Positions 1 through 64,000 of a stretch of 64,000 bases of DNA are shown one piece after another. This stretch comes from Cladocopium goreaui (taxonomy: Eukaryota > Sar > Dinophyceae > Suessiales > Symbiodiniaceae), in assembly GCA_947184155.2 (NCBI GenBank), contig CAMXCT020001019.1:1-64000 (forward strand), read 5' to 3'. The notes beneath the pieces were generated by a model that did not search any database, was not told the origin of the DNA, and worked only from the letters and a program-made list of their open reading frames with translations. The translations under genes and the position numbers were made by a program. Numbering within the stretch: position 1 is the first letter of the stretch; every line of letters starts with the position of its first letter.

Positions 1-620
1 TCTGATGGCAGTCACCCTGAGTCGCAAGGTGATCTGCTGATCTTGGATGTGCAATTGCACCTCATGGCCTGTTTCTTGTGCTACTGGCTCGATTGGACAT
101 AACCAGTCCACACAACAAGCGATGAACTGCTGTGCCAGTTTCCATATCAGCACACAAGTGCCGATTGCGGCCAAGAAAAACAATGCATACCATTCGTATG
201 GGGACAGGCAGTATGTTGGCTGCCCTGCCACTGCCTGAATTTGGCTCAGGACAACAAGTGCCTTGATGCACCCGACCAGTTGTCCATTTTGCCGATAGGC
301 CGTGGCGGTTCTTCCCGCTCGATCTTGGTCTTTGATCCAACCAACACAAGCTGGCGTAGGAGTCTTCCACGCATACTGCTTGGTCACGGTTGAGACCTTG
401 ACAGAGATCTTCTTGCTCGAAGAGAGCATATCTTCTCCGTCACGAGCTTCATACATGCCTAAACCAGGCATTGCTTGCCTTACTTCCGTTCCACTCTTTG
501 GATGCTTGGTGAGGAAGTTGGCACAATTCACAGTGCCCTTGACCTTGCCCAAAGCTATCTGCTTGGACTGCAAAGCTCCTTGCACATAGAACTCACAGAC
601 TTCTAGGTGTCTGAGCTTGG
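1..620 (-). CDS. C-terminal extension of the copia polyprotein with a membrane helix (partial)
   Basis: Downstream of the frameshift the minus strand stays open from about 620 to the window edge, roughly 205 codons with no stop and no internal start needed. It opens with the end of copia RNase H (KLRHLEVCEFYVQGALQSKQ, NCANFLTKHPKSG), then about 130 residues of unknown sequence, including one strongly hydrophobic helix at 193-140 (WYALFFLAAIGTCVLIWKLA) flanked by Cys-rich sequence. Most copia polyproteins end shortly after RNase H, so this is an extra domain. It might anchor the product in a membrane or be envelope-like; neither can be shown here. The end lies outside the window. Confidence 0.6.
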
Positions 621-1951
621 ACCGAGCCTGGTCCAATGCGCTTGGAAGCTTGCATTGCCGATGAACTGTCCGTCCATAGGCGGGGCTTACCGCACTGCTG
701 GCCAAAATCTCGGGTGATCAGCTCCTTGAGGAAGATGGCTTCCCGAGCTGCCCTCGAAACTCCCCTGAGCTCAGCGTCCGGCGAACTTGTCGCTGGTAGG
801 CCTGGTTGGGTCTGTGTGCCACATGCGACGATTGCACCACACACAACTGCTATGTAACAGTCGGTGCTTCGCCGTGTTTGCAGGCATCCGGCCCAATCCG
901 AATCGCTATACAATTCGCATGGCCACTCTGAGCTACAGTTGGAATCACAGGTTGTGACTCGGCCAACATGTGGATGCGACTGCAGGTATGCCGCGAGAGT
1001 CTTGACGGCTTGCATGTCACATTTTCGCGGTTGCGACATGTGTCGCGCTGCTTCTTTTACCGCGTACTGGATCTCCCTCCTGTCCAGCAACAGGTAGATC
1101 GCTGATCCTACTGCCGAGCGATACAGCTTGGCATCTGCCTCGCCAAGAGGCTCCGTTTCTAAGAGGTTCAGTTGTTTGGAAGGAACCTCACTGCGGTCTC
1201 TGGCGGAGATTCCCGCGGCAGCGATGACAGCTTTGATGTGCTTCTCATCTGGTATCGTGATGATAGCATCTTTGGTTCGTACCTTGGTGCGACCCAGGTA
1301 CTCAACAGCTGTTCCTTCGCTTTCGAGCTCTCCTGCTTGGACCTCACAGTGTTTCGGCATTTCGACTTCAACCAGGTGGTTGACAGCCTCTTTTGGTCCA
1401 GCCATACGGATGTCATCTATGTGGTGAATCAGGATGATCCCTGACTTGTCACAGCGGAAGACACATGGATCTTTCTCCCCACGAGAGAAAGCATACCGCT
1501 GTGGATCAACCTTTGAACAGAGGATTTCCTCCAGCTCATTTCTGTAGACGGATCCGGCTGTCCTTCTGCCGTATAGGTTTCCATCCAACCTGAAGAAAAG
1601 TTCTTTGAACGAATCCTTGTACCAATCCTTCAATTCGGGGCTGAGAGTTTCTAGCCACTCAAGGAAGATGTCGTGCCACTCAACTGGTGCACGCATGTAG
1701 ACATGCTTCCCTTCGCTGGCTCCTCGATCAGCTCCAATCAAGAAGGCTGCGACGATGTCCAGACTTCGGGCGTAGTAACCCTTTGTCAGAGCATAGACCT
1801 CCAGAAGATTGTGCGCTTCTGGGGTAGGAGTTGGAACGAACACGTCCAATCCCTCCTCCTCGGCTGCTGTGTGTCCATCGTCCGATCTCTTTAACCTGCA
1901 GTCCACCGTTGGTTCACATTCCGTCTCCTCGTTTTTATGGGCGCATTCCAC
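593..1951 (-). CDS. Copia RT and RNase H (452 codons)
   Basis: After about 30 codons that translate the insertion, the RT continues with LDVFVPTPTPE, the first catalytic Asp in SLDIVAAF, KDPCVFR, and the YxDD-equivalent box HHIDDIRMAG, with His at the usual Tyr position. RNase H follows: ELYSDSDWAGC, SSPDAELRGVSRAAREA and LWTDSSSAMQ. The open frame ends in an out-of-frame tail because of a one-base excess (GTCCAAG) near 618-622. The next frame then continues with the conserved KLRHLEVCEFYVQ. The enzyme would copy element RNA in cytoplasmic particles. The last residues before the stop are not native. Confidence 0.85.
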   Translation of the reverse strand: MECAHKNEETECEPTVDCRLKRSDDGHTAAEEEGLDVFVPTPTPEAHNLLEVYALTKGYYARSLDIVAAFLIGADRGASEGKHVYMRAPVEWHDIFLEWLETLSPELKDWYKDSFKELFFRLDGNLYGRRTAGSVYRNELEEILCSKVDPQRYAFSRGEKDPCVFRCDKSGIILIHHIDDIRMAGPKEAVNHLVEVEMPKHCEVQAGELESEGTAVEYLGRTKVRTKDAIITIPDEKHIKAVIAAAGISARDRSEVPSKQLNLLETEPLGEADAKLYRSAVGSAIYLLLDRREIQYAVKEAARHMSQPRKCDMQAVKTLAAYLQSHPHVGRVTTCDSNCSSEWPCELYSDSDWAGCLQTRRSTDCYIAVVCGAIVACGTQTQPGLPATSSPDAELRGVSRAAREAIFLKELITRDFGQQCGKPRLWTDSSSAMQASKRIGPGSVQAQTPRSL

Positions 1952-2027
1952 GCAAGTTCCCCTTTTTCTTTACCCTTTATCCGTCTTCCTCGTCCCCCCT
2001 TCAATGAGGTTATCCGCCGAACTGTGT
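1873..2027 (-). other. 155-bp insertion with 6-bp direct repeat inside the RT of the copia element
   Basis: On the minus strand ACACAG occurs at 2027-2022 and again at 1872-1867. Deleting one copy plus the DNA between (155 bp, not a multiple of three) joins KARYT to AAEEEGLDVF in frame, which is how the RT should read. The inserted DNA is purine-rich on the coding strand. Exact removal gives GT-CA, TT-AG, AC-AC or CA-CA ends but never GT-AG, so it is either an insertion with a 6-bp target duplication or a non-canonical intron of the kind dinoflagellates can have. Confidence 0.75.
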
Positions 2028-5000
2028 AGCGAGCCTTGACGTCAGCGCATGTGAAACGCGACTTGAATGCTCCTTTGGAACACTTGTCAACCCATTTGTG
2101 TGAGAAGATTTGTGAACCTTTTGGGATTTCTTGGCGGTGCACGGGTGTGAAGGCACCTCGCTCCCAAAGCTTTTGAAGTTGGACTTTTCGCGCTTTGGTG
2201 ACCTCCTCTGGGTCGAGCAATTGGTCGACGAAATCCGTCACATTGGCTATCCTTTGCAAAGCCATTGGATTGCTCTTGTCCTCGGAGTTGGCCCATTCTT
2301 GGATGTGGGACCATATCTCATGAGTCAGGCGGTAGGGCGTGAGCCCATCTTTTCCTCTCACATGGAAACGTGCTATCAGCCATGCCGCGTGGCGCACAAG
2401 CCACGGTGTCAAGTTGCTGGACACGTCCAAGGAAGGATACCGCTTCCTGACGTCGAGCCATAAAGCTCGGATTTGGCTTGCTACAAACCCATTCATGGAT
2501 TCCACAGCTCCTTGTGATTGGTGCTGCTTGGGCGGAGACTCCCGCACAGAGGCTCGGCTGGATCCAACATGTCTTTGGATTGACTCAGCCAGTGCTCTGA
2601 TTGAGGGCTCGCCATCATGCTGCAGAATAACTTTGCTGTACCCAAGGTTCTTCAGGTAGAGGTCCACATTTTGCAGACAGTACCTGGACTGGGCTATCTC
2701 GGTTGACTTGTTGGGAAGTTGAAGTGCCAGCGGCCAACCTGTCACCGTGTCAGTCAGACACAGGATTGTGACCAGCCTTGACTCATCTTCAACCTCTTCC
2801 TCCTTCTCAGGAGAGAGAAAGAAGTAATCCATTTGGATCAACCCTGTTCCCTCACGCGTTGAGGATTGATCCCTCCTATGCCAATCTTGTTTGGCCTTAC
2901 CCGACACGCACTCTTCACACCATGGTTGAAACGGTAGGTGTGTAAGGCGATGGGATTCCACCTGCGCCTCAGTGGGGCTTATAGGTTGTGACAACCCCTC
3001 TGGCTCCACAGGTGGCGGGGCTTCCGCTTCCTCCTCCAGGTCTGCCAAGAGACCGGGGTCTTGTTCCAGAAGCTCCTTGGCCTTTCTCACTTCTTCTTCT
3101 TCTTCACGCCTGGCATATTCTTGCACTGCCTCGGCTTCTTCATCCTCTTGCATGGCATAGGCTTGAACTGCCACTGCATCTTCATCGATGGCTGCCACCT
3201 TGCCATATCTGGTGGTAGGTTGCTCCAACTCTTCAAACGGAAGGAGAAACTGTTTGCCCTGCCTGGCAAACGTGGCTTTCCTGCCATCTGCCCATTGGAT
3301 GTAGCAGTTGTCACTTTCAAAGTGGACACTGGCTCCCATGTCCAATGCCCTGTTGACTGACAGGATGTTTTCGTTCACACCTTCAACCACCTGAAAGGTG
3401 ACTTGAGCTTCTTCTTTGAGCTTGTCTCCAAGCCTGAGCTGAGGGCGGATTTCCCCGCACGCCTTCAGTGGAGTGTCATCCACCGTGTATAGTTCCTCGA
3501 CGGCGTTGGGGTCCAAGAGAGCACTTGGAAAAGCCTCAGGTCTACAGACTGAAGAGCAGGCTCCTGTGTCCACCAGCAGTGTGCCTCTGCTGGCAACCTT
3601 GGCCACTCGTGCAGTGTCACTTCTTTGGAAGACTTGAAGTGCCCATACCCTGGTGCCTTGAAACGTCTCGTGTGGCTCATGCAGGAGCTTCCATTTCTTT
3701 CTGAACTCCTTGCAATCCCAGGCGTTGGACTCTTCATTCCACTGCCACGTTGACCTAAACGTGTAGCCAGGATACTGCGACCCTGGTGTAGCATACTTTC
3801 GTGTGGCACCCTTCTTGCCTTTCACCACAAACACCTTGGTGTTGGGATCAGGGTCGTGCCATCCAGGTTGGTCTCGATAGGCAAAAATTGCTTCCAACTT
3901 GGATACAAGAGATTCCTTTGCCAAAATGGCATTGCCAGTAGAGATTCCTCCACCTTCTGGTATGGCCAAAATGGCCTTTGGTGAAACATGGCGGTGTTGC
4001 CCGCTGCTGGTGGCCTTGACCATGAGAAGTCGGTGTTCCCCGATCATTCCAACGTTCTTCCCTTTGTTGGATGTGGTCGTGGATGGAAGGGTGATTACAC
4101 TTTGACCACCAACTTGAGATGCAGATGGCCCTGCAGAGATCACTGACGCATTGTCTTCAGTGATACCTGCAACTCCTTTCTTGCCCTTCCCCTTTGGTTG
4201 GCCTTTTGAGTTGAACCAACACTTCTCAATGGTATGGCCGGTTTTCCAGCATATGGCGCAACGATCCTTCTCCTGTTGACCTGTGCCACCTTTGTTGTTG
4301 TGGCTGTCTTTTCCTTTTCCTTTGGCCTCTTTTCCTTTGCCCTTCTTATTATCCTTTCCCTTGCCATCTTTTCCTTTCCCCTTTCCTTTGCCATCACCAA
4401 CAAGGCTGATGTCCATGGCATCTGGATCTCTTGTGCGTGCGGCGGCTCCCGCATACGCGGCTGATGGCCTCCAAACCTGCTTTGCTTGCAGATAGGACAC
4501 CACCACCTCACGCACAGACTCATACGTGGAAAGGGTTCCAATGTGCATGGAAAGGTGTTGCTTCAGGGCGGTTGGCGCCTCAGTAAGGACTACAGCTCTT
4601 TTGTCTTCGTCACTGATAGCCTTACTGGGACCATATTCGGCCTCATATCTGTCAAGGTCAGCTTCCCACTCTTGGAGTGCCGCTGAAAACTCTGCCTCCT
4701 TTGCAGGAAACTTGGGACTGAGCAACGAGCGCCGCCAGATCAAACTCTTGGAGTGATTGTCTGGGGCCATTTCACGCCACAACAGTCTCCAAAACTCAAA
4801 ACCATTTTGGTCTCGAATGCCACGGGCAATCTTACTTGCCACTGCCAATTCTTGGGTCCACGAGTTCAGCATTGCAAACAATTGCCTCCCTCGGGATTTG
4901 GCTTCGTCAGTCATGTCGACTGGACCCACAAAACTGGTGAGCTTGCGTGCATTGTCCAAGTCTGCTGGAAAGTTTTCGTCCAGCAAAGCCAAGTATGTTT

Positions 5001-5073
5001 CTACCTGGAAACTGAACCGTTCCCATTGGTCTCGATCCTTTAAGGATTGAGGTTGTTTCACAGACTTGAGCAC
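1891..5073 (-). CDS. Copia Gag zinc knuckle, protease and integrase (1060 codons)
   Basis: N-terminal Gag (about 1-200) is followed by a Lys/Gly-rich block and a CCHC knuckle (CAICWKTGHTIEKC), an aspartic protease active site (VDTGACSS), a GAG-pre-integrase zinc motif (HRLTH...WCEEC), and a DDE integrase core: D in QMDYFFL, D in ILQHDGEPS, E in GAVESMNGF. The C-terminus begins the RT domain (HKWVDKCSKG, SRFTCADVKARYT) and then runs into unrelated basic sequence, the translation of the 155-bp insertion, before stopping. The family normally encodes one polyprotein through RNase H; here the RT continues in another frame after the insertion. The start codon is not ATG, so translation probably depends on the upstream ORF. 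Confidence 0.85.
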   Translation of the reverse strand: MLKSVKQPQSLKDRDQWERFSFQVETYLALLDENFPADLDNARKLTSFVGPVDMTDEAKSRGRQLFAMLNSWTQELAVASKIARGIRDQNGFEFWRLLWREMAPDNHSKSLIWRRSLLSPKFPAKEAEFSAALQEWEADLDRYEAEYGPSKAISDEDKRAVVLTEAPTALKQHLSMHIGTLSTYESVREVVVSYLQAKQVWRPSAAYAGAAARTRDPDAMDISLVGDGKGKGKGKDGKGKDNKKGKGKEAKGKGKDSHNNKGGTGQQEKDRCAICWKTGHTIEKCWFNSKGQPKGKGKKGVAGITEDNASVISAGPSASQVGGQSVITLPSTTTSNKGKNVGMIGEHRLLMVKATSSGQHRHVSPKAILAIPEGGGISTGNAILAKESLVSKLEAIFAYRDQPGWHDPDPNTKVFVVKGKKGATRKYATPGSQYPGYTFRSTWQWNEESNAWDCKEFRKKWKLLHEPHETFQGTRVWALQVFQRSDTARVAKVASRGTLLVDTGACSSVCRPEAFPSALLDPNAVEELYTVDDTPLKACGEIRPQLRLGDKLKEEAQVTFQVVEGVNENILSVNRALDMGASVHFESDNCYIQWADGRKATFARQGKQFLLPFEELEQPTTRYGKVAAIDEDAVAVQAYAMQEDEEAEAVQEYARREEEEEVRKAKELLEQDPGLLADLEEEAEAPPPVEPEGLSQPISPTEAQVESHRLTHLPFQPWCEECVSGKAKQDWHRRDQSSTREGTGLIQMDYFFLSPEKEEEVEDESRLVTILCLTDTVTGWPLALQLPNKSTEIAQSRYCLQNVDLYLKNLGYSKVILQHDGEPSIRALAESIQRHVGSSRASVRESPPKQHQSQGAVESMNGFVASQIRALWLDVRKRYPSLDVSSNLTPWLVRHAAWLIARFHVRGKDGLTPYRLTHEIWSHIQEWANSEDKSNPMALQRIANVTDFVDQLLDPEEVTKARKVQLQKLWERGAFTPVHRQEIPKGSQIFSHKWVDKCSKGAFKSRFTCADVKARYTVRRITSLKGGRGRRIKGKEKGELAWNAPIKTRRRNVNQRWTAG

Positions 5074-5092
5074 GTCAATATGATTGACCGGC

Positions 5093-6526
5093 TTACTGCT
5101 TCCGGCGGGTGTTCCCGCGCTCTGGAGCGGGGGAACTTGCCCTTGGGCGACGCCTACGTCCTACGTTCGCGGTCTGCTGCAAGGATTGCTGCAATAGTGC
5201 CATGACGCCTGTCAGGCGCTGGTCCAGATCTTGCTTTTCCTGCTGCAGCTGGGCGTTCTGTTGCACCTGGCTCTGATGGGCGATATTCAGCGCTTGCATC
5301 TGACTCGCTAGAGCATCCATCCGATCCTCAGCTGCATTTCGCCGATGACCTGTTGTGGGTCTGTCATCGCGTTCTTCTACGGGCCTTTCGTCCACGACCT
5401 CAGTGGTCAATGGAGGCTTCGCTTGTTGGCTTGATTGGCTCAAAACCCCTTGGATTTGGTCACACAAGTCCAATGCCTTGCTCAGCTCGGCCTCAACTGC
5501 TGGGCCTTTGCTGTCGGCGGAGGACCGTGCGGTGCTCCCCGCAACTCCCGCTGCGTACAGTGGGGGTGCTTGGAGACGACGCTGCTCCAGCCACTTGGTT
5601 TGGGCTGCTACAGCTTCTGCTTCTCGCCTGGCGGTTTCCAGGTCAGGGATCTCGCACACCTCGTAGCTGCTATAGCTCGAGAGCGAATCTCCCCACTCAA
5701 CTTCCGTCTCGTTGCCAGATTCTTCTGCTGGCGCGTCAGCTGCCGCGGCTGCGATTTCTTCTGGGACCTCTGGCTGAGGCTGGTCCAGAATGCGCCGGGC
5801 TTCGCTGATGTAGTGCTCGTCCGGTACCCTTGGAGGAGTGGGCACACGAGCGGAGGAAGAAGCTGGTGGCTCCTCCTCTAGAACCTCCTCCAGTTCTTCT
5901 TCTGGAATCGGCTCTTGCGTCTCGGCCTTTGTCTCGGCCTTGTCTCTTCGCCTGCGGTCCTTCCGAGGGACCAGGCTAACTTCAGCCTCTTCGTTCGCCT
6001 CTAAGGCTGCTTGGCCTGGGGGCGGGGCTGACCGCGCTCTCCTCTCGCCAGTGGACACCCGTGGGGGTCCAGTTGGCTCGGGAGGAGCGGTGTCTCCTTG
6101 TTGCGGCTCTGTCTGAGTCGCTGCTTGCGCCTGTTGGGCTGCTTGCTCAGCCTGTCTTCGGCGTTCTTGTCCTCGATCGATCCGGCGCTGGGTCGCTGCA
6201 ACGGATCGGTGTCCACGGCGATTCCTGTCTTGAGTGAATCGGCTATCTCTCCTCGGAGTTCGATTTGACCGGGCTGCCTCTTCCTGCCAGGTGGCGGCAG
6301 AGGACGCTCGGGAACGACGGTTCCAGCCACTCGTCTCCGTAGAGGACGTTGGCTGCGTAGATCGGGCTCGGTTGTCCCAATCCCCGTTGTCTTGCCAAGA
6401 GCGGTCGTACCACTGGTCTTGGCTTTGCCAGCTTCGATCCCACCAACTGGAGGATCTATTCCACGGATCTACGTGATCCTGTCCTGAGGACGTCGTGTTG
6501 TTGGGGTTTTCCACGTGCCTTGGCAC
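5093..6526 (-). CDS. Gag-like first ORF of the copia element (477 codons)
   Basis: The open frame has a Trp/Asp/Ser-rich N-terminus (repeated WDRSWQ-type blocks, residues 20-55), an Arg/Gln-rich stretch (100-145), an acidic middle with Glu-rich runs (200-300), and a C-terminal Gln-rich heptad region (about 400-450) likely to form a coiled coil, ending in a basic RRRRPR tail. No enzymatic motif is visible. It lies directly upstream of the zinc-knuckle ORF, which begins in another frame 20 bases later without an ATG. The two may therefore be joined by ribosomal frameshifting, or a mutation may have separated them. The first codon is GTG and a TAG lies four codons upstream in frame, so the real start is uncertain. 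Role inferred: nucleocapsid or particle assembly. Confidence 0.55.
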   Translation of the reverse strand: MPRHVENPNNTTSSGQDHVDPWNRSSSWWDRSWQSQDQWYDRSWQDNGDWDNRARSTQPTSSTETSGWNRRSRASSAATWQEEAARSNRTPRRDSRFTQDRNRRGHRSVAATQRRIDRGQERRRQAEQAAQQAQAATQTEPQQGDTAPPEPTGPPRVSTGERRARSAPPPGQAALEANEEAEVSLVPRKDRRRRDKAETKAETQEPIPEEELEEVLEEEPPASSSARVPTPPRVPDEHYISEARRILDQPQPEVPEEIAAAAADAPAEESGNETEVEWGDSLSSYSSYEVCEIPDLETARREAEAVAAQTKWLEQRRLQAPPLYAAGVAGSTARSSADSKGPAVEAELSKALDLCDQIQGVLSQSSQQAKPPLTTEVVDERPVEERDDRPTTGHRRNAAEDRMDALASQMQALNIAHQSQVQQNAQLQQEKQDLDQRLTGVMALLQQSLQQTANVGRRRRPRASSPAPERGNTRRKQ

Positions 6527-6618
6527 GCGGGGCTACCCGCTGGGATTGGCGATGTCGATCTCGGCCTTAGCCGGCGGATCGACCCGCACTGAACCTTGGA
6601 GCGGAGGGTCTACCCTCA

Positions 6619-6632
6619 CAGCTCCGCTACCA
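6619..6632 (-). other. Candidate primer-binding site next to the 5' LTR end
   Basis: Minus strand reads GTTTGCA then TGGTAGCGGAGCTG. A CA-ending LTR followed at once by TGGTAGC resembles the initiator-Met tRNA primer site used by many copia elements (TGGTATCAGAGC and relatives). It lies about 90 bases ahead of the first ORF, where a primer site is expected. Confidence 0.4.
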
Positions 6633-7082
6633 TGCAAACAGCGAAGTTACACGGTGGGTGCGTATTGGGCTCAAAACACAGGTGGTGACAACACAGTACT
6701 GTTGACTCGGTCACCTCACTTTTTCCTCGAGTAGCACGGATGTGCTAAAAGGGGCTGCGGTCACGTCAAGTGTCTTACATGACATGCCATCTCTACTCCT
6801 AGCTAGCTACTTAGCTCTACACTAGGTGTTTTACCCCTGGCAAGTTGCCACATTATTATTATTACTTTCATAAATGTTTGATTCCGATTGTTTTGGGCCC
6901 AGTCATTGTTACATTGCCCTGCTTTGTAACTAAAATTGTTATTCTTTCTTTGGCTGTATGTCTTGATTACAATAGCCATCTTTTGAATTCCACCTGGTGG
7001 AGAATGCCACAGCATTCCACGTGGCGCACACCCAGCTTCGAGAAGATGCCGGTTTGGATTATGAATTAGTCCGGTCGTCAGC
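6633..7082. other. Probable 5' LTR followed by unassigned DNA
   Basis: No gene seen. If the primer site is right, the LTR runs upward from 6633; a TG start could be the TGTGGCAACTTGCC near 6852, but the matching 3' LTR is outside the window. From about 6853 the composition becomes AT-richer. Confidence 0.35.
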
Positions 7083-7442
7083 ATTGTCACGGTTGTTGAT
7101 TTGGCTGCTTTCTTCAACCGAGTGAAGGCCGAGACTGGCAAGAAGCTGAGTCCGAAGAATTTGGCAGCGCAGTTCAAATCGGTGACTTTTGCTGAATGGT
7201 CCGAGAAAGTCACAGAGACGACTTGTGACATGTCTGCGCACTTGCTGGAGTTCGACAGTGACATGGGCATTGATATTCCTCTTGATTCCATCGGAAAGTT
7301 GGTGACAATTTGCGCAAAGGCGATGGTACAGTCACAGACTGTCAAGGATGCCGCCCTCATGCAGTTTCTCCCTGAAGTCCTTTTTAAGGATGCTTTGCGT
7401 GTCAGTGGCTCCTCCGTGTCGTCATACTGCCTGGTCGCGTAA
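7083..7442 (+). CDS. Candidate exon, unknown protein
   Basis: An open stretch of about 120 codons with a protein-like mix of residues (helical segments such as LDSIGKLVTICAKAMVQ and VKDAALMQFLPEVLFKDALRV). It has no ATG at its start, so it would have to be an internal exon. No family is recognised. It is among the few plus-strand open stretches here that are neither repeat nor a shadow of a retroelement protein, and may be host coding sequence or the relic of another element. Confidence 0.3.
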   Translation: MVTVVDLAAFFNRVKAETGKKLSPKNLAAQFKSVTFAEWSEKVTETTCDMSAHLLEFDSDMGIDIPLDSIGKLVTICAKAMVQSQTVKDAALMQFLPEVLFKDALRVSGSSVSSYCLVA

Positions 7443-9243
7443 AAGAGATGTTATGTAGTGGATGTTTGCAACGTTTGTTTGTGTTGAAAGATTTTGGCCC
7501 TGGCATCCTGTGAGTGATTGTAGATTGGCGTTTCCCTAGACCTTTGACCCTTCCTTGCTTTAGCTATGGTGCGGTGGATGCAAGTCCATCAACCGACGCA
7601 ACCTCGAGTTTGCCAACGAGGTGTTCATCTTCAAGTGGTACCATTTGGGGACTTCAAGGAGGTCAGAGTACTTGTGTTTGAGCCATGATGGAAGGGTGAG
7701 ATTTCGACGTGTGAACAGAGGTGGACGGCACCCCATTTGGAGTTTATTTACATTTTTGTTTCTGTGCATATTGCTGTCATGTCATGGTTTTTGTGTCATT
7801 GTTTCTGTGCATGTCTCTGTTATGTCATATTTTTGTGCCATGTGCATGTCATTTCATGTCATGTTTCCCCCCCCGTTTCCCCCTTGTACTCGCTTTTGAT
7901 TTCAGGGTGGCATGGAGTCCTCCTCATGGACGTTGGTTGATTCGCCTCTACAATGACCAGCGAGCGATGCATCTCAAACTGCGCTACTTCCACGCGACTG
8001 GATTTTACCCTTGGTGTCGAGATCATATGTTTATTGGATGGCAAGACGATTTGCGTAACTTGGCTGCACGTTTGCATGTTGTGGTGGCATGTTTGTGTCA
8101 TGTTGGGTCATGTCATGTCATGTCATGTCATTCCATGGTTTGATCATGCCAGGGCATGCTATAAAAACATCATGTAAGTTCATGTTGTCATTATGACTGA
8201 TCATGCTATGTCATGGCAAGTTTCATGGTAGGGATCTATCATGCCATGTTGAAGATGCCATAAAAGGTGCGATGTTTAAGCTACGTCATACCATGGTTTC
8301 AAACATGCTATTACTTACTAAGCTAAGGCCTGGTGGATACTCACGGTCTACGGGAGCTTTCGTTTATGGGGCACTTTAGCATCCTCCTTCCGGACGTTGT
8401 CAGGACGATGGTGGCTGATGACCACCTGAAGATCTTTTTGAAGTTGGCTGGTTTTCTCTTCGGAACTTGGCAGACCGCATTGAGGATGTCAGCATCAGCG
8501 ACGAAGAAGCAGGTGAACATTGGCAGATGCTCACTGACGTCTGACTGTCTGGAAGAGGAATTGAAATCGCCAGTCAAAGGATTGGCCTTTCTTTGAGGGG
8601 CATCAATAATTGATGGACCCCTTCGAATAAGAGATGTGAGATGAAAAAATATTGTTTCAAGTGCTGTGGGGGAAGGGGGGAAACATGTGATGTTTCATGT
8701 TGCATGTTGACATGCATGTTCATGTTTAATGTGTTGCATGAGTGGTCATGTTGACATGGTGACATGTATACTAAAACCCTGACAGCAAGATCAATCAATA
8801 TTCGTTAAATTAACATCTGCTGCTTGTCAGTCAGGATGCCAGTCACCGCGGCTCCTAGTCCAAGTTTTAGTTTCAGGAAGCCAGTCGGTGTCTCCTCCTT
8901 CTGGTTAAATTATTATTCTTTTCCAACGGCAATATTGACCATTGACCGCCGATGCATGATGCAGAGTATCACGGCTCAAATTCAACCACAGCTACGCTAC
9001 TGCAGTGGCTCGCCCGAATCAGCTTTATAACTTTCAAGGATGCCATTATGTCTGGCTCCTTCTGCGCATTGCATGATAGGTGCAGTGCATTGATTGCCTG
9101 ACATTTCCAGGATGCCATGCTTGACTCCTTTGATCATCGTCATCTGTAACAGGCCAGGATGCCAATGTTTTTGTTTGGCTCCTATAAACTGATAATATTA
9201 TATTACTGCCGGCTCGTCCTCGTTTCAAGACTGGCGGTCAGAA
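7443..9243 (+). other. Unassigned region with weak candidate exons and GTCATG-type repeats
   Basis: Three short open stretches could be exons of a plus-strand gene: 7564-7740 (contains LEFANEVFIFKWYHLGTSRR), 7905-8085 (VAWSPPHGRWLIRLYNDQRA, preceded by TTTCAG with a following G, which suits a dinoflagellate acceptor) and 8333-8596. No joined reading frame could be made from them by eye. Between them lie simple repeats of CATGT/GTCAT (for example 8107-8140) and (T)TTCTGTGCAT-like runs. Nothing else is recognised. Confidence 0.25.
8833..9190 (+). repeat. Four dispersed copies of GGATGCCA-N-GGCTCCT
   Basis: The pair of words GGATGCCA and (G)GCTCCT or GACTCCT, 7 to 15 bases apart, occurs at about 8836, 9038, 9108 and 9157. 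The spacing is irregular, so this is a dispersed motif and not a simple tandem array. Confidence 0.45.
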
Positions 9244-9636
9244 ATGCGGCGTCGCCAAATATTTTTCAGTTTCGCTAGTGATAACCACGCTGCCGCCGCC
9301 GATGAGCAGCAAACTGATGCCGCCCATGGTGCCACTGAGGCGCCACATGTTGAAATTCTTGTTGCTGGTGCCCCTGCGCCTAAGGCGCCGCCTGCAGTGC
9401 CACCGCTGAGTGCAGTGCCGAATGCTGAGCAGCCGCTGCCAATGACTGCATCTGACGCTTGCCATTGCCGAGGCTTATCAAGAGGCTCTAGTAGCAGCCC
9501 CGCTTTGGAACAGACAGGCCTCAGAAATGCTGAAGCAATTGGTGATTTCGGAAGTGGCTTCAGTGGTCCTGGAAATGTCGCCATAGGATACAGCCCATGC
9601 TTGACAAAAAGCAGGAGCGAACAAAATGTATACTGA
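9244..9636 (+). CDS. Candidate Ala/Pro-rich ORF, unknown
   Basis: 130 codons beginning with a true ATG, MRRRQIFFSF, then an Ala/Pro-rich low-complexity stretch (HVEILVAGAPAPKAPPAVPP). The second half reads better as protein in the next frame (LTLAIAEAYQEALVAAPLWN, a helical segment ending at a TAG near 9588), which suggests a spliced or frameshifted gene and not this exact ORF. No family is recognised; it could be chance. Confidence 0.25.
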   Translation: MRRRQIFFSFASDNHAAAADEQQTDAAHGATEAPHVEILVAGAPAPKAPPAVPPLSAVPNAEQPLPMTASDACHCRGLSRGSSSSPALEQTGLRNAEAIGDFGSGFSGPGNVAIGYSPCLTKSRSEQNVY

Positions 9637-9851
9637 CCCGCCAGGCAATTTTTGTTGGCTTTGAAGGGGAAACGAATGTGCCCGTTGTCCAGGATGTCTT
9701 AGATGTCGAGCCTGGGTATGATGCCATTATTAGCAGCAATGGCAGGGATGATGCAAACTTAAAATAGGCAGCTGGCTCCTTACCAGTAGTACCCGCACGA
9801 GGCGGGGCGGAAGTTGCCTTAAAGATATATATAAGACCTTTCTCATCTATA

Positions 9852-9907
9852 GAACTTGCATGCGCCGTGCGCCAGCGAAGCCCGTGCGTGCGTGCACTCT
9901 GCGAAAC
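9852..9907 (+). repeat. 56-bp repeat, copy 1 (GAACTTGCATGCGC...)
   Basis: Matches 10472-10528 with about ten differences; shared core GTGCGCCAGC and CCCGTGCGTGCGTGC. The two copies bracket the CACACTTCA array and the CTA microsatellite. Confidence 0.8.
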
Positions 9908-9929
9908 TGGTGTCTTGTTGCACATGTCA

Positions 9930-10335
9930 CATTTGAAGCTCCACGTCACACTTCACACTTGACAGTCTTCACACTTCACACTGCATTCTTCACACTGCAC
10001 CCTTCGCAGTCAACACTTCACTTCACACTGTACTCTTAAGACTCCACACTTCACACTTCACACTCCACACTTCACAGTCCACACTTCACAATGCACTCTT
10101 CGCACTCCAAACTTCACACTTCACAGTCCACACTTCACACTTCAGAGTCCACACTTCACACTTCTCACTTCTCACTGCTTCCTTCACACTCCAAACTTCA
10201 CACTTCACACTTCACACTGCACTCTTCACGCCCCACACTTCAAACTGCACTCTTCACACCCCACACTTCATCTCATCTGAGCTCTTCTCACCTTATCCCA
10301 GCTCAGCTCTTCTCATCTCATCTCTTCTCATATGT
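9930..10335 (+). repeat. CACACTTCA low-complexity array
   Basis: Irregular tandem repeats of CACACTTCA, CACACTGCA and CACTCTTCA, then TCTCATCT-type runs. The stop-free frame across it is a by-product of the repeat. A shorter stretch of the same kind is at 10604-10735. Confidence 0.85.
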
Positions 10336-10363
10336 CATCTAAGCTTGCATGAATCACTTCCCA

Positions 10364-10391
10364 GTACTACTACAACTACTACTACTACTAC

Positions 10392-10469
<78 letters not shown>

Positions 10470-10470
10470 A
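10364..10470 (+). repeat. CTA/TAC trinucleotide microsatellite
   Basis: About 34 nearly perfect CTA units. Confidence 0.95.
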
Positions 10471-10471
10471 G

Positions 10472-10528
10472 GAACTTGCATGCGCAGTGCGCCAGCCAGG
10501 CCCGTGCGTGCGTGCTTTGTGCGAAGCT
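10472..10528 (+). repeat. 56-bp repeat, copy 2
   Basis: Second copy of the sequence at 9852-9907, starting directly after the CTA microsatellite. Confidence 0.8.
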
Positions 10529-10734
10529 GTTGCAGTGTTGTTGTCCAAGAGAACATGACCTGCGCACGACCCCGGCGCAATGCAACGCCAAGCAAGCACT
10601 TTCCTCACACTTCACACTGCACTCTTCCCACTTCACACTTGCACTTCACACTTGCACTTCACACTTGCACTTCATCTCAACTCATCTCATCTGGGCTCTT
10701 CTCATCTCATTCCATGTCTTGCACAAAACACGTT

Positions 10735-11815
10735 CCAGTACTACTTTGTACTGCAAAGCTTGCACAAACTACTTCCCAGTACTGATGTCTATTACAAAAG
10801 CTTGCAAAAACTACTTCTCAGTACTACTTTGTACTACAAAGCTTGCACAAAGTATTTCCTCCCAGTACTACTTTGTACTACAAAGCTTGCACAAAGTATT
10901 TCCCAGTACTACTTTGTACTGCAAAGCTTGCACAAAGTATTTCCTCCCAGTACTACTTTGTACTACAAAGCTTGCGCAAACTACTTCCCAGTACTACTTT
11001 GTACTACAAAGCTTGCACAAAGTATTTCCTCCCAGTACTACTTTGTACTACAAAGCTTGCACAAAACACTTCCCAGTACTACTTTGTACTACAAACCTTG
11101 CACAGACTACTTCCCAGTACTACTGTGCACTACAAAGCTTGCAAAAAGTACTTCCCAGTACTACTTTGTACTACAAAGCTTGCGCAAACTACTTCCCAGT
11201 ACTACTTGTACTACAAAGCTTGCACAAAGTATTTCCTCCCAGTACTACTTTGTACTACACAGCTTGCACAAAGTATTTCCTCCCAGCACTACTTTGTACT
11301 ACAAAGCTTGCACAAAGCACTTCCCAGTACTACTTTGTACTACAAACCTTGCACAGACTACTTCCCAGTGCTACTGTGTACTACAAAGCTTGCAAAAAGT
11401 ACTTCCCAGTACTACTTTGTACTACAATCATACAAAGCTTGCACAAAGTATTTCCTTCCAGAACTACTTTGTACTACAAAGCTTGCACAAAGCACTTCCC
11501 AGTACTACTTTGTACTACAAACCTTGCACAGACTACTTCCCAGTACTACTGTGCACTACAAAGCTTGCAAAAAGTACTTCCCAGTACTACTTTGTACTAC
11601 AAAGCTTGCGCAAACTACTTCCCAGTACTACTTGTACTACAAAGCTTGCACAAAGTATTTCCCGGTACTACTTTGTACTACAAAGCTTGCACAAAGTATT
11701 TCCTCCCAGTACTACTTTGTACTACAAAGCTTGCACAAAGCACTTCCCAGTAATACTTTGTACTACAAACCTTGCAGAAAGTACGTCCCAGTACTTCATT
11801 GTGATACAAAGTTGG
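10735..11815 (+). repeat. Satellite of 41/44-bp units with an internal palindrome, about 25 copies
   Basis: Units alternate between 41 and 44 bp by presence of a CCT in the TTTCC(TCC)CAG segment. Each has an inverted repeat ACTTTGTA-C-TACAAAG followed by CTTGC(A/G)CAAA. Because both lengths leave remainder 2 on division by 3, every forward frame cycles through the same three peptides and stays open, giving long but meaningless ORFs. Confidence 0.95.
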
Positions 11816-12551
11816 CACAAAGAAAGCTTTTACACACAGCAAGTTCTTTCGCAGAGAATCTTTTACACACAGCAAGCTTTTTAAACAAGCTTGCACAAAG
11901 AAAGCTTCTACACACAGCAAGTTCTTTCGCAGAGAAGCTTTTACACACAGCAAGCTTTTCAAAGAGAGAAGCTTCTACGCACAGAAGCTTTTACACACAA
12001 CAAGCTTTTTCACAGAGAAGCTTTTACACACAGCAAGCTTTCACACACAGCAAGCGTTTACACACAGAACATTTACACAGTGTTTTTACACATGGCAAGT
12101 GTTTACACACAGAAACTTTTGCACAGAGACGCTTTTACACACAGAGAAGCTTTTACACACAGCAAGCTTTTACACACAAAATCTTTTACACACAGCAAGC
12201 TTTCACACACAGCAAGCGTTTACACACAGAACACTTACACACAGTGCTTTTACACATGGCAAGCGTTTACACACACAGCAAGTTTTTTAAACAGAGAAGC
12301 TTTTACACACAGAGAAGCTTTTACACACAACAAGCTTTTTCACAGAGAAGTTTCTACACACAGCAAACTTTCACACACAGCAAGCGTTTACACACAGAAC
12401 ACTTACGCACAGTGCTTTTACACATGGCAAGCGTTTACACACACAGAAACTTTTACACAGAGACGCTTTTACACAGAGAAGCTTTTACACACAGCAAGCT
12501 CTTACACAAAATCTTTTACACACAGCAAGCTTTCACACACAGCAAGCGTTC
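11816..12551 (+). repeat. Satellite of TTTTACACACAGCAAGC-like units
   Basis: Irregular 18-25 bp units built from AAGCTTTTACACACAG(C/A)A and higher-order blocks of about 60-160 bp (for example the ACACAGAACA(T/C)TTACAC blocks near 12065, 12225, 12390). No coding function is likely. Confidence 0.9.
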
Positions 12552-12623
12552 TTGTACATAATCACAACAGGAATTGCAGCTCCAAAACCGGATCTCGACG
12601 CCAAAGCGACAAAAAGACGATTT

Positions 12624-12906
12624 TTATTCCCAAAGGTTAAGAGGGGGTAACCAGGAGGAAAAGCTCGCGTACCAACGCCGTCAACCAAACAAAACAAACT
12701 ACGCTCTTCTCTAGAGGAAAGTAAAATCTACATATACAAAACTTATCATAATTATATGTGTATATATATATTTACATCAAATAAAAGATGCGCACGCCGT
12801 CGCTCGTTCGATCCGTGAAAGAAAACAAACGAATGATTCAATTCCACGACTCAGCAGCTTCTTCCTTTTTCAGCGGGGGCAAACAGCTCTGAGTTCCGTC
12901 ATCTTC
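12624..12906 (+). repeat. Intact copy of the repeat that element A invaded (empty site)
   Basis: 12624-12750 equals 13374-13500 and 12774-12906 equals 22133-22265, with only a short (TA)n stretch between them here. The two halves flank element A at its insertion. This copy therefore shows the sequence before insertion. Confidence 0.85.
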
Positions 12907-13373
12907 AACGGTATTGTTAGGCCATCCCTTAGGGACGGGAAAAAAACCAAAGGTTTTGGGTGGGAAAACGAAAAAGGGGATGCCGCATCTAAAGAGGGTC
13001 CCACCCTCCCACCACTTAAACCAAAATGTTACACGTTAAAATTTCAAATGTTGTCACACTGATAATAACATGATTGTGTTCGCAGAATTGTATGCCGCAA
13101 GACGTCTCACTGATAATAACAGATACTACAGCGACATCAAAGAGAGGGCATAACAAACGGAACACAAACAGGTGACAACAAGTCAACTTTAACACGGTGT
13201 GGTTTCAGTTTGTTTGTAAACAAGGTTGACGCGCGTATTGGGGTTACGCAAAGTATAGATGACAATACCTCCTGGTTACCCAAAGCCTTTTGGCCCCACA
13301 GGGGCCCAAAGGCAGGAAACCTTTTTGGAATAAAGGGACTATCTTTACTTCGTGCCTCAGGCAGAGGCGACCC
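12907..13373. other. Spacer with a hairpin like the element termini and an inverted repeat
   Basis: No gene. At 12958-13015 GGTGGGA is followed about 40 bp later by TCCCACC, the same arrangement seen at the U/A2 boundaries of elements B and C, so it may be a remnant of a related element. CCTCCTGGTTACCC at 13268-13281 is the exact reverse complement of 13395-13408, a 14-bp inverted repeat around a 113-bp loop. Confidence 0.5.
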
Positions 13374-13500
13374 TTATTCCCAAAGGTTAAGAGGGGGTAA
13401 CCAGGAGGAAAAGCTCGCGTACCAACGCCGTCAACCAAACAAAACAAACTACGCTCTTCTCTAGAGGAAAGTAAAATCTACATATACAAAACTTATCATA
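13374..13500 (+). repeat. Left half of the repeat split by element A
   Basis: 127 bp matching 12624-12750 at constant offset 750; ends at the (TA)n where element A begins. Confidence 0.9.
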
Positions 13501-13523
13501 TGTATATGTATATATATATATGT

Positions 13524-13762
13524 GTTCTTCAAGGACTTTCATTTGTTTGAGATAAGATCTAGAAACCGCAAACGAAACGCAAACAAACTTAAAACACAAA
13601 AATGCAAACAAAGCTTCAATCCTCCCGCTTGACCATGTCTCGCTTCTGATCTCAAAACGCACTCCCTTTTCATCTGCTGGATGGTTTGTCCCACTGTTGA
13701 AACAGGTTGGATTCGACCATACTTCAATCGAAACCATTTGACCAGATGGCATCAACAACCCA
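13524..13762 (-). repeat. Element A, terminal repeat B2
   Basis: 239 bp, equal to 14105-14341 apart from a 2-bp difference (GGTTTGTCCC versus GGTGTCCC) and a few others. Its outer end carries the palindrome arm TCAAGGACTTTCATTTGT (13529-13546). Confidence 0.9.
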
Positions 13763-14004
13763 TTCGGGTCAGATGACATCAACGATGCACCATTGTGCAT
13801 TGTCGTAAATGCAGTGGAAATACTGAACGTGACATAAAAGTCACCACGCTTTGAAGTGCAACGCACTGCAAATAACCATGAGCACAAAGGCTCCAAAGAT
13901 GAACATAATTCGGAGCACAAATAGGGGAAATAGGGTGAAACATTGAGATCAACCTGTTGATACAACATTGGTATAGAAATGAGAACAAGGTGAGGGAGGG
14001 AGGG

Positions 14005-14102
14005 AAACGAAAAATGTATACGCACAAATGAAAGTCCTTGAGCCAAAATGGAATAGAAACACAAAGAAGTTCCTTGCAAAACACAATGAACAAGTACATT
14101 AA
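14005..14102 (-). repeat. Element A, terminal repeat A2
   Basis: 98 bp identical in layout to 22023-22120; abuts B1. Includes a spliced-leader-like sequence and the arm ACAAATGAAAGTCCTTGA (14024-14041). Confidence 0.9.
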
Positions 14103-14127
14103 ACGTTCTTCAAGGACTTTCATTTGT
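14024..14127. other. Palindrome across the B1/A2 junction of element A
   Basis: 18-bp perfect inverted arms at 14024-14041 and 14110-14127, spacer 68 bp, centred near the B1/A2 boundary at 14103-14104. The same arms end up near opposite ends of the integrated element. Candidate recombinase site of the circular form. Confidence 0.65.
14037..14051 (-). other. Spliced-leader-like 15-mer in A2
   Basis: Minus strand CCATTTTGGCTCAAG matches the last 15 bases of the dinoflagellate spliced leader exactly. Confidence 0.7.
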
Positions 14128-14341
14128 TTGAGATAAGATCTAGAAACCGCAAACGAAACGCAAACAAACTTAAAACACAAAAATGCAAACAAAGCTTCAA
14201 TCCTCCCGCTTGACCATGTCTCGCTTCTGATCTCAAAACGCACTCCCTTTTCATCTGCTGGATGGTGTCCCACTGTTGAAACAGGTTGGATTCGACCATA
14301 CTTCAATCGAAACCATTTGACCAGATGGCATCAACAACCCA
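14105..14341 (-). repeat. Element A, terminal repeat B1
   Basis: 237 bp copy of B2 lying directly after the RT ORF (stop at 14414-14416). Confidence 0.9.
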
Positions 14342-14413
14342 AACAAAAACTATCTGGTATAATGGTTATCGCCCAAACACGCCCAAATTAGAAGTGAGAA
14401 CCATTCCAGTAGA

Positions 14414-17377
14414 TTACATCTTAAGAAGATGTGGGAGTTTCCATAGGAGTTTGGAATCAGGAGGATGTAAAGTAGGGTGAGGTGAACAACGACATAGTTG
14501 ATTTAGTGAAAGGTGAATCCGTTCACTTGTTTGAAAATCATGTGGAACAGGAGTAGAAAAATCCCATCGGCTCAAATCATCCGCTATGATGTTGTCAGCG
14601 CCAGGAATATGGCTCACATCCAATTCAATACCTGTAGTCGAAGCCAGGCACGTGAGGATCTCGACAAAAAGACATAGAGGATGAGTTGTCGTAAATAACT
14701 TGTTGCTCATGCTCTCCGCTCCCGTGTTGTCGCTCAAAGACTTCAAACATATGGGAATGCGAAACCCAGGAAAAGATGTAGCCACTAACCATACCAAGGC
14801 AATTTGGGCTAGAGTTTCAAATGATGCAATGCTTCTTTGCATATTGGGGTCCAAATGAATTGACAAATTGTCAAAATCAGCATGGGAAAATTTTTCAGAA
14901 AACCAAAATTGAACTCCTGAATGATGGCGGATGAAACCTCCGATTTGACAATGAGAGCCAGCTGCACATGCATCTGCTGCCGCAATGCCATTCCAATATG
15001 GCTTTGCTCGCATCGGTCGTGATGGAGAAACCCCCATCAGCCAATGGTCAAATAACTTCAAAATTCGGAGAGAATCAGGTCGAAGTTTGCGTTTGGAGGA
15101 ATTTGGATTGATAATCCGTAGCCAAATTCTATTCTCCGTTTTGATATGTAATGATGTAAGATCCGCCAGAGAGGATACTGCTTGATGTCGAACTGCGATT
15201 AACTTACCTGATATAGGTATGGCGGAGCCCAATGGTGCTGTATGAAATGTCAAATTCGGTGTTAAATATTGATGAATGCGAGGCCATGTACCAGCATCAA
15301 TACTGAAATGTGTCGCCGGGATGGTGTATAGGTCGTGATACCAGTAGTGGATCCAGATCCGCATGAGCGGAAATAATTGAGTAATCCACATTGCAAGACC
15401 AATGAGCTTTTCCAAAGACTTACGTGTCGTTCGTGGCTGGGATATGAGATGTTCGATGTATCCTCGGAGTTTGAGGATCTTTTCAATGGGGATTGTAACG
15501 ATACCTGCATTGAAATTGAACTTCCAGCCAATATAGTCAATGGAAGAATGCATGGCCGTCTTCTTCCAGCTGATAGGGATTTCCAAAAGCTGGCAGAAAA
15601 TACATAGCAACGTGGCTGACAGCGGCATCATGTTGGCTTCCATAAAAAATAGGAAGTCATCCACATACAAAAATCCAGCGTGACTTAACCAGATCAGATG
15701 GTGAAATATACGTAGAATGAGTCCACCCAATCGCGCCCACCAAAAAGCAGAGAAAACCGCACCAAATGGGGTAACTCTATAGAAGAAAAGCTGTCCCTCC
15801 AAAGAAAAGCCAACCAGGCCACATTCGTCCGGATGTAGAACAATTCTTTTATGAGCAGCTTTAACATCTAAAGAGAAGCCCATTAGATTCCTCTGACAGT
15901 TGCGTAGAGGGTAGCTACGTAATACCTCTTTGGCAGTCGGTAATGTGGACCTTTCCGGAATGATGCACCGACCATTCAGGCCACAGACGCTGGAATCCAC
16001 AACTAATCGGGGGGCTCGTCCATCCGAGCGAGCCACTCCCAATTTTCCAATGGCAACTCCTTCTGGATATTCCTGTTGCGCTTCATCCAAAGAACCTTTA
16101 TACGCAAAAACCCAACCCTTGTCAATTTCTTCCTGAACAAGTTCTCGTGTTAATGGTAGATCCTCTTCGGCGCTCTGCCAGTTGGAGAGGTGGGCTGATA
16201 ATGGGTCGGGTTCTGTATCAGCACGTTCTTTGGGCGGAAAAATACCTGATGGAGGAATCGCCGTGGAAAAACCGGTCCGGACACCTTCTAATAAACATGG
16301 TAATAATGTAAAATCGAAGTCGTGCATGATCCTCTGTAAAGAATGTAAAATACGAAGCATTGGTTGATGCTGTCGAATGGACCAATCCGGTTGTAGATCA
16401 TGAGACAGCAAAAAATTCTCCAGATCTTCCTTGAATGGAGCTAAAATCTCCATAGAAAATGGCGGTGAAGGATTGCCCGATGCTACATGAGCCAGTAGGA
16501 TCTTGTCCAATCGCTCGGAGATAATCCTGTTCATCCATGAGGTACGGAGCATCTTGAACCAGTCGTGTTCTTGACGATGGTCCTGACTCCAGTCCGGGTG
16601 GGAAAAAGCTCCACCCCCATCGATTTGTGCAAATGGATAATCCGACAGGCGCTTGATGGGCATGAGGGCATCCAGGGAAGACCACCGTAAATCCAGTGCT
16701 GAGGTGTCCAAGAGTGGTGCCACCAGGGTTGCAAACAATTGTGCAAGCTTCTGCGGATATTGTGCTGTCGCCCGACTTGCGAAAGCACCAGAGTCGTCTT
16801 TGAGGCCTTGAAGACGAACATGAGAGTTGGGAGGATGTTGACAAATGCATCCAATGGGTCGAAGACCCGGAAAACTTGAGGCAAACATCCATGCTTTGTA
16901 CACATCCATCTCATAGGCACAAGCTGCCACGTTGATACAAGAAGCCCCAATCAATTGCAAAAATTGTCTAACAACCTTTTCTAACCATGACATGGCATTC
17001 AAGGGTTGCTCAAGGTGGACATGGCCGCCTGCTTGAAAAACCAGGGTGAGGACTTCGACACAGCGAGAAAGCACCAGAAAGCTCTCTTGAACACGTTGCA
17101 GTTCCCAAGCTGTAAGATTGGGTAGACCTGATAAATGCTCCGGCGATGTCAGGGCTTTAGGACCTCCATCATCTCGAAGTTTGAGTCTACTGTATTCGCA
17201 GCAGGAAGGGCTGGCCGCTCCATAACCAACCTGACCACTTGCCGCGACGCGTAATAGGTCCTCGTAAGCTGCATCGGATAAAATATCCATGGAAGAATCC
17301 AATAAAATGTCAAAAGAAAGAACTGGGTGGCCATGTCCAAAATAGCCATCGATAATGGACGTGTAACACCTGAGCAA
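14414..17377 (-). CDS. Element A methyltransferase-like / RT / RNase H polyprotein (987 codons)
   Basis: Residues 1-180 are the rest of a methyltransferase-like domain: a PPC-like box (AASPSCCEYSRLKL, 54-67) and an ENP-like box (VHLEQPLNAMSW, 120-131). RT follows from about 400: first Asp in FSLDVKAAHK (D504), FYRVTPFGAVFSAF, and the catalytic YVDD at 571-574. RNase H occupies about 795-940 with D802, E854, D883 and D933 in ADAC, SFETL, LSDNTGAE and IADDLSRW, all present. The enzyme would copy element RNA into DNA. The frame is uninterrupted, but its first 15-20 residues overlap another frame (17149-17637) that holds the start of the methyltransferase domain, indicating a frameshift near 17330. 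Confidence 0.88.
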   Translation of the reverse strand: MLRCYTSIIDGYFGHGHPVLSFDILLDSSMDILSDAAYEDLLRVAASGQVGYGAASPSCCEYSRLKLRDDGGPKALTSPEHLSGLPNLTAWELQRVQESFLVLSRCVEVLTLVFQAGGHVHLEQPLNAMSWLEKVVRQFLQLIGASCINVAACAYEMDVYKAWMFASSFPGLRPIGCICQHPPNSHVRLQGLKDDSGAFASRATAQYPQKLAQLFATLVAPLLDTSALDLRWSSLDALMPIKRLSDYPFAQIDGGGAFSHPDWSQDHRQEHDWFKMLRTSWMNRIISERLDKILLAHVASGNPSPPFSMEILAPFKEDLENFLLSHDLQPDWSIRQHQPMLRILHSLQRIMHDFDFTLLPCLLEGVRTGFSTAIPPSGIFPPKERADTEPDPLSAHLSNWQSAEEDLPLTRELVQEEIDKGWVFAYKGSLDEAQQEYPEGVAIGKLGVARSDGRAPRLVVDSSVCGLNGRCIIPERSTLPTAKEVLRSYPLRNCQRNLMGFSLDVKAAHKRIVLHPDECGLVGFSLEGQLFFYRVTPFGAVFSAFWWARLGGLILRIFHHLIWLSHAGFLYVDDFLFFMEANMMPLSATLLCIFCQLLEIPISWKKTAMHSSIDYIGWKFNFNAGIVTIPIEKILKLRGYIEHLISQPRTTRKSLEKLIGLAMWITQLFPLMRIWIHYWYHDLYTIPATHFSIDAGTWPRIHQYLTPNLTFHTAPLGSAIPISGKLIAVRHQAVSSLADLTSLHIKTENRIWLRIINPNSSKRKLRPDSLRILKLFDHWLMGVSPSRPMRAKPYWNGIAAADACAAGSHCQIGGFIRHHSGVQFWFSEKFSHADFDNLSIHLDPNMQRSIASFETLAQIALVWLVATSFPGFRIPICLKSLSDNTGAESMSNKLFTTTHPLCLFVEILTCLASTTGIELDVSHIPGADNIIADDLSRWDFSTPVPHDFQTSERIHLSLNQLCRCSPHPTLHPPDSKLLWKLPHLLKM

Positions 17378-17637
17378 ACATCGAGGAAAAATTTGCCTGA
17401 TGGAATTGCCGTTAAAACTGAGGTTGAAATAGTAGGTGGAATCGCCGTAGAATGGACCACGGGTTCCGCTGTTGTGTGGATGGTGGCAGTGGTATTGTAT
17501 TCCTGGTTCTCCCGCTCCGTCTGGGGCAAACGGCCCGTAGTAAAAGAATCAAGAGGTGGACCAAAGTCTTGAACTGGGTCCACATCAGGTACTGGATGAG
17601 TCTCCACGGAGGCATCCTCATTGAACTGGTCATGCAT
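17149..17637 (-). CDS. Element A linker and start of the methyltransferase-like domain
   Basis: Thr/Ser-rich linker followed by GKFFLDVCSGVTRPLSMAIL, which has the form of an S-adenosylmethionine-binding motif I. Thereafter this frame loses the domain, which continues as GHGHPVLSFDILLDSSMDIL in the 987-codon frame. The two frames together make one domain with a frameshift near 17330. The likely role is DNA methylation linked to the element, but the substrate is unknown and the PPC box has a Ser in place of the second Pro. Confidence 0.55.
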   Translation of the reverse strand: MHDQFNEDASVETHPVPDVDPVQDFGPPLDSFTTGRLPQTERENQEYNTTATIHTTAEPVVHSTAIPPTISTSVLTAIPSGKFFLDVCSGVTRPLSMAILDMATQFFLLTFYWILPWIFYPMQLTRTYYASRQVVRLVMERPALPAANTVDSNFEMMEVLKP

Positions 17638-17689
17638 GGTGAGACCTGGATCACTTTCCCCTTCGGGGAGTCAGGTGTGGCAAAGTGTG

Positions 17690-18858
17690 ACATAGCACCA
17701 TGGTTTTTGCCACAGGCCTTCCAATCCACTGGGTACGCACACAAATGTTGAAAGCCACAGTTGGGATTCTGACACTTGCCCACCTGATACCGCATGCAGA
17801 GTTGCTTGAAGCCACCATCACGTTGAATTTCCGTAACCCACTGGATCTTGCCCTTGGATTTCCTGGAATTCTGCTTTCCCTTGGACTTCCCTTGGCCTTT
17901 GCCTTTCGGTCCATCTACTCGAGGAGAAGCGGTCTGTGAGGATGGAGATGGGATGGGAGTGGTTTGAAAACGCGAGGTCGTGGCTGAAGAAGGCTTGGTA
18001 AATCATGACGCAAGTTCGTCATTTCGTGAAGCAATCATCCATGTTCCATCCTCGTTCCATGAGCTCTGCAATGACCGTCCAAATCTTCTGGTCAGCATGT
18101 TGAGCCTCCAACACGCTTGGGTCACGTAGATCTCCATCATACTTGGCGGTCAAAAAGCCGATGAATTTATGGGTGTAGGCCTTGAGATTAGCCAGGTGAG
18201 CTCCTTGGCACAAGGCAATGGCTCGATCATGAACCTCGAGCATATTACGAATTGAGTTCACCCCCATGGCGTTGTTAGACACGTCAAGTGAAGGAGGATC
18301 ATCAAATAACAAGGAATGTAAACCCAAGTGGTCAATCTTTGGCATCTTCTGAGCTCGGTTGCTAGAAATCTCTTCAGACCTGGTGAGCGAGATGCGATAT
18401 TTCCACGGTACCCATTTCCAAACCTTCTTGGTAAGCTGATCATGTACCAAACTCACATCTGGTCGACGGGAAAAGGTCCGCATGGATCAACTCGGATGGG
18501 TAATTGGCCATGAATTTTTGTTTCATCGCCTGCAACACGGCTTCTCCAATTTGGGAGGAAAGGCTTCTGCCCAAGATCCGGCCGGCGTAGTTGCGCTCAC
18601 TGTCGGAGTTGAGAAAGCCGACGAAATGGGGCCTTGTTGAGGTTGGAGCGATTGAAATGCCGTGCGTAGACACGCCTTCTGGAGTGTCGACAAAGTCTGA
18701 GAAGACGACCACTCCTGTAGAACCTCTTCAAAGCCTTGAGCATCCGCCGCTGCCATGCGAAATGATTGGGAAGTCCATCCTTCCATCATGAGGGAGTTCG
18801 TGAGATTGGAATCCACCCCACTCTTAGTCAGGACATCTTCCAAGTTGTCAGACGCCAT
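17690..18858 (-). pseudogene. Element A Gag with CCCH finger, frameshifted
   Basis: An ATG at 18858 opens MASDNLEDVLTK (open in this frame to 18523). The frame then changes to LQAMKQKFMANYPSELIHAD near 18530, and again near 18480 for the next 150 codons (18483-18019). A Lys/Gly-rich stretch follows, and a CCCH finger, CMRYQVGKCQNPNCGFQH, lies at about 17795-17740. A capsid-like helical region followed by a basic linker and CCCH finger is the same arrangement as in Gag of elements B, C and D. At least two frameshifts make it non-functional. Confidence 0.65.
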
Positions 18859-19062
18859 GGCACCAACGCGTAAATGAAAAGAAAAATCACGCAAAATCAA
18901 CGAACAAAATACCTCCCTTATGTTGGGGGAGGAACCAAAATAATGAAAAAGAAACTCTGACAACGCAATTTGATGTCTGACCCAACGTGGAGGGGGTGTT
19001 TGCGGGTGCCGAACTGACCTCTGACCCACCGGGTCCACTAGAGCCATCCACGGATAGCTAAC

Positions 19063-19266
19063 ATGACAAAATGTCATTTGTCACTCACACCGTGAGTGTA
19101 ACTTCAACCACCGGTTGAATAACATCATGACAACCTGTCATGAAGCACTCACACCGTGAGTGTATTGTCAACCACCGGTTGAAACGCTGTATGACAAACT
19201 GTCATTTGTATCTCACACCGTGAGTCAAATATCAACCACCGGTTGAACATACCATGACAAAATGTC
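19063..19266. repeat. 64-bp tandem repeat with three hairpins per unit
   Basis: Units start at 19063, 19127, 19191 and 19254 (periods 64, 64, 63; the last is partial). Each unit contains three inverted repeats in order: TGACAAAATGTCA, CTCACACCGTGAG and TCAACCACCGGTTGA. The array lies between the YR and Gag genes, where a promoter, trans-splice or protein-binding region would be expected. Confidence 0.9.
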
Positions 19267-19491
19267 GAATCCAACGTCAACACCGCTGACGTGTGGGGGA
19301 GACCCTCCCCAACTGTAAAACGCCGTTAAAACAATACCCCAAATGAAAGAGGGGGAAAAATAGCAAAATTGCCAAAACAGGAAAAAACTTTGGTTAACCC
19401 TACCAGGGAAAACCAACTGCACAACCAACAGGTCACCGACCCGTTGAAAACACTCCAGGCGCACAACTTTTCATACCGCCTGGAACCGGAT

Positions 19492-21708
19492 CTATCCAGA
19501 TCCTTGCAAGAATTGGCAAGCATGCCAAACTTTCCTGCACGCTGCATGCTGACAGAAAGGCATGGTAGTGTCGAGTCTATCCAAGAGCTCGGCTTCCACT
19601 CCACGCATCTGACGACCACATGCTGGTTTGAGAGGCTGTCCCTGCCATCGAGGGCGCCAATCTTCATCATCTCCCGCACGCACCAGTGCATGAACAACTG
19701 CACGATACCGTCCCACCAGGACTTCGTCCACATCAGAAGGCCCAAGGTTCACTTTGGAAGTCTTGGGCCGAGGTTCCAAAACCTCGTCATCCGCGGATGA
19801 ATCCGAAGAACTCTCGGAACTGCTGGTTGATGATTCAAAACAGCCTGGAGGTGCTGTCTCCACTGATTCACCGAATCGGAACCATTTGAAATCAAACTGC
19901 GGGAGATCTTTCACAAACTTCTCCAATACCACCATAGGTTCAACCATCGGGGCTTGGCTTCCCCGATGTTGGGCTATTGCCGGACGCCAGCCTCCCTGAA
20001 CCTCCTGAATCATTTTACGCTGGTATGTCAGGGACGTCCACACGACATCCCTTGAATATGTGTCCAAACTGCTGTTTGGATCCGAATGATGTCCCTGGGA
20101 TAAACGCTGTTCAGGAGTAACCTTCTCATGCAATTGTGGGCACCATGACAACAAGGTGGCCTTGAGGGAGTGCAGGGTGAAGTTCAACTTCAGGTGTTGT
20201 AATGGGTCCGGTCGTTGACGCCAGGGACAGCCCAAAAATTTTCGCAAATAAAATAACGCTGTGGCATAATCCATCGGTTGCAATGGATACACTGGACCAT
20301 TGTCATCCACCAGGGGGAGTAAAAAATCAACTTCTGATAACCCTGAGGTATCCAAAACAGAGTCTAAAACGGTTAAAAACTTCCACAACCAGTTGTGGGG
20401 GCCTCGACTGAGGAATCCCTCCGCTGCCACTGCTAGAGGCATACCGCTGACCGCAGTTTTGGAGCGCCAGATAACTCCCCTCATGGTGTCCGCGTGGTAG
20501 ATGATCTTTTGAAGGTCCATGCGTTGTGCATCAGAGAAACGGAGGGATCCCCAGGCCATCACCAAAAATGTGCCCAGTAGAATAACTTCTAATACTGTGC
20601 AATTGGACATAAGGATACGTCTCTCCCACTGTACCAACGCCCAAAGAGGCAGGGGAGGTGCTTGTTTCCTGTCCCTGGGGATCTTTTGGTTCAAAAACGT
20701 CCCAATGAGGACTGAATGCACCACTTGCAAACAGCCCACTTCGGCCGACTTGACTAGCCATCTAAGAGCTTTGATGACCGAACTGCAAGAACTGCTGCCG
20801 TGGGAAGTCGATCGCGACAGGGACATTGTAATTAAAATGTCGGCCAATTGAACCTCTGTCATAGATGCCAAATCCACTTGTAACGCTGTGCAAGTCTTGA
20901 AAAAAGACGTGCAACTAGAGATATATTTCATAGCTGTGCCCGGTGCCACATTGTCCAAAATCCTGTTCAAATGCATGCTTTGATGCTGTGACATACACGT
21001 CTCCTGCCAGATTCTGGATAATGGACCGAGCCTGGATAATAAGTCAAACCATATCTGACAGAGCAAAGGTGATGCACTGGAAAAACGAAATCTGTTGATA
21101 GCCCCTTGTTGACGTTTGGGAGGATGCAAAACCGTGGAAATAGGTCTGTTTTGGGCAAACCCTACAGGTGCTGAATCTGAAAAACCCAAACATCTTTGAG
21201 GCTGAGGCACGTCGAGGCTCTGTTGCAATGTCGTCCAGCTCTGAATCACAGGTAAGTTCTGTGCGGGAATTTGCAAGGGGTTAGACCCAGGAACAATTCG
21301 AATTGAATCAACAGGTAATTGTTGAGGGGGAAGAAACTCACTCCCTTGACACAAATCTGAAATACGCGGAATACCTGTATGTAACTGAGCTGAAGACTGT
21401 CCCGAGCACCCAATAGAACTGGTTGCCAGAGGACGCAAATCCGATACCTGAAACGGAGACACCAGGCGAGGACCTTGAGGTAAAGGTTCCCGCTGCAATG
21501 GAGCTGATTTCGGCCTGAATTGCAGTGGTGGTGAAATCACTGAACTCGTGTCCCATGAACCCTCAACACTCTGTACCAATGACCATTCATCTATGGAATT
21601 ATCCATCACTCCAATGCCGATGTGTATAGCAACTATGCCCTGTATGACCAGGCTTTGCACGTCCACAGGGTAAATCACACCAGCGACACTTTGCACCACA
21701 AGATCCAC
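19492..21708 (-). CDS. Element A tyrosine recombinase (738 codons)
   Basis: First in-frame ATG that looks real is at residue 35 (MDNSIDEW, 21606). N-terminal 230 residues are Pro/Gln-rich and unassigned. The catalytic domain shows R390 (SLRFSDAQR), K417 (WRSKTAV), H513 and K516 (LHSLKATLL), H540/H541 (SQGHH) and the nucleophile Y551 (DTYSRD). The usual HxxR is HxxK, as in elements B and C. After it come a Ser/Asp-rich linker (627-642) and a Cys/His tail with ACGR at 696-699. Inferred role: integrating the circular DNA copy by strand exchange in the nucleus. It is the first gene of the element, unlike the usual Gag-first order. The frame is intact. Confidence 0.85.
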   Translation of the reverse strand: MDLVVQSVAGVIYPVDVQSLVIQGIVAIHIGIGVMDNSIDEWSLVQSVEGSWDTSSVISPPLQFRPKSAPLQREPLPQGPRLVSPFQVSDLRPLATSSIGCSGQSSAQLHTGIPRISDLCQGSEFLPPQQLPVDSIRIVPGSNPLQIPAQNLPVIQSWTTLQQSLDVPQPQRCLGFSDSAPVGFAQNRPISTVLHPPKRQQGAINRFRFSSASPLLCQIWFDLLSRLGPLSRIWQETCMSQHQSMHLNRILDNVAPGTAMKYISSCTSFFKTCTALQVDLASMTEVQLADILITMSLSRSTSHGSSSCSSVIKALRWLVKSAEVGCLQVVHSVLIGTFLNQKIPRDRKQAPPLPLWALVQWERRILMSNCTVLEVILLGTFLVMAWGSLRFSDAQRMDLQKIIYHADTMRGVIWRSKTAVSGMPLAVAAEGFLSRGPHNWLWKFLTVLDSVLDTSGLSEVDFLLPLVDDNGPVYPLQPMDYATALFYLRKFLGCPWRQRPDPLQHLKLNFTLHSLKATLLSWCPQLHEKVTPEQRLSQGHHSDPNSSLDTYSRDVVWTSLTYQRKMIQEVQGGWRPAIAQHRGSQAPMVEPMVVLEKFVKDLPQFDFKWFRFGESVETAPPGCFESSTSSSESSSDSSADDEVLEPRPKTSKVNLGPSDVDEVLVGRYRAVVHALVRAGDDEDWRPRWQGQPLKPACGRQMRGVEAELLDRLDTTMPFCQHAACRKVWHACQFLQGSG

Positions 21709-22022
21709 GTTCGGGAACAGGTGACCCTGAAGGATTTTCCAAATCAGGTGGGGTATTCAACGGTACAGATGATGCTGAAGATAACGGGATACGAAAGCGA
21801 TGGCACAACTCGTTGACAATGAGGAGAAGTGCAGTGATCAATTGTTCTAGTGATAACACCGAGACCGTCGCTCCGTCCATGCCGCCCGGGAACGCCCGGT
21901 GTCTGTGAATCAAACCGAAAAAATGAAACTCTGAAAATATCTGCATGACAGGAAAAACGCAACCAATCTATGTCAATGCCTGCTACCGATGTCCAGAAGA
22001 AAACATTCGGCTGAGCAGACAA

Positions 22023-22120
22023 AAACGAAAAATGTATACGCACAAATGAAAGTCCTTGAGCCAAAATGGAATAGAAACACAAAGAAGTTCCTTGCAAAAC
22101 ACAATGAACAAGTACATTAA
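22023..22120 (-). repeat. Element A, terminal repeat A1 (5' end of the element)
   Basis: 98 bp matching A2 at 14005-14102; followed directly by (TA)n and the right half of the target repeat. Confidence 0.9.
22055..22069 (-). other. Spliced-leader-like 15-mer in A1
   Basis: CCATTTTGGCTCAAG on the minus strand, about 450 bases ahead of the recombinase start, in the position of an mRNA leader. It matches the 3' part of the dinoflagellate spliced leader; the 5' part (CCGTAG) is absent. Confidence 0.7.
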
Positions 22121-22132
22121 TCATATATATAT

Positions 22133-22265
22133 ACATCAAATAAAAGATACGCACGCCGTCGCCCGTTCGATCCGTGAAAGAAAACAAACGAATGATTCAA
22201 TTCCACGACTCAGCAGCTTCTTCCTTTTTCAGCGGGGACAAACAGCTCTGAGTTCCGTCATCTTC
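22133..22265 (+). repeat. Right half of the repeat split by element A
   Basis: Matches 12774-12906 with a few substitutions. Both copies diverge after GTCATCTTC. Confidence 0.9.
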
Positions 22266-22631
22266 CCCCTATATGAGGAGTGCAACTCATGAGCACAACA
22301 CTTGAGTCCACCGCACAGAAGGTGCTCTGAAGGGAATTCATTGATCGAAGTCTACGCGGCTCGGGGCGTCTGCTATGTTGCGGTGGCTGGCAACCCTAGC
22401 ATACTAAGACTCGACTCCACATTCAAACTCAGCAGTTATTATGGAGTCAGCCACCAGTCTTGCAACTGGAGTTTCACCCTTGCCTCTCAGCAAGGTCAAG
22501 CGCACTAACTCATGGTCCACATAGTGCACTAATTGGCATCTTCTGAGGAGGCATCTACAAAGGTGAAAGGAAACAGAATGGGATCATTTCCAAACCGTGT
22601 ATGGAGTGGCTCGAATGAGCAAATAGTAAAG
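22266..22631. other. Spacer between elements A and B
   Basis: 366 bp without a convincing gene or repeat. It ends where B2 of element B begins (ATTTATTTCTTGG). Confidence 0.6.
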
Positions 22632-22979
22632 ATTTATTTCTTGGACCAAAAGGAGGCTGCGGTTTCTCTATTGCCAAAATTTATAAAACAAAAACAGGCT
22701 TGGAGAACTCACAGCGCACCGCACTTAATATTCTTTCTTTTTGACCACGTGGGTATTAATTGGCTGATGGTCAAGTCCGGGATTTATGCACCTCGCATTC
22801 TGCCACTTGCACGGGTTGTGCATGGTCTGCCAAGCTATGAAGGGAAGCTAGGTCAGCTTCAGCAAAATTTGGTCAGGCATTTTCAAGTGACCCTGTGCGG
22901 TTGGTCACAAGGAACTATTGCTTTAGGCTTATTTGGGCCTATTCACGGGAAGGGACTAAAAAGGGTTAAGACCCCCGGT
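22632..22979 (-). repeat. Element B, terminal repeat B2
   Basis: Matches 23389-23744 at offset 757; B1 has an extra 9 bp (GGTACAAGT region) near its upper end. Confidence 0.9.
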
Positions 22980-23006
22980 TGCAGGCTTCTGGGTGGCGTG
23001 GGTGGG

Positions 23007-23388
23007 ACGAGAAGCCCTTCTAAATTAAAAAGGCAACCCTCCATCCCACCACTTGAAATGTAAAAAGGCCACATAGGAGAAAATGAATTCAGAACAAGAC
23101 CGTTCAGATGACACTTGGCAACTCAGACCTGTGGGTTGTTTCCAAATTCACAAGAAACAAGTGCACTATTGAAAACGATGAACCCTCGACATGCTTTCAA
23201 AGAATGCACAGAACCCGAATGCCAAGAAGAGCCAAGAGGTATCCGGAGCAGGAACGTTAAGAACTGGCAAGTAGACACAAGCTGTCGTGAAAGAAAGGGA
23301 AACCGCAGCAAGGAAATTTTGTCAGCTGGAAAAATTTCACTTTTGTTTTTGGGTCCAAGAAATAACAAACTATCACAAGTGACAGTCC
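23007..23388 (-). repeat. Element B, terminal repeat A2 (full length)
   Basis: 23007-23141 matches A1 at 40422-40556. The remaining 247 bp up to B1 contain the partner of the B-end palindrome and so are read as the 5' part of A, missing from the truncated A1. Confidence 0.7.
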
Positions 23389-23404
23389 ATTTATTTCTTG
23401 GACC
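23352..23404. other. Palindrome across the B1/A2 junction of element B
   Basis: GGTCCAAGAAATAA (23352-23365) and TTATTTCTTGGACC (23391-23404) are exact inverted arms of 14 bp with a 25-bp spacer, extended by partly matching GGG/AAAA flanks. Candidate recombinase site. Confidence 0.7.
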
Positions 23405-23744
23405 AAAAGGAGGCTGCGGTTTCTCTATTGCCAAAATTTATAAAACAAAAACAGGCTTGGAGAACTCACAGCGCACCGCACTTAATATTCTTTCTTTTTG
23501 ACCACGTGGGTATTAATTGGCTGATGGTCAAGTCCGGGATTTATGCACCTCGCATTCTGCCACTTGCACGGGTTGTGCATGGTCTGCCAAGCTATGAAGG
23601 GAAGCTAGGTCAGCTTCAGCAAAATTTGGTCAGGCATTTTCAAGTGACCCTGTGCGGTTGGTCACAAGGAACTATTGCTTTAGGCTTATTTGGGCCTATT
23701 CACGGGAAGGGACTAAAAAGGGGTACAAGTGGTTAAGACCCCCA
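23389..23744 (-). repeat. Element B, terminal repeat B1
   Basis: Second copy of 22632-22979, lying just after the stop of the RT-RNase H ORF (23747-23749). Confidence 0.9.
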
Positions 23745-23746
23745 CA

Positions 23747-25330
23747 TTATCCGGCTAAGAAAAATTTTAGAGTGCTCAGGCTTTCGGCAACAATATCACT
23801 GACATCCACAAATGGTACCCCGGCATCCACAAGAAACTTAGTAATCCCTCTGGACGGGTCATCGGCAGGATTTGACGGCGACGGCACTCGTGCAAACCAA
23901 CAGAAGCAGGAAGAAAAATCTTCAACCTTTAAAAGTTGTTCGACTAAACCTGCAATGAGTCTTGATCTGCTGTTGGCAGAGATAGCTACGTCCCTGGCTG
24001 AATTGTTGTCAACATAGAACACGATCGGCGCATTGCTGACAAGATTTTTCCATAGAACGAAGGAAACGATTAAGGCCAACAACTCAGCTTCGAAAATTAT
24101 TGTTTTCTTCACAGCACCTCCCAACGTGTTGATCTGGTGCTCCGACAGGCAAAAAGAAAAAGCTTGAACAGCTGTTCCATCAGAGTTATAAACAATGCCA
24201 CCCAAACCACATGGCCACTCCTTCCGGTCAGGTTCAAAGCAGGCATCAGTGAAGATGTAGAAACAACTTGCTGACACTCCACAAATTTTCCTAGAAGGAC
24301 CATCCAATAAATGACACTGAAAAAGCTGGAGCAACTGCCGCAAGCGAGAGCCAACCTTTGAACCGCTCGATGAAAACGCATGGCTGGTGATCTCCTTCAA
24401 GCACAACTTTCCAAGCCTGCCAAAAAGCTGGCCATCCGCAAACTGAAGTCGGCCTCTGAGCTTTAACGCTTCGGCCTGCGAGAGCGTCCCTGTATCCAAA
24501 ATTGATGCAACCAGGCACTTCAAGTCATCTTTTCGCTTGTCGGTATTTGAGAATTCGATAAAACCTCTTGAAAAGCTCGACAAGTTGATTTGGATTCGCA
24601 AAGCACCAAAATCGTGCCCGAAAGGCAGAGCTTTGTCGCCATCTTGCGCAAAACGCCAACCCAAAAGATCAAAAAGCAGCTCAACAGCCGCGCCAGTTCC
24701 AGTGACGTCCTCCTCCAAACTGAAAGTGACAAAGTCGTCATAGAAGTTCGTCCACATAATCGCGAGGCACTTGCAAGCAATCCACCACAGCACTCGAACT
24801 ATGCGAAGAAAAGAATAAACTGACCTGGAACCACCAAAAGGCACAGCCAACATCTGGAAGATAGCTGGACTCCTGCTCGAAGGGTCAAAACATGTAATGT
24901 ATGAACAACACAGCGAGTCAGGATGAATGCCCAATTGACGATATGCGGACTTCAAGTCAAAAGTCTTGCCAAGGATATTCCTTCCCGAAGCACCCAGTAG
25001 CAAAGCCAAAGTTAAAGAAGCAATAACATCAGTAGAATGGGGCTTGGGCGCTTCTGGGGTCTGGACCGTGGCATTTATGTTTGATTTACTAAGGTCGTCA
25101 ATTAAGCGAACCTTATTAGGCTGTTTTAAACCGAAGCGTCGACTGAGCACACACCCTTCGCCAAGCTCGGAAAAAGGCACGGGTCCACGCAGCCAACCAG
25201 CATCCCTTTCTTCTAAGGTCTTTTGAAAAACTTCTGTATCAACTGCGGAATCACCTGAAGACCGTACTGAGTGAAAAATTGCTTTGTTTGAAGCCGGTGC
25301 TTGCTCAGCAAGCTCCTCGGTTGTGATCAA
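23747..25330 (-). CDS. Element B RT and RNase H (527 codons)
   Basis: RT: VRLIDDLSKSNINATV (75-90), catalytic D125 in KTFDLKSAYRQLG, LAVPFGGSRSVYSFLR, and FYDD at 196-199. RNase H: D362 (YIFTDAC), E414 (IIFEAELLAL), D441 (VFYVDNNSA) and D490 (SNPADDPSRG), all four present. It closely parallels element C and more distantly element A. Its true N-terminus lies in the preceding frame: the join TGVFDSIFR to KPALITTEEL needs one frameshift at about 25340. The first codon of this ORF is therefore not the start of a protein. Confidence 0.88.
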   Translation of the reverse strand: MITTEELAEQAPASNKAIFHSVRSSGDSAVDTEVFQKTLEERDAGWLRGPVPFSELGEGCVLSRRFGLKQPNKVRLIDDLSKSNINATVQTPEAPKPHSTDVIASLTLALLLGASGRNILGKTFDLKSAYRQLGIHPDSLCCSYITCFDPSSRSPAIFQMLAVPFGGSRSVYSFLRIVRVLWWIACKCLAIMWTNFYDDFVTFSLEEDVTGTGAAVELLFDLLGWRFAQDGDKALPFGHDFGALRIQINLSSFSRGFIEFSNTDKRKDDLKCLVASILDTGTLSQAEALKLRGRLQFADGQLFGRLGKLCLKEITSHAFSSSGSKVGSRLRQLLQLFQCHLLDGPSRKICGVSASCFYIFTDACFEPDRKEWPCGLGGIVYNSDGTAVQAFSFCLSEHQINTLGGAVKKTIIFEAELLALIVSFVLWKNLVSNAPIVFYVDNNSARDVAISANSRSRLIAGLVEQLLKVEDFSSCFCWFARVPSPSNPADDPSRGITKFLVDAGVPFVDVSDIVAESLSTLKFFLAG

Positions 25331-25338
25331 GGCAGGCT

Positions 25339-26214
25339 TTAAAAACGGAATATAGAATCAAACACTCCGGTTCGAGGCACGCAACCTGTAAGAACAGTCC
25401 CATATGCAAGCTCTTCAAAGACACCAGGGTCAGGATATCCCTCAGCGTCCATTATCTCTTTCAAAAGCAAAAGCCTCTTTGGCCGAAGGATATGCTGAAG
25501 GTGAGGTGCAAGTTTGCTTTTGAAATCTGCCTCTTGCTCCGCCAAGTCTTTTGCTCGATATATCCACTTCTTAAACCATTGGGCACGGATGTTGGCCAGC
25601 TCTGAACTGGACATTGAAAGGTTCTTGTCCACCGCCTCTTTCAACACATCTGGCAACAAGGAACCAAAGGATCTGGGATGGCCTTTGGATTTGGCTTGCA
25701 TTACAAAAGCGTCACAACTCCAGGGCAACCCCCAAACAAGCTTTGCAAGTGGTTTGTCATTGTTTTCACCCCCTTTTATCCTAGTCTGGCTTACACGAAG
25801 CAACTGTGCTTCGGCTGGGACCGTGGCAACGGTATTGTTAAAACCCTTTGGGACTACCCATGGGGTTTTAATACGGGCCATTATTGGACAAGGGGGATAT
25901 TGAGTTAAACCAATTGGGCCTAGAATACTGATGGTGGCTTGGTGCTCAGGCACAAGCGGTGGGGTCTTAGAAGCCTTTGGCTGCCGGCCGGCAACAGCAC
26001 GCATCGCTGCGAAATTGGGATTGGTGTGCAATTCTTCCCATGGAGCTGTTGGTGGTTTCCACCCATCAGATGCCAACGCACGTGTAAAAGCTTGCGCCAT
26101 GGCGTGTGCAAGCTTTGGTGGATATGCTGTTTCTTCGGCTGTTGCAAATTTGTCTGGAGACACAAGTCCCCATGGTTTGTGTCGATGAGCGACACTTTCG
26201 CCTGGGCAAGTCAA
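25339..26214 (-). CDS. Element B linker between methyltransferase-like and RT domains (291 codons)
   Basis: Contains MARIKTPWVVPKGFNNTV, AEAQLLRVSQTRIKGGENND, LVWGLPWSCDAFVMQAKSKG and HILRPKRLLLLKEIMDAEGY. These are helical, RT-proximal sequences without a catalytic motif. It is in the same frame as 26257-26475 but separated from it by one TAG (26257-26259), and is joined to the RT by a frameshift. Part of one broken polyprotein, not a separate gene. Confidence 0.7.
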   Translation of the reverse strand: MTCPGESVAHRHKPWGLVSPDKFATAEETAYPPKLAHAMAQAFTRALASDGWKPPTAPWEELHTNPNFAAMRAVAGRQPKASKTPPLVPEHQATISILGPIGLTQYPPCPIMARIKTPWVVPKGFNNTVATVPAEAQLLRVSQTRIKGGENNDKPLAKLVWGLPWSCDAFVMQAKSKGHPRSFGSLLPDVLKEAVDKNLSMSSSELANIRAQWFKKWIYRAKDLAEQEADFKSKLAPHLQHILRPKRLLLLKEIMDAEGYPDPGVFEELAYGTVLTGCVPRTGVFDSIFRF

Positions 26215-26256
26215 GTTTACTGACTCGAACTCTGAACGATTAACTGCTAGCGCAGT

Positions 26257-27089
26257 CTACTTTGGTCTTTCACTGCCGTATGCACAAGCCTGGTGGGCGA
26301 CGAACGTGAAAAGATGTTTGATTCTTTGAAAATACTTTGTTAACCAATACAAAGAAGATCTAGGATTTTCAATGACCACAATCAAATTTCTTTGAATTGC
26401 TTTTTCGACTACTTTAGAGAGAAAGTCATAAAGTTTGTTTGCGGCCAAAACTCTTTTCAGATTTGTATTGGTCAAATTTGGAAACCCTTCAGGGAATTTT
26501 GGAGATCTTAGGGGAATTGGCCCTGAAATTATAATTCTTTTGGGCCTCGAACCTTTATGTTTCGGGCAAGACTACACGTGCCACATGGTGGTGCGGCAAA
26601 TATGCCAGCAAGATTGGGAGCATCAAGCCACGTTAAAAACAAGGTCTGACCGGCCCTTGTAGTAAGATCGGCAATCATTATTGGTGCAATTGAGCTTAAC
26701 TTCTTATGATCAACCCCAAAAGCAGAGTGCACTCCGTTTGCTTTCAGTGCGGCTGTAAAACGGCCAGATCCAGCAAACAATTCAATGACGACCGGTCCCT
26801 CTTTGGAAAATCTTTCTTTCTTATGGATGTTGCCAGCTGAGCGCGGTCGGTCAAAACTGCTCGAAGGCAAGGCACTGCTGTTTTTGCTGTGCAAATCCAT
26901 TTGGGTTGGAAAAAAGGTCTGGCTCACAACTTCAGGCAAAACTGTTGCAGGCCTCTTGCAATGATCAGCTTCGTGATTTGTCCAATTTTCTGTCATGGAA
27001 ACATGAGGCAAAACTGTGGAACACTTATGGTCCTTGTCGCATTCTGGGCCCTCTGAAGACACTGAGGCGGCTTTCAACACCTTTGGCAA
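26257..27089 (-). CDS. Element B methyltransferase-like domain (broken)
   Basis: The upper frame (27089-26529) has motif I (VIELFAGSGRFTAALKANG, residues 101-119), FGVDHKK, and a PPC box (FAAPPCGTCSLARNIK, about 164-179). After a frameshift near 26500, the lower frame (26475-26257) gives the ENP box, VVIENPRSSLYWLTKY. Order and spacing fit a cytosine-C5 methyltransferase-like fold, with PPCG where PPCQ is usual. Cytosine methyltransferase capture by dinoflagellate retrotransposons has been reported; whether this is the same lineage is not known. One frameshift and one TAG break it. Confidence 0.65.
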
Positions 27090-27190
27090 ATTGTCATGTT
27101 TCGGCTTGTCAATGCAGGCATCAGCATTGATTACCTTTTCGGAAAGCTTTGCACTAACTTTTGGCTTTGTGGAGAGTCACGAATGGTCCT

Positions 27191-28369
27191 TCATGCTGTG
27201 GTTCGAAAAACACTTAGCACAACAATGCTTGCCACGCTTACAAGAAGCGCCGTCAGCTGCATCATCACATCCTTCAATGTTGTATTTGAAGCAAATGTTC
27301 GAACCATCCGGAGTCTTACCGACACCACCAGTTGGATAATCTGGTATGGCACCCTTGGTCCTTTGTTGGAACCCTTCGATTTGCCTTTGCCTTTCGGTGA
27401 TTTGTTGAAATACGATGTTTTCACTGTGGCCTTTGGCTTCGGCGATGGGGATGCAGGCACAGTCTTTTTCTGCTGAGGCAGCGGCAGCAAAGTGAATGAC
27501 ACTGCATAGGACTCCAGGGCTTTCATCAAATGCAAATCAAGCGGCAGGACCCCAGCTGGATCGCGACGCGGCCTGACCCCATCCTCCAGGAGCTTGGCCC
27601 ACACTGCTTTGTCAGCCGATACGATCTGTGAAACTGAAGTTCTTGCATACCCAGGATGCGGATCCCTATGCATGTGAGCAAACAGTGCAGTCAGGTACTT
27701 GCTGTAGGTGGTATATGTGAACATGTCCGCAAACACAAGGCCTATACCTCTGCGTTCCATGGCCTCTTTTACCTGTAAGGCTGAGTGAGCAGCCTCATCT
27801 GGTACCTCATTCTTCTCGCGAACAATGAGCCGATCAGAATCGATTTCAACCTGTTTGGCCGGAGACTTCTGGTGCGTGATTTCATGCATCCGACTCACAC
27901 AACGTTCGGGGGCCAAATATTTGATTTCGTTTGTAAAGTGCATTTGAGCGCAAGCATCCAAAAGTGAATGGCCGGGGTCAAGGGGACCCTCAATGAGAAG
28001 TCCTGCAAGAGAATTTTTGACATGTTGCATCTTGGAGTCCCGCTCTGTAGGAGGAACCTTCTTTGTGGCAGCAGCATCTGGCGCTACTGCTTGCTCCTTC
28101 AAGGATGCCATTACCAAAGTGTGTGACTCGAACAACAAACGTTTGAGCGCTGCACCATCTGCAATTGATATTCCTTGGTTCACATCCTGTCTCAGCCAAG
28201 CATTGAAAGCATCATCTGCGATATTTTGACCTGGTTGACCAAAACTGTATGCAAGCAAACCGAAAGAAGTGAGGCCCAAACGCGTCAAATCATTCAACAC
28301 TGCGTCAGAAAGTCTGCATTCCTTTGCTCTCTGTCGAAATTGCGCTTCAGAATCCAGTAAAGAAGCCAT
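27191..28369 (-). CDS. Element B Gag (392 codons, CCCH finger in the next frame)
   Basis: Starts MASLLDSEAQFRQRAKECRL with a true ATG. Helical capsid-like region to about 290, then a Lys/Gly/Ser-rich linker (KSPKGKGKSKGSNKG). The frame is lost at about 27350. The adjacent frame gives ICFKYNIEGCDDAADG followed by ASCKRGKHCCAKC, a CCCH-type finger, at about 27305-27225. So Gag plus finger is complete apart from a one-base shift. Likely role: RNA packaging and particle formation. Similar in layout to Gag of element C. Confidence 0.7.
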   Translation of the reverse strand: MASLLDSEAQFRQRAKECRLSDAVLNDLTRLGLTSFGLLAYSFGQPGQNIADDAFNAWLRQDVNQGISIADGAALKRLLFESHTLVMASLKEQAVAPDAAATKKVPPTERDSKMQHVKNSLAGLLIEGPLDPGHSLLDACAQMHFTNEIKYLAPERCVSRMHEITHQKSPAKQVEIDSDRLIVREKNEVPDEAAHSALQVKEAMERRGIGLVFADMFTYTTYSKYLTALFAHMHRDPHPGYARTSVSQIVSADKAVWAKLLEDGVRPRRDPAGVLPLDLHLMKALESYAVSFTLLPLPQQKKTVPASPSPKPKATVKTSYFNKSPKGKGKSKGSNKGPRVPYQIIQLVVSVRLRMVRTFASNTTLKDVMMQLTALLVSVASIVVLSVFRTTA

Positions 28370-28897
28370 CGGTCGCTGAATCGGTTCGGCAAGTCAACAA
28401 AAGATGAGATGCACAACATTGTCATGACATAAAAGCAGATTGCAAAACAACAGAAACTTAACACGGAAAGAGATTAATGTATCAACAATTCGAATGCACC
28501 GCATCAGGATCTTTCAAAAGGTTTTTTTTGGCTTGAACCACACACACACATGAGATAAAGTTCCATGCTAGTAATTTTCCGTTTGGTTTGGGACTTTGGG
28601 GGGCGCCTTTTTGACCTATTTTTGGAGCCCCTTTTTGGGGCTAAAAAGTCGCCCTTTGTTTTAACCCCCAAAGCAGTACCAAACCAACGGGAAAATTACC
28701 ATTCCATGCAATGTAGCTGCTGTCCCTGACAACAAGCTCTCGCTACCACTGCATGAGCTGACACTGTCAACATCTCCACAAGTAAGATTCGAAAGATTTC
28801 TGAATCTTTTGATACTGTCAAACAAATGTGTGAACCCTGTTGCACACACAATGAAGCCCATGGCTTCACTTGAGACCAACCCTGCAGCCTCTCATTT
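28370..28897. other. Element B spacer between recombinase and Gag
   Basis: 528 bp without a gene. A run of G- and T-rich words around 28580-28670 (TTTTTGGAGCCCCTTTTTGGGG) can fold on itself. Corresponds in position to the tandem arrays of elements A and C. Confidence 0.5.
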
Positions 28898-30139
28898 TTA
28901 ATCCTGGCGCTTCTGGCAAATGGTGCGAATTGCATTGCCATCCGTGGTCTCATCCATTGCTTCAAAGTTTTGAGTCACTGTCCTTCCGCAGGCAGTCGTC
29001 CTTCGTGACGGGTCACCTCCTGAAGGCTCCGCCCAGCAGCAATGGAGCAATCCAGATTTTCTATGAGCCACCCATGAAGTCAGTCGGCGTTCAGCCTGAG
29101 CTTCAACCTTCCTGGGACGCTTTGGTTCAGGATCTGCCTCAAAACTGTCGTCGGATTCCAAGCAAGAATCTCCGCTCTCGCTGTCAGACGAGCCACTCTC
29201 CGAAACCAAGTCGATAACCCCACTCGGGAGCTCATCCAAATTCGCAGGCTCTTGCTTGCAAACACCATCGCAAGCTGGGCCATCAACTTGGTCTCCAATC
29301 ACACTGGCCTGAGCTCTTTCACCACCATCCTTGGAGGGTGGCACAGGAGGAAACTGGAAATATCGACTCCTTTCAGCATCTGGACAAAATGACCCTTTGC
29401 TGATCTCTTGTATCACGCCAGCAAGCCTGGACACTGGCCCCACTGCAAGGTCCCGGGAGTAGACTGCCACCGTCTCATTGGTATGCGACTGATGCCTGCC
29501 CAAAATAGCTCGGTCTGCCCAGGTCATTCCATAGCGCACTGCCCAAGATAGGCTGGTCGCCTTCAAGGAATGGGAACTCAGGTGTGGTGCATACCTGTCG
29601 ACGATGTCAACATCCGCACCCACCAATCCTCGTAGCAACTTTCCTATCTCATTTGAAGTCACACTGCGGCAGCATAGGAAAGGACCTTCATGGCTAGGTG
29701 GCCTGAGTAGGGGGCCTGCCACTGAGCCATCAAACGTCAATCCAATCTGTTCGAACACTTCCAACGCCAGGGCGGCCCAGTTAGTGCCAGTCACCCCAAA
29801 GGCTGGGCACAGGATTGGCAACAAGGTGGCCTTCTTTGCCGCACTTCTTCCTGTCTTGTGGACCGTTGTGAAAAGCTCCACAAAACCGCCCTGCTCATCA
29901 TGATCATGTTTGATGGAATCCAGAAAGGAAATATCTGAAGCTCTGCAACGTCCATACACTGCTGTCAGCAAAAATCCTGCAGCTGCTCTGTCGAACTTGT
30001 CTGCACCTGTATCCTCCAAGACGTGATGCAAGGCCCTCACTTGCTGTACTGTCAACGTTTGAGCTTGTTGAAGTTTTCTTTTACTCGCGAACATGATGTC
30101 ACTGAAACCTCTGAGACGCTTGCTGCTCAAGATTGAGTC
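28898..30139 (-). pseudogene. Element B tyrosine recombinase, C-terminal part
   Basis: The open frame extends to 30187, but its first ~16 residues (MRDIWMSAVSGLWKNK) come from terminal repeat B2 of inserted element C; native sequence starts at about DSILSSKRLRGFSD. Catalytic residues, in the numbering of the open frame, are R82 (RCRASDI), K111 (VHKTGRS), H206/K209 (SHSLKATSLSW), H232 (LGRHQS) and Y243 (VYSRD). An acidic Ser/Asp linker and a Cys/His tail with ACGR follow. The N-terminal part lies at 39040-39736. A one-base mismatch at the junction would be needed to restore the frame. Confidence 0.82.
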
Positions 30140-30386
30140 CTTATTTTTCCAAAGCCCTGAAACCGCAGACATCCAAATGTCGCGCACATATCTTATATCT
30201 TCTACGCATATATTTCCTTAATTTATAAAAACCATATAGTCCAAAAATTCGGCCAGCTCTTCTCAAACAGTAAAAATAACTCAAACTTAAAAGACGACTG
30301 CACAGCATGGAATCACTCGGACTTTATATTATTTGTCTCCTTTTTTCTTTACTTATAGATGGGGGATTTCACGCCGCCCGCTTTCG
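30140..30386 (-). repeat. Element C, terminal repeat B2
   Basis: 247 bp identical in layout to 30975-31221. Outer end carries the arm CTTATTTTTCC (30140-30150). Confidence 0.92.
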
Positions 30387-30493
30387 GGGGAGTAAAGGCA
30401 CGAAACTCAGAGCTGTACAGAGCTATATAAGGGTTTCGGCGTAAAACAAGAGGATAAAGGGTGCGGTCACCAATTTGTAGGGTGGGTGGGGGG
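30387..30493. other. Element C unique stretch between A2 and B2
   Basis: 107 bp ending in a G-rich tract (GGGTGGGTGGGGGG) beside A2, whose first bases include CCCACCCTCCC, so the two can pair. Confidence 0.6.
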
Positions 30494-30975
30494 CTCAAGA
30501 AGAAAAAAAACGTAGTCCACAATAAAGTGGAACCCACCCTCCCTCCCTTTGGAGGCGCTGCTTGAAAACCAACGGCCACACGAAAACATGTATTTTCGTA
30601 GACCACTAGAAACAACAGACACAACTGATTGTGTAAACAGAGATTTCTTCAAACACGATTGTGCGTGTCATCCTTGCGTAAGGTTGGAACCTGACAAAGA
30701 AGGCAGTTGCATTCAACAGCCAGTTTATAAAACAGGTGGTTGAAACAGGGAAGGGTTTCAAAAAGAAATAAGAAAGGTTTGCATTCAAACCACAACATAA
30801 CCAAGAGGACTCTATAGTCCAGAACCCAACCCAGCACAACCACAACCCAAATGCACAAACGCAAGGAGACGCGTAGAACGCACAGGAGCGCGCAAGAGGA
30901 GTCCGCTAGAAGTTGCTTTCAACTTCTTTTAAGGGCAAGGAAAAATAAGGTTACATCAGCTCGCTGAGTCGCAAC
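30494..30975 (-). repeat. Element C, terminal repeat A2
   Basis: 482 bp matching A1 at 38559-39039 with a handful of substitutions. Contains the arm GGAAAAATAAG (30939-30949) and a short hairpin AGAAGTTG...CAACTTCT. Confidence 0.92.
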
Positions 30976-30985
30976 TTATTTTTCC
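30939..30985. other. Palindrome across the B1/A2 junction of element C
   Basis: GGAAAAATAAG (30939-30949) and CTTATTTTTCC (30975-30985): 11-bp exact arms with a 25-bp spacer, extended by GGGC/GCCC outside a short mismatch. Same spacer length as element B. Confidence 0.7.
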
Positions 30986-31221
30986 AAAGCCCTGAAACCG
31001 CAGACATCCAAATGTCGCGCACATATCTTATATCTTCTACGCATATATTTCCTTAATTTATAAAAACCATATAGTCCAAAAATTCGGCCAGCTCTTCTCA
31101 AACAGTAAAAATAACTCAAACTTAAAAGACGACTGCACAGCATGGAATCACTCGGACTTTATATTATTTGTCTCCTTTTTTCTTTACTTATAGATGGGGG
31201 ATTTCACGCCGCCCGCTTTCG
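30975..31221 (-). repeat. Element C, terminal repeat B1
   Basis: Second copy of 30140-30386; its upper end overlaps the last codons of the RNase H ORF. Confidence 0.92.
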
Positions 31222-31623
31222 CCACGGCCCCCACCCATGATTCATGTGGCGCTTTCGCCAGACAAATAAATTCCATGCTGCATCTGAAGGTTTCAAGGCT
31301 TCCCCTTCAGGGATTTTCATCTCTTCTTTCAAGAGGGGGTGATTTATTTGTCTGGAAGGACAGTCTGCAAGATTTGAAGCTGAAGGAACTCGGCTGTACC
31401 AGGGCAAAATGCAGTGGGCGTCCAAGAAGGCGGCCGTAAGGGCGCATATGGCTATAACAGCCGACGCAGAGGAATATCCCTTGATAAGGGAATAATTTGC
31501 ACCCTCATTGTCGATGTACACAACGAGTTGCGTAGATTTCAGACGCTGATGCCAAACAACTAAGGACATAGCAACCGCAAGGGTCTCGAACTCACATGCA
31601 TGTGAACTGTCTTGGCGCTCCAT
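31204..31623 (-). CDS. Element C RNase H (139 codons)
   Basis: Contains SSHACEFETLAVAMSLVVWH (second acidic residue), LVVYIDNEGANYSLIKG (third) and RVPSASNLADCPSRQ (fourth). The first Asp strand would be just upstream, where the frame changes. Same domain and motifs as element B. Separated from the RT by a frameshift and short gap (31623-31639), so the polyprotein is broken. Confidence 0.8.
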   Translation of the reverse strand: MERQDSSHACEFETLAVAMSLVVWHQRLKSTQLVVYIDNEGANYSLIKGYSSASAVIAICALTAAFLDAHCILPWYSRVPSASNLADCPSRQINHPLLKEEMKIPEGEALKPSDAAWNLFVWRKRHMNHGWGPWRKRAA

Positions 31624-31638
31624 GAAGAACGCGATCCC

Positions 31639-32811
31639 TCAGGAGCTGTAAAGAGTCAGCAAGGCTGGGTGACAGGTCAGTTTGAAAATGGCACATTGTA
31701 AGCGTGCCTTGTTATATTCTGCAAGGCGACTCTCTCCCCAGACGGCCAAAAATATACTACCCGCCGCAGAAAGCCAAAACGCCCTCAAAACAAGGGCTTG
31801 TCTCTTGTCCATCTTGCCGCTTTCTATGATGCTTTCCACAAAGGCCACTGTCTCCTGGATCCGCTTCTCGGTGTTACATACTTACAAAAAGGCCATCCGC
31901 ACAATTCACCAGACTGAATTGCACGCCCAAAGCCTTGACAGGCAAAGGAAAATCACCGCTCTTGGGTCCTTCACGGTCGAACTTCCGACCCAAGATATCC
32001 AACATCAGACACATGGCCGCCGGAGTATTGGATGGTAAGGCCGGATACGTAAAAGAGACAAAGTCGTCGAAATAGCCCCAAAAAAAAAAAGGATTTTCCA
32101 AACATCTCGCCGCCACCCACTGTAAAAATCTGACACGGCGGATGAGAGCATTGACTGCAGTTCTGGACCCAAACGGGAGCGCCACCTGCCTGAAGAGCTC
32201 AGCCCTGCCACCAGCAGGGGAATATACTGACAAATAAGCATCGCACTTTGAATTGTCTGAAATCGCAAGTTGCCCGTAGGCCGATGCTAAATCAAGGCGC
32301 CCCCCCCAGAAGGACGGTTGACTTTCCTTTTTCAAGCAAACACGCATCAAGAAAACTGCGAAGGCAAATATGACATCTGGTCCGTTCACCGTGGTTTGTT
32401 CGGAGCAGGTAACAGTAGCATTTATCTGACTCTGAGAAAGATCATCAATAGGCCGTACTTTTCCCGCTTGTTCCATCGGGAAAACGACGGGACACAATAG
32501 AGCCCTCGTCAAGTGAATCCCAATCCAACGGTCCTACGAGCCAACCTCGCTCCGCTTCCAACGTCGTACGCTCCCTAAAGCTTATCACCCAACTCCGAAG
32601 AGCTACTGCTGCGCGTCATGTACCGCAATGCAACATTTGACTTCTTGGACTGAACCGCCAAATCTGTAGTGCTCAAAGTCGCAGGCAGCAACTTGGCCGG
32701 CAAGATGTGAGAGCGCGGGACTTCGCCAACCAACGAAAAACCAAACTCCAGGCAAGAAGCCAGCTCCTTGTCGTCATAGCCCTCATTCAGATGATGTGCT
32801 TCATAAGGCAT
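31639..32811 (-). pseudogene. Element C reverse transcriptase, in three frames
   Basis: 32811-32575 gives the N-terminal linker (LNEGYDDKELASCLEFGFSL). 32512-31874 carries the catalytic core: VRPIDDLSQSQINATV, D74 in GRLDLASAYGQ, VALPFGSRTAVNALIRR and YFDD at 147-150. 31848-31639 gives the thumb/connection (MDKRQALVLRAFWLSAAG). Frameshifts near 32540 and 31860 separate them. Catalytic residues are intact. Confidence 0.82.
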
Positions 32812-32935
32812 AAATTCTTACTCTCCAGAAATCGTCCCCTCTCTTCCGGCATCGCAGACTTAAGTGCTGCCTCTTCCAACTGCAAAGACTTTGACAAACA
32901 GAGCCACTCTCCCAGTTTGCTGCATCTGTTGTTGA

Positions 32936-33396
32936 TTATGTCGTGTGTGTCACACTCTGCCACACATATGCAAGCATTCTTGACTTCCTCCGGAAAATTT
33001 GACAGCAAAGCAAAAGGATGGCCCACTGATAGAGATCTGCCAGTGCTTGCAACGCTGGTGTCTGCTCCAGTGAGAATTTGAACAGACGGGACACTATTTG
33101 AACAGACGGGAACAGACGGGACACTATTGAACAGACGGGACTCACCCCCCTTTTTGAGTCTGCCGCAACAGTTTGCTTTTGCAGGGAACGTAGAAACTTG
33201 CTGATCCTTCTGAAACGTGCCCTCGAAGCCGTGCCACATGGCACTCCAAAATGAACCCAAAGATATCTGCCCGAAAAGGCCCACTGCTCAACCAGGATCT
33301 GATGATCCTCCTTCGGTAATCCAAGCAGAATATCTTCACTCGCTGTTTGGTCACTTTGTGATCAACACCGAAGTTATCTGAAAACAAATGTTTCAT
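32936..33396 (-). pseudogene. Element C methyltransferase-like domain, degraded
   Basis: Three frames in turn show FSDNFGVDHKVTKQRVKIFC (compare FGVDHKK in element B), then PCGTASRAR (the PPC box, here in the 33244-32936 frame), then further linker. Motif I and the ENP box are not readable. A cluster of GAACAGACGGGA words at 33077-33140 sits inside, apparently a microsatellite expansion. Confidence 0.5.
33077..33140 (-). repeat. GAACAGACGGGA tandem expansion
   Basis: Four copies of GAACAGACGGGA with ACACTATT spacers on the plus strand, inside the degraded methyltransferase-like domain. Confidence 0.85.
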
Positions 33397-33405
33397 TGCA
33401 TTGGG

Positions 33406-34762
33406 TCAGGTTACCTGTACCACAAAATAATTCCAAGCCATCACTTGTCGGGACTTGTTTATTGTCGACAGCTTGAAACTTGCGTTTCCCTGCCCTTTGT
33501 GAAGCTCCATCAGCGTCTGCACAACCTCATTGATGTTCGTTTGAGGATGGCTTTTGTAGCAACCAGGAATTGCACAAAGATGTTTCCTGGGACACGATGC
33601 GCCCTGCTTACAAGAGCCCAAATTGTACCAAAGCAGATTGGATCTCCTTGAGGAGTTCTGGAGTGCATCCCCTTCAGCGATTGTGGCACTGGATCGTGCC
33701 TTTTTGCTTTTGCCACCCTTTTGGGTCACCTTTCGAGAACCTTTTTGAAATTTGTTTGCACCCGGCTGACCTTTGTTGCCCGCTGGAGCGTCAGGTCGCT
33801 TCTTGTCCTTGTCAGCCTTGTCGCCACTGCTTCCACTAGCTGCATGAGATACCGGGATCGGTAACATAAAATATGTCACCGTCATGTCTGAATCCATGCG
33901 CGCAATGAAAGGGTCCAGAGGCTTGCCAGCTCCTGCAAACGACTTCAGTGATCCCTTGAACTGCTCGCCAAGCCGCATAAAGGCCTGTTTATCGGCCCTG
34001 AGAAGCTGGGCCCATGTGACCCTTTGAAATCCCGGCGCAGGAGCCTGAAAATAGAAAGCAAACATTCTCTCAACCCATTTCCGCATGACTTCGTAGGACG
34101 CCAAACCTGTCAAGTCCATTGCAAGTGTGCGCCTCTGCAAAGCTTGATACAAGGCAAAGTCTGAACTGATACTGATCTCTGCACGAACCTGTTGTTCTTT
34201 TACAACCAGCGAAGTCTTGGTGGCATCCAACTGTATCTCATTTTGCAGGTTTCAACCCCATAAGCTCCTGCCGTCTCGACAGACAACGGTTGGGGTTGAT
34301 GTAGGACACCTCGTTCTTCTCGATCATACCGTTGTAAATATCATAGAGTGAATGTGCAGGTTCCAAAAGGGCCTGTAATGTCAAGCCCTGCAAGCTGCTG
34401 ACGTTGTCTTTCCAATCTGGCCTCACGCTCAGGTGGAGCCACGCGCTTTGGAGCTGCGTCATCGCTTTTTGCAACCGATTTGAAATTGTGCATCATCAAG
34501 GTCTGGCTCTCGAAAAAGGAGCCTCTTGAACGCAGCCAGTTCAGCAATTGTAGCTGGAGTACCATCTCGCAATTGCATTGAGAAACCGTGTGACCTGCTC
34601 ATCCGTGGCCACAACTCCCGTGCTAGTCACTGCAAAGCTGAGCTTGGCAAAAGTTGCCAATTGGTTGTTGCGCAGCGCATCAATCCAAGGCTACGTCAAA
34701 CCAGCATCCTCAGCCTGCTGCCCAAAGGTCCCTTCTGAATCCAAAATGGAAGAAGCTGCCAT
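33406..34762 (-). pseudogene. Element C Gag with zinc finger, broken
   Basis: ATG at 34762 opens MAASSILDSEGTFGQQAEDA, closely paralleling MASLLDSEAQFRQRAKE of element B. A TAG interrupts at 34693-34691, and frames change near 34560 and 34240. The 274-codon C-terminal part (34230-33406) is intact: capsid-like helices, Lys-rich linker, and a Cys/His finger in WYNLGSCKQGASCPRKHLC followed by AIPGCYKSHPQT. Function as for other Gag proteins here. Confidence 0.7.
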
Positions 34763-34916
34763 CGCTCACCCAAAGGACGCTCTATCCGCTCAAGTTCCCA
34801 AAAATTGCATGTGACACATTGCATCTCGAAAAATTAACACAGCCAAACCTGTGAAACTGAATCGCTGGCTTCATTTTTTCCCCACCTGCCAGGTGAGGGT
34901 TGTTAGATTTTATGTC

Positions 34917-35042
34917 AGTTGCCTCCTCCTTCTCCTCCTTCTCCTCCTCCTTCTCCTCCTCCTCCTCCGCCTCCTCCTGCCTCGTCCTCCTCTCCTCCTC
35001 CTCCTCGTCCTCCTCGTCGTCCTCGTCGTCCTCGTCGTCCTT
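34917..35042 (+). repeat. CCT/CTT-rich microsatellite
   Basis: Nearly pure (CCT)n with CTT and GTC variants, between recombinase and Gag of element C. The overlapping Pro-, Ser- or Leu-rich frames are not genes. Confidence 0.92.
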
Positions 35043-35065
35043 GCTCAACTGCGACCCGCGATCCA

Positions 35066-35286
35066 CAGTGTTCTCTGCCGGACCTCAACCACGACCATCC
35101 ACGCCCAGTGTTCCCTGCCGGACCTCAACCACGACCATCCACGCCCAATGTTCCCTGCCGGACCTCAACCACGACCATCCCGCCCAGTGTTCCCTGCCGG
35201 ACCTCAACCACGACCATCCACGCCCAGTGTTCCCTGCCGGACCTCAACCGCGAGTATCCACGCCAAGTGTTCCCTGCCGGACCTCA
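35066..35286 (+). repeat. 40-bp tandem repeat, about 5.5 copies
   Basis: Units built on GTTCCCTGCCGGACCTCAAC, each followed by CACGACCATCCACGCCCA; one unit has a 2-bp deletion. Confidence 0.92.
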
Positions 35287-35299
35287 TATATAGGAAGAT

Positions 35300-35665
35300 A
35301 AAATGTCAGATAGAGTGCCAGAAGATTTGCCAGGTAGAATGCCAGAAAATATGCCAGAAGATAGAAGATGCCAGATAGATATGCCACAAGATATGCCAGA
35401 AGATATGCCAGAAGATATGCCAGAAGAATAGAATGCCAGAAGATATGCAGATAGAATGCCAGAAGATATGTCAGAATATATGCCAGAAGATATGCCAGAT
35501 AGAATGCCAGATAGAATGCCAGAAGATATGTCAGATAGAATGCCAGAAGATATGCCAGATAGAATGCCAGAAGATTTGCCAGATAGAATGCCAGAAGATA
35601 TGCCAGAAGATATGCCAAATAGAATGTCAGAAGATATGTCAGATAGAATGCCAGAAGATGTGCCA
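35300..35665 (+). repeat. ATGCCAGAAGAT / ATGCCAGATAGA tandem repeat
   Basis: 12- and 13-bp units in mixed order over about 365 bp. Continues directly from the 40-bp array. Confidence 0.92.
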
Positions 35666-36116
35666 GTAAGAACATGTATAAATGTCATGGTGGGGATCAC
35701 ACGAAGTAAAGTAATTTTTTTAAACTTACTTCTAAGACTGCTTAAGTCCTGTCCAGCTCATGCCCCGACTCAAACGTCAGGTTGCTCCTTTGAGCCGTCC
35801 ATGCACAGAGCTGCACTCAACTCCGCACCAAAATCTTTAAAGCTGCTACCAGCTTCATCCCAATGACTGCTTTCAGTCATGTTTTCACTATATCTAAAAT
35901 ATTCCGCTTTCGGATCAAAGATGCTTTCATCAAAAATAATGTGCAGCTGCTCTCAACTGACATGTGACATAAATCCAAACGCATGTTAACGTGAACATTT
36001 ATTACAACATTGAAAAGATAACTGACTGAGAACAAGGACAAGCTGGACAACGAGCAACAAACTGAGGAGGCCACAAACCGTATCCAGGAAATTTTCACAC
36101 CAAAGCGCACTCGCTA

Positions 36117-38039
36117 TCAGCGTCTGGGCCTCTTGGCTCTCTGCTGATCCAACGCAGCGATGAGCCCGCCAACACTCGAAATGACTTCACCTTTGAAGCA
36201 CTTGCCACACCTTGCATTCAAGGAGGAACAGCCTTCCTCAAGCAGTTCAAAGTTGCTCGAAGTTACCAACCTGCCACATGCAGTTGACCTTGTTGACTGT
36301 GAACACCTGTGCACTACATGACTGCGCCTATTCCTCCAAACTGGACCTGGTATATCATTCTGTGCAGCTGGCATGTCTTCTCCGTCTGAACTACTGCTCG
36401 AGCTCGAGCTCGTCGAAGGTATCTCACTGGATTCTTCATCTGCAGCGTCATCTGCAGCTGCACCTTGAGTCTCCTGTTCCAAAGGCGTTGTTGGAACGCA
36501 AGATGCGTCTCCATCGTCGCAAACTTCGACAGCGGCTGGTTGCAAAGGAGGTGCACCAGCATGTTTTTCCAAAGGAACTGCAGCATTGTCGGCAATCTTC
36601 ATGAGGTCAACCATGCGGCTCGTCCTGGACTCGTCTGGTCTGAAGTGATCCTGTCTGATGTTTGCTAACATGCTGCAGTAGAGTTGTAAAGGTCGGGTCA
36701 ACATGTCCCGTGAATAAACCGCCATAGCTTTTGCACCCTGCAACTCATGGTGACACAGCAAGGTACGTGACGGCTCATCCAACCCGTAGGCACTGCACCA
36801 TGCCAGGGTGGTGTGCTTGAAGCTATGGGAAGAAATCGCATTCTCACCACCTGTCTTCAAAAATTTGTTTGCAAAGTTTCCAATCTCCTCCGTTGTACAA
36901 GATCTGCGGCACAGGCTGCCATCATGCGCTGGTGCCCTGCAAATTGCACCAAAAGGTTCATGGTCAACATCGATGTTCAGCTCATGCATGGCTGCTAACC
37001 AGTGCTTTGACCAATCAACATCCGTCACTCCCAGCAACGGCGCAACCAGGGGCATGTGTCGTTGCTTCTTTGCTAAGCTTGTTGCAGTTTTGTGGAACTT
37101 AGTTCTAGCTTCGACAAACCCAAAAAGTTGTCCATTGAACTCTGCGCGCTCCACCCAAAACTGATCCACAAACCTCAGATCCGACCACCTGGACCTGGAC
37201 AGCACCGCAAAAATTATTGCACCCAACATGTAAAGGTCTCTCACATCCAGATCTGAAGCCATGGCTTTTTCCAGTGCAGCCAATTCCTTGGCCTTGAGCG
37301 GCCTCGCAGGTTTGTAAGATGATTTGGAAGCCATGAGACGTTGCTCTCTGCCTCTCAACTGAGGATCCAAAATCAGGCCCTCTGGAATTGGTACTCCCAG
37401 CACATACTTCGAAAATCTGAGCGCCTCCAACAGCGTTGTGCCCTTTGATGCCGGCGCCCCATGCGAGCCAACTGAACCCAGATATTTCAAGCACCAAGAA
37501 CGGTCCCAAGGTTCCCAATCTGCCGACTGCGTTTGTAACCATGCAAAGTAGCGCAACAGTGTCTGTGCCCTCTTAACTGCAGTTCTGGGTGATTTGATTC
37601 CCAGTGCATCTCTCAAAGCATCACTCTGAGCTCCAGTCGCACCATATGCCTGCTCTGCAAGCAAAGATAACCCAAGCGTTCCAGGAAAGCCCAAAACCTC
37701 AAAGACTTGTAACCACTTCTGAAGGGCCTTGTCCCAAAGCACCGTGTCTTCCACAAAAATATCCCTGTCTGGCAAAACCTTCACCGCAAATGAATAATAT
37801 GGCAACGCAATGTCATCCCTCACCAAGCTTTGGGCCGTAGGCACATCTGCTGCAGTGCCTTGCCCTGTCTGCTCGTCGACCGTTCCAGGTGGTATCGCAA
37901 AATATTCAGCAGGTACCGGTGGCACAACTGTAGAAAAAACTGAATCATCATCACTATCGAAAATCTGCTTCATGATTCCTGTTTCCCATGGCATCTTTAT
38001 GACAGCATCACCAATAGTACTCATGCGTGCCTCAAACAA
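36117..38039 (-). CDS. Element C tyrosine recombinase (640 codons)
   Basis: N-terminal domain with KMPWETGIMKQIFDSD (15-30), shared with the element B fragment, then a helical DNA-binding-like region (about 90-215). Catalytic: R284 (SRSRWSDLRF), K317 (TKFHKTA), H405/K408 (SSHSFKHTTLAW), H430/H431 (LCHHELQG), Y442 (AVYSRD). Ser-rich linker (541-553), then a tail with HVVHRC, ACGR (587-590) and C604, C611, C614. The frame is uninterrupted, the best preserved recombinase in the window, although the rest of element C is broken. The true start may be upstream, in the 38095-38337 frame. Confidence 0.87.
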   Translation of the reverse strand: MFEARMSTIGDAVIKMPWETGIMKQIFDSDDDSVFSTVVPPVPAEYFAIPPGTVDEQTGQGTAADVPTAQSLVRDDIALPYYSFAVKVLPDRDIFVEDTVLWDKALQKWLQVFEVLGFPGTLGLSLLAEQAYGATGAQSDALRDALGIKSPRTAVKRAQTLLRYFAWLQTQSADWEPWDRSWCLKYLGSVGSHGAPASKGTTLLEALRFSKYVLGVPIPEGLILDPQLRGREQRLMASKSSYKPARPLKAKELAALEKAMASDLDVRDLYMLGAIIFAVLSRSRWSDLRFVDQFWVERAEFNGQLFGFVEARTKFHKTATSLAKKQRHMPLVAPLLGVTDVDWSKHWLAAMHELNIDVDHEPFGAICRAPAHDGSLCRRSCTTEEIGNFANKFLKTGGENAISSHSFKHTTLAWCSAYGLDEPSRTLLCHHELQGAKAMAVYSRDMLTRPLQLYCSMLANIRQDHFRPDESRTSRMVDLMKIADNAAVPLEKHAGAPPLQPAAVEVCDDGDASCVPTTPLEQETQGAAADDAADEESSEIPSTSSSSSSSSDGEDMPAAQNDIPGPVWRNRRSHVVHRCSQSTRSTACGRLVTSSNFELLEEGCSSLNARCGKCFKGEVISSVGGLIAALDQQRAKRPRR

Positions 38040-38558
38040 AGCTTTGTTGTAATCTGCACGGGTTGCTGGCGTATCAACTGAGGATGAGGCTTTCTCAAAG
38101 GTCTAAACCCTGAAACGATCCTCCATGATCAGGTTCAGAAGCTCCAGACCCATACAGCAAACCCACATCATTCCCAAATTCAGGTGAATCATGAGCAGAA
38201 AAAATAACATCTGAATTGCAAACTGCAGCACTGGGGTTTCGCAAGCCCTCCAAGGATCCAGCATTCGATGTATTGAGCAAGGCGACAAAACTATCAGTCT
38301 CAGGCAGCTCACTCTGGCTCTGACTGTCTATATTCATCCAACCTCAACAAAAAGTCCTGGCTATCAATGTAAGTGCCGTAACATGTGCAACAGACTGTCT
38401 GAAAGTCACCTCTGGCCAAAAATACAAAACTCCGCACCTCAACGAAATGGCCCGACTGTGAGTGATCCCAATGTTACGGGTAGCCAAAATGAAGAAATGA
38501 ATGCAGATGTGTCGTATCTGTTAGGATCCCAGGGCAACTGTATTACACCCCATGGCAG
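38040..38558 (-). other. Element C leader between A1 and the recombinase
   Basis: Holds an 80-codon open stretch (38337-38095, MNIDSQSQSELPETDSFVAL) that may be the recombinase N-terminus in a shifted frame. The remaining sequence up to A1 shows no gene. Confidence 0.45.
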
Positions 38559-39039
38559 CTCAAGAAGAAAAAAACGTAGTCCACAATAAAGTGGAACCCA
38601 CCCTCCCTCCCTTTGGAGGCGCTGCTTGAAAACCAACGGCCACACGAAAACATATATTTTCGTAGACCACTAGAAACAACAGACACAACTGATCGTGTAA
38701 ACAGAGATTTCTTCAAACACGATTGTGCGTGTCATCCTTGCGTAAGGTTGGAACCTGACAAAGAAGGCAGTTGCATCCAACAGCCAGTTTATAAAACAGG
38801 TGGTTGAAACAGGGAAGGGTTTCAAAAAGAAATAAGAAAGGTTTGCATTCAAACCACAACATAACCAAGAGGACTCTATAGTCCAGAACCCAACCCAGCA
38901 CAACCACAACCCAAATGCACAAACGCAAGGAGACGCGTAGAACGCACAGGAGCGCGCAAGAGGAGTCCGCTAGAAGTTGCTTTCAACTTCTTTTAAGGGC
39001 AAGGAAAAATAAGGTTACATCAGCTCGCTGAGTCGCAAC
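38559..39039 (-). repeat. Element C, terminal repeat A1 (5' end of the element)
   Basis: Matches A2 at 30494-30975. Arm GGAAAAATAAG at 39003-39013, with 26 bp to the element end. Confidence 0.92.
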
Positions 39040-39736
39040 ATGCACTCAAACCCCATGACAGATTCAACTTGGCATACCTCAGAGCAGACAACATAGCGGC
39101 CGCTGAGGTGGCACCACTTGCAACCTTCAGTCGATGAAAATGCTTCCAAACCAGTTCTTCAGTGAAGGGCATGGTGACATCGGGTGAATCAGCAAAAGTC
39201 TCTCTCAAAAATTTGAGAATTGCATTGGCCCGGCAAATTGCAGTGTGAAAAGACCTGACACCGATAACAGCCTCCAAAATCTCCAGCGCTTCATCGAGGT
39301 GATCGTCAATGGGCCCCAAGGCAGCAATGTTACGACCCACATCGCTAGTTTGCAAACAAACCATCAACACAGACAGCCACTTGTTGCATGCGCTTGATTG
39401 TAACTTGGACTGTTGTGAACTGTAATCTGAGTCTGAAAGACAAGCAATTGCACGAGCATACACTGGATCGTCCTCTCCAAAAGGTTTGAAGGCAGCAGCA
39501 GCCAACGCCTGTGCAGTTGCATCTGGACCATCCTCCGGCACATCCAAGCGGGGAAACCATGTCATGTTGAACTGCTGCTGCAACGGCTCATCACCAAAAA
39601 TTTGCTTGAACACACCCTTTTCCCAAGGCATCTGTATATCACTGGCCTGCGCCACACTAAGAAATGCATGTCCAAGAAAACTGTCGAACTGTTGTTTCGG
39701 GATGGGCTCATCCATCACATTGTTGACACCATGCAC
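39040..39736 (-). pseudogene. Element B tyrosine recombinase, N-terminal part
   Basis: SDIQMPWEKGVFKQIFGDEP aligns with KMPWETGIMKQIFDSD of element C. The last native residues, LSALRYAKLNLSWGLSA, align with LLEALRFSKYVLGVPIPEG of element C, and the continuation (DSILSSKRLRG) is found at about 30139, 8.9 kb away. The final residues of the open frame (CCDSAS) come from A1 of element C. Confidence 0.8.
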
Positions 39737-39888
39737 ATCGCTCTGAGGTCTAGAAAAATCATGTCGACCAGTTGCAAAGAAATTTGAACTCCAACCAGCA
39801 TCAAAATTGGATTCCCCAAAAAGATTTTTGTATCCGCAACTGAGCTCGCCGCAGCTTCAGAAGATGCCGTCTCGCAGATTCACCGGCC

Positions 39889-40410
39889 TTAAACGGCCTG
39901 AGTGTCTTCTTCCTCCACGGCATGTTCACTTGAAGCTGAGCTAGAAGTAGCTGTAATTGTGTCCAAGTCCCAGACCCCCCCTTGACCAGGGACCACTGGC
40001 GGCAACCACGGCTGGAGTGGGGGTGTAGGCACAGAATAAGTTGAAAGGCAGAGGTTCAACTGAATTTCTGTGCGGGCAAGCAGTACATCTTTCTGATCAG
40101 CCAAAAGCAAAATGCACGAAATCAAAACTCTTTGGGCTTCGGGCTGTGACAGGAATCCAAAAACTGTGGATTGGACACGTCCACAAACAGGGATTGTGAA
40201 AATGCACTGATCCTGTGTATCACACTGACAGGCCCTGGCTAACGAAATGTGCATCAAGCAAGCAAAATCCACAACGTGAAAATGATTCCAGCGCAAAAAC
40301 CTGAAAACCAGAGACAGATCCGGTGGAAAACTGTATGATGCTTGCAAGGCAATCCAAGGCAGATAGACTGCGAAGCTGCTGTCACGCCCCTTGCACGGGC
40401 GCCCATGCAA
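39889..40410 (-). CDS. Element B leader ORF, unknown (173 codons)
   Basis: MHGRPCKGRDSSFAVYLPWI... a Cys- and hydrophobic-rich protein ending in a Ser/Glu-rich tail (SSSASSEHAVEEEDTQAV). It lies between A1 and the recombinase. It has no recognised domain and may be an N-terminal part of the recombinase polyprotein or an independent small ORF. Confidence 0.4.
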   Translation of the reverse strand: MHGRPCKGRDSSFAVYLPWIALQASYSFPPDLSLVFRFLRWNHFHVVDFACLMHISLARACQCDTQDQCIFTIPVCGRVQSTVFGFLSQPEAQRVLISCILLLADQKDVLLARTEIQLNLCLSTYSVPTPPLQPWLPPVVPGQGGVWDLDTITATSSSASSEHAVEEEDTQAV

Positions 40411-40421
40411 CGCCCGGCTAA

Positions 40422-40556
40422 ACGAGAAGCCCTTCTAAATTAAAAAGGCAACCCTCCATCCCACCACTTGAAATGTAAAAAAGCCACATAGGAGAAAATG
40501 AATTCAGAACAAGACCGTTCAGATGACACTTGGCAACTCAGACCTGTGGGTTGTTT
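40422..40556 (-). repeat. Element B, terminal repeat A1 (5' truncated)
   Basis: 135 bp matching 23007-23141. The outer 247 bp present in A2 are missing here. Confidence 0.85.
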
Positions 40557-40656
40557 AAATTCACCAACCATTCACCGACTATTTTTTACGACTACCATAC
40601 TCAGAGCTGCTTGAAAAAACGTCTTTTTCGCTCTCGGGCCAACCGTCGTCTAGTTT

Positions 40657-40776
40657 GTCAGCATGCAAATCGGCTACCAAAACAACGAAGCAGTGACTTC
40701 TATTTGTCCGTGTGGTGCGATTTACGGGTCACCACACCCCGAAGAAAATGCCAGGGCTTCGCCCGGCCTCTCCTCC
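40657..40776 (-). repeat. 120-bp repeat, copy 1 (candidate B2 of element D)
   Basis: Matches 40875-40994 at offset 218 with one substitution. Shares GTCAGCATGCAAATCGGCTA at its start. Confidence 0.85.
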
Positions 40777-40874
40777 GGGGCGGGTGGGAAGGTAACCAAA
40801 CTAGACAGTGCTCAAAACTTGAGCCCAAATCATAGCCGGACCCAAGCTAACCCTACGTTCTAGTGAACATGCGA

Positions 40875-40994
40875 GTCAGCATGCAAATCGGCTACCAAAA
40901 CAACGAAGCAGTGACTTCTATATGTCCGTGTGGTGCGATTTACGGGTCACCACACCCCGAAGAAAATGCCAGGGCTTCGCCCGGCCTCTCCTCC
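40875..40994 (-). repeat. 120-bp repeat, copy 2 (candidate B1 of element D)
   Basis: The 98 bp between the copies (40777-40874) would be A2. The matching A1 was not found up to 64000 and should lie outside the window if the reading is right. Confidence 0.85.
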
Positions 40995-41119
40995 CTTGGA
41001 CTAGCCACTGCCCCAGGTTTTCCACATGCAGGCTAAATTAAATCCAAAGCTTATAAGACTGCTTTGGAGATTTGCCGGTTCAGTCAGGCACTCAGCAGGA
41101 TCTGCCCGGTGTAGTCTCA

Positions 41120-42361
41120 TCAGCGGCCTGCATTCCAGCTGCGGTCGTCCCATCGCTGCCAGCGGCCATCCCAGCCTCGCCACTCATTGGTTTTATTCCA
41201 ATTCTCCCACCAGCCTTCCTCTTGGCGCTCTTGCCCTCCAGGCTTCCAAGTCCCCCAGCAATCGTCATCTTCTGCCTCCCTGCGCAGGGCTGGAGCAGCC
41301 CTTCCAGTCTTGCCAGCAGGCTGTGACCGACCTCTTTTTTCCCGGCGTTCGGCTTCCTTTCTCTCAAGCCATCCAGGTTGCAAGGTTCTGGCCTTCGGGT
41401 TGGTCCAGCTTCTTGGGAGGTCCTCAAAAGTCGTGCGGGGCTCTGAAGCTAGGAAAGCTTCATGGCGTGCGGCTCGCACCCTTCCCTTTTGCATCTTTGC
41501 AGCTTCACGGTGTGAAAAGCCAGCAGCCAAATCTGCCTCAAACTTGCCTTTGTGCACCTTTGGTCTCGCGGGCAGGAGGTTGAGGCGGAGCGCCTCTAAT
41601 CTGGCACAGCATTTCTTCCACGCAGCTGTGCGCATTTGGCGTTTCACATCTTCAGGAGCCTCCAAGAAGACTTGCATGTTTTTTCTTGTCTCTTCAAGGA
41701 CCTTCTCATCTTCAGCTCTTTCTTCCTCAGTGCGGTCGTCGTCAAAGTCAACCTCTTCTTCAAGGAAGTAAGGAGTGTAAGGGCTTTGGGCGGATCGCCC
41801 AGGTTGTGTGTTCGATGCCTCTTGTTTGGTAGTGTCTGCATGCTTTCTTGCGGCATCTTCCCTTGCTTCTGCGGTGGTCAACCTCTTGGGTGGCGGACCT
41901 GGCGGAGGAATGGGCCCATAGCTCACTGGTGGCCTTTGTGGGTTTGACTGCAATGGTTTGGGCTGCGGAGCAAAGCACCCTAGTGCCTGTGGCTGCCCGC
42001 ATTCGGCTGGTATTTTGGGCGGAGGTGGTGCAAGCCCATGGTTGAGCCATTCGGCAGCACTGGCGTGAAATTGATACCTTGAAGGGCGACCCCCAAGGTA
42101 AGTTTCGGGCACAGGCTTCGGCAAACTCTCAGTGGCTGGTTCCTTATATCCAAGGTTGGGCGGATGGGCTGAGCTAGCGGCTCGGTGGAAAACCTCAAGG
42201 AACTGGTGTACAGCACTGTCTACTGCAGCACCAAATTCTTGCTCCTCTTTGTTTTCCATGCTCGTAGATGCTGTCCCGGGCTCATCCCACATCCCGTCAT
42301 CAAAACCTGTAGGAGCGTGACATGGTGAATCTGAAAAATCGCTTTCCACTTCAACATACAC
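41120..42361 (-). CDS. Element D C-terminal tail, acidic to Trp-rich (413 codons)
   Basis: Begins with an acidic stretch, then a Pro-rich region (PPPGPPPKRLTTAEAREDAA), a charged helical segment (FDDDRTEEERAEDEKVLEET), Arg/Lys-rich sequence, and a Trp/Arg/Asp-rich end (WWENWNKTNEWRGWDGRWQR). No enzyme motif. It continues the reading of 42220-43014 after a frameshift near 42350, so it is the C-terminus of the recombinase/J-domain protein or a separate ORF after it. Trp-Arg-Asp-rich tails of this kind may bind RNA or pack particles; that is a guess. Confidence 0.5.
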   Translation of the reverse strand: MYVEVESDFSDSPCHAPTGFDDGMWDEPGTASTSMENKEEQEFGAAVDSAVHQFLEVFHRAASSAHPPNLGYKEPATESLPKPVPETYLGGRPSRYQFHASAAEWLNHGLAPPPPKIPAECGQPQALGCFAPQPKPLQSNPQRPPVSYGPIPPPGPPPKRLTTAEAREDAARKHADTTKQEASNTQPGRSAQSPYTPYFLEEEVDFDDDRTEEERAEDEKVLEETRKNMQVFLEAPEDVKRQMRTAAWKKCCARLEALRLNLLPARPKVHKGKFEADLAAGFSHREAAKMQKGRVRAARHEAFLASEPRTTFEDLPRSWTNPKARTLQPGWLERKEAERREKRGRSQPAGKTGRAAPALRREAEDDDCWGTWKPGGQERQEEGWWENWNKTNEWRGWDGRWQRWDDRSWNAGR

Positions 42362-43014
42362 GAATTCTTCGTCATCATCACGCTGCTCCCAAGTTTGTGA
42401 AGAGGCTGCAGTTTCAGAAAAAACTCTTCCGGAATCTCCCGTGTGTGCTGGGCGGTCCCACCTTCAGGTGGTGGTTGCTCCCGAGCAGGTTCTGGATCTT
42501 CCTCCAAAAATTTGCGCGGGGCACGCAAATCTTCTTTTCCACCTGCCCCTGAGTAAGGTTGCGACGCTCCGTGCTGTCTCCTTGAGACATGAGGTGGTTT
42601 GCGACGTGGATCAGCTTGTGGAGGAGGACCAGCAGGCTGAGGTGGCGGCGGTGCCTTTCGCGGCTTCTTTGGCTCTGGAGGTGGCGGTGGTGCTTTGTGC
42701 ACTGGAGTCGCTTTCCGTGGTTTCTGAGATGGCTTAGCTGCAGTTGGCTTGCCATCAAAGCCAGGGGAAGCTGGCCTCGCACTTGAGGACGGCCTCGGAG
42801 GTGGCTGCTGTGGCTGGCCGGTCGGAAAGCCAGTTCCAATTTGATTGTAAGCTCCAGCTGAACCCTGCGCCTTGCTGGGCGGAGCACCCCACGGCTGAGC
42901 ATACATCTGGGAGCAGCTTGATGGGATGGAACATCCCTTCTCGTCCTGTTGGCTCTCCACTGTGTGTATTGGACCCGCATGATCGGGTTCAGCAAAATAT
43001 CCTTGGCTGCGCAA
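42220..43014 (-). CDS. Element D Pro-rich linker after the J-domain (264 codons)
   Basis: Reads QPQQPPPRPSSSARPASPGF, KAPPPPPEPKKPRKAPPPPQ and similar, a proline-rich linker. It follows the J-domain after a frameshift at about 42950 and leads into the acidic/Trp-rich tail. Part of one long broken polypeptide. Confidence 0.5.
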   Translation of the reverse strand: MRSQGYFAEPDHAGPIHTVESQQDEKGCSIPSSCSQMYAQPWGAPPSKAQGSAGAYNQIGTGFPTGQPQQPPPRPSSSARPASPGFDGKPTAAKPSQKPRKATPVHKAPPPPPEPKKPRKAPPPPQPAGPPPQADPRRKPPHVSRRQHGASQPYSGAGGKEDLRAPRKFLEEDPEPAREQPPPEGGTAQHTREIPEEFFLKLQPLHKLGSSVMMTKNSCMLKWKAIFQIHHVTLLQVLMTGCGMSPGQHLRAWKTKRSKNLVLQ

Positions 43015-44444
43015 AGCATTTTGAACTCTTCTTCTTTGGCGGCTTTCTCACTCTCTGCAACCTTATCAGGATGGAGGGCCCTTGAGCGGCGTCTCCAGGC
43101 TGCCATAATGGACCTCTGGTCAGCTCCAGGCGAAAGGCCTAGGAAATTCCAGAGATCCAGGTCTGGGTTCCGGCAGAGGAAGAGGTTTGCCGCATTGAAT
43201 TCGTTCGGTGGGGGAGCCTCCTCCATGCCGCCTGCTTTGGTTCCAAACCGCACCTTGCGGTCTGGAGCCCATGAGAACGCCCGTGGGGGGGTTGAACCAA
43301 AACGACACGAGGCGGGCTCAGGTTGCGAAGGTGCTGGAGCAGCACCGACAGCTGACTGCACATACCCTGGGGCAGTATTGACCGTTTGTCTAGCTTTAGG
43401 GTCTTTTTGACTGGGCATGGTGATGGTGTTGGAATGAAGCATTCCTGAAGATATGCCTTTCTGTGCAACATGATCTTCATACAAGTAAGCATGCACTGCG
43501 TTGGAAGTCCAACCACCAAACCGTTTCAGCCTGTCCAAATCCCCTGTAGTGGCAAAAAACGCCGTTGCCCCCCCTTTCCTTAGTGAGTGGGACCCCGCAA
43601 GTTCGCTTGGAAAGCCTGCTGCCAAGGCAGCAATTTTGACAAGATTAGTAATACTCTCCCTGTCAAAACCCGTCCCATTCTCCAGTCGGAAAATTGGCGC
43701 CTCCTCCTCGGAGCTTCGCCAACGATGTGGGAAAAGGGCCTGAATGGCGGCCAGCGCTTCGACCGGGCAAAGGTCCCCCTTGGAACGGTGGTGTGATCGT
43801 GCCTGCCCCCTACCATACTGGTCGTTTTTAGATGATTTCACTTGAACAACAACTTCATCAGCATGAACCCCTCGGCAGGATTTGCCTTCGTGGTAAAACG
43901 CTACATCTGCAGGGCGAAGCGCCCTATTCAGGGGGTCTGTCCCATCAACTTGGGGAAGAAGCTCGCTTGCCCGCATCATGAAAAACCAACCTGTCAAAAG
44001 GGCCCCTTTAATGATGACCTTATCCTTGGCCGAAAACCCACCGGCATCTAAGTGCTGGATGAGCCAGCGAAGCATGCTGGGTGTGACAGGAAGTTTGCGG
44101 GTGGGGGCACCTTCCCACCGTTGCAATCCTGCGATTGCTGCCCAAAGCCGGGGTCTTCCCACTAAAGGGTCTGGAAAACCCGATGAAATGTGCGCATATC
44201 TGATGGCAGATAATCTTTGACGGATTCCCCCAACTGACCTTTTCATGACCTGATGTAAAAACACCACGAACCTGATGAGTCTTTGCTCGTCTTCTTGGCG
44301 AGCGGAGCGCTCTTCCCCGTCAAGAAACAAAGGGGCCCTAGAACCACTGTTATACAGTACCCATTGTTTCCAGCCAGAAGCATAAACCCTTCTAGTTGAA
44401 TCAGCAAGTTTTGCCATTACAGCCTCTAATGCCAACTGGCCCAA
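42957..44444 (-). CDS. Element D tyrosine recombinase fused to a J-domain
   Basis: Recombinase, residues 1-335: SAM-like core-binding region, R158 (FFMMRASELL), K203 (VQVKSSKND), H286 and R289 (SHSLRKGGAT), W312 (FGGWTSN) and Y320 or Y322 (VHAYLYED), the complete canonical set with HxxR, unlike HxxK in A-C. After a Pro-rich linker, residues 427-496 form a DnaJ-type domain: LDLWNFLGLSPGAD, helix II SIMAAWRRRSRA, the HPD tripeptide at 458-460, and helix III EEEFKMLCAAKDILLNP. J-domains stimulate Hsp70, so the recombinase may recruit a host chaperone, for example for complex disassembly. The open frame continues to 42414 but is out of frame after about 42950. Confidence 0.82.
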
Positions 44445-45752
44445 CGTTTCCGCACCTCCCAGGCAAGCGTCCGGGCGTTTTTGCGGCAGGAGGTGGGGGC
44501 GGGCTGAATCAACCCCTCAAGGGTCGTTAGTTCAGCTTTGGACGCTCTCTTGCCCAGAGGACCCCCAACCTTTTTGTTTTCTTTTGAGCTTGAGCCGGCG
44601 CAGTGAGTAGGGGCTTGAAAGCTAGCTTTTTCTTTCCACGAAGTGAGGAACAGTTCCTGGGAAGGGTTCCTAGGGTTCCGTCCCCATGCCTTGAGCCAAA
44701 CTTCGAGCTGCTCCTGTGCCTGAATTTCGTCAGGATCCAGAACGCCTGCTCGTTCAAAGGCCTGCCCGCTGACAGCTTGCAATAAGCTCTGCGCAGCCTG
44801 CCAGCCGATTTCTCGCACTGCTGCCCTGACTAGCAATGGCTTCTGGTCATCTGACGTTGCTTCCCATGATGTTTGATCTCCTCCCTGCATTTCCCATACT
44901 TCCTCGGGGAGCAAAGGGCGCACTGCCCCAGTGCCATCCTCTAGGAGGGTTCCTCCTGGAATCTTGAGAGGGTCTCCAACAAGCCTTGGGCCGCATGCAA
45001 CTCCTTTGACACTGTGCACTAAGTACCTTGCGTTCGTTTCTTTGTCCACCACGTGGCCAACCGGCCTTGGAAGCCAAGGATCTCCAGTGGTAACGATCGT
45101 GGGCTCTCGGGTGAACATGAAGCGAGGGGGCAGCAGCCAGTTGGAGAGGAACTCCCCCGACTTGAGGGAGCATGCAGCAGGGGTTCACCTCAGCCACTTT
45201 CCAGCATCTCACCTGCTCCGCCCGATTGGCCGCGGCCCCATAGAGCCATATGCTTCTCTTTCGGGCAAAGAAGCTCCCTAAGTGATCAGTTTGGACAATT
45301 GCGTTGTGCAAAGGCCCGTGACGCCACCCCAGCTCAGTCAAGATCTGCTTGCTCTTCTGGCTAAGGCTTTGTGGGGCGTCAATGATGGCACCTTTTAATT
45401 GCCTAGCTTCTGCAAATGCCCTTTTCACGGAGCTGGCTTCTGTGCCAAGTGGGTCAAAGCTGATAGACGCGGTCAACCAGTTGGCTTCCTTGACTCTGGT
45501 GGTCGACCCGCCACCTCTGGCCCAGCCCAGCTCAAAACATGCCAGATGGTCACCGAACTTGATCTGGCACAGACCTCCTGTGAAAGGCTGTACTTGAGGG
45601 TTGCTGGGGAGGCCAAGACTTGCCCAATGGTCTCTGACAACTGAGCGGCGAGGGCGGCCGTTTCCCCCTTCTCGCGAGGCAGTCTCAAGGTAGGTCTCAC
45701 TGCTCCTCGCAACATTTCCTCCCAATCCCCGGTCAGGGAGAGCTGGGTCCAT
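44426..45752 (-). pseudogene. Element D methyltransferase-like domain, C-terminal motifs
   Basis: In the 45752-44847 frame: ACFELGWARGGG, GAIIDAPQSLSQKSKQILTE and NAIVQTDHLGSFFARKRSIW. In the 45118-44426 frame: GPRLVGDPLKIPGGTLLEDG then VRPLLPEEVWEMQGG. The last two blocks fit motifs VIII-X of cytosine-C5 methyltransferases (R-rich QxR segment and the LTPxExxRLQG box). The frames join near 45130. No clear PPC box was found in this part. It lies between RNase H and the recombinase. Confidence 0.5.
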
Positions 45753-45946
45753 CCCTGGGCTTTCATGTCAGCTTTGACCTTGCTCTCATCCTCACGAGTC
45801 AGCCAATCATTCAAGGTGTTGTGGTAGGTCCGCACAAAAACTCCCTCTACACTGAAGCCATTCTCAGCCTCCATTCTCTGTAGAAGAAGCAGTAAGGCCC
45901 GCACGTATCGGTTCTTGGAGCGACGTGATTGCAGCCATCCCCGCAC
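45473..45946 (-). CDS. Element D RNase H, C-terminal half (157 codons)
   Basis: GWLQSRRSKNRYVRALLLLL, VEGVFVRTYHNTLNDWLTRE carries the last acidic residue (NDWLTRED). The preceding frame ends with the first two: GGDATLDRL and VYELLTFIVL. At the third position, where YVTDN is usual, the sequence reads YVTGL, so a catalytic Asp may be lost (GAC to GGC). A frameshift at about 45950 separates the two parts. Confidence 0.6.
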   Translation of the reverse strand: MRGWLQSRRSKNRYVRALLLLLQRMEAENGFSVEGVFVRTYHNTLNDWLTREDESKVKADMKAQGWTQLSLTGDWEEMLRGAVRPTLRLPREKGETAALAAQLSETIGQVLASPATLKYSLSQEVCARSSSVTIWHVLSWAGPEVAGRPPESRKPTG

Positions 45947-47063
45947 ATTTGAGGCCGGTGACGTACAAGATCATATCCCCTTGCCACGCGGTTTGACGAG
46001 AAGCCGCAAGCACAATGAAGGTCAGCAATTCATACACAGCAATGATCTCGAGGTGACCCTCGGTTCCCATTACCATCCTTAGTGCTGGGAGATAAGCTTT
46101 GCATGATCCCAGGTGGAACACCCGGTCCTTCCAGTCTGCGGCACCTAGTCGATCCAACGTGGCATCACCGCCAACGAATCGGGCCTTCGGGGCCATGCCT
46201 GGCAAGGCCAACCTTTCTCGGATGGGGAGTAGCTTGCCAAACGCCACCCTGAAACTTGAACCCCACGGCTTCTCCATTTGAAGCCTGACCCAGTCCAAAG
46301 CATCCCAGAATTCTTCCCACATGACGTGCAGCTCCTGTGGAGTTCCCCACGGCTGAGCGTACTCGTGGTCACATGGGAGCTGTTGCAGTGGCCGGTAGAA
46401 CACTGGGAGGTATGGGACGAGCTCGGGGGCTGAGGAAGCCCAGTATTGCGCCGATCCTGCGAGCTCTCGGAGAAGTTTCACCTTTACTTGTGTGCAACCC
46501 CTTTGCAGGGAGGGTTCCCTCAGCAAATACTTGGCTTTCATGCGCTTGGGCTCGGGCAGTGTGACTGTCTGAGCTTCAAAATCGAGATGAAGCCCCCATA
46601 GCAGTTGAGATGGCGCCGGAATACCTTCCTCAGCCAATTTTTCCAAGTTGATTGCTCCTGGGCCCCACACGTCCATAGCCGCCAAAGATCGCTCGATGCG
46701 GTTTCCCACCACCGGCTCAACTACGACTCCATCATCCATCAGCCATCGGCTGGTATATGGGACAACATCATTGAAATGAGGCAAGCTCGGACGGAACGTC
46801 CCGTGGTGTTTCTGAGCTGCAGTGGCCCAAATCACAAACTCGCCCGGTGCACCTATACCCAGCCAAATACCATGACAAGGCTCAGCACAAGGATCCCGAG
46901 CAGCCGGGTACAAAACTCGGGCACGTCGGTGCTTTTGAGAAAATGCCACTTGAATGCCCTGGGTACGTCCCGTTTGGCACAGCGTTGTGGAACCTGCGGG
47001 TGACGCGATCGCCACCACAAGCTTTGTCGCAGAACCGCGCGATGTCTGGGTTGCGCTGCTGCT
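45864..47063 (-). CDS. Element D RT C-terminal half and start of RNase H
   Basis: GAPGEFVIWATAAQKHH and the catalytic box RWLMDDGVVVEPVVGNRIER, in which LMDD stands for YxDD, then INLEKLAEEG, LLWGLHLDFEAQTVTLPEPK and the connection to RNase H. The first ~35 residues of this frame are not native: the correct frame from the insertion point reads KQQRNPDIARFCDK and shifts into this one further on. Continues the RT N-terminal half at 58691-59167 on the other side of the DNA transposon. Confidence 0.75.
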   Translation of the reverse strand, partial: SSSATQTSRGSATKLVVAIASPAGSTTLCQTGRTQGIQVAFSQKHRRARVLYPAARDPCAEPCHGIWLGIGAPGEFVIWATAAQKHHGTFRPSLPHFNDVVPYTSRWLMDDGVVVEPVVGNRIERSLAAMDVWGPGAINLEKLAEEGIPAPSQLLWGLHLDFEAQTVTLPEPKRMKAKYLLREPSLQRGCTQVKVKLLRELAGSAQYWASSAPELVPYLPVFYRPLQQLPCDHEYAQPWGTPQELHVMWEEFWDALDWVRLQMEKPWGSSFRVAFGKLLPIRERLALPGMAPKARFVGGDATLDRLGAADWKDRVFHLGSCKAYLPALRMVMGTEGHLEIIAVYELLTFIVLAASRQTAWQGDMILYVTGLKCAGMAAITSLQEPIRAGLTASSTENGG

Positions 47064-47065
47064 TA
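47064..47065. other. TA target duplication, left
   Basis: TA beside the left terminal repeat; the partner is 58687-58688. Keeping one TA gives CTTAAG and joins the RT frame (PPL to KQQ). Confidence 0.75.
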
Positions 47066-47092
47066 GATGTGCTGGGTGTTTGTTAACTAGTT
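47066..47092 (+). repeat. Left terminal inverted repeat
   Basis: 21 identical bases, then 1 mismatch in 5 against the right end. The following 180 bp are rich in GTTAAC, TTAGC and CTTTAG words, as is the right subterminal region. Confidence 0.9.
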
Positions 47093-47690
47093 GTAACACT
47101 TTGATGATGTTAACTATAGTTAGCTACAAGGTTAAAAACTTTAGTAACAAGTTTAACATAGTTAGGATAAGCATCTATAACTATTTAGGTTGCAGCTTAA
47201 CAAGGTTAAGAAAGATAAGAAATACCTTTTTTTTAAAGTATGTTGTCAATAAATTTTGAAAGTGTTTTTCCAAAAAAGAAAAATGTATATTGCATAGTTG
47301 TATTTTTTGTAGACATGCAACAGATTTTTTCATGATTATGTTGGAATATGTTTTAAAAAAATCTATGTATCAATATATAAGATAAGCAAAATGTTTTTTT
47401 TTGCCTTCTTAAATTCAAAATTCCAATGTTCCATATTGTTGTGTGAAACTGTACTTTGAAAGTCATGAAACTATATATATTGTTTTAAAAAGAATAAGAT
47501 TGATTTTTTTGGGAAATGAACAAAAAGAATTGCACAGGGCTGATGGCTGGTTGATTATAACAACATTTGGATGTTTGCAGATAGTTACATTGTAAGTTGA
47601 ATACGTTTGATTTTCACATGCCAAGGTCACAGCAAGTCAAAAGCTCTTTGGTTTAAGCATGAATTTACACATGCCAGGTTTCAATAACTT
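47093..47690. other. Left subterminal AT-rich region of the transposon
   Basis: No gene; about 70 percent A+T with runs of T and A. Confidence 0.7.
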
Positions 47691-47799
47691 GCAGCCTTGA
47701 GGCTCCAACACATGCAGCCCTGAGGCTCCAACACATGCAACCCTGAGGCTCCAACATCTTGAAGACAAGAAAACTCAACACATGCAGCCTGCAAGGCTC
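47691..47799. repeat. Cluster of four GCAGCC-N-GGCTC hairpin motifs (left)
   Basis: Copies at 47691-47706, 47714-47729, 47737-47752 (one base changed) and 47784-47799. AGCC and GGCT are inverted repeats with a 3-6 base loop. Confidence 0.85.
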
Positions 47800-47966
47800 T
47801 TATTCTGGTTACAACAAGGAATTTCCTTGAAAAATGTTGAAGCTTGCCAGCCAGTGATTCCAAATGTGTGAGTGAAAATCCAGTGCCAAAGGTCTTATTA
47901 ACATACACCAAACCCATGTGGCGCCTGGCACATCCAAATTCACTTTTTTTCAATGGTAGTGTGAAC

Positions 47967-50057
47967 TCAGGTCAGGTGAGGAGGCAACAATGTAGTCACC
48001 AATCCAGTCTCAGCTTTGTTGAAAATGACAACAGCTGCCAAAAGGTCCAAACTAACAAGATGCAGTTCTGCTTCCTTTGGAACCCATTTGGCAACTTTTT
48101 TCTTCACATTGACTTCTTTCAAAGAAAAAGCCTTCAAGATGGCACAAGTCATGCCATCGCATTCCAACAAATACTCTAAATGGCCACTTCCAAATGGAAA
48201 AGCATCATGTTGTTCTGCAGGCAGTTTATAAAGCACACAATCCCCAATCTTGCAAATATGTCCAGATTTCATTCTGGCAGCATTGCTGGCTTGGCAAAGG
48301 TGATGGCTTTGGGCAATGCCTTGAGCAATCAAATAAGCTTTCAATTTATTGGAAATGGGATGTGGCTCCAAAAAATAAGCTCCCTTTCTGTATGCAGCTT
48401 CTTGTTTCAAATGTGCCAGGTGATCACAAGTCAGTTCTTTCAAGAGTGTGTCTTCATAGCGATTTGTGTTATACAATCCAGAGCCATATCTTCTTGCCAC
48501 TTTGTGCTTCCTCTCCAAAGACCAACAAGAAGGCAGGCCATCAAATTGCTGTAGGGCTTGTTCAAAATGTAGACACCAATGAAATTTGGGCCTCATGCTT
48601 CCAGCCCAACCAGCAGCCTTTGTCAAGGCTAAAGCCTTCTCTACAGCTTGCTGCAATTGTCCAGGCTTAGGCAAATGTTGAGTCGAAGCCACCAACAAAT
48701 CCAAGACATGGCACCATGCCAAATAGACTTGCTTTGGGACATCACATGCTGGTAGGACACAGCAAGTTTCCATAAAGTAAGCCAACACAGGGTAAATGGA
48801 CAACATTTCTGATGCAGACAGCACCATTTTTTCATTCTTTTTGTGGGCCTCCACCTTCTTGGCTTGGAACAATTTGTGAAAAGCAGCACTTCCAGGTAAA
48901 TTTCCAGGCCAAATCCACAGTTGTAAATATTGGCAGAAGGTGCTCCAAATGTTTGGCATGTCTGTTGCCATAGCTTCCAGGGCCCACTGCATGATGTAGC
49001 AAAGAACACCATTGGAACATAAGGCATGCATCCAGTCATGCACATAACCAGTGGCTGGTCTTAACAAACCCAAATCTTCCAAAGGTTTGCTCATCAGAAG
49101 TGCCTGGGGTGAAAATGTGAAGCCACAGGCTTGCTGCCACTTTTTGAATGTGGCTTTGTTTTCAGTATTCTTTTTGATTTCTAACCTTTTCCATGATTGC
49201 AATATCTCCTCATCACTGCAAATATCCAAATCTTCAAAGAGAAGAAATTTGGAAGTGATTTTGTAATCTTCTTCCAAGCTGCTGTTGCCCTGGCTCACTC
49301 CAAAAACATTTTTGCAAAGCTGACACAATCTGGAGCCTGTATCTTGTCTGTTCATAAAAGTTTGCCTTTGTGATGCTCCATCCTGCAAATGAAAGCCCAA
49401 AGTCCAAAAAAGTCGTAAGCATTGATCACCTCTCTTCAAATGTATTCCAGCCAAGGGTGACCCATGTTCATGCAGGAACATTCTCTCCAACAATTTTCTG
49501 ACCAATTGTGAAATACCAGCTTCAACATTGGAAACTTCATTGCTTCTGGCAGCCATCAAAGTGAACCAATTTTTTTCATCAGTCAACACATCAGTACCCA
49601 GCTCAAGCCAGCTGAAATAAAGACACCAAGTCTTTCTAGCTGTGCTACTGAGTTGGTTTCCAGGGTGCAACTCATCTGCATACAGAATGCCTTGCCATGG
49701 TCTTTGGAAACTGGATGGCCTTTGGTTGTGCTTGCCAAGCAAAAGCTGAAAGAAATATCCTCCTTCAGCAAACATTCCTTGTAGAAATGTAGGCAAGTTG
49801 AGCATAGGAATTCTTTTCCTTCCACCAGAGATGGTAATGACTTCCACATCTTCTATCAATTGTCCATAACTGGATAAGTCTTGCAAAGTCACATCCACAG
49901 CTTGCTTGATGTTCTTTCTGCTATGAAGTTCAGGACAGCCTTCCTTTTGCACCAAATTTAAAACTTGCTCCAAAGCTGAACAACTCAAGTATGGTAACTT
50001 TCGCCTAAAGGTCTCTAACCTTCTTAGCTTGGCAGCTCTGGTGTTCTCATCTTCCAT
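47967..50057 (-). CDS. Tnp2/CMC-like DDE transposase (696 codons)
   Basis: ATG at 50057. Candidate catalytic residues in the spacing of Tnp2-like transposases: D128 in GILYADELHPGNQLSS, followed by KTWCLYFSWLELG; D211 in HLKRGDQCLRLFWTLGF, followed by a Cys pair SRLCQLCKN; D341 with MH in GYVHDWMHALCSNG; E515 in SMRPKFHWCLHFEQALQQF...WSLERKHKV. Such enzymes cut at the element ends and rejoin them elsewhere in the nucleus. The frame is uninterrupted over its whole length, longer than expected for a decayed gene, so the transposon may be young. Family call rests on motifs only. Confidence 0.65.
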   Translation of the reverse strand: MEDENTRAAKLRRLETFRRKLPYLSCSALEQVLNLVQKEGCPELHSRKNIKQAVDVTLQDLSSYGQLIEDVEVITISGGRKRIPMLNLPTFLQGMFAEGGYFFQLLLGKHNQRPSSFQRPWQGILYADELHPGNQLSSTARKTWCLYFSWLELGTDVLTDEKNWFTLMAARSNEVSNVEAGISQLVRKLLERMFLHEHGSPLAGIHLKRGDQCLRLFWTLGFHLQDGASQRQTFMNRQDTGSRLCQLCKNVFGVSQGNSSLEEDYKITSKFLLFEDLDICSDEEILQSWKRLEIKKNTENKATFKKWQQACGFTFSPQALLMSKPLEDLGLLRPATGYVHDWMHALCSNGVLCYIMQWALEAMATDMPNIWSTFCQYLQLWIWPGNLPGSAAFHKLFQAKKVEAHKKNEKMVLSASEMLSIYPVLAYFMETCCVLPACDVPKQVYLAWCHVLDLLVASTQHLPKPGQLQQAVEKALALTKAAGWAGSMRPKFHWCLHFEQALQQFDGLPSCWSLERKHKVARRYGSGLYNTNRYEDTLLKELTCDHLAHLKQEAAYRKGAYFLEPHPISNKLKAYLIAQGIAQSHHLCQASNAARMKSGHICKIGDCVLYKLPAEQHDAFPFGSGHLEYLLECDGMTCAILKAFSLKEVNVKKKVAKWVPKEAELHLVSLDLLAAVVIFNKAETGLVTTLLPPHLT

Positions 50058-50506
50058 CTATCCATGGCTGGACCCAAAGTGTGTTCTGATGTTGGGTTAG
50101 CAGTTGTCTAAATTTGAATGTCTCTCATATCTTCTGAAAAAAATGTTTGTTCTGGTACATGTATATACATAAGTCATCAAGCTATCATATTTTGCACCTG
50201 TGAACAAAATAAATCATGAACTGGCAGTCCTTGAACCATATGGTCTAGCTGATGCAACCACAATCAAAGTTGGTTCAACATAGTGTGGCAGGCAACCAGC
50301 CTTGTGCAGGCTCCAAGTGACAAAAGCAAATAGCCTTTTGGAGGCTCCCTATACCCAGAGCACCCTGAGCTGTCTTGACCTTTTTTTTCCCACAGTTCAG
50401 ATCACAAGTCTTCCAACATGCCTTGCTTGAGCAAAAACACTGTGCAACCTTAGTGGCTACATCACTGCCATGACATGGCAGCCCTGCACAGATTTCAAAC
50501 AAGCTT
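50058..50506. other. Transposon spacer with two hairpin motifs
   Basis: 449 bp; AGCC-N-GGCTCC motifs at 50297-50313 and 50332-50348. A 75-codon open stretch (50502-50275) is Cys-rich (FEICAGLPCHGSDVATKVAQ) and could be a downstream exon, but no case can be made. Confidence 0.5.
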
Positions 50507-51934
50507 CTATTTGTAAATCTTTCCCCTCTTTGCTTGGTCCTTCTTCCACTTCAAGTAATCTGCTCTTCCATGGAATCTCTGGCCCTTGAAGGTTGGATTA
50601 CGACATGTTTCACATCCAGCAGCACTGCCTCTGCATCGGAGGCAACCCAATATCTTTTTCTTAGAGGCTGAGCTTTTGCTGGTGGAGCTTCCTTTGTTCT
50701 CACCAGAAGCTGGTTTGGCAGCTGGCCTTTTCATAGAGGTTTGGGGAGCTGACACTTTGGCACTTGCAGGTCTCTTCAACAAGATGTCCATGGCTTCTTT
50801 CTCATAATCTTCCAACCCTTTTTTTTCTTTTGGCTTTGTCTGACAATCATCCATAGTGACATCATCCATAGTGACATCATTGCTTTCTTCATTGTTTTTT
50901 TCTTGGTTCACATTCTCTTGGTCCAAAGGCTTGCCATTCTTTCCAGGCTCATTGGTCAATGCCAATGCCCTTTTTGGAGGTGAGGATGCCTGGCCCATCT
51001 GTTGCTTCTCTTTCATGATGTCCAATGCACTCACACTGGATGGCAATGCTTTCTTTGGACTGGCCTGCTGGTTGAAGAAGGTCAGCTTCATGCCTTGGGC
51101 AGAAGAAGCTGAAGGCTCTGCCAAGGGCTTGTGTACCAAATCTCTCAAAGCCTGCATGAAGTCAGCAGGGAATCCATGAGCTGAAGAAGATTGCTTCCCT
51201 TGCAATCTTGTCCTGGAATTCTTGCTCAAATTCGAGTTTGTGCTTCTGACACATACCTGACTGGCAATTTCTGGGAGTTGAGGCAAAGTTTTGAGACTTG
51301 GCTTTTCTTCACCATAGACTTTCCCTAACCAATCTTGTCCCAGGTCTGTGGGCAGCTCTGGGTAAACCTTCAGAGGTGCAACTTTGGATTGAATTTTGCT
51401 GGCTTGAAACAAGCTGGTGAATTGCGTAGCCAGCATGTAGGTGTAATCACCATCTGGCATCTGCATCCCATGCCACAACATAGATTGCACTAGCAAGGCC
51501 ACACAATACCTTTTGGTATCTTCTTTGATGGAAGTCAATCCCAACAACCTCAGCCTTTGTACAATCAAGTGTGGAGCTTTGGTAATCTCTCCAGTCATAA
51601 GTTGCTGGATCTCAGCTTCTGTCAGGTAGGCAGGAACATTCACCAAGCTTTGAGGGCTTTTCACTATCTTGCTTCCCTTGGATCCTTCTCCTCCTTCAGC
51701 AGCTCTTTCCATGATTTTGTCTTGAAGCCATTGCTTCTTGGTATCTTCCAAAGAACTCTTTGTGATAGCCTCCAGCATGCTGACATAATCAGATGCCAAC
51801 AAATTGGTGCTGCAGTCAATCTTCTTCAGCAAAGCTACCAACAAACTCTCTTGTAGTGCAGGTGCACTCTTGAAAGCCAGCAACTTCTCAACATCTTGAA
51901 GCTCCTTGATAAAGTCTTTGGATGTCCAAGCCAT
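50507..51934 (-). CDS. Transposon protein with C-terminal Cys motif (475 codons), unknown
   Basis: ATG at 51934 (MAWTSKDFIKELQDVEKLLA). Helical first half (1-210), a Ser/Lys/Gln-rich middle, an acidic repeat (DDVTMDDVTMDD, about 350-362), two MKRPA/LKRPA basic motifs, and a C-terminal block CLRCRGSAAGCETCRNPTFK with four cysteines as CxxC...CxxC, followed by a basic end (KWKKDQAKRGKIYK). The Cys block suggests zinc binding and the basic motifs nuclear entry or DNA binding, as in accessory proteins (TnpA-like) of large transposons. No family recognised. Same strand as, and upstream of, the transposase. Confidence 0.6.
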   Translation of the reverse strand: MAWTSKDFIKELQDVEKLLAFKSAPALQESLLVALLKKIDCSTNLLASDYVSMLEAITKSSLEDTKKQWLQDKIMERAAEGGEGSKGSKIVKSPQSLVNVPAYLTEAEIQQLMTGEITKAPHLIVQRLRLLGLTSIKEDTKRYCVALLVQSMLWHGMQMPDGDYTYMLATQFTSLFQASKIQSKVAPLKVYPELPTDLGQDWLGKVYGEEKPSLKTLPQLPEIASQVCVRSTNSNLSKNSRTRLQGKQSSSAHGFPADFMQALRDLVHKPLAEPSASSAQGMKLTFFNQQASPKKALPSSVSALDIMKEKQQMGQASSPPKRALALTNEPGKNGKPLDQENVNQEKNNEESNDVTMDDVTMDDCQTKPKEKKGLEDYEKEAMDILLKRPASAKVSAPQTSMKRPAAKPASGENKGSSTSKSSASKKKILGCLRCRGSAAGCETCRNPTFKGQRFHGRADYLKWKKDQAKRGKIYK

Positions 51935-52640
51935 GGCAGAAGTCTAGCAATGGAAGCAATATTGTATTTGTTGTGATTGTTGGTAAATTTGATTTGGTTT
52001 TCATGCCTAGATTGATTTTTGCAATAGACATTGTGGAGCAGCCATCTCGGGATATCTGTTTGCAACCAAAACATATCTGCAGCAGCAACAGTGAGGAAAT
52101 CAAGTAGCCAATAATGGCTCACTGCAAGAACATGCCATCATAGGAGCACAACTGACCAAAATCCAAGCTCTATGCAGAATTATGTTTCAATCCAGCATTT
52201 GTATGCTCTCAAACTGTTAAGTTGCCAAGCATGCAGCCAATGGCTCATCTACAACTATAATATGTGTATATATGAAATAGGATTGTTTAGTACTCTGGTA
52301 ATCAGAATAGAATAAAGAAGAAGAACAAAACATATATTTAATTTATAGATTTGGTACATGCAGTTCCAAGAAAATGTGATAATTGTTATGTGCACATACA
52401 ATGACTTACAATCAAGATAGTATATCTATATATGTACAAAAAATATATGTATATATTTTAGTACAAAATGAATTATATTTGAATATTTAATAGTGTCTTA
52501 TATTATATCAAAGTTTTGTTTTACTTGTAACTTTATATATATATATATGTAATATTTAACTTAGTTTACTGAATTAGTAATTGAATTACTAAATATTAAA
52601 TTCAACAAATTGACTTGATGTTTATAGTATTTGAAAATGA
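51935..52640. other. Transposon AT-rich spacer
   Basis: No gene; many TATATA runs between 52250 and 52560. Confidence 0.7.
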
Positions 52641-52650
52641 ACTTAGTGAA

Positions 52651-52905
52651 CTGAATTGGTTTTTAATGTATTAAGATCAATTCAGCATATTGAATTGGTT
52701 TGCAAAATATAGCAAAACCAATTCAGTGTACTGAATTGGTTTGCAAAATATAACAAAACCAATTCAGTGTACTGAATTGGTTTGCAAAATATAACAAAAC
52801 CAATTCAGTGTACTGAATTGGTTTGCAAAATATAACAAAACCAATTCAGTATACTGAATTGGTTTGCAAAATATAGCATAACAAATCCAGTGTACTGAAT
52901 TGAAG
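52651..52905. repeat. 41-bp tandem repeat with a 22-bp palindrome, about 5.5 copies
   Basis: Each unit contains CCAATTCAGTGTACTGAATT, closed by GG to make the palindrome, followed by TTTGCAAAATATAACAAAA. Looks like a multi-site protein-binding array, placed near the middle of the transposon. Confidence 0.92.
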
Positions 52906-52927
52906 TTGTTTATACACAATATCTAAG

Positions 52928-53134
52928 TCAACAAACTAAAATGATTAATTTTAAATCCATGCTGCATATATTGCAGTCGAGAATCTCTTCTACATCTGCT
53001 CCAAACAGAAAGAACAACTTGTCCACTGGCTCAGTGATGGGGAAGCACTGGAAGAAACAATTCCACTTAGCCATGTGGAATGGAGTGTTCAGCTCCTGCT
53101 TGGTCTCTGGGCTCATCTGTTTAAAGGTATCCAT
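52928..53134 (-). CDS. Small candidate ORF, unknown (68 codons)
   Basis: MDTFKQMSPETKQELNTPFH... with an ATG start, next to the palindromic array and on the same strand as the other transposon genes. The open frame extends upstream of the ATG to about 53170. Residue mix is protein-like, but nothing is recognised and it could be one exon of a larger gene. Confidence 0.3.
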   Translation of the reverse strand: MDTFKQMSPETKQELNTPFHMAKWNCFFQCFPITEPVDKLFFLFGADVEEILDCNICSMDLKLIILVC

Positions 53135-53195
53135 GGCTGAGTGGGCGGAAGAATTCGTGCTGGAATCTTGTACATGTGATGAAGCATGTCATTGA

Positions 53196-53925
53196 TGCCA
53201 ACTCTTGTTCATTTACTCGCATCACATTCATTAGTACTCTATCATTCTTGAACCAAGAACTGAAAATATAAAACAAAATGAATGCTAATGTCATCCATGC
53301 AAAGTCATGTCAACAAACAACCAAACAATTCAAGTTCAAGCAGCCATTAATGGCTCCATGACAAACCCAAACCATGTGTTTCCATGATCAATCAGCCTCC
53401 AGGGCTCCATGCACTGACAGGTAGGCAGCTTCCTATCATATATTAGTTTGCAAACCTTGCATTATGATTTATATTTTTTTATTCATTGATTTGCTATAGT
53501 TACAAAGAACCAACATCAATCACTTCTGGTCTTGGCAGGACACATCCACCCAGCACTTTTTCTCAGGATTCTTGGCAACATGCTGTGACATATTTGCAAA
53601 AAAGACCTCTGGTGGAATGTTCATCACCAGGATGATTGTCTCAAATCATTTAGTCTGAGCACCAAGGGAACATGCTGTCAAAACCACGGGTCCTCAGAGT
53701 ATAGATATGGTTGTCAACCAAGGTCCTCATCTGTGGATCCTGCAAGTACCTGAACTGACATCCCCATTGGGTCAAGACAAATTCTATTCACCATTTTTTC
53801 TCATTTATTTGTCAAGAAAAAAACTAAAATCATCACCAAGTTGCAAAGCCACCAGCTGCTCTGCCTTCTGCCAATCCTGCTGGATGTAAGCCTCAGGGAT
53901 ACAGCTTGAAGGTTTGCAAAATACA
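53196..53925. other. Transposon spacer with hairpin motifs
   Basis: Copies of the AGCC-N-GGCTCC motif at 53340-53357 and 53393-53406. No gene seen. Confidence 0.6.
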
Positions 53926-54681
53926 TTACACACAAGCACAACATGAACAACACATGCAGCCCACAGGGCTCAACATGCACCATGAATGCAGCTGGGCAAC
54001 TGCCAGCAAAGGAACCATGTAGTTCTTCCATCCAGTGGGGACTTTGGCTCCAGACTGACCTGCAATCCACTGGGCAGAGGGTGAAGACTTTCCCTTGCCC
54101 TGCTCACCTTCCTCAGCAGGCTTACCTTTGCCATAAGGCCCAAGATCTGGCACTCTTGGAGGAGGAGGTGGCAATAGTGGCATGCCCTTACCTTCAGCAC
54201 AAACAGAAGATGGTGCAGGCTCCAGCAAGTCCTGGCCATGCTTCTTCTCAAGGTGTTGTTGCAGTTCCAACTGCAGTTGATCAGCCTGCATCTTCAACTT
54301 TTCATTCTCCTGCTTCAAGTTTGTGTTCTCCACCTTGAGCTCCTGGTTCTGTCGCAGCACAGCTTCATACCTTTGCAGGGGTGAGTAAGTCATCTGGGGG
54401 ACAAAGACACTAGCTCCAGTCAGGATCCAATTGGCTGCTGTCTGGCTCTGGTGCGGTATGAAGATGTCACCAGAAGGAGACATGTTGACATCTGCAATCC
54501 TTGCCAAGCACCTCAGATTGCTCCAGCTGCCACCATCCTCCACATAGTGATCGCTCACATACCAGCAGGCTTGCTTGGGCCCATGCTTGGTGTACCACAT
54601 CCAAAGGTCCTGGTCCACCTTCTTCAAGGGATAGGTCCCATTGACCATGAAGTCTGCCAACTTCCAGGTCCCAGTGAGCAC
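53926..54681 (-). CDS. Transposon coiled-coil protein, unknown (251 codons)
   Basis: The open frame starts without an ATG at 54681 (first Met at residue 12), so an upstream exon is likely. Residues 1-110 look globular (MWYTKHGPKQACWYVSDHYV). Residues 118-165 form a strong coiled coil (EAVLRQNQELKVENTNLKQE and on), followed by a Pro-rich part with PPPPPP and a hydrophobic Cys-rich end. The last residues overlap a hairpin motif at 53956-53971 and may not be native. Oligomerisation is the only role that can be inferred. Confidence 0.5.
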   Translation of the reverse strand: MLTGTWKLADFMVNGTYPLKKVDQDLWMWYTKHGPKQACWYVSDHYVEDGGSWSNLRCLARIADVNMSPSGDIFIPHQSQTAANWILTGASVFVPQMTYSPLQRYEAVLRQNQELKVENTNLKQENEKLKMQADQLQLELQQHLEKKHGQDLLEPAPSSVCAEGKGMPLLPPPPPRVPDLGPYGKGKPAEEGEQGKGKSSPSAQWIAGQSGAKVPTGWKNYMVPLLAVAQLHSWCMLSPVGCMCCSCCACV

Positions 54682-55046
54682 TTTCGAGATGCTCCTTGGT
54701 TTGTGCAGAAGTGAGACTGCTGAGGATACTACCTATCATTATTGTCAACCCAACCTACTTACAATCAAGCAGCTTACAACAAGATCATGAAATCAAACAG
54801 CCCTGAGGCTCCATGCCACCAAACATGAATTGCAAGCATAAACCATGGACAACCTAATGAGCAGCCTTACAAGGCTCAAGCCTATCCATGCAATTAAACT
54901 GCCAACTGTTCCATATGTTCCTATGCACCATGAGGAAACATAACCTTCAGCTATACAATACAAATTTTAGCATATATTGAACTTCATATTCCACACAGCC
55001 ACAGACAATTAGCATCTTTTTTGACCCAGCCATTGCCCAAGACATT
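54682..55046. other. Transposon spacer with hairpin motifs
   Basis: Motif copies at 54797-54812 and 54861-54877. No gene. Confidence 0.6.
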
Positions 55047-55604
55047 CTAGTCAGAGATAGGCTTGACAAACTTACCACTCTTGTTGTAAGATCTCTTTGC
55101 ACCTTCTGCACATGTGGAGCAGTCAGCTTCCAAATATTCCAAACATTTCTGCACATTGGAAGCTTCTAGAAGGATAGCCACATCAGCATGTTTGCTGGAA
55201 GGCCACATGGCAGTCAAACTTCCAAAGTCATCTGGCAAAGTCACCACAACAGATGCCTCTGATAATTTCCCACATTCTTTCTTCTGCTTCTTCTTTGGTC
55301 TCTGCTCTTCACTTCCAAACAATGACTCAGCACCTTCTCCTTGGCCTTCAGCCATGGTCTCCTTCTCCAAGCTTTCGGCATGTACCAAGGACACCAAATT
55401 CATGAGCCTTGGTCCTGCTGACAAGGACAAATTCTTTTTCTTGCAATCAGGACACACCAGCTTGGTTATGCTGTGGTGAGAAGGTCGAAGCTTCAGAAAG
55501 GTCTGGTTGTCAGCATTGGTCAGCAGCAAATCTTCAGGGATCACCACATTGATGCCTTTCCATTGGATGGCTGTCAGCTGCTTGATTTCCAAGGCCATGG
55601 GCAA
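55047..55604 (-). CDS. Transposon protein with CxxC and nuclear-signal-like motif, unknown
   Basis: True ATG is probably residue 3 (MALEIKQLTAIQWKG, 55598). CPDCKKK at about residue 50, a basic RPKKKQKK at about 102-109 that would serve as a nuclear signal, and a C-terminal helical segment with YLEADCSTCAEGAKRSYNK holding another CxxC. 185 codons, uninterrupted. Lies between two spacers that both carry the hairpin motif. No family is recognised. Confidence 0.55.
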   Translation of the reverse strand: MPMALEIKQLTAIQWKGINVVIPEDLLLTNADNQTFLKLRPSHHSITKLVCPDCKKKNLSLSAGPRLMNLVSLVHAESLEKETMAEGQGEGAESLFGSEEQRPKKKQKKECGKLSEASVVVTLPDDFGSLTAMWPSSKHADVAILLEASNVQKCLEYLEADCSTCAEGAKRSYNKSGKFVKPISD

Positions 55605-55823
55605 GGAGAGGAACAGCTAAAACCTTTGGGGCAAATTTGAGAAGCCACATTGTTTCCAAGTGCAACATGCAATGACAACCATGGCAATGTACAAAGGACA
55701 ATACACAAAAGCAACATCAAACAGCCTTCCAAGGCTCTCACACACACAGAGATTCCAATTCATTTGTGCTGATGTTGTTTTCTCATCTTCCTCTGTCCTT
55801 GCAATTGGTGAAACTGTGAAACA

Positions 55824-57978
55824 TCATCTCTTGGCTTTTTTGCCACTGCTACTTTTGGCAGCTGCTCCAGCAGTGGCACCTGACTCTCCTTCCTTCTTTT
55901 TTCTTTTCTTGGCCAACATCTCTGACTCACACAACAGCAAATCTCCTGGCTCCAAATCTTTGGTATTCACATAGCAAGGCAGCTCCAAGCTGCCACATTG
56001 TTTCTTTTCCAATTGCATGTTGACCAACTCCTCATCCATGGTGGGCTTCACATACCAAAATGGTACAAGTACAGTTTTGTCATCCACCTTGTCAAATTCA
56101 GAGATCATCTTGGGGGCATTCACTCCAAATTTTCCCACCATGACTTTCACCTTGTCTTTGTCCTGGTCCTTGACATGGAACAAGGATCCATAAGGTTTGA
56201 GAACCAAAGATCCAGCAGCAAAATGCTGCAGGGCACAGACTCCCACTGGATTTGCCACAAAGCCAATTGCTTTGGCATTTACAGGGCCAGTCATGAAAGC
56301 CTTGTGCAATTGCATCTGGGTTGAATGCAATTGGATGCTTTCTTGGATACCAGTGTGCTTGTACACCAGCTGCTTTTCCGCAATGTCATCAGCCAATAGA
56401 ATTTGCATAGTCTTCTTGCTTTTTCTCCAATCTTTCAATTGATCTCCCAAAGGCACCACCAAGGTATCAGCAGCCCCAACCAGTGGTACATGTTCAAACC
56501 TCAGTGGACCAAGGGCTTGCGCAAGTTGTGGAAAAGTAAGCACCACCCCCAAAAAGCAAACTTTCACCCCAAAAATATCCAAGGAACTTAGCTCCAGCAA
56601 GGGTCACTTCCATGAGCTGATAAATGGTGCTGCCCACCTTGGGATTCTGGTAATTGCTCCCAATCTCCAGATGTTGGTTCTGCAGCAATGCCACTGCAAC
56701 AGGATCAGGCTGCAACAAGTCTTGGAAAGCTTCCTGGCTTCCTGCTGCACCAGGACTTGGTGCATCACCACTGTCTTGACTGGAGATGTCAGGAGGGCAA
56801 AGCATTTCAGAAGCAAATTGGTCTCTGATGTCTTCCAAAGATTTCCAGGTCTTGCTCTCCCTGCCCATTTTTTGTTTCTGGCAAATGAAAAGCACCACTC
56901 TGATACAAAGACGACCAAAAACATGCAGCCTCTTCAGCTCTTCCAAGTGTTTGGCCTTTTCCACTAAAGACCAACTGTTTGCTAGCAATTTCTCTGCATC
57001 TTGGAGCTCAGCTTTGCATTTTGTTTTCAAGCGATCAAAATCACTCTTCACCAACAGCTTGCTGATCTTGTCCACAATCTTGCTGGATGTCAACTGAGCA
57101 GCAAGCACAGCCACCCTGAAGCATGGCAATAAATTGCCACTGACCTTGAAGTCATAGTGAGTCAACAGCTTCATGAACTCTTCACCCAGCAAAGCGCTTT
57201 CTCCAAATTGTTTGCTAAAAGCAACCAGAAAGGTTGCCAGGGGCATCTGCTCTCCCCCAGTGTACAATTTAGCAAAGTGTGCTATTTCATCCAAATAGTC
57301 TTTGCATTGAGGCTCACCCATGGCAGTCTGGGCCACAGCAGCTTCCAATGTCTTTCCCAACTGGATATATTTACTGATGGTGGCCAAGCATTCCAACTCA
57401 GTGGCAGCCACTTGTGCACTGTTGCTGCTGTTCAATGCAGCAGAGTACAGCAAGGGCAGTGTAGGGAAATTTTCTTCCAAGCATTCAGACAAGATCAACC
57501 ATTTCCAGCCATTCTCCAAAATGCCTTTCAAAGATTCATTCGAAACTCCACACATGGCTTTTGCCTTCAAAAAACTGGTGCTGTGTGAAGCTCCAACTGT
57601 CAAGTACAGTTCATCTCCTTGGACAGGTGCCAGAACCTGAGGAAATTGCTCCACCAGCACCCTGTTGGCTTCAATTTGCTCTTGCCTTTTGGCCATCTTG
57701 CTAGACAGGCCAAAAGCCACTGAAGAACTTTCCAAGAGATCCTGTCTGAACCCCTGGCTCATCAATTTTTCACCCTTTGCTAAAACATCATGCCCATTGA
57801 GCATTGCTCCACCGCGGTTACTAGGATGCACCAGGAGTTTGCCAGGAGGGACAACTTGGTGGGATGCAAGGCCATGCTTCAACCAAAGCTGGTTCAGCAG
57901 CACCATCTTCAAGTTCACTGGCTCATTGGAACCAATGATAGCAGCAGCTTCAGCTTTCACTGGATCACTCAAAGCCAT
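55824..57978 (-). CDS. Large transposon protein in two overlapping frames, unknown
   Basis: The upstream frame (57978-56494, ATG start MALSDPVKAEAAAIIGSNEP, 494 codons) is helical and ends soon after YQLMEVTLAGAKFLGYFWG. The downstream frame (56600-55824) continues with LRFEHVPLVGAADTLVVPLG to a basic C-terminus, KKAKR. They overlap by about 100 bases and probably form one protein of some 735 residues, interrupted by a frameshift or a short unrecognised intron near 56550. No motif of known enzymes; a cluster of Lys residues at the end suggests nuclear location. Confidence 0.5.
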
Positions 57979-58686
57979 GGCGTGTGGCTGTGAAACTCAA
58001 AGCAAAATTGTGGCTGTATAGATGTGGTGCTGTGATGTCTTTCCTGTGCTGCTTACATCTAGACATGTCAAATTGACACCAAGTTATGTTTCCTTCCTGT
58101 GGACAAAAAACACATGTAAAGCAAGTATCAAACAAGCTCCAACCATGGACCATGCAGGAAAACAGACTCACACAATGTCCATGTGCAAGAAACATGCAGC
58201 CATGAAGGCTCAACCATGGCAAACCAACAAAGTGCAAGAAACATGCAGCCATGAAGGCCCAACCATGGCAAACCAACAAAGTGCAAGAAACATGCAGCCA
58301 TGAAGGCTCAACCATGGCAAACCAACAGACATGCAGCCATCATGGCTCAACTTATTGCAAGCATACAGCAATCCAGACCCAACCTATGCAAACAGCCATC
58401 AAGCCTTCAGGCTCAACCTATACAAATTGTCAAGCATTATACTTAGTATTTGAAAAAAACCTTTAGCAAGTTTAGCTACTTTAGCAAAAACTTTAACAAC
58501 TTTAGCTAAAGCTTTAATTTTCCCTTAATTTTCCTTAGAAACTTTAACATGTTTAAATAATTTACCTAATCCTTTCACACATTTAACAAATTTATAAGAA
58601 GTTAAGATATGGTTACATATGACTTAGATGTGATTTACAATACGTTAACAAACATCACTAACTACTTAACAAACACCCAGCACATC
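57979..58686. other. Right subterminal region of the transposon
   Basis: 58196-58414 holds five hairpin motifs (58196-58211, 58245-58260, 58294-58309, 58333-58348, 58402-58414), three of them in tandem 49-bp units with CAACCATGGCAAACCAACAA. From 58440 the DNA is AT-rich with repeated CTTTAGC/AACTTTAAC words, mirroring the left end. Right inverted repeat at 58660-58686. Confidence 0.75.
58660..58686 (-). repeat. Right terminal inverted repeat
   Basis: Reverse complement of the left end; TA follows at 58687-58688. Confidence 0.9.
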
Positions 58687-58690
58687 TAAG

Positions 58691-59167
58691 TGGTGGGTGA
58701 TCATATTTTGATCCCGAAGCATTCCGCCCTCTCATGTCATTGATGGGCCTCCCTTCCTTCGAAATAGTCCGGTCTGGGTTTTGCTTTGGTACCCTGCCCA
58801 ATGGGCTCTCTGTCACCCCGCTGCGGACTAAGACTTCTTCAATGGCCTCATTTTCTGCAGCATCAGGAGTTTCGTTCGAGCACAAAAGCACGGCCCCATA
58901 GGATGCATCCTTCCATGCCTTTTCCAGCATTTCTTGCTCGTAGCCTCGGACCGAGCCGTGATTTTTGGCGCGCTCTCGGACTGGAGCAGTCCTTGCCCGA
59001 CTCGGGACTCCCTGCACGACACACTGCTGGAGATACGCAGCATGGTTTTGCGAAAGGCCTCTCAGCTTCCCATCTTTTGCATGTGCCAGGTGTTCCCCTG
59101 TTCGCTGCACTCTAGCAAGGTTGACCATACGGGCAGCCTCCGGCACGGACCTCATAGCAAGCAGCAT
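58691..59167 (-). CDS. Element D RT, N-terminal part
   Basis: VTESPLGRVPKQNPDRTISK followed by EGRPINDMRGRNASGSKYDH PPL, the usual fingers segment of this RT type, which stops exactly at the DNA transposon. Upstream residues (EEVLVRSG, YGAVLLCSNETPDAAENEAI) are the linker to the preceding domain. The rest is at 47063 and below. Confidence 0.75.
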
Positions 59168-59329
59168 GCGCAGCTCTCTTCACAACTTCTTCAGAGTATG
59201 GCTCTTGGCACACATCCAAATAGGTCTGGGCCAATTGCTCAGGATCCGTGGCAGCTCCAGCTCTTACCGTGTGGCTACCGTCGCTGGGTCCAAACCGGGT
59301 ATTTGGCTCTTGTCCCCCAAACCGGATAT

Positions 59330-60247
59330 TTAACTCTCTTCCAGCCTTCGGCTCCTGCTTGCAAATGGGATCAAAGTCTGAACTTGAATTTGAACCGCCC
59401 CCCCCCGTTGAACCGTCCCCCCCCGCATCACAGGTTGCGCAGGCAGGGGCGGCGGGTGGGAGATCGGCCCAAACGTGCGCCAAGGCACGCAAGGAGTGAC
59501 GTTCAGCAATGTAGGTTTGCCAATCCCAGTCTTCGTAGGCTGCTTTGACCACGAGGCCCCACGCAGCACACACACTGCTGGAGCATAGCGGCGAGCCGCG
59601 GAGTGCAAAGACGTTGGGCAGGGAGCTAGCTGCGAGGAGCCCGCTCGAGCCAACATCAACAGTGCCCAGGGGTATAGCTCCTGGGAAACTAACCACCAGG
59701 ACCGGTGCGGAGACGCGCCTGTGGTGAAAGGGATGATGCGGGCTCCCGTTTGGCTGCGAAGCTGTTGCATGCAAGGCAAATCCCAAAGCGTCGGGTACCG
59801 ACCAGTCGGAGAATCACCTTCAATGCAAAACAGGCGACCATTGGCTTCCAGAACATGGCAGAGGTCGGCAAGGAATGCAACACCGGCATTGTCTTCCACT
59901 TCCAATGGACGGGAACCGTCCCCTTCCACCTTCTCCCACGTGCGGGTCCCGCTGGACACTGTGCTCCGCGACTTGCATGGCACAAGGGATGCCTTGGTAG
60001 GTGAGGCCCTGTGTCCACCCACCTCCGCCCATGGAAACTTCTTGCCCGAGTGGTCCATAAGCAAAGGACAGCCGGTGTTGGAGGGAAGGGGCAGGCAGTG
60101 CAGGATGAGTGTGGAAGCAATCTCCCAAGGAGGCAGGTGGCTTTGGTGTTGATTGACCAACACGATAGGGGCGTTTCTGTTGCTGCGCGCACCTGGTGCA
60201 GGTGCAGAATATCTTCGACCTGACCACGGTCGAGAGATTCTTGCCAA
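59330..60247 (-). CDS. Element D segment before RT, possible methyltransferase-like part
   Basis: VAFLADLCHVLEANGRLFCI followed by EGDSPTGRYPTLWDLPCMQQ resembles the ENP-box region of the methyltransferase-like domains in the other elements (small-residue helix, then E-x2-P and a Trp-Pro pair). No motif I or PPC box was found, so the call is weak. The frame joins the Gag frame near 60200 and the next frame near 59330. Confidence 0.35.
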   Translation of the reverse strand: MARISRPWSGRRYSAPAPGARSNRNAPIVLVNQHQSHLPPWEIASTLILHCLPLPSNTGCPLLMDHSGKKFPWAEVGGHRASPTKASLVPCKSRSTVSSGTRTWEKVEGDGSRPLEVEDNAGVAFLADLCHVLEANGRLFCIEGDSPTGRYPTLWDLPCMQQLRSQTGARIIPFTTGASPHRSWWLVSQELYPWALLMLARAGSSQLAPCPTSLHSAARRYAPAVCVLRGASWSKQPTKTGIGKPTLLNVTPCVPWRTFGPISHPPPLPAQPVMRGGTVQRGGAVQIQVQTLIPFASRSRRLEES

Positions 60248-62616
60248 GGTTCTGTCGCCAACTCACGTGTGATCTTGCTTCGCTCCCGGAGCTTGGACAG
60301 GAAGGCATGAGGGTCGCGGGGCTGGAGTAGCCGCATATGGCTTCGGTGAATGGTGACAATCACCAACCGCTCGGAGTCCTCACCACTTCCATGGAGGAGG
60401 TCTGCTTCCAGTCGCCCAAAATAGGAAAGCCGAACTACCACCAAAGTTGTGCCCCGCAGGCTGTCTCCAGCGAGCGACAGCAATGTCCTGTAATCCTTTT
60501 CGTGGTGTGGGTAAACACAATCGTGGACGTTCTGCCTCAGGAAATGCTCAGTCTCTGTTATCCAAGCGGGTGGATCACCCAGGTGTGCATGTGCAGACGC
60601 TGCCTCTTCCCACAAAGTGTGCCGTAGTTGAGCTGCAGACTTTCTGGCTTTTTCCTCGCTGACTGTCGGGTCAAAAGCTTTTGCCAGACCAATACCCACA
60701 TGCAAGGGAAGGCATTGCCGCTCTTCAAACTCCTGACCGTCCCCAGTGGGAACGCCAGTCTCCACTACTGAGAGTTTGTCCTGGTAGTCAACGTAAGGAA
60801 TTGGAGGAATTCCGAGCTCTGCATCCAGACGGAGCTCACCGACGCCAACGCCTTCACTCCAAGAGGGCGGTGTGAATTCTGCATCTGCACGATGCCCGGC
60901 CTTTGGCTCGTACTTCAACGCTTCCAAATGGCGACATGCTTCCTCTGCTAGCGCCGGATGACCATGCTCCGCAGCTGTTTCAAGGCAGGCAATCAAATCC
61001 AGTCTCTCACCAACATCTTCGGCCGCAAGAATCCTGGCAACCACATGAGATTGCAAGTAATCTGATGGATCGTGGAGTTGGGCAAAAAGCCCGTTTGCGA
61101 GCAACTTCTGCCAACGCTGCATCCGGTCCAACTCCTGTGTAGACAGCTCGCTATCTGGAGGGGAGCCCTCCTCTTCACACTCCTGCGGCGGCAGTTCAAG
61201 CCACGAAAGATCAGGGCCTTTTACTGCCTCTTGCAGGTCATCTTCCATACGCGTCAAAGGAACTTGGTAGTCGGCAGGAACTGCCCATTGCGTATCGCCG
61301 GCCTTGTCCTCTTCGCCTGGCTCAGAGCCGGATTGCCGGCTTGCCTTTGTTTTTCCCTTGGGCTTGGCTTGCGCTTTGGCCTTGGGCTGTTGCATTTTTT
61401 CCAATTTTTCGGCTGCTGCTTGGGCTCGAAGTTGTGCAATCCGGCCGTCAACCTCCTTCGGGTCAATCTTGGGACCGCCCTTCAAGCCTCCCCGTCGGAT
61501 GACTTGCATTGCTACACTGTAATCCAATTTGGCCAGACCTGGCAAAGGCTCATGGGCGTGCTGGCACTTAGCCCCTTTGGGGCACCCCATATGCGTGGCT
61601 GCATCCCAACAGATGGGTTTGCTTGTTTTCGGGTCCTTAGGGGCATGCTCAATGGAACGAGAAGCTTCAGCTGGAGTCAATCTCTTTCCCGCAGGGTATG
61701 CGCCCTTTCCGACCAGGGCCGCTCCACCTGCTTCCTCTTCCTTCAAGTTGAGCTTCGGAGCCTTGCCCGATTTGTCAGCGTTCTCGTCGGGAAGGTCTGA
61801 CATGCCTGCAGTCTTCTTTTGCTTCAGATTGTGGTCGTGAAGCTGCTTGTGGAGCAACCTGGACATCTGCCTTTGTTGGCGAGGGACAACCACCGACTGG
61901 TAGTAGCCTTCTGGGTCTGACAAATCCCAGATTCTTGGGAATTGGAAGTTAGCAGTGCCATCCTTTCCCGGGGCCAGGGCATAAAGCTTTAGGTCTTCCA
62001 GTCTTGGGTTTTCCGTGCCTAAAGCAGCGCAAAGCTTTCTCCTACTTTCTCGGAGCTCTTCGCACCAAGCAGCCACCAACTCTTCAAACAATTCGATGCA
62101 ATAACTGGCTGGGAAGGCGTGCTCGTCCTCCTCATGGGCTTCCTTCAAGGCCTGGAGGCAAGCTACTCGTTCTTGCACATGTTCAACACCATAGCACGCA
62201 CCAAAAACTCGGATCGAGTTCTCTGCATAGCGGAGCCACGTGTTGAAAACCCCTGGCGGTCTGTTGCGTGGTTCGAGTTTGTTATCAGAGGAGGGGGTCC
62301 AGCTATCGAGTTGCTCGGATCGAGCAGTTATGCAATCGCTGGCATGCAATGTGTAGCTTTCTTTTCCTCCCCACCAGAGCCCGGCAATGGCCAACAGCAC
62401 CCTGTTCGTCATGAGCACTGGCCACTTGATCAAGTGCAACATGTGGCGGGCATGTTGGGCCACGCGTTTTCCTGCGTGGAATAATTCTTTCCCATAGACT
62501 CCAGGAGCAAGTAACTTCAATGGTGAGCGTACCGCATCCTCTTGCCAAGTAGACGTCCATCTTTTCTGCTTCTCGGATCGAGGAGAGGCTGCCCTTTGTG
62601 AGATTCTTATCATCAT
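59689..62616 (-). CDS. Element D Gag with canonical CCCH finger (975 codons)
   Basis: Capsid-like helical region (FNTWLRYAENSIRVFGACYG to RRKLCAALGTENPRL), then CWDAATHMGCPKGAKCQHAH, a C-x8-C-x5-C-x3-H finger that fits RNA-binding CCCH proteins, then a Lys/Ala-rich stretch (KAKAQAKPKGKTKASRQSG) and a long acidic region of unknown role (about 430-780). The last ~150 residues are out of frame. The first ~30 residues overlap the frame of 62303-63655, with the true junction near 62560. Inferred role: packaging of element RNA. Confidence 0.7.
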   Translation of the reverse strand: MMIRISQRAASPRSEKQKRWTSTWQEDAVRSPLKLLAPGVYGKELFHAGKRVAQHARHMLHLIKWPVLMTNRVLLAIAGLWWGGKESYTLHASDCITARSEQLDSWTPSSDNKLEPRNRPPGVFNTWLRYAENSIRVFGACYGVEHVQERVACLQALKEAHEEDEHAFPASYCIELFEELVAAWCEELRESRRKLCAALGTENPRLEDLKLYALAPGKDGTANFQFPRIWDLSDPEGYYQSVVVPRQQRQMSRLLHKQLHDHNLKQKKTAGMSDLPDENADKSGKAPKLNLKEEEAGGAALVGKGAYPAGKRLTPAEASRSIEHAPKDPKTSKPICWDAATHMGCPKGAKCQHAHEPLPGLAKLDYSVAMQVIRRGGLKGGPKIDPKEVDGRIAQLRAQAAAEKLEKMQQPKAKAQAKPKGKTKASRQSGSEPGEEDKAGDTQWAVPADYQVPLTRMEDDLQEAVKGPDLSWLELPPQECEEEGSPPDSELSTQELDRMQRWQKLLANGLFAQLHDPSDYLQSHVVARILAAEDVGERLDLIACLETAAEHGHPALAEEACRHLEALKYEPKAGHRADAEFTPPSWSEGVGVGELRLDAELGIPPIPYVDYQDKLSVVETGVPTGDGQEFEERQCLPLHVGIGLAKAFDPTVSEEKARKSAAQLRHTLWEEAASAHAHLGDPPAWITETEHFLRQNVHDCVYPHHEKDYRTLLSLAGDSLRGTTLVVVRLSYFGRLEADLLHGSGEDSERLVIVTIHRSHMRLLQPRDPHAFLSKLRERSKITRELATEPWQESLDRGQVEDILHLHQVRAATETPLSCWSINTKATCLLGRLLPHSSCTACPFPPTPAVLCLWTTRARSFHGRRWVDTGPHLPRHPLCHASRGAQCPAGPARGRRWKGTVPVHWKWKTMPVLHSLPTSAMFWKPMVACFALKVILRLVGTRRFGICLACNSFAAKREPASSLSPQARLRTGPGG

Positions 62617-63655
62617 CTTGAGCTTTTCTCAAGCCATCGATGGCATGAATGATGCGGTCAGCGCTCTGTGATTGGCTCCCGTCGCCAAGTGCCTCCGCAT
62701 AGGTGGCTCCTACCCTGCCTTCGGTCAAGGGGTTGTTGTGGGCTGGCTTGATGAGGCCTCGCCCACCTCCGTTGTTTTTTGGGAACAACGATGTTCCAGT
62801 CTCTCTCCCTGGCATGATTTTCAGCAAGGGGTTGGCTGGTCTGGTTGTCGCCGGTTGGACCAGGAGGGAATTGGCAGGCCTGTTTTCAGCGCACCCTTCG
62901 GTGAGGACCTCACCTGACCCAGTTGACTTTTCGACCGAAATTTGCCCCATCAGCAGGTCTGCCGAGGGATCTCCCAAACCAGGTGGGGACAGCACTTGGG
63001 GTCGCTTTGCTGCTGGTGGCTTGAAGTCCTTAGTGAGCTGGTCAGGCTCCACTCCAAACGCCGATGCAATTGTTTGCAATGTCTCTTCATCCAGATCTTT
63101 GGCGTCATGCTGAAGGACGGCGAGCTTGGCATCTTCAAGCGCTGCTTGACATTCATCCTCCTGTACATCCGGAAAAGCAGGCACAGGTGGCCAATCTCTG
63201 CTGGTGGCATTTTTCTTTTCAGGGCGAGGCGGCGTCATAAAGTCCAGCTCTCCAACGCTTTTCATGGGTTCCTGGAGATACGCCTCCGAATGCGGGAGGA
63301 TCTCCCGCACAGGCCGACTCGCCCATTGCGCCTCTTCCCTTTTTGTCCAGATCGGATCGCCGCTTGTGATCTCCCCCTCCCAGGTGCTGAGGACAGCTGC
63401 TTGATCTTCCGTGATCCGGCTGGCCAACACCGATATGCCTCTCCCAGCTTCATCATCGTGGGAATGGCGGAGAAAATTTTGCACCCAGTTTTTGCTAATC
63501 TTGCCCGCCCCGTTGTCAGCTGGAGGTGGGAGAACGGACTCACCTACAACAGTGGCTTTGGTTTTCAGGCCCGGCAGGTGGATGTCGACCCTTTCTTGAT
63601 TTCGGCCAGCTTGAGAGAAACCTTCCACGCTCCCCAGGAAGAGGAAGGCTACCAT
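62303..63655 (-). CDS. Element D Gag, N-terminal part
   Basis: First plausible ATG is 63655 (MVAFLFLGSVEGFSQAGRNQ); upstream codons are AT-rich filler. Acidic, Pro-rich N-terminal sequence with DECQAALEDAKLAVLQHDAK and a helix LDEETLQTIASAFGVEPDQL. It ends as coding at about 62560, where a frameshift moves into the CCCH-containing frame. No known domain. Confidence 0.5.
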   Translation of the reverse strand: MVAFLFLGSVEGFSQAGRNQERVDIHLPGLKTKATVVGESVLPPPADNGAGKISKNWVQNFLRHSHDDEAGRGISVLASRITEDQAAVLSTWEGEITSGDPIWTKREEAQWASRPVREILPHSEAYLQEPMKSVGELDFMTPPRPEKKNATSRDWPPVPAFPDVQEDECQAALEDAKLAVLQHDAKDLDEETLQTIASAFGVEPDQLTKDFKPPAAKRPQVLSPPGLGDPSADLLMGQISVEKSTGSGEVLTEGCAENRPANSLLVQPATTRPANPLLKIMPGRETGTSLFPKNNGGGRGLIKPAHNNPLTEGRVGATYAEALGDGSQSQSADRIIHAIDGLRKAQDDDKNLTKGSLSSIREAEKMDVYLARGCGTLTIEVTCSWSLWERIIPRRKTRGPTCPPHVALDQVASAHDEQGAVGHCRALVGRKRKLHIACQRLHNCSIRATR

Positions 63656-64000
63656 AAGGATCAAATAACATAAAATTTTATATATATATATATAAATTAA
63701 ATAATACATAAAAATTATGTATTTACATAATTTTTGCATATATGCAATTTTTATTTTTATTTTAAAATATATATAATTTTATTAAAATACATAATTTTTA
63801 TTTTATATATATATATAAATTAAATATATATAAAATAAAAATTATATATATAATTTTTATTTTTATATAAAATTAGTTTTATTTTGATTTTTGTGAATTT
63901 TAGCATAACACATCAAATTTATTTTCAAAACTTTTTGCGAATATGTATTCAAAATCTTTAAAAAAGTATTGATCATTTCGCGGCATGCAACCTTTTTTCA
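63656..64000. other. AT-rich sequence with TATATA runs
   Basis: No gene seen. Several (TA)n blocks alternate with TTTTTATTTTTA-like runs; resembles the (TA)n target of element A. Confidence 0.8.

Follow-up and report, generated by a model that had tools for sequence, protein, structure and literature searches.

A J-domain of the DnaJ type encoded behind the tyrosine recombinase of a DIRS/PAT-like retroelement in Cladocopium goreaui

Introduction

We know of no J-domain in the DIRS, PAT and Ngaro groups of retroelements, which encode a tyrosine recombinase (YR). J-domains stimulate Hsp70 by means of their HPD motif, which is required for this stimulation, and of a basic helix II. Among genetic parasites, the polyomavirus large T antigen carries a J-domain of its own in cis with a DNA-handling activity.

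It was previously reported that dinoflagellate retroelements have captured DNA methyltransferases (PMC5890265). According to that paper (de Mendoza et al. 2018, PMC5890265), SymbioDIRS-Dnmt3 elements encode their YR on an ORF of its own and carry a cytosine methyltransferase as their added domain; the same source describes the DIRS reverse transcriptases (RT) of Symbiodinium as poorly matched by Pfam, and the terms "DnaJ" and "J-domain" are absent from its main text. The available parts of PMC9004415 and PMC6338049 mention no J-domains in elements either. A preliminary description of the locus presented here knew of no described YR-J fusion, and none was found in the open-access literature by titles and the starts of abstracts.

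Architecture of the element

The window considered here is the whole stretch of 64 kb that opens contig C1019 of the 1.17-Gb Cladocopium goreaui genome, and it contains a copy from a DIRS/PAT-like retroelement group that has suffered frameshifts and lost its 5' part (Table 1). Related copies have longer open frames, up to 4417 aa in C591 and C5812, and the long frames span both the YR and the J-domain. The C591 copy was examined as one piece over 3333 codons, and its upstream part separately. Its frame begins with a weak match to a CCCH finger, followed in order by an RT (WLMDDG), motifs like those of RNase H, a conserved domain without family match, the YR, the J-domain, a stretch rich in proline and a conserved C-terminal module, with the YR sharing its frame with both the upstream domains and the J-domain. 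The preliminary description had proposed looking for YR-J fusions near RT-RNase H, and such fusions were indeed found in related copies, C591 being an example. In C591 and in the window, the RT and the RNase H are presumed from motifs, and neither was matched by a Pfam or NCBIfam model in the pieces scanned. Additionally, Pfam reported no integrase core (DDE) in these pieces, the YR being present instead.

By comparison of two insertions, on C591 and C382, the 5' end was placed at C591:642769. The first 82 nt of the C591 copy (A1) recur exactly as A2 at 656422-656503 (82/82), which is flanked on both sides by a 141-nt repeat B (656281-656421 and 656518-656658, 141/141). The C591 layout is thus A1-ORF-B1-A2-B2, with the J-domain between the terminal repeats, and these split repeats are DIRS/PAT-like traits, as is the use of a YR where other elements have a DDE integrase. 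The window copy retains B1-A2-B2 at 40657-40994, with the J-domain upstream. In both copies, therefore, the J-domain is located inside the element. Inspection by eye of the sequence flanking one copy, that of C591, showed no target-site duplication. The C382 copy (region C382:19575-23574) stops after B1 and is devoid of A2-B2, unlike C591.

One of 45 relatives weakly matched PF00145 (E 0.006), so that the conserved domain separating RNase H from YR (L039:5155-6222 and its window counterpart) may be a diverged methyltransferase. A cytosine methyltransferase at this place was not confirmed, since direct Pfam and PDB-profile tests were negative. Elsewhere, a weak YR match (33%) was observed at C2951:37143-37493, where the open frame is given as 5028 aa long. 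The window itself holds two weak matches below the Pfam cut-off, RVT_2 at 593-1951 (-) (E 0.00025) and RVT_1 at 14414-17377 (-) (E 5.7e-6), which are remains of other retroelements.

Table 1. Features of the element copy, in window coordinates
Feature	Position	Strand	Remarks
5' truncation point	47050..47060	(-)	Element-like coding starts at ~47059, by eye against the C591 protein
RT (WLMDDG) and RNase H-like region, three frames	45780..46976	(-)	397/405 positions in 3 pieces; limits by eye
Conserved domain between RNase H and YR, several frames	44630..45697	(-)	356/356 positions in 3 pieces; limits by eye
Tyrosine recombinase domain	43410..44438	(-)	Alignment columns; relatives match PF00589
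YR-J linker with RAFSWAPDRKV and in-frame Met (43224-43226)	43158..43409	(-)	
J-domain (Pfam DnaJ)	42966..43157	(-)	Residues 430-493; HPD codons 43065-43073; solved J-domain matches
Proline-rich tail and C-terminal module, frameshifted	41120..42935	(-)	ORFs; module match 41333-41740
Direct repeat B1	40875..40994	(-)	119/120 positions same as B2
A2 repeat	40777..40874	(-)	74% identity to the C591 A2
Direct repeat B2, 3' end of element copy	40657..40776	(-)	

Recombinase and J-domain in one reading frame

As the preliminary description had stated, the YR and the J-domain share a single stop-free frame of 676 aa in the window (ORF 42414-44444, minus strand), in which both are unbroken and in which the HPD is intact at residues 458-460, between helices II and III. 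Pfam DnaJ (PF00226) matched residues 430-493 of this ORF with an E of 1.8e-10 and 41.2 bits, against a curated cut-off of 27.8. Furthermore, when compared with solved structures, the J segment matched 44 distinct sequences at E <= 0.01, nearly all of which are DnaJ/Hsp40-type by name. The last ~170 residues of the ORF are outside the element's own frame, and ORFs 42220-43014 and 41120-42361, each in another frame, encode the remainder of the tail of the window copy.

Regarding the recombinase, Pfam reported no YR on the window protein even at E <= 1 and the NCBIfam XerD match was weak (E 0.039); PF00589 was detected at E <= 0.01 in 18 of the 45 proteins of the relatives' alignment A3. The catalytic set of tyrosine recombinases, R-K-H-R-(H/W)-Y, is present as R158, K206, H286, R289, W312 and Y320. 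Counted in a 33-row alignment over the rows that have a letter at the respective column, these residues were conserved in 29/29 (R158), 30/31 (K206), 30/31 (H286), 31/31 (R289), 31/32 (W312) and 29/29 (Y320) rows. The set given previously therefore stands for R158, H286, R289, W312 and Y320 and has to be corrected for its lysine, placed at K203, and for the alternative tyrosine, Y322. Column 203 holds K in 5/31 rows and R in 23/31, and Y322 is present in only 23/29 rows, versus 29/29 for Y320, so that catalysis probably relies on K206 and Y320.

The two domains are separated by a linker of ~100 residues, in which the stretch RAFSWAPDRKV is conserved within the window clade. Because an ATG lies in frame before the J-domain, the latter and its tail might constitute a separate protein, produced from this ATG, by trans-splicing or by proteolysis, and acting in trans on the host; its target could be the stress response, for example, or the silencing of methylated elements as far as this depends on Hsp70. 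In 9 of 10 distinct families, by our own grouping, the residues before the J-domain include a Met whose next residue is A, D, E or G, except that one member of a family, P0009, shows a V. In 3/3 families with DNA, this Met has a good start context, namely a purine at -3 and a G at +4. A precedent is offered by a study in plants, in which the J-domain protein SILENZIO, together with HSP70, silences elements downstream of 5mC (PMC8616336). However, long frames cross the YR, the linker and the J-domain, and this, together with the conserved linker stretch, indicates that a joined protein is encoded. Moreover, the Met is missing in P0039 (Symbiodinium sp. KB8). A search by eye for a trans-splice acceptor before the Met revealed no consistency between families. 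A separate J protein is considered less probable than the joined one, but a serious alternative.

Distribution among copies and relatives

A genome search with the window J region returned 36 matches, which by our own grouping correspond to 31 element copies, 30 in one piece and C2040 in two, and to four host-like matches at 32-40% identity. The YR search returned at least 101 matches, those with 60-80% identity being regarded as close relatives. Among these relatives we counted 31 copies reaching the YR end, and a match to the J query was found just downstream, on the same strand, in 31/31 of them, a count that refers to J-query matches and not to the HPD of each single copy. Thus, this set yielded none of the copies without a J-domain that had earlier been named as evidence against the fusion. 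The J-domain was damaged in 2/31 copies, C2040 having it split over two frames and C3750 showing one stop. Among the close relatives, the sole candidates for copies without a J-domain were C890:530836 and C3659:2414, equally scoring fragments limited to YR residues 56-184; C890:530836 was discarded as a J-less close relative, its insertion being cut off within the YR.

When the genome was searched with the C-terminal module, 38 matches were obtained, with 29 rows in 28 J-bearing copies. The other nine rows, on C4785, C786, C2324, C5798, C2751, C5918, C840 and C2829, are absent from the J list and may be J-less remnants or other genes. In a genome-wide J-domain search, in which the best 150 of 566 candidates were scored, runs of matches were observed on C752 (ten rows) and C5886 (four rows), most of them in frames of ~570-700 aa, and these are probably tandem host J-protein genes.

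Protein searches recovered at least 63 proteins (P0001-P0063), and an HPD in a J-like context was recognised, by a pattern of our own, in 21 of the 63 listed. P0001 is from Cladocopium goreaui, and P0039, from Symbiodinium sp. KB8, represents a further YR-J case. A YR tree of 29 rows was built from YR matches of ~225 residues or longer, for which P0039 was too short, and was drawn before the last protein search. It was verified that 13/13 J rows of this tree belong to one 22-row clade (support 97/97). The other nine rows of the clade are without a J-domain in the database; several of them end just ahead of it, such as P0018 and P0015, which stop at the J start of their near-twins, and the nine are probably cut gene models. 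Outside the clade there are seven rows, six of which end at most 60 residues past the YR match; the seventh, P0025, continues for 158 residues, again without a J-domain. Likewise, in the sister YR families C680, C822 and C2635 (3/3), the frames end about 5 to 15 codons past the YR match. No J-domain was seen in 1.8-2.2 kb at these three loci (in forward frames for C822 and C2635), and the one HPD of the C2635 region lies within a stop-filled stretch.

The simplest account would be that the J-domain was gained once, in the ancestor of the element clade. The J-domain tree, which is weak, is compatible with a single gain (three host domains, support 90/94). None of the four host-like matches was recognised as the host source of the domain, nor did the tree with the three host domains settle it.

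Selection on the J-domain

Four families were compared, namely those of the window, C591, C5142 and C3750. Between them, 65-74% of the fourfold sites differ; silent sites are thus saturated and dS between families is inestimable. Therefore, the dN/dS that had been suggested for assessing J conservation, calculated here by counting, proved unsuitable and was replaced by fourfold-site counts and a neutral simulation, which demonstrated that the J-domain is conserved. Its identity between families ranges from 35/84 to 47/86 (42-55%), with the aligned codons free of stops. When the C591 J-domain was evolved neutrally to the expected 64% site difference in 1000 runs, with base frequencies of our choice, the remaining identity was 11% on average and 22% at maximum, and only 37/1000 runs ended stop-free. 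The J-domain is under purifying selection. More constrained parts of the element show identities of 67-80% (YR) and 76-77% (RT-RNase H), and in full-length comparisons values similar to that of the J-domain were obtained for the domain before the YR (52-55%) and for the C-terminal module (46-54%). The J-domain is less conserved than the YR and RT-RNase H, and some of its sequence may therefore drift freely.

These findings bear on the suspicion that the frame simply runs by chance into a host exon or into an unrelated J gene beside one copy. It is true that the window copy is frameshifted and that the frame following its J-domain is foreign to the element. However, relatives occur in other sequence sets, the domain lies inside the repeats, and the 31/31 J matches together with J conservation despite saturated silent sites rule this reading out for practical purposes. 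That the J-domain is a part of the element, as the preliminary description had held, is therefore well supported.

The modest identity between families, just 42-55%, could also be expected if the J-domain were kept for its structure or for protein contacts, such as dimerisation or particle assembly, and no longer worked with Hsp70. Against this, the HPD is kept in 18/19 rows of the 33-row alignment that have a letter at the HPD columns, and helix II is basic in the listed J-bearing families, which makes a purely structural role quite unlikely.

Possible role of the J-domain

From the domain itself, its location within the element, its occurrence in the copies long enough to show it and the purifying selection on it, our main reading, to which we assign a probability of about 0.6, is that the element captured a J-domain, that selection has maintained it and that it brings host Hsp70 to the proteins which the element encodes. 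We infer, as the preliminary description did, that recruitment might be "to its integration complex or particle". The sequence of events would begin with an ancestor of the DIRS/PAT-like YR element clade that gained a J-domain and a tail behind its recombinase, both of which would have been retained by the descendant families. The J-domain is predicted to stimulate host Hsp70 via its HPD loop. Tethered to the recombinase by the linker and followed by the proline-rich stretch and the conserved C-terminal module, it would load Hsp70 in cis onto the products of the element. Candidate steps that could be served in this way are the folding and assembly of the ~4400-residue polyprotein or of the particle, the uncoating of the particle, or the removal of the recombinase from the DNA product after integration.

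A more specific version, offered tentatively and judged possible but doubtful, is that the element uses its own co-chaperone and host Hsp70 as a motor of its cycle, dismantling the recombinase-DNA complex or uncoating the particle. If this were true, the success of the element would be tied to host heat stress, in a coral symbiont. More generally, if the J-domain is selected across families, a retroelement would be steering the chaperone system of its host, and it becomes directly testable whether transposition in coral symbionts is linked to the level of Hsp70 and thereby to heat stress.

Comparison with known systems

The element resembles the DIRS, PAT and Ngaro YR retroelements in its presumed RT-RNase H, in its YR and in its split direct repeats. 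It also recalls the polyomavirus large T antigen, another case of a J-domain in a genetic parasite's own protein, the protein and the element being unrelated. As for SILENZIO, its description (PMC8616336) likewise ties a J-domain and HSP70 to transposable elements, but SILENZIO is a host protein that represses elements and is not element-encoded. With SymbioDIRS-Dnmt3, as described in PMC5890265, the present element shares the dinoflagellate group, a divergent RT and an RNase H (both presumed from motifs here), a YR, split repeats in the arrangement A-coding-B-A-B and an added host-like domain in the polyprotein; it differs in that the long frame includes the YR, with the J-domain behind it. 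It is a known kind of element that carries a surprising, selected and testable added domain.
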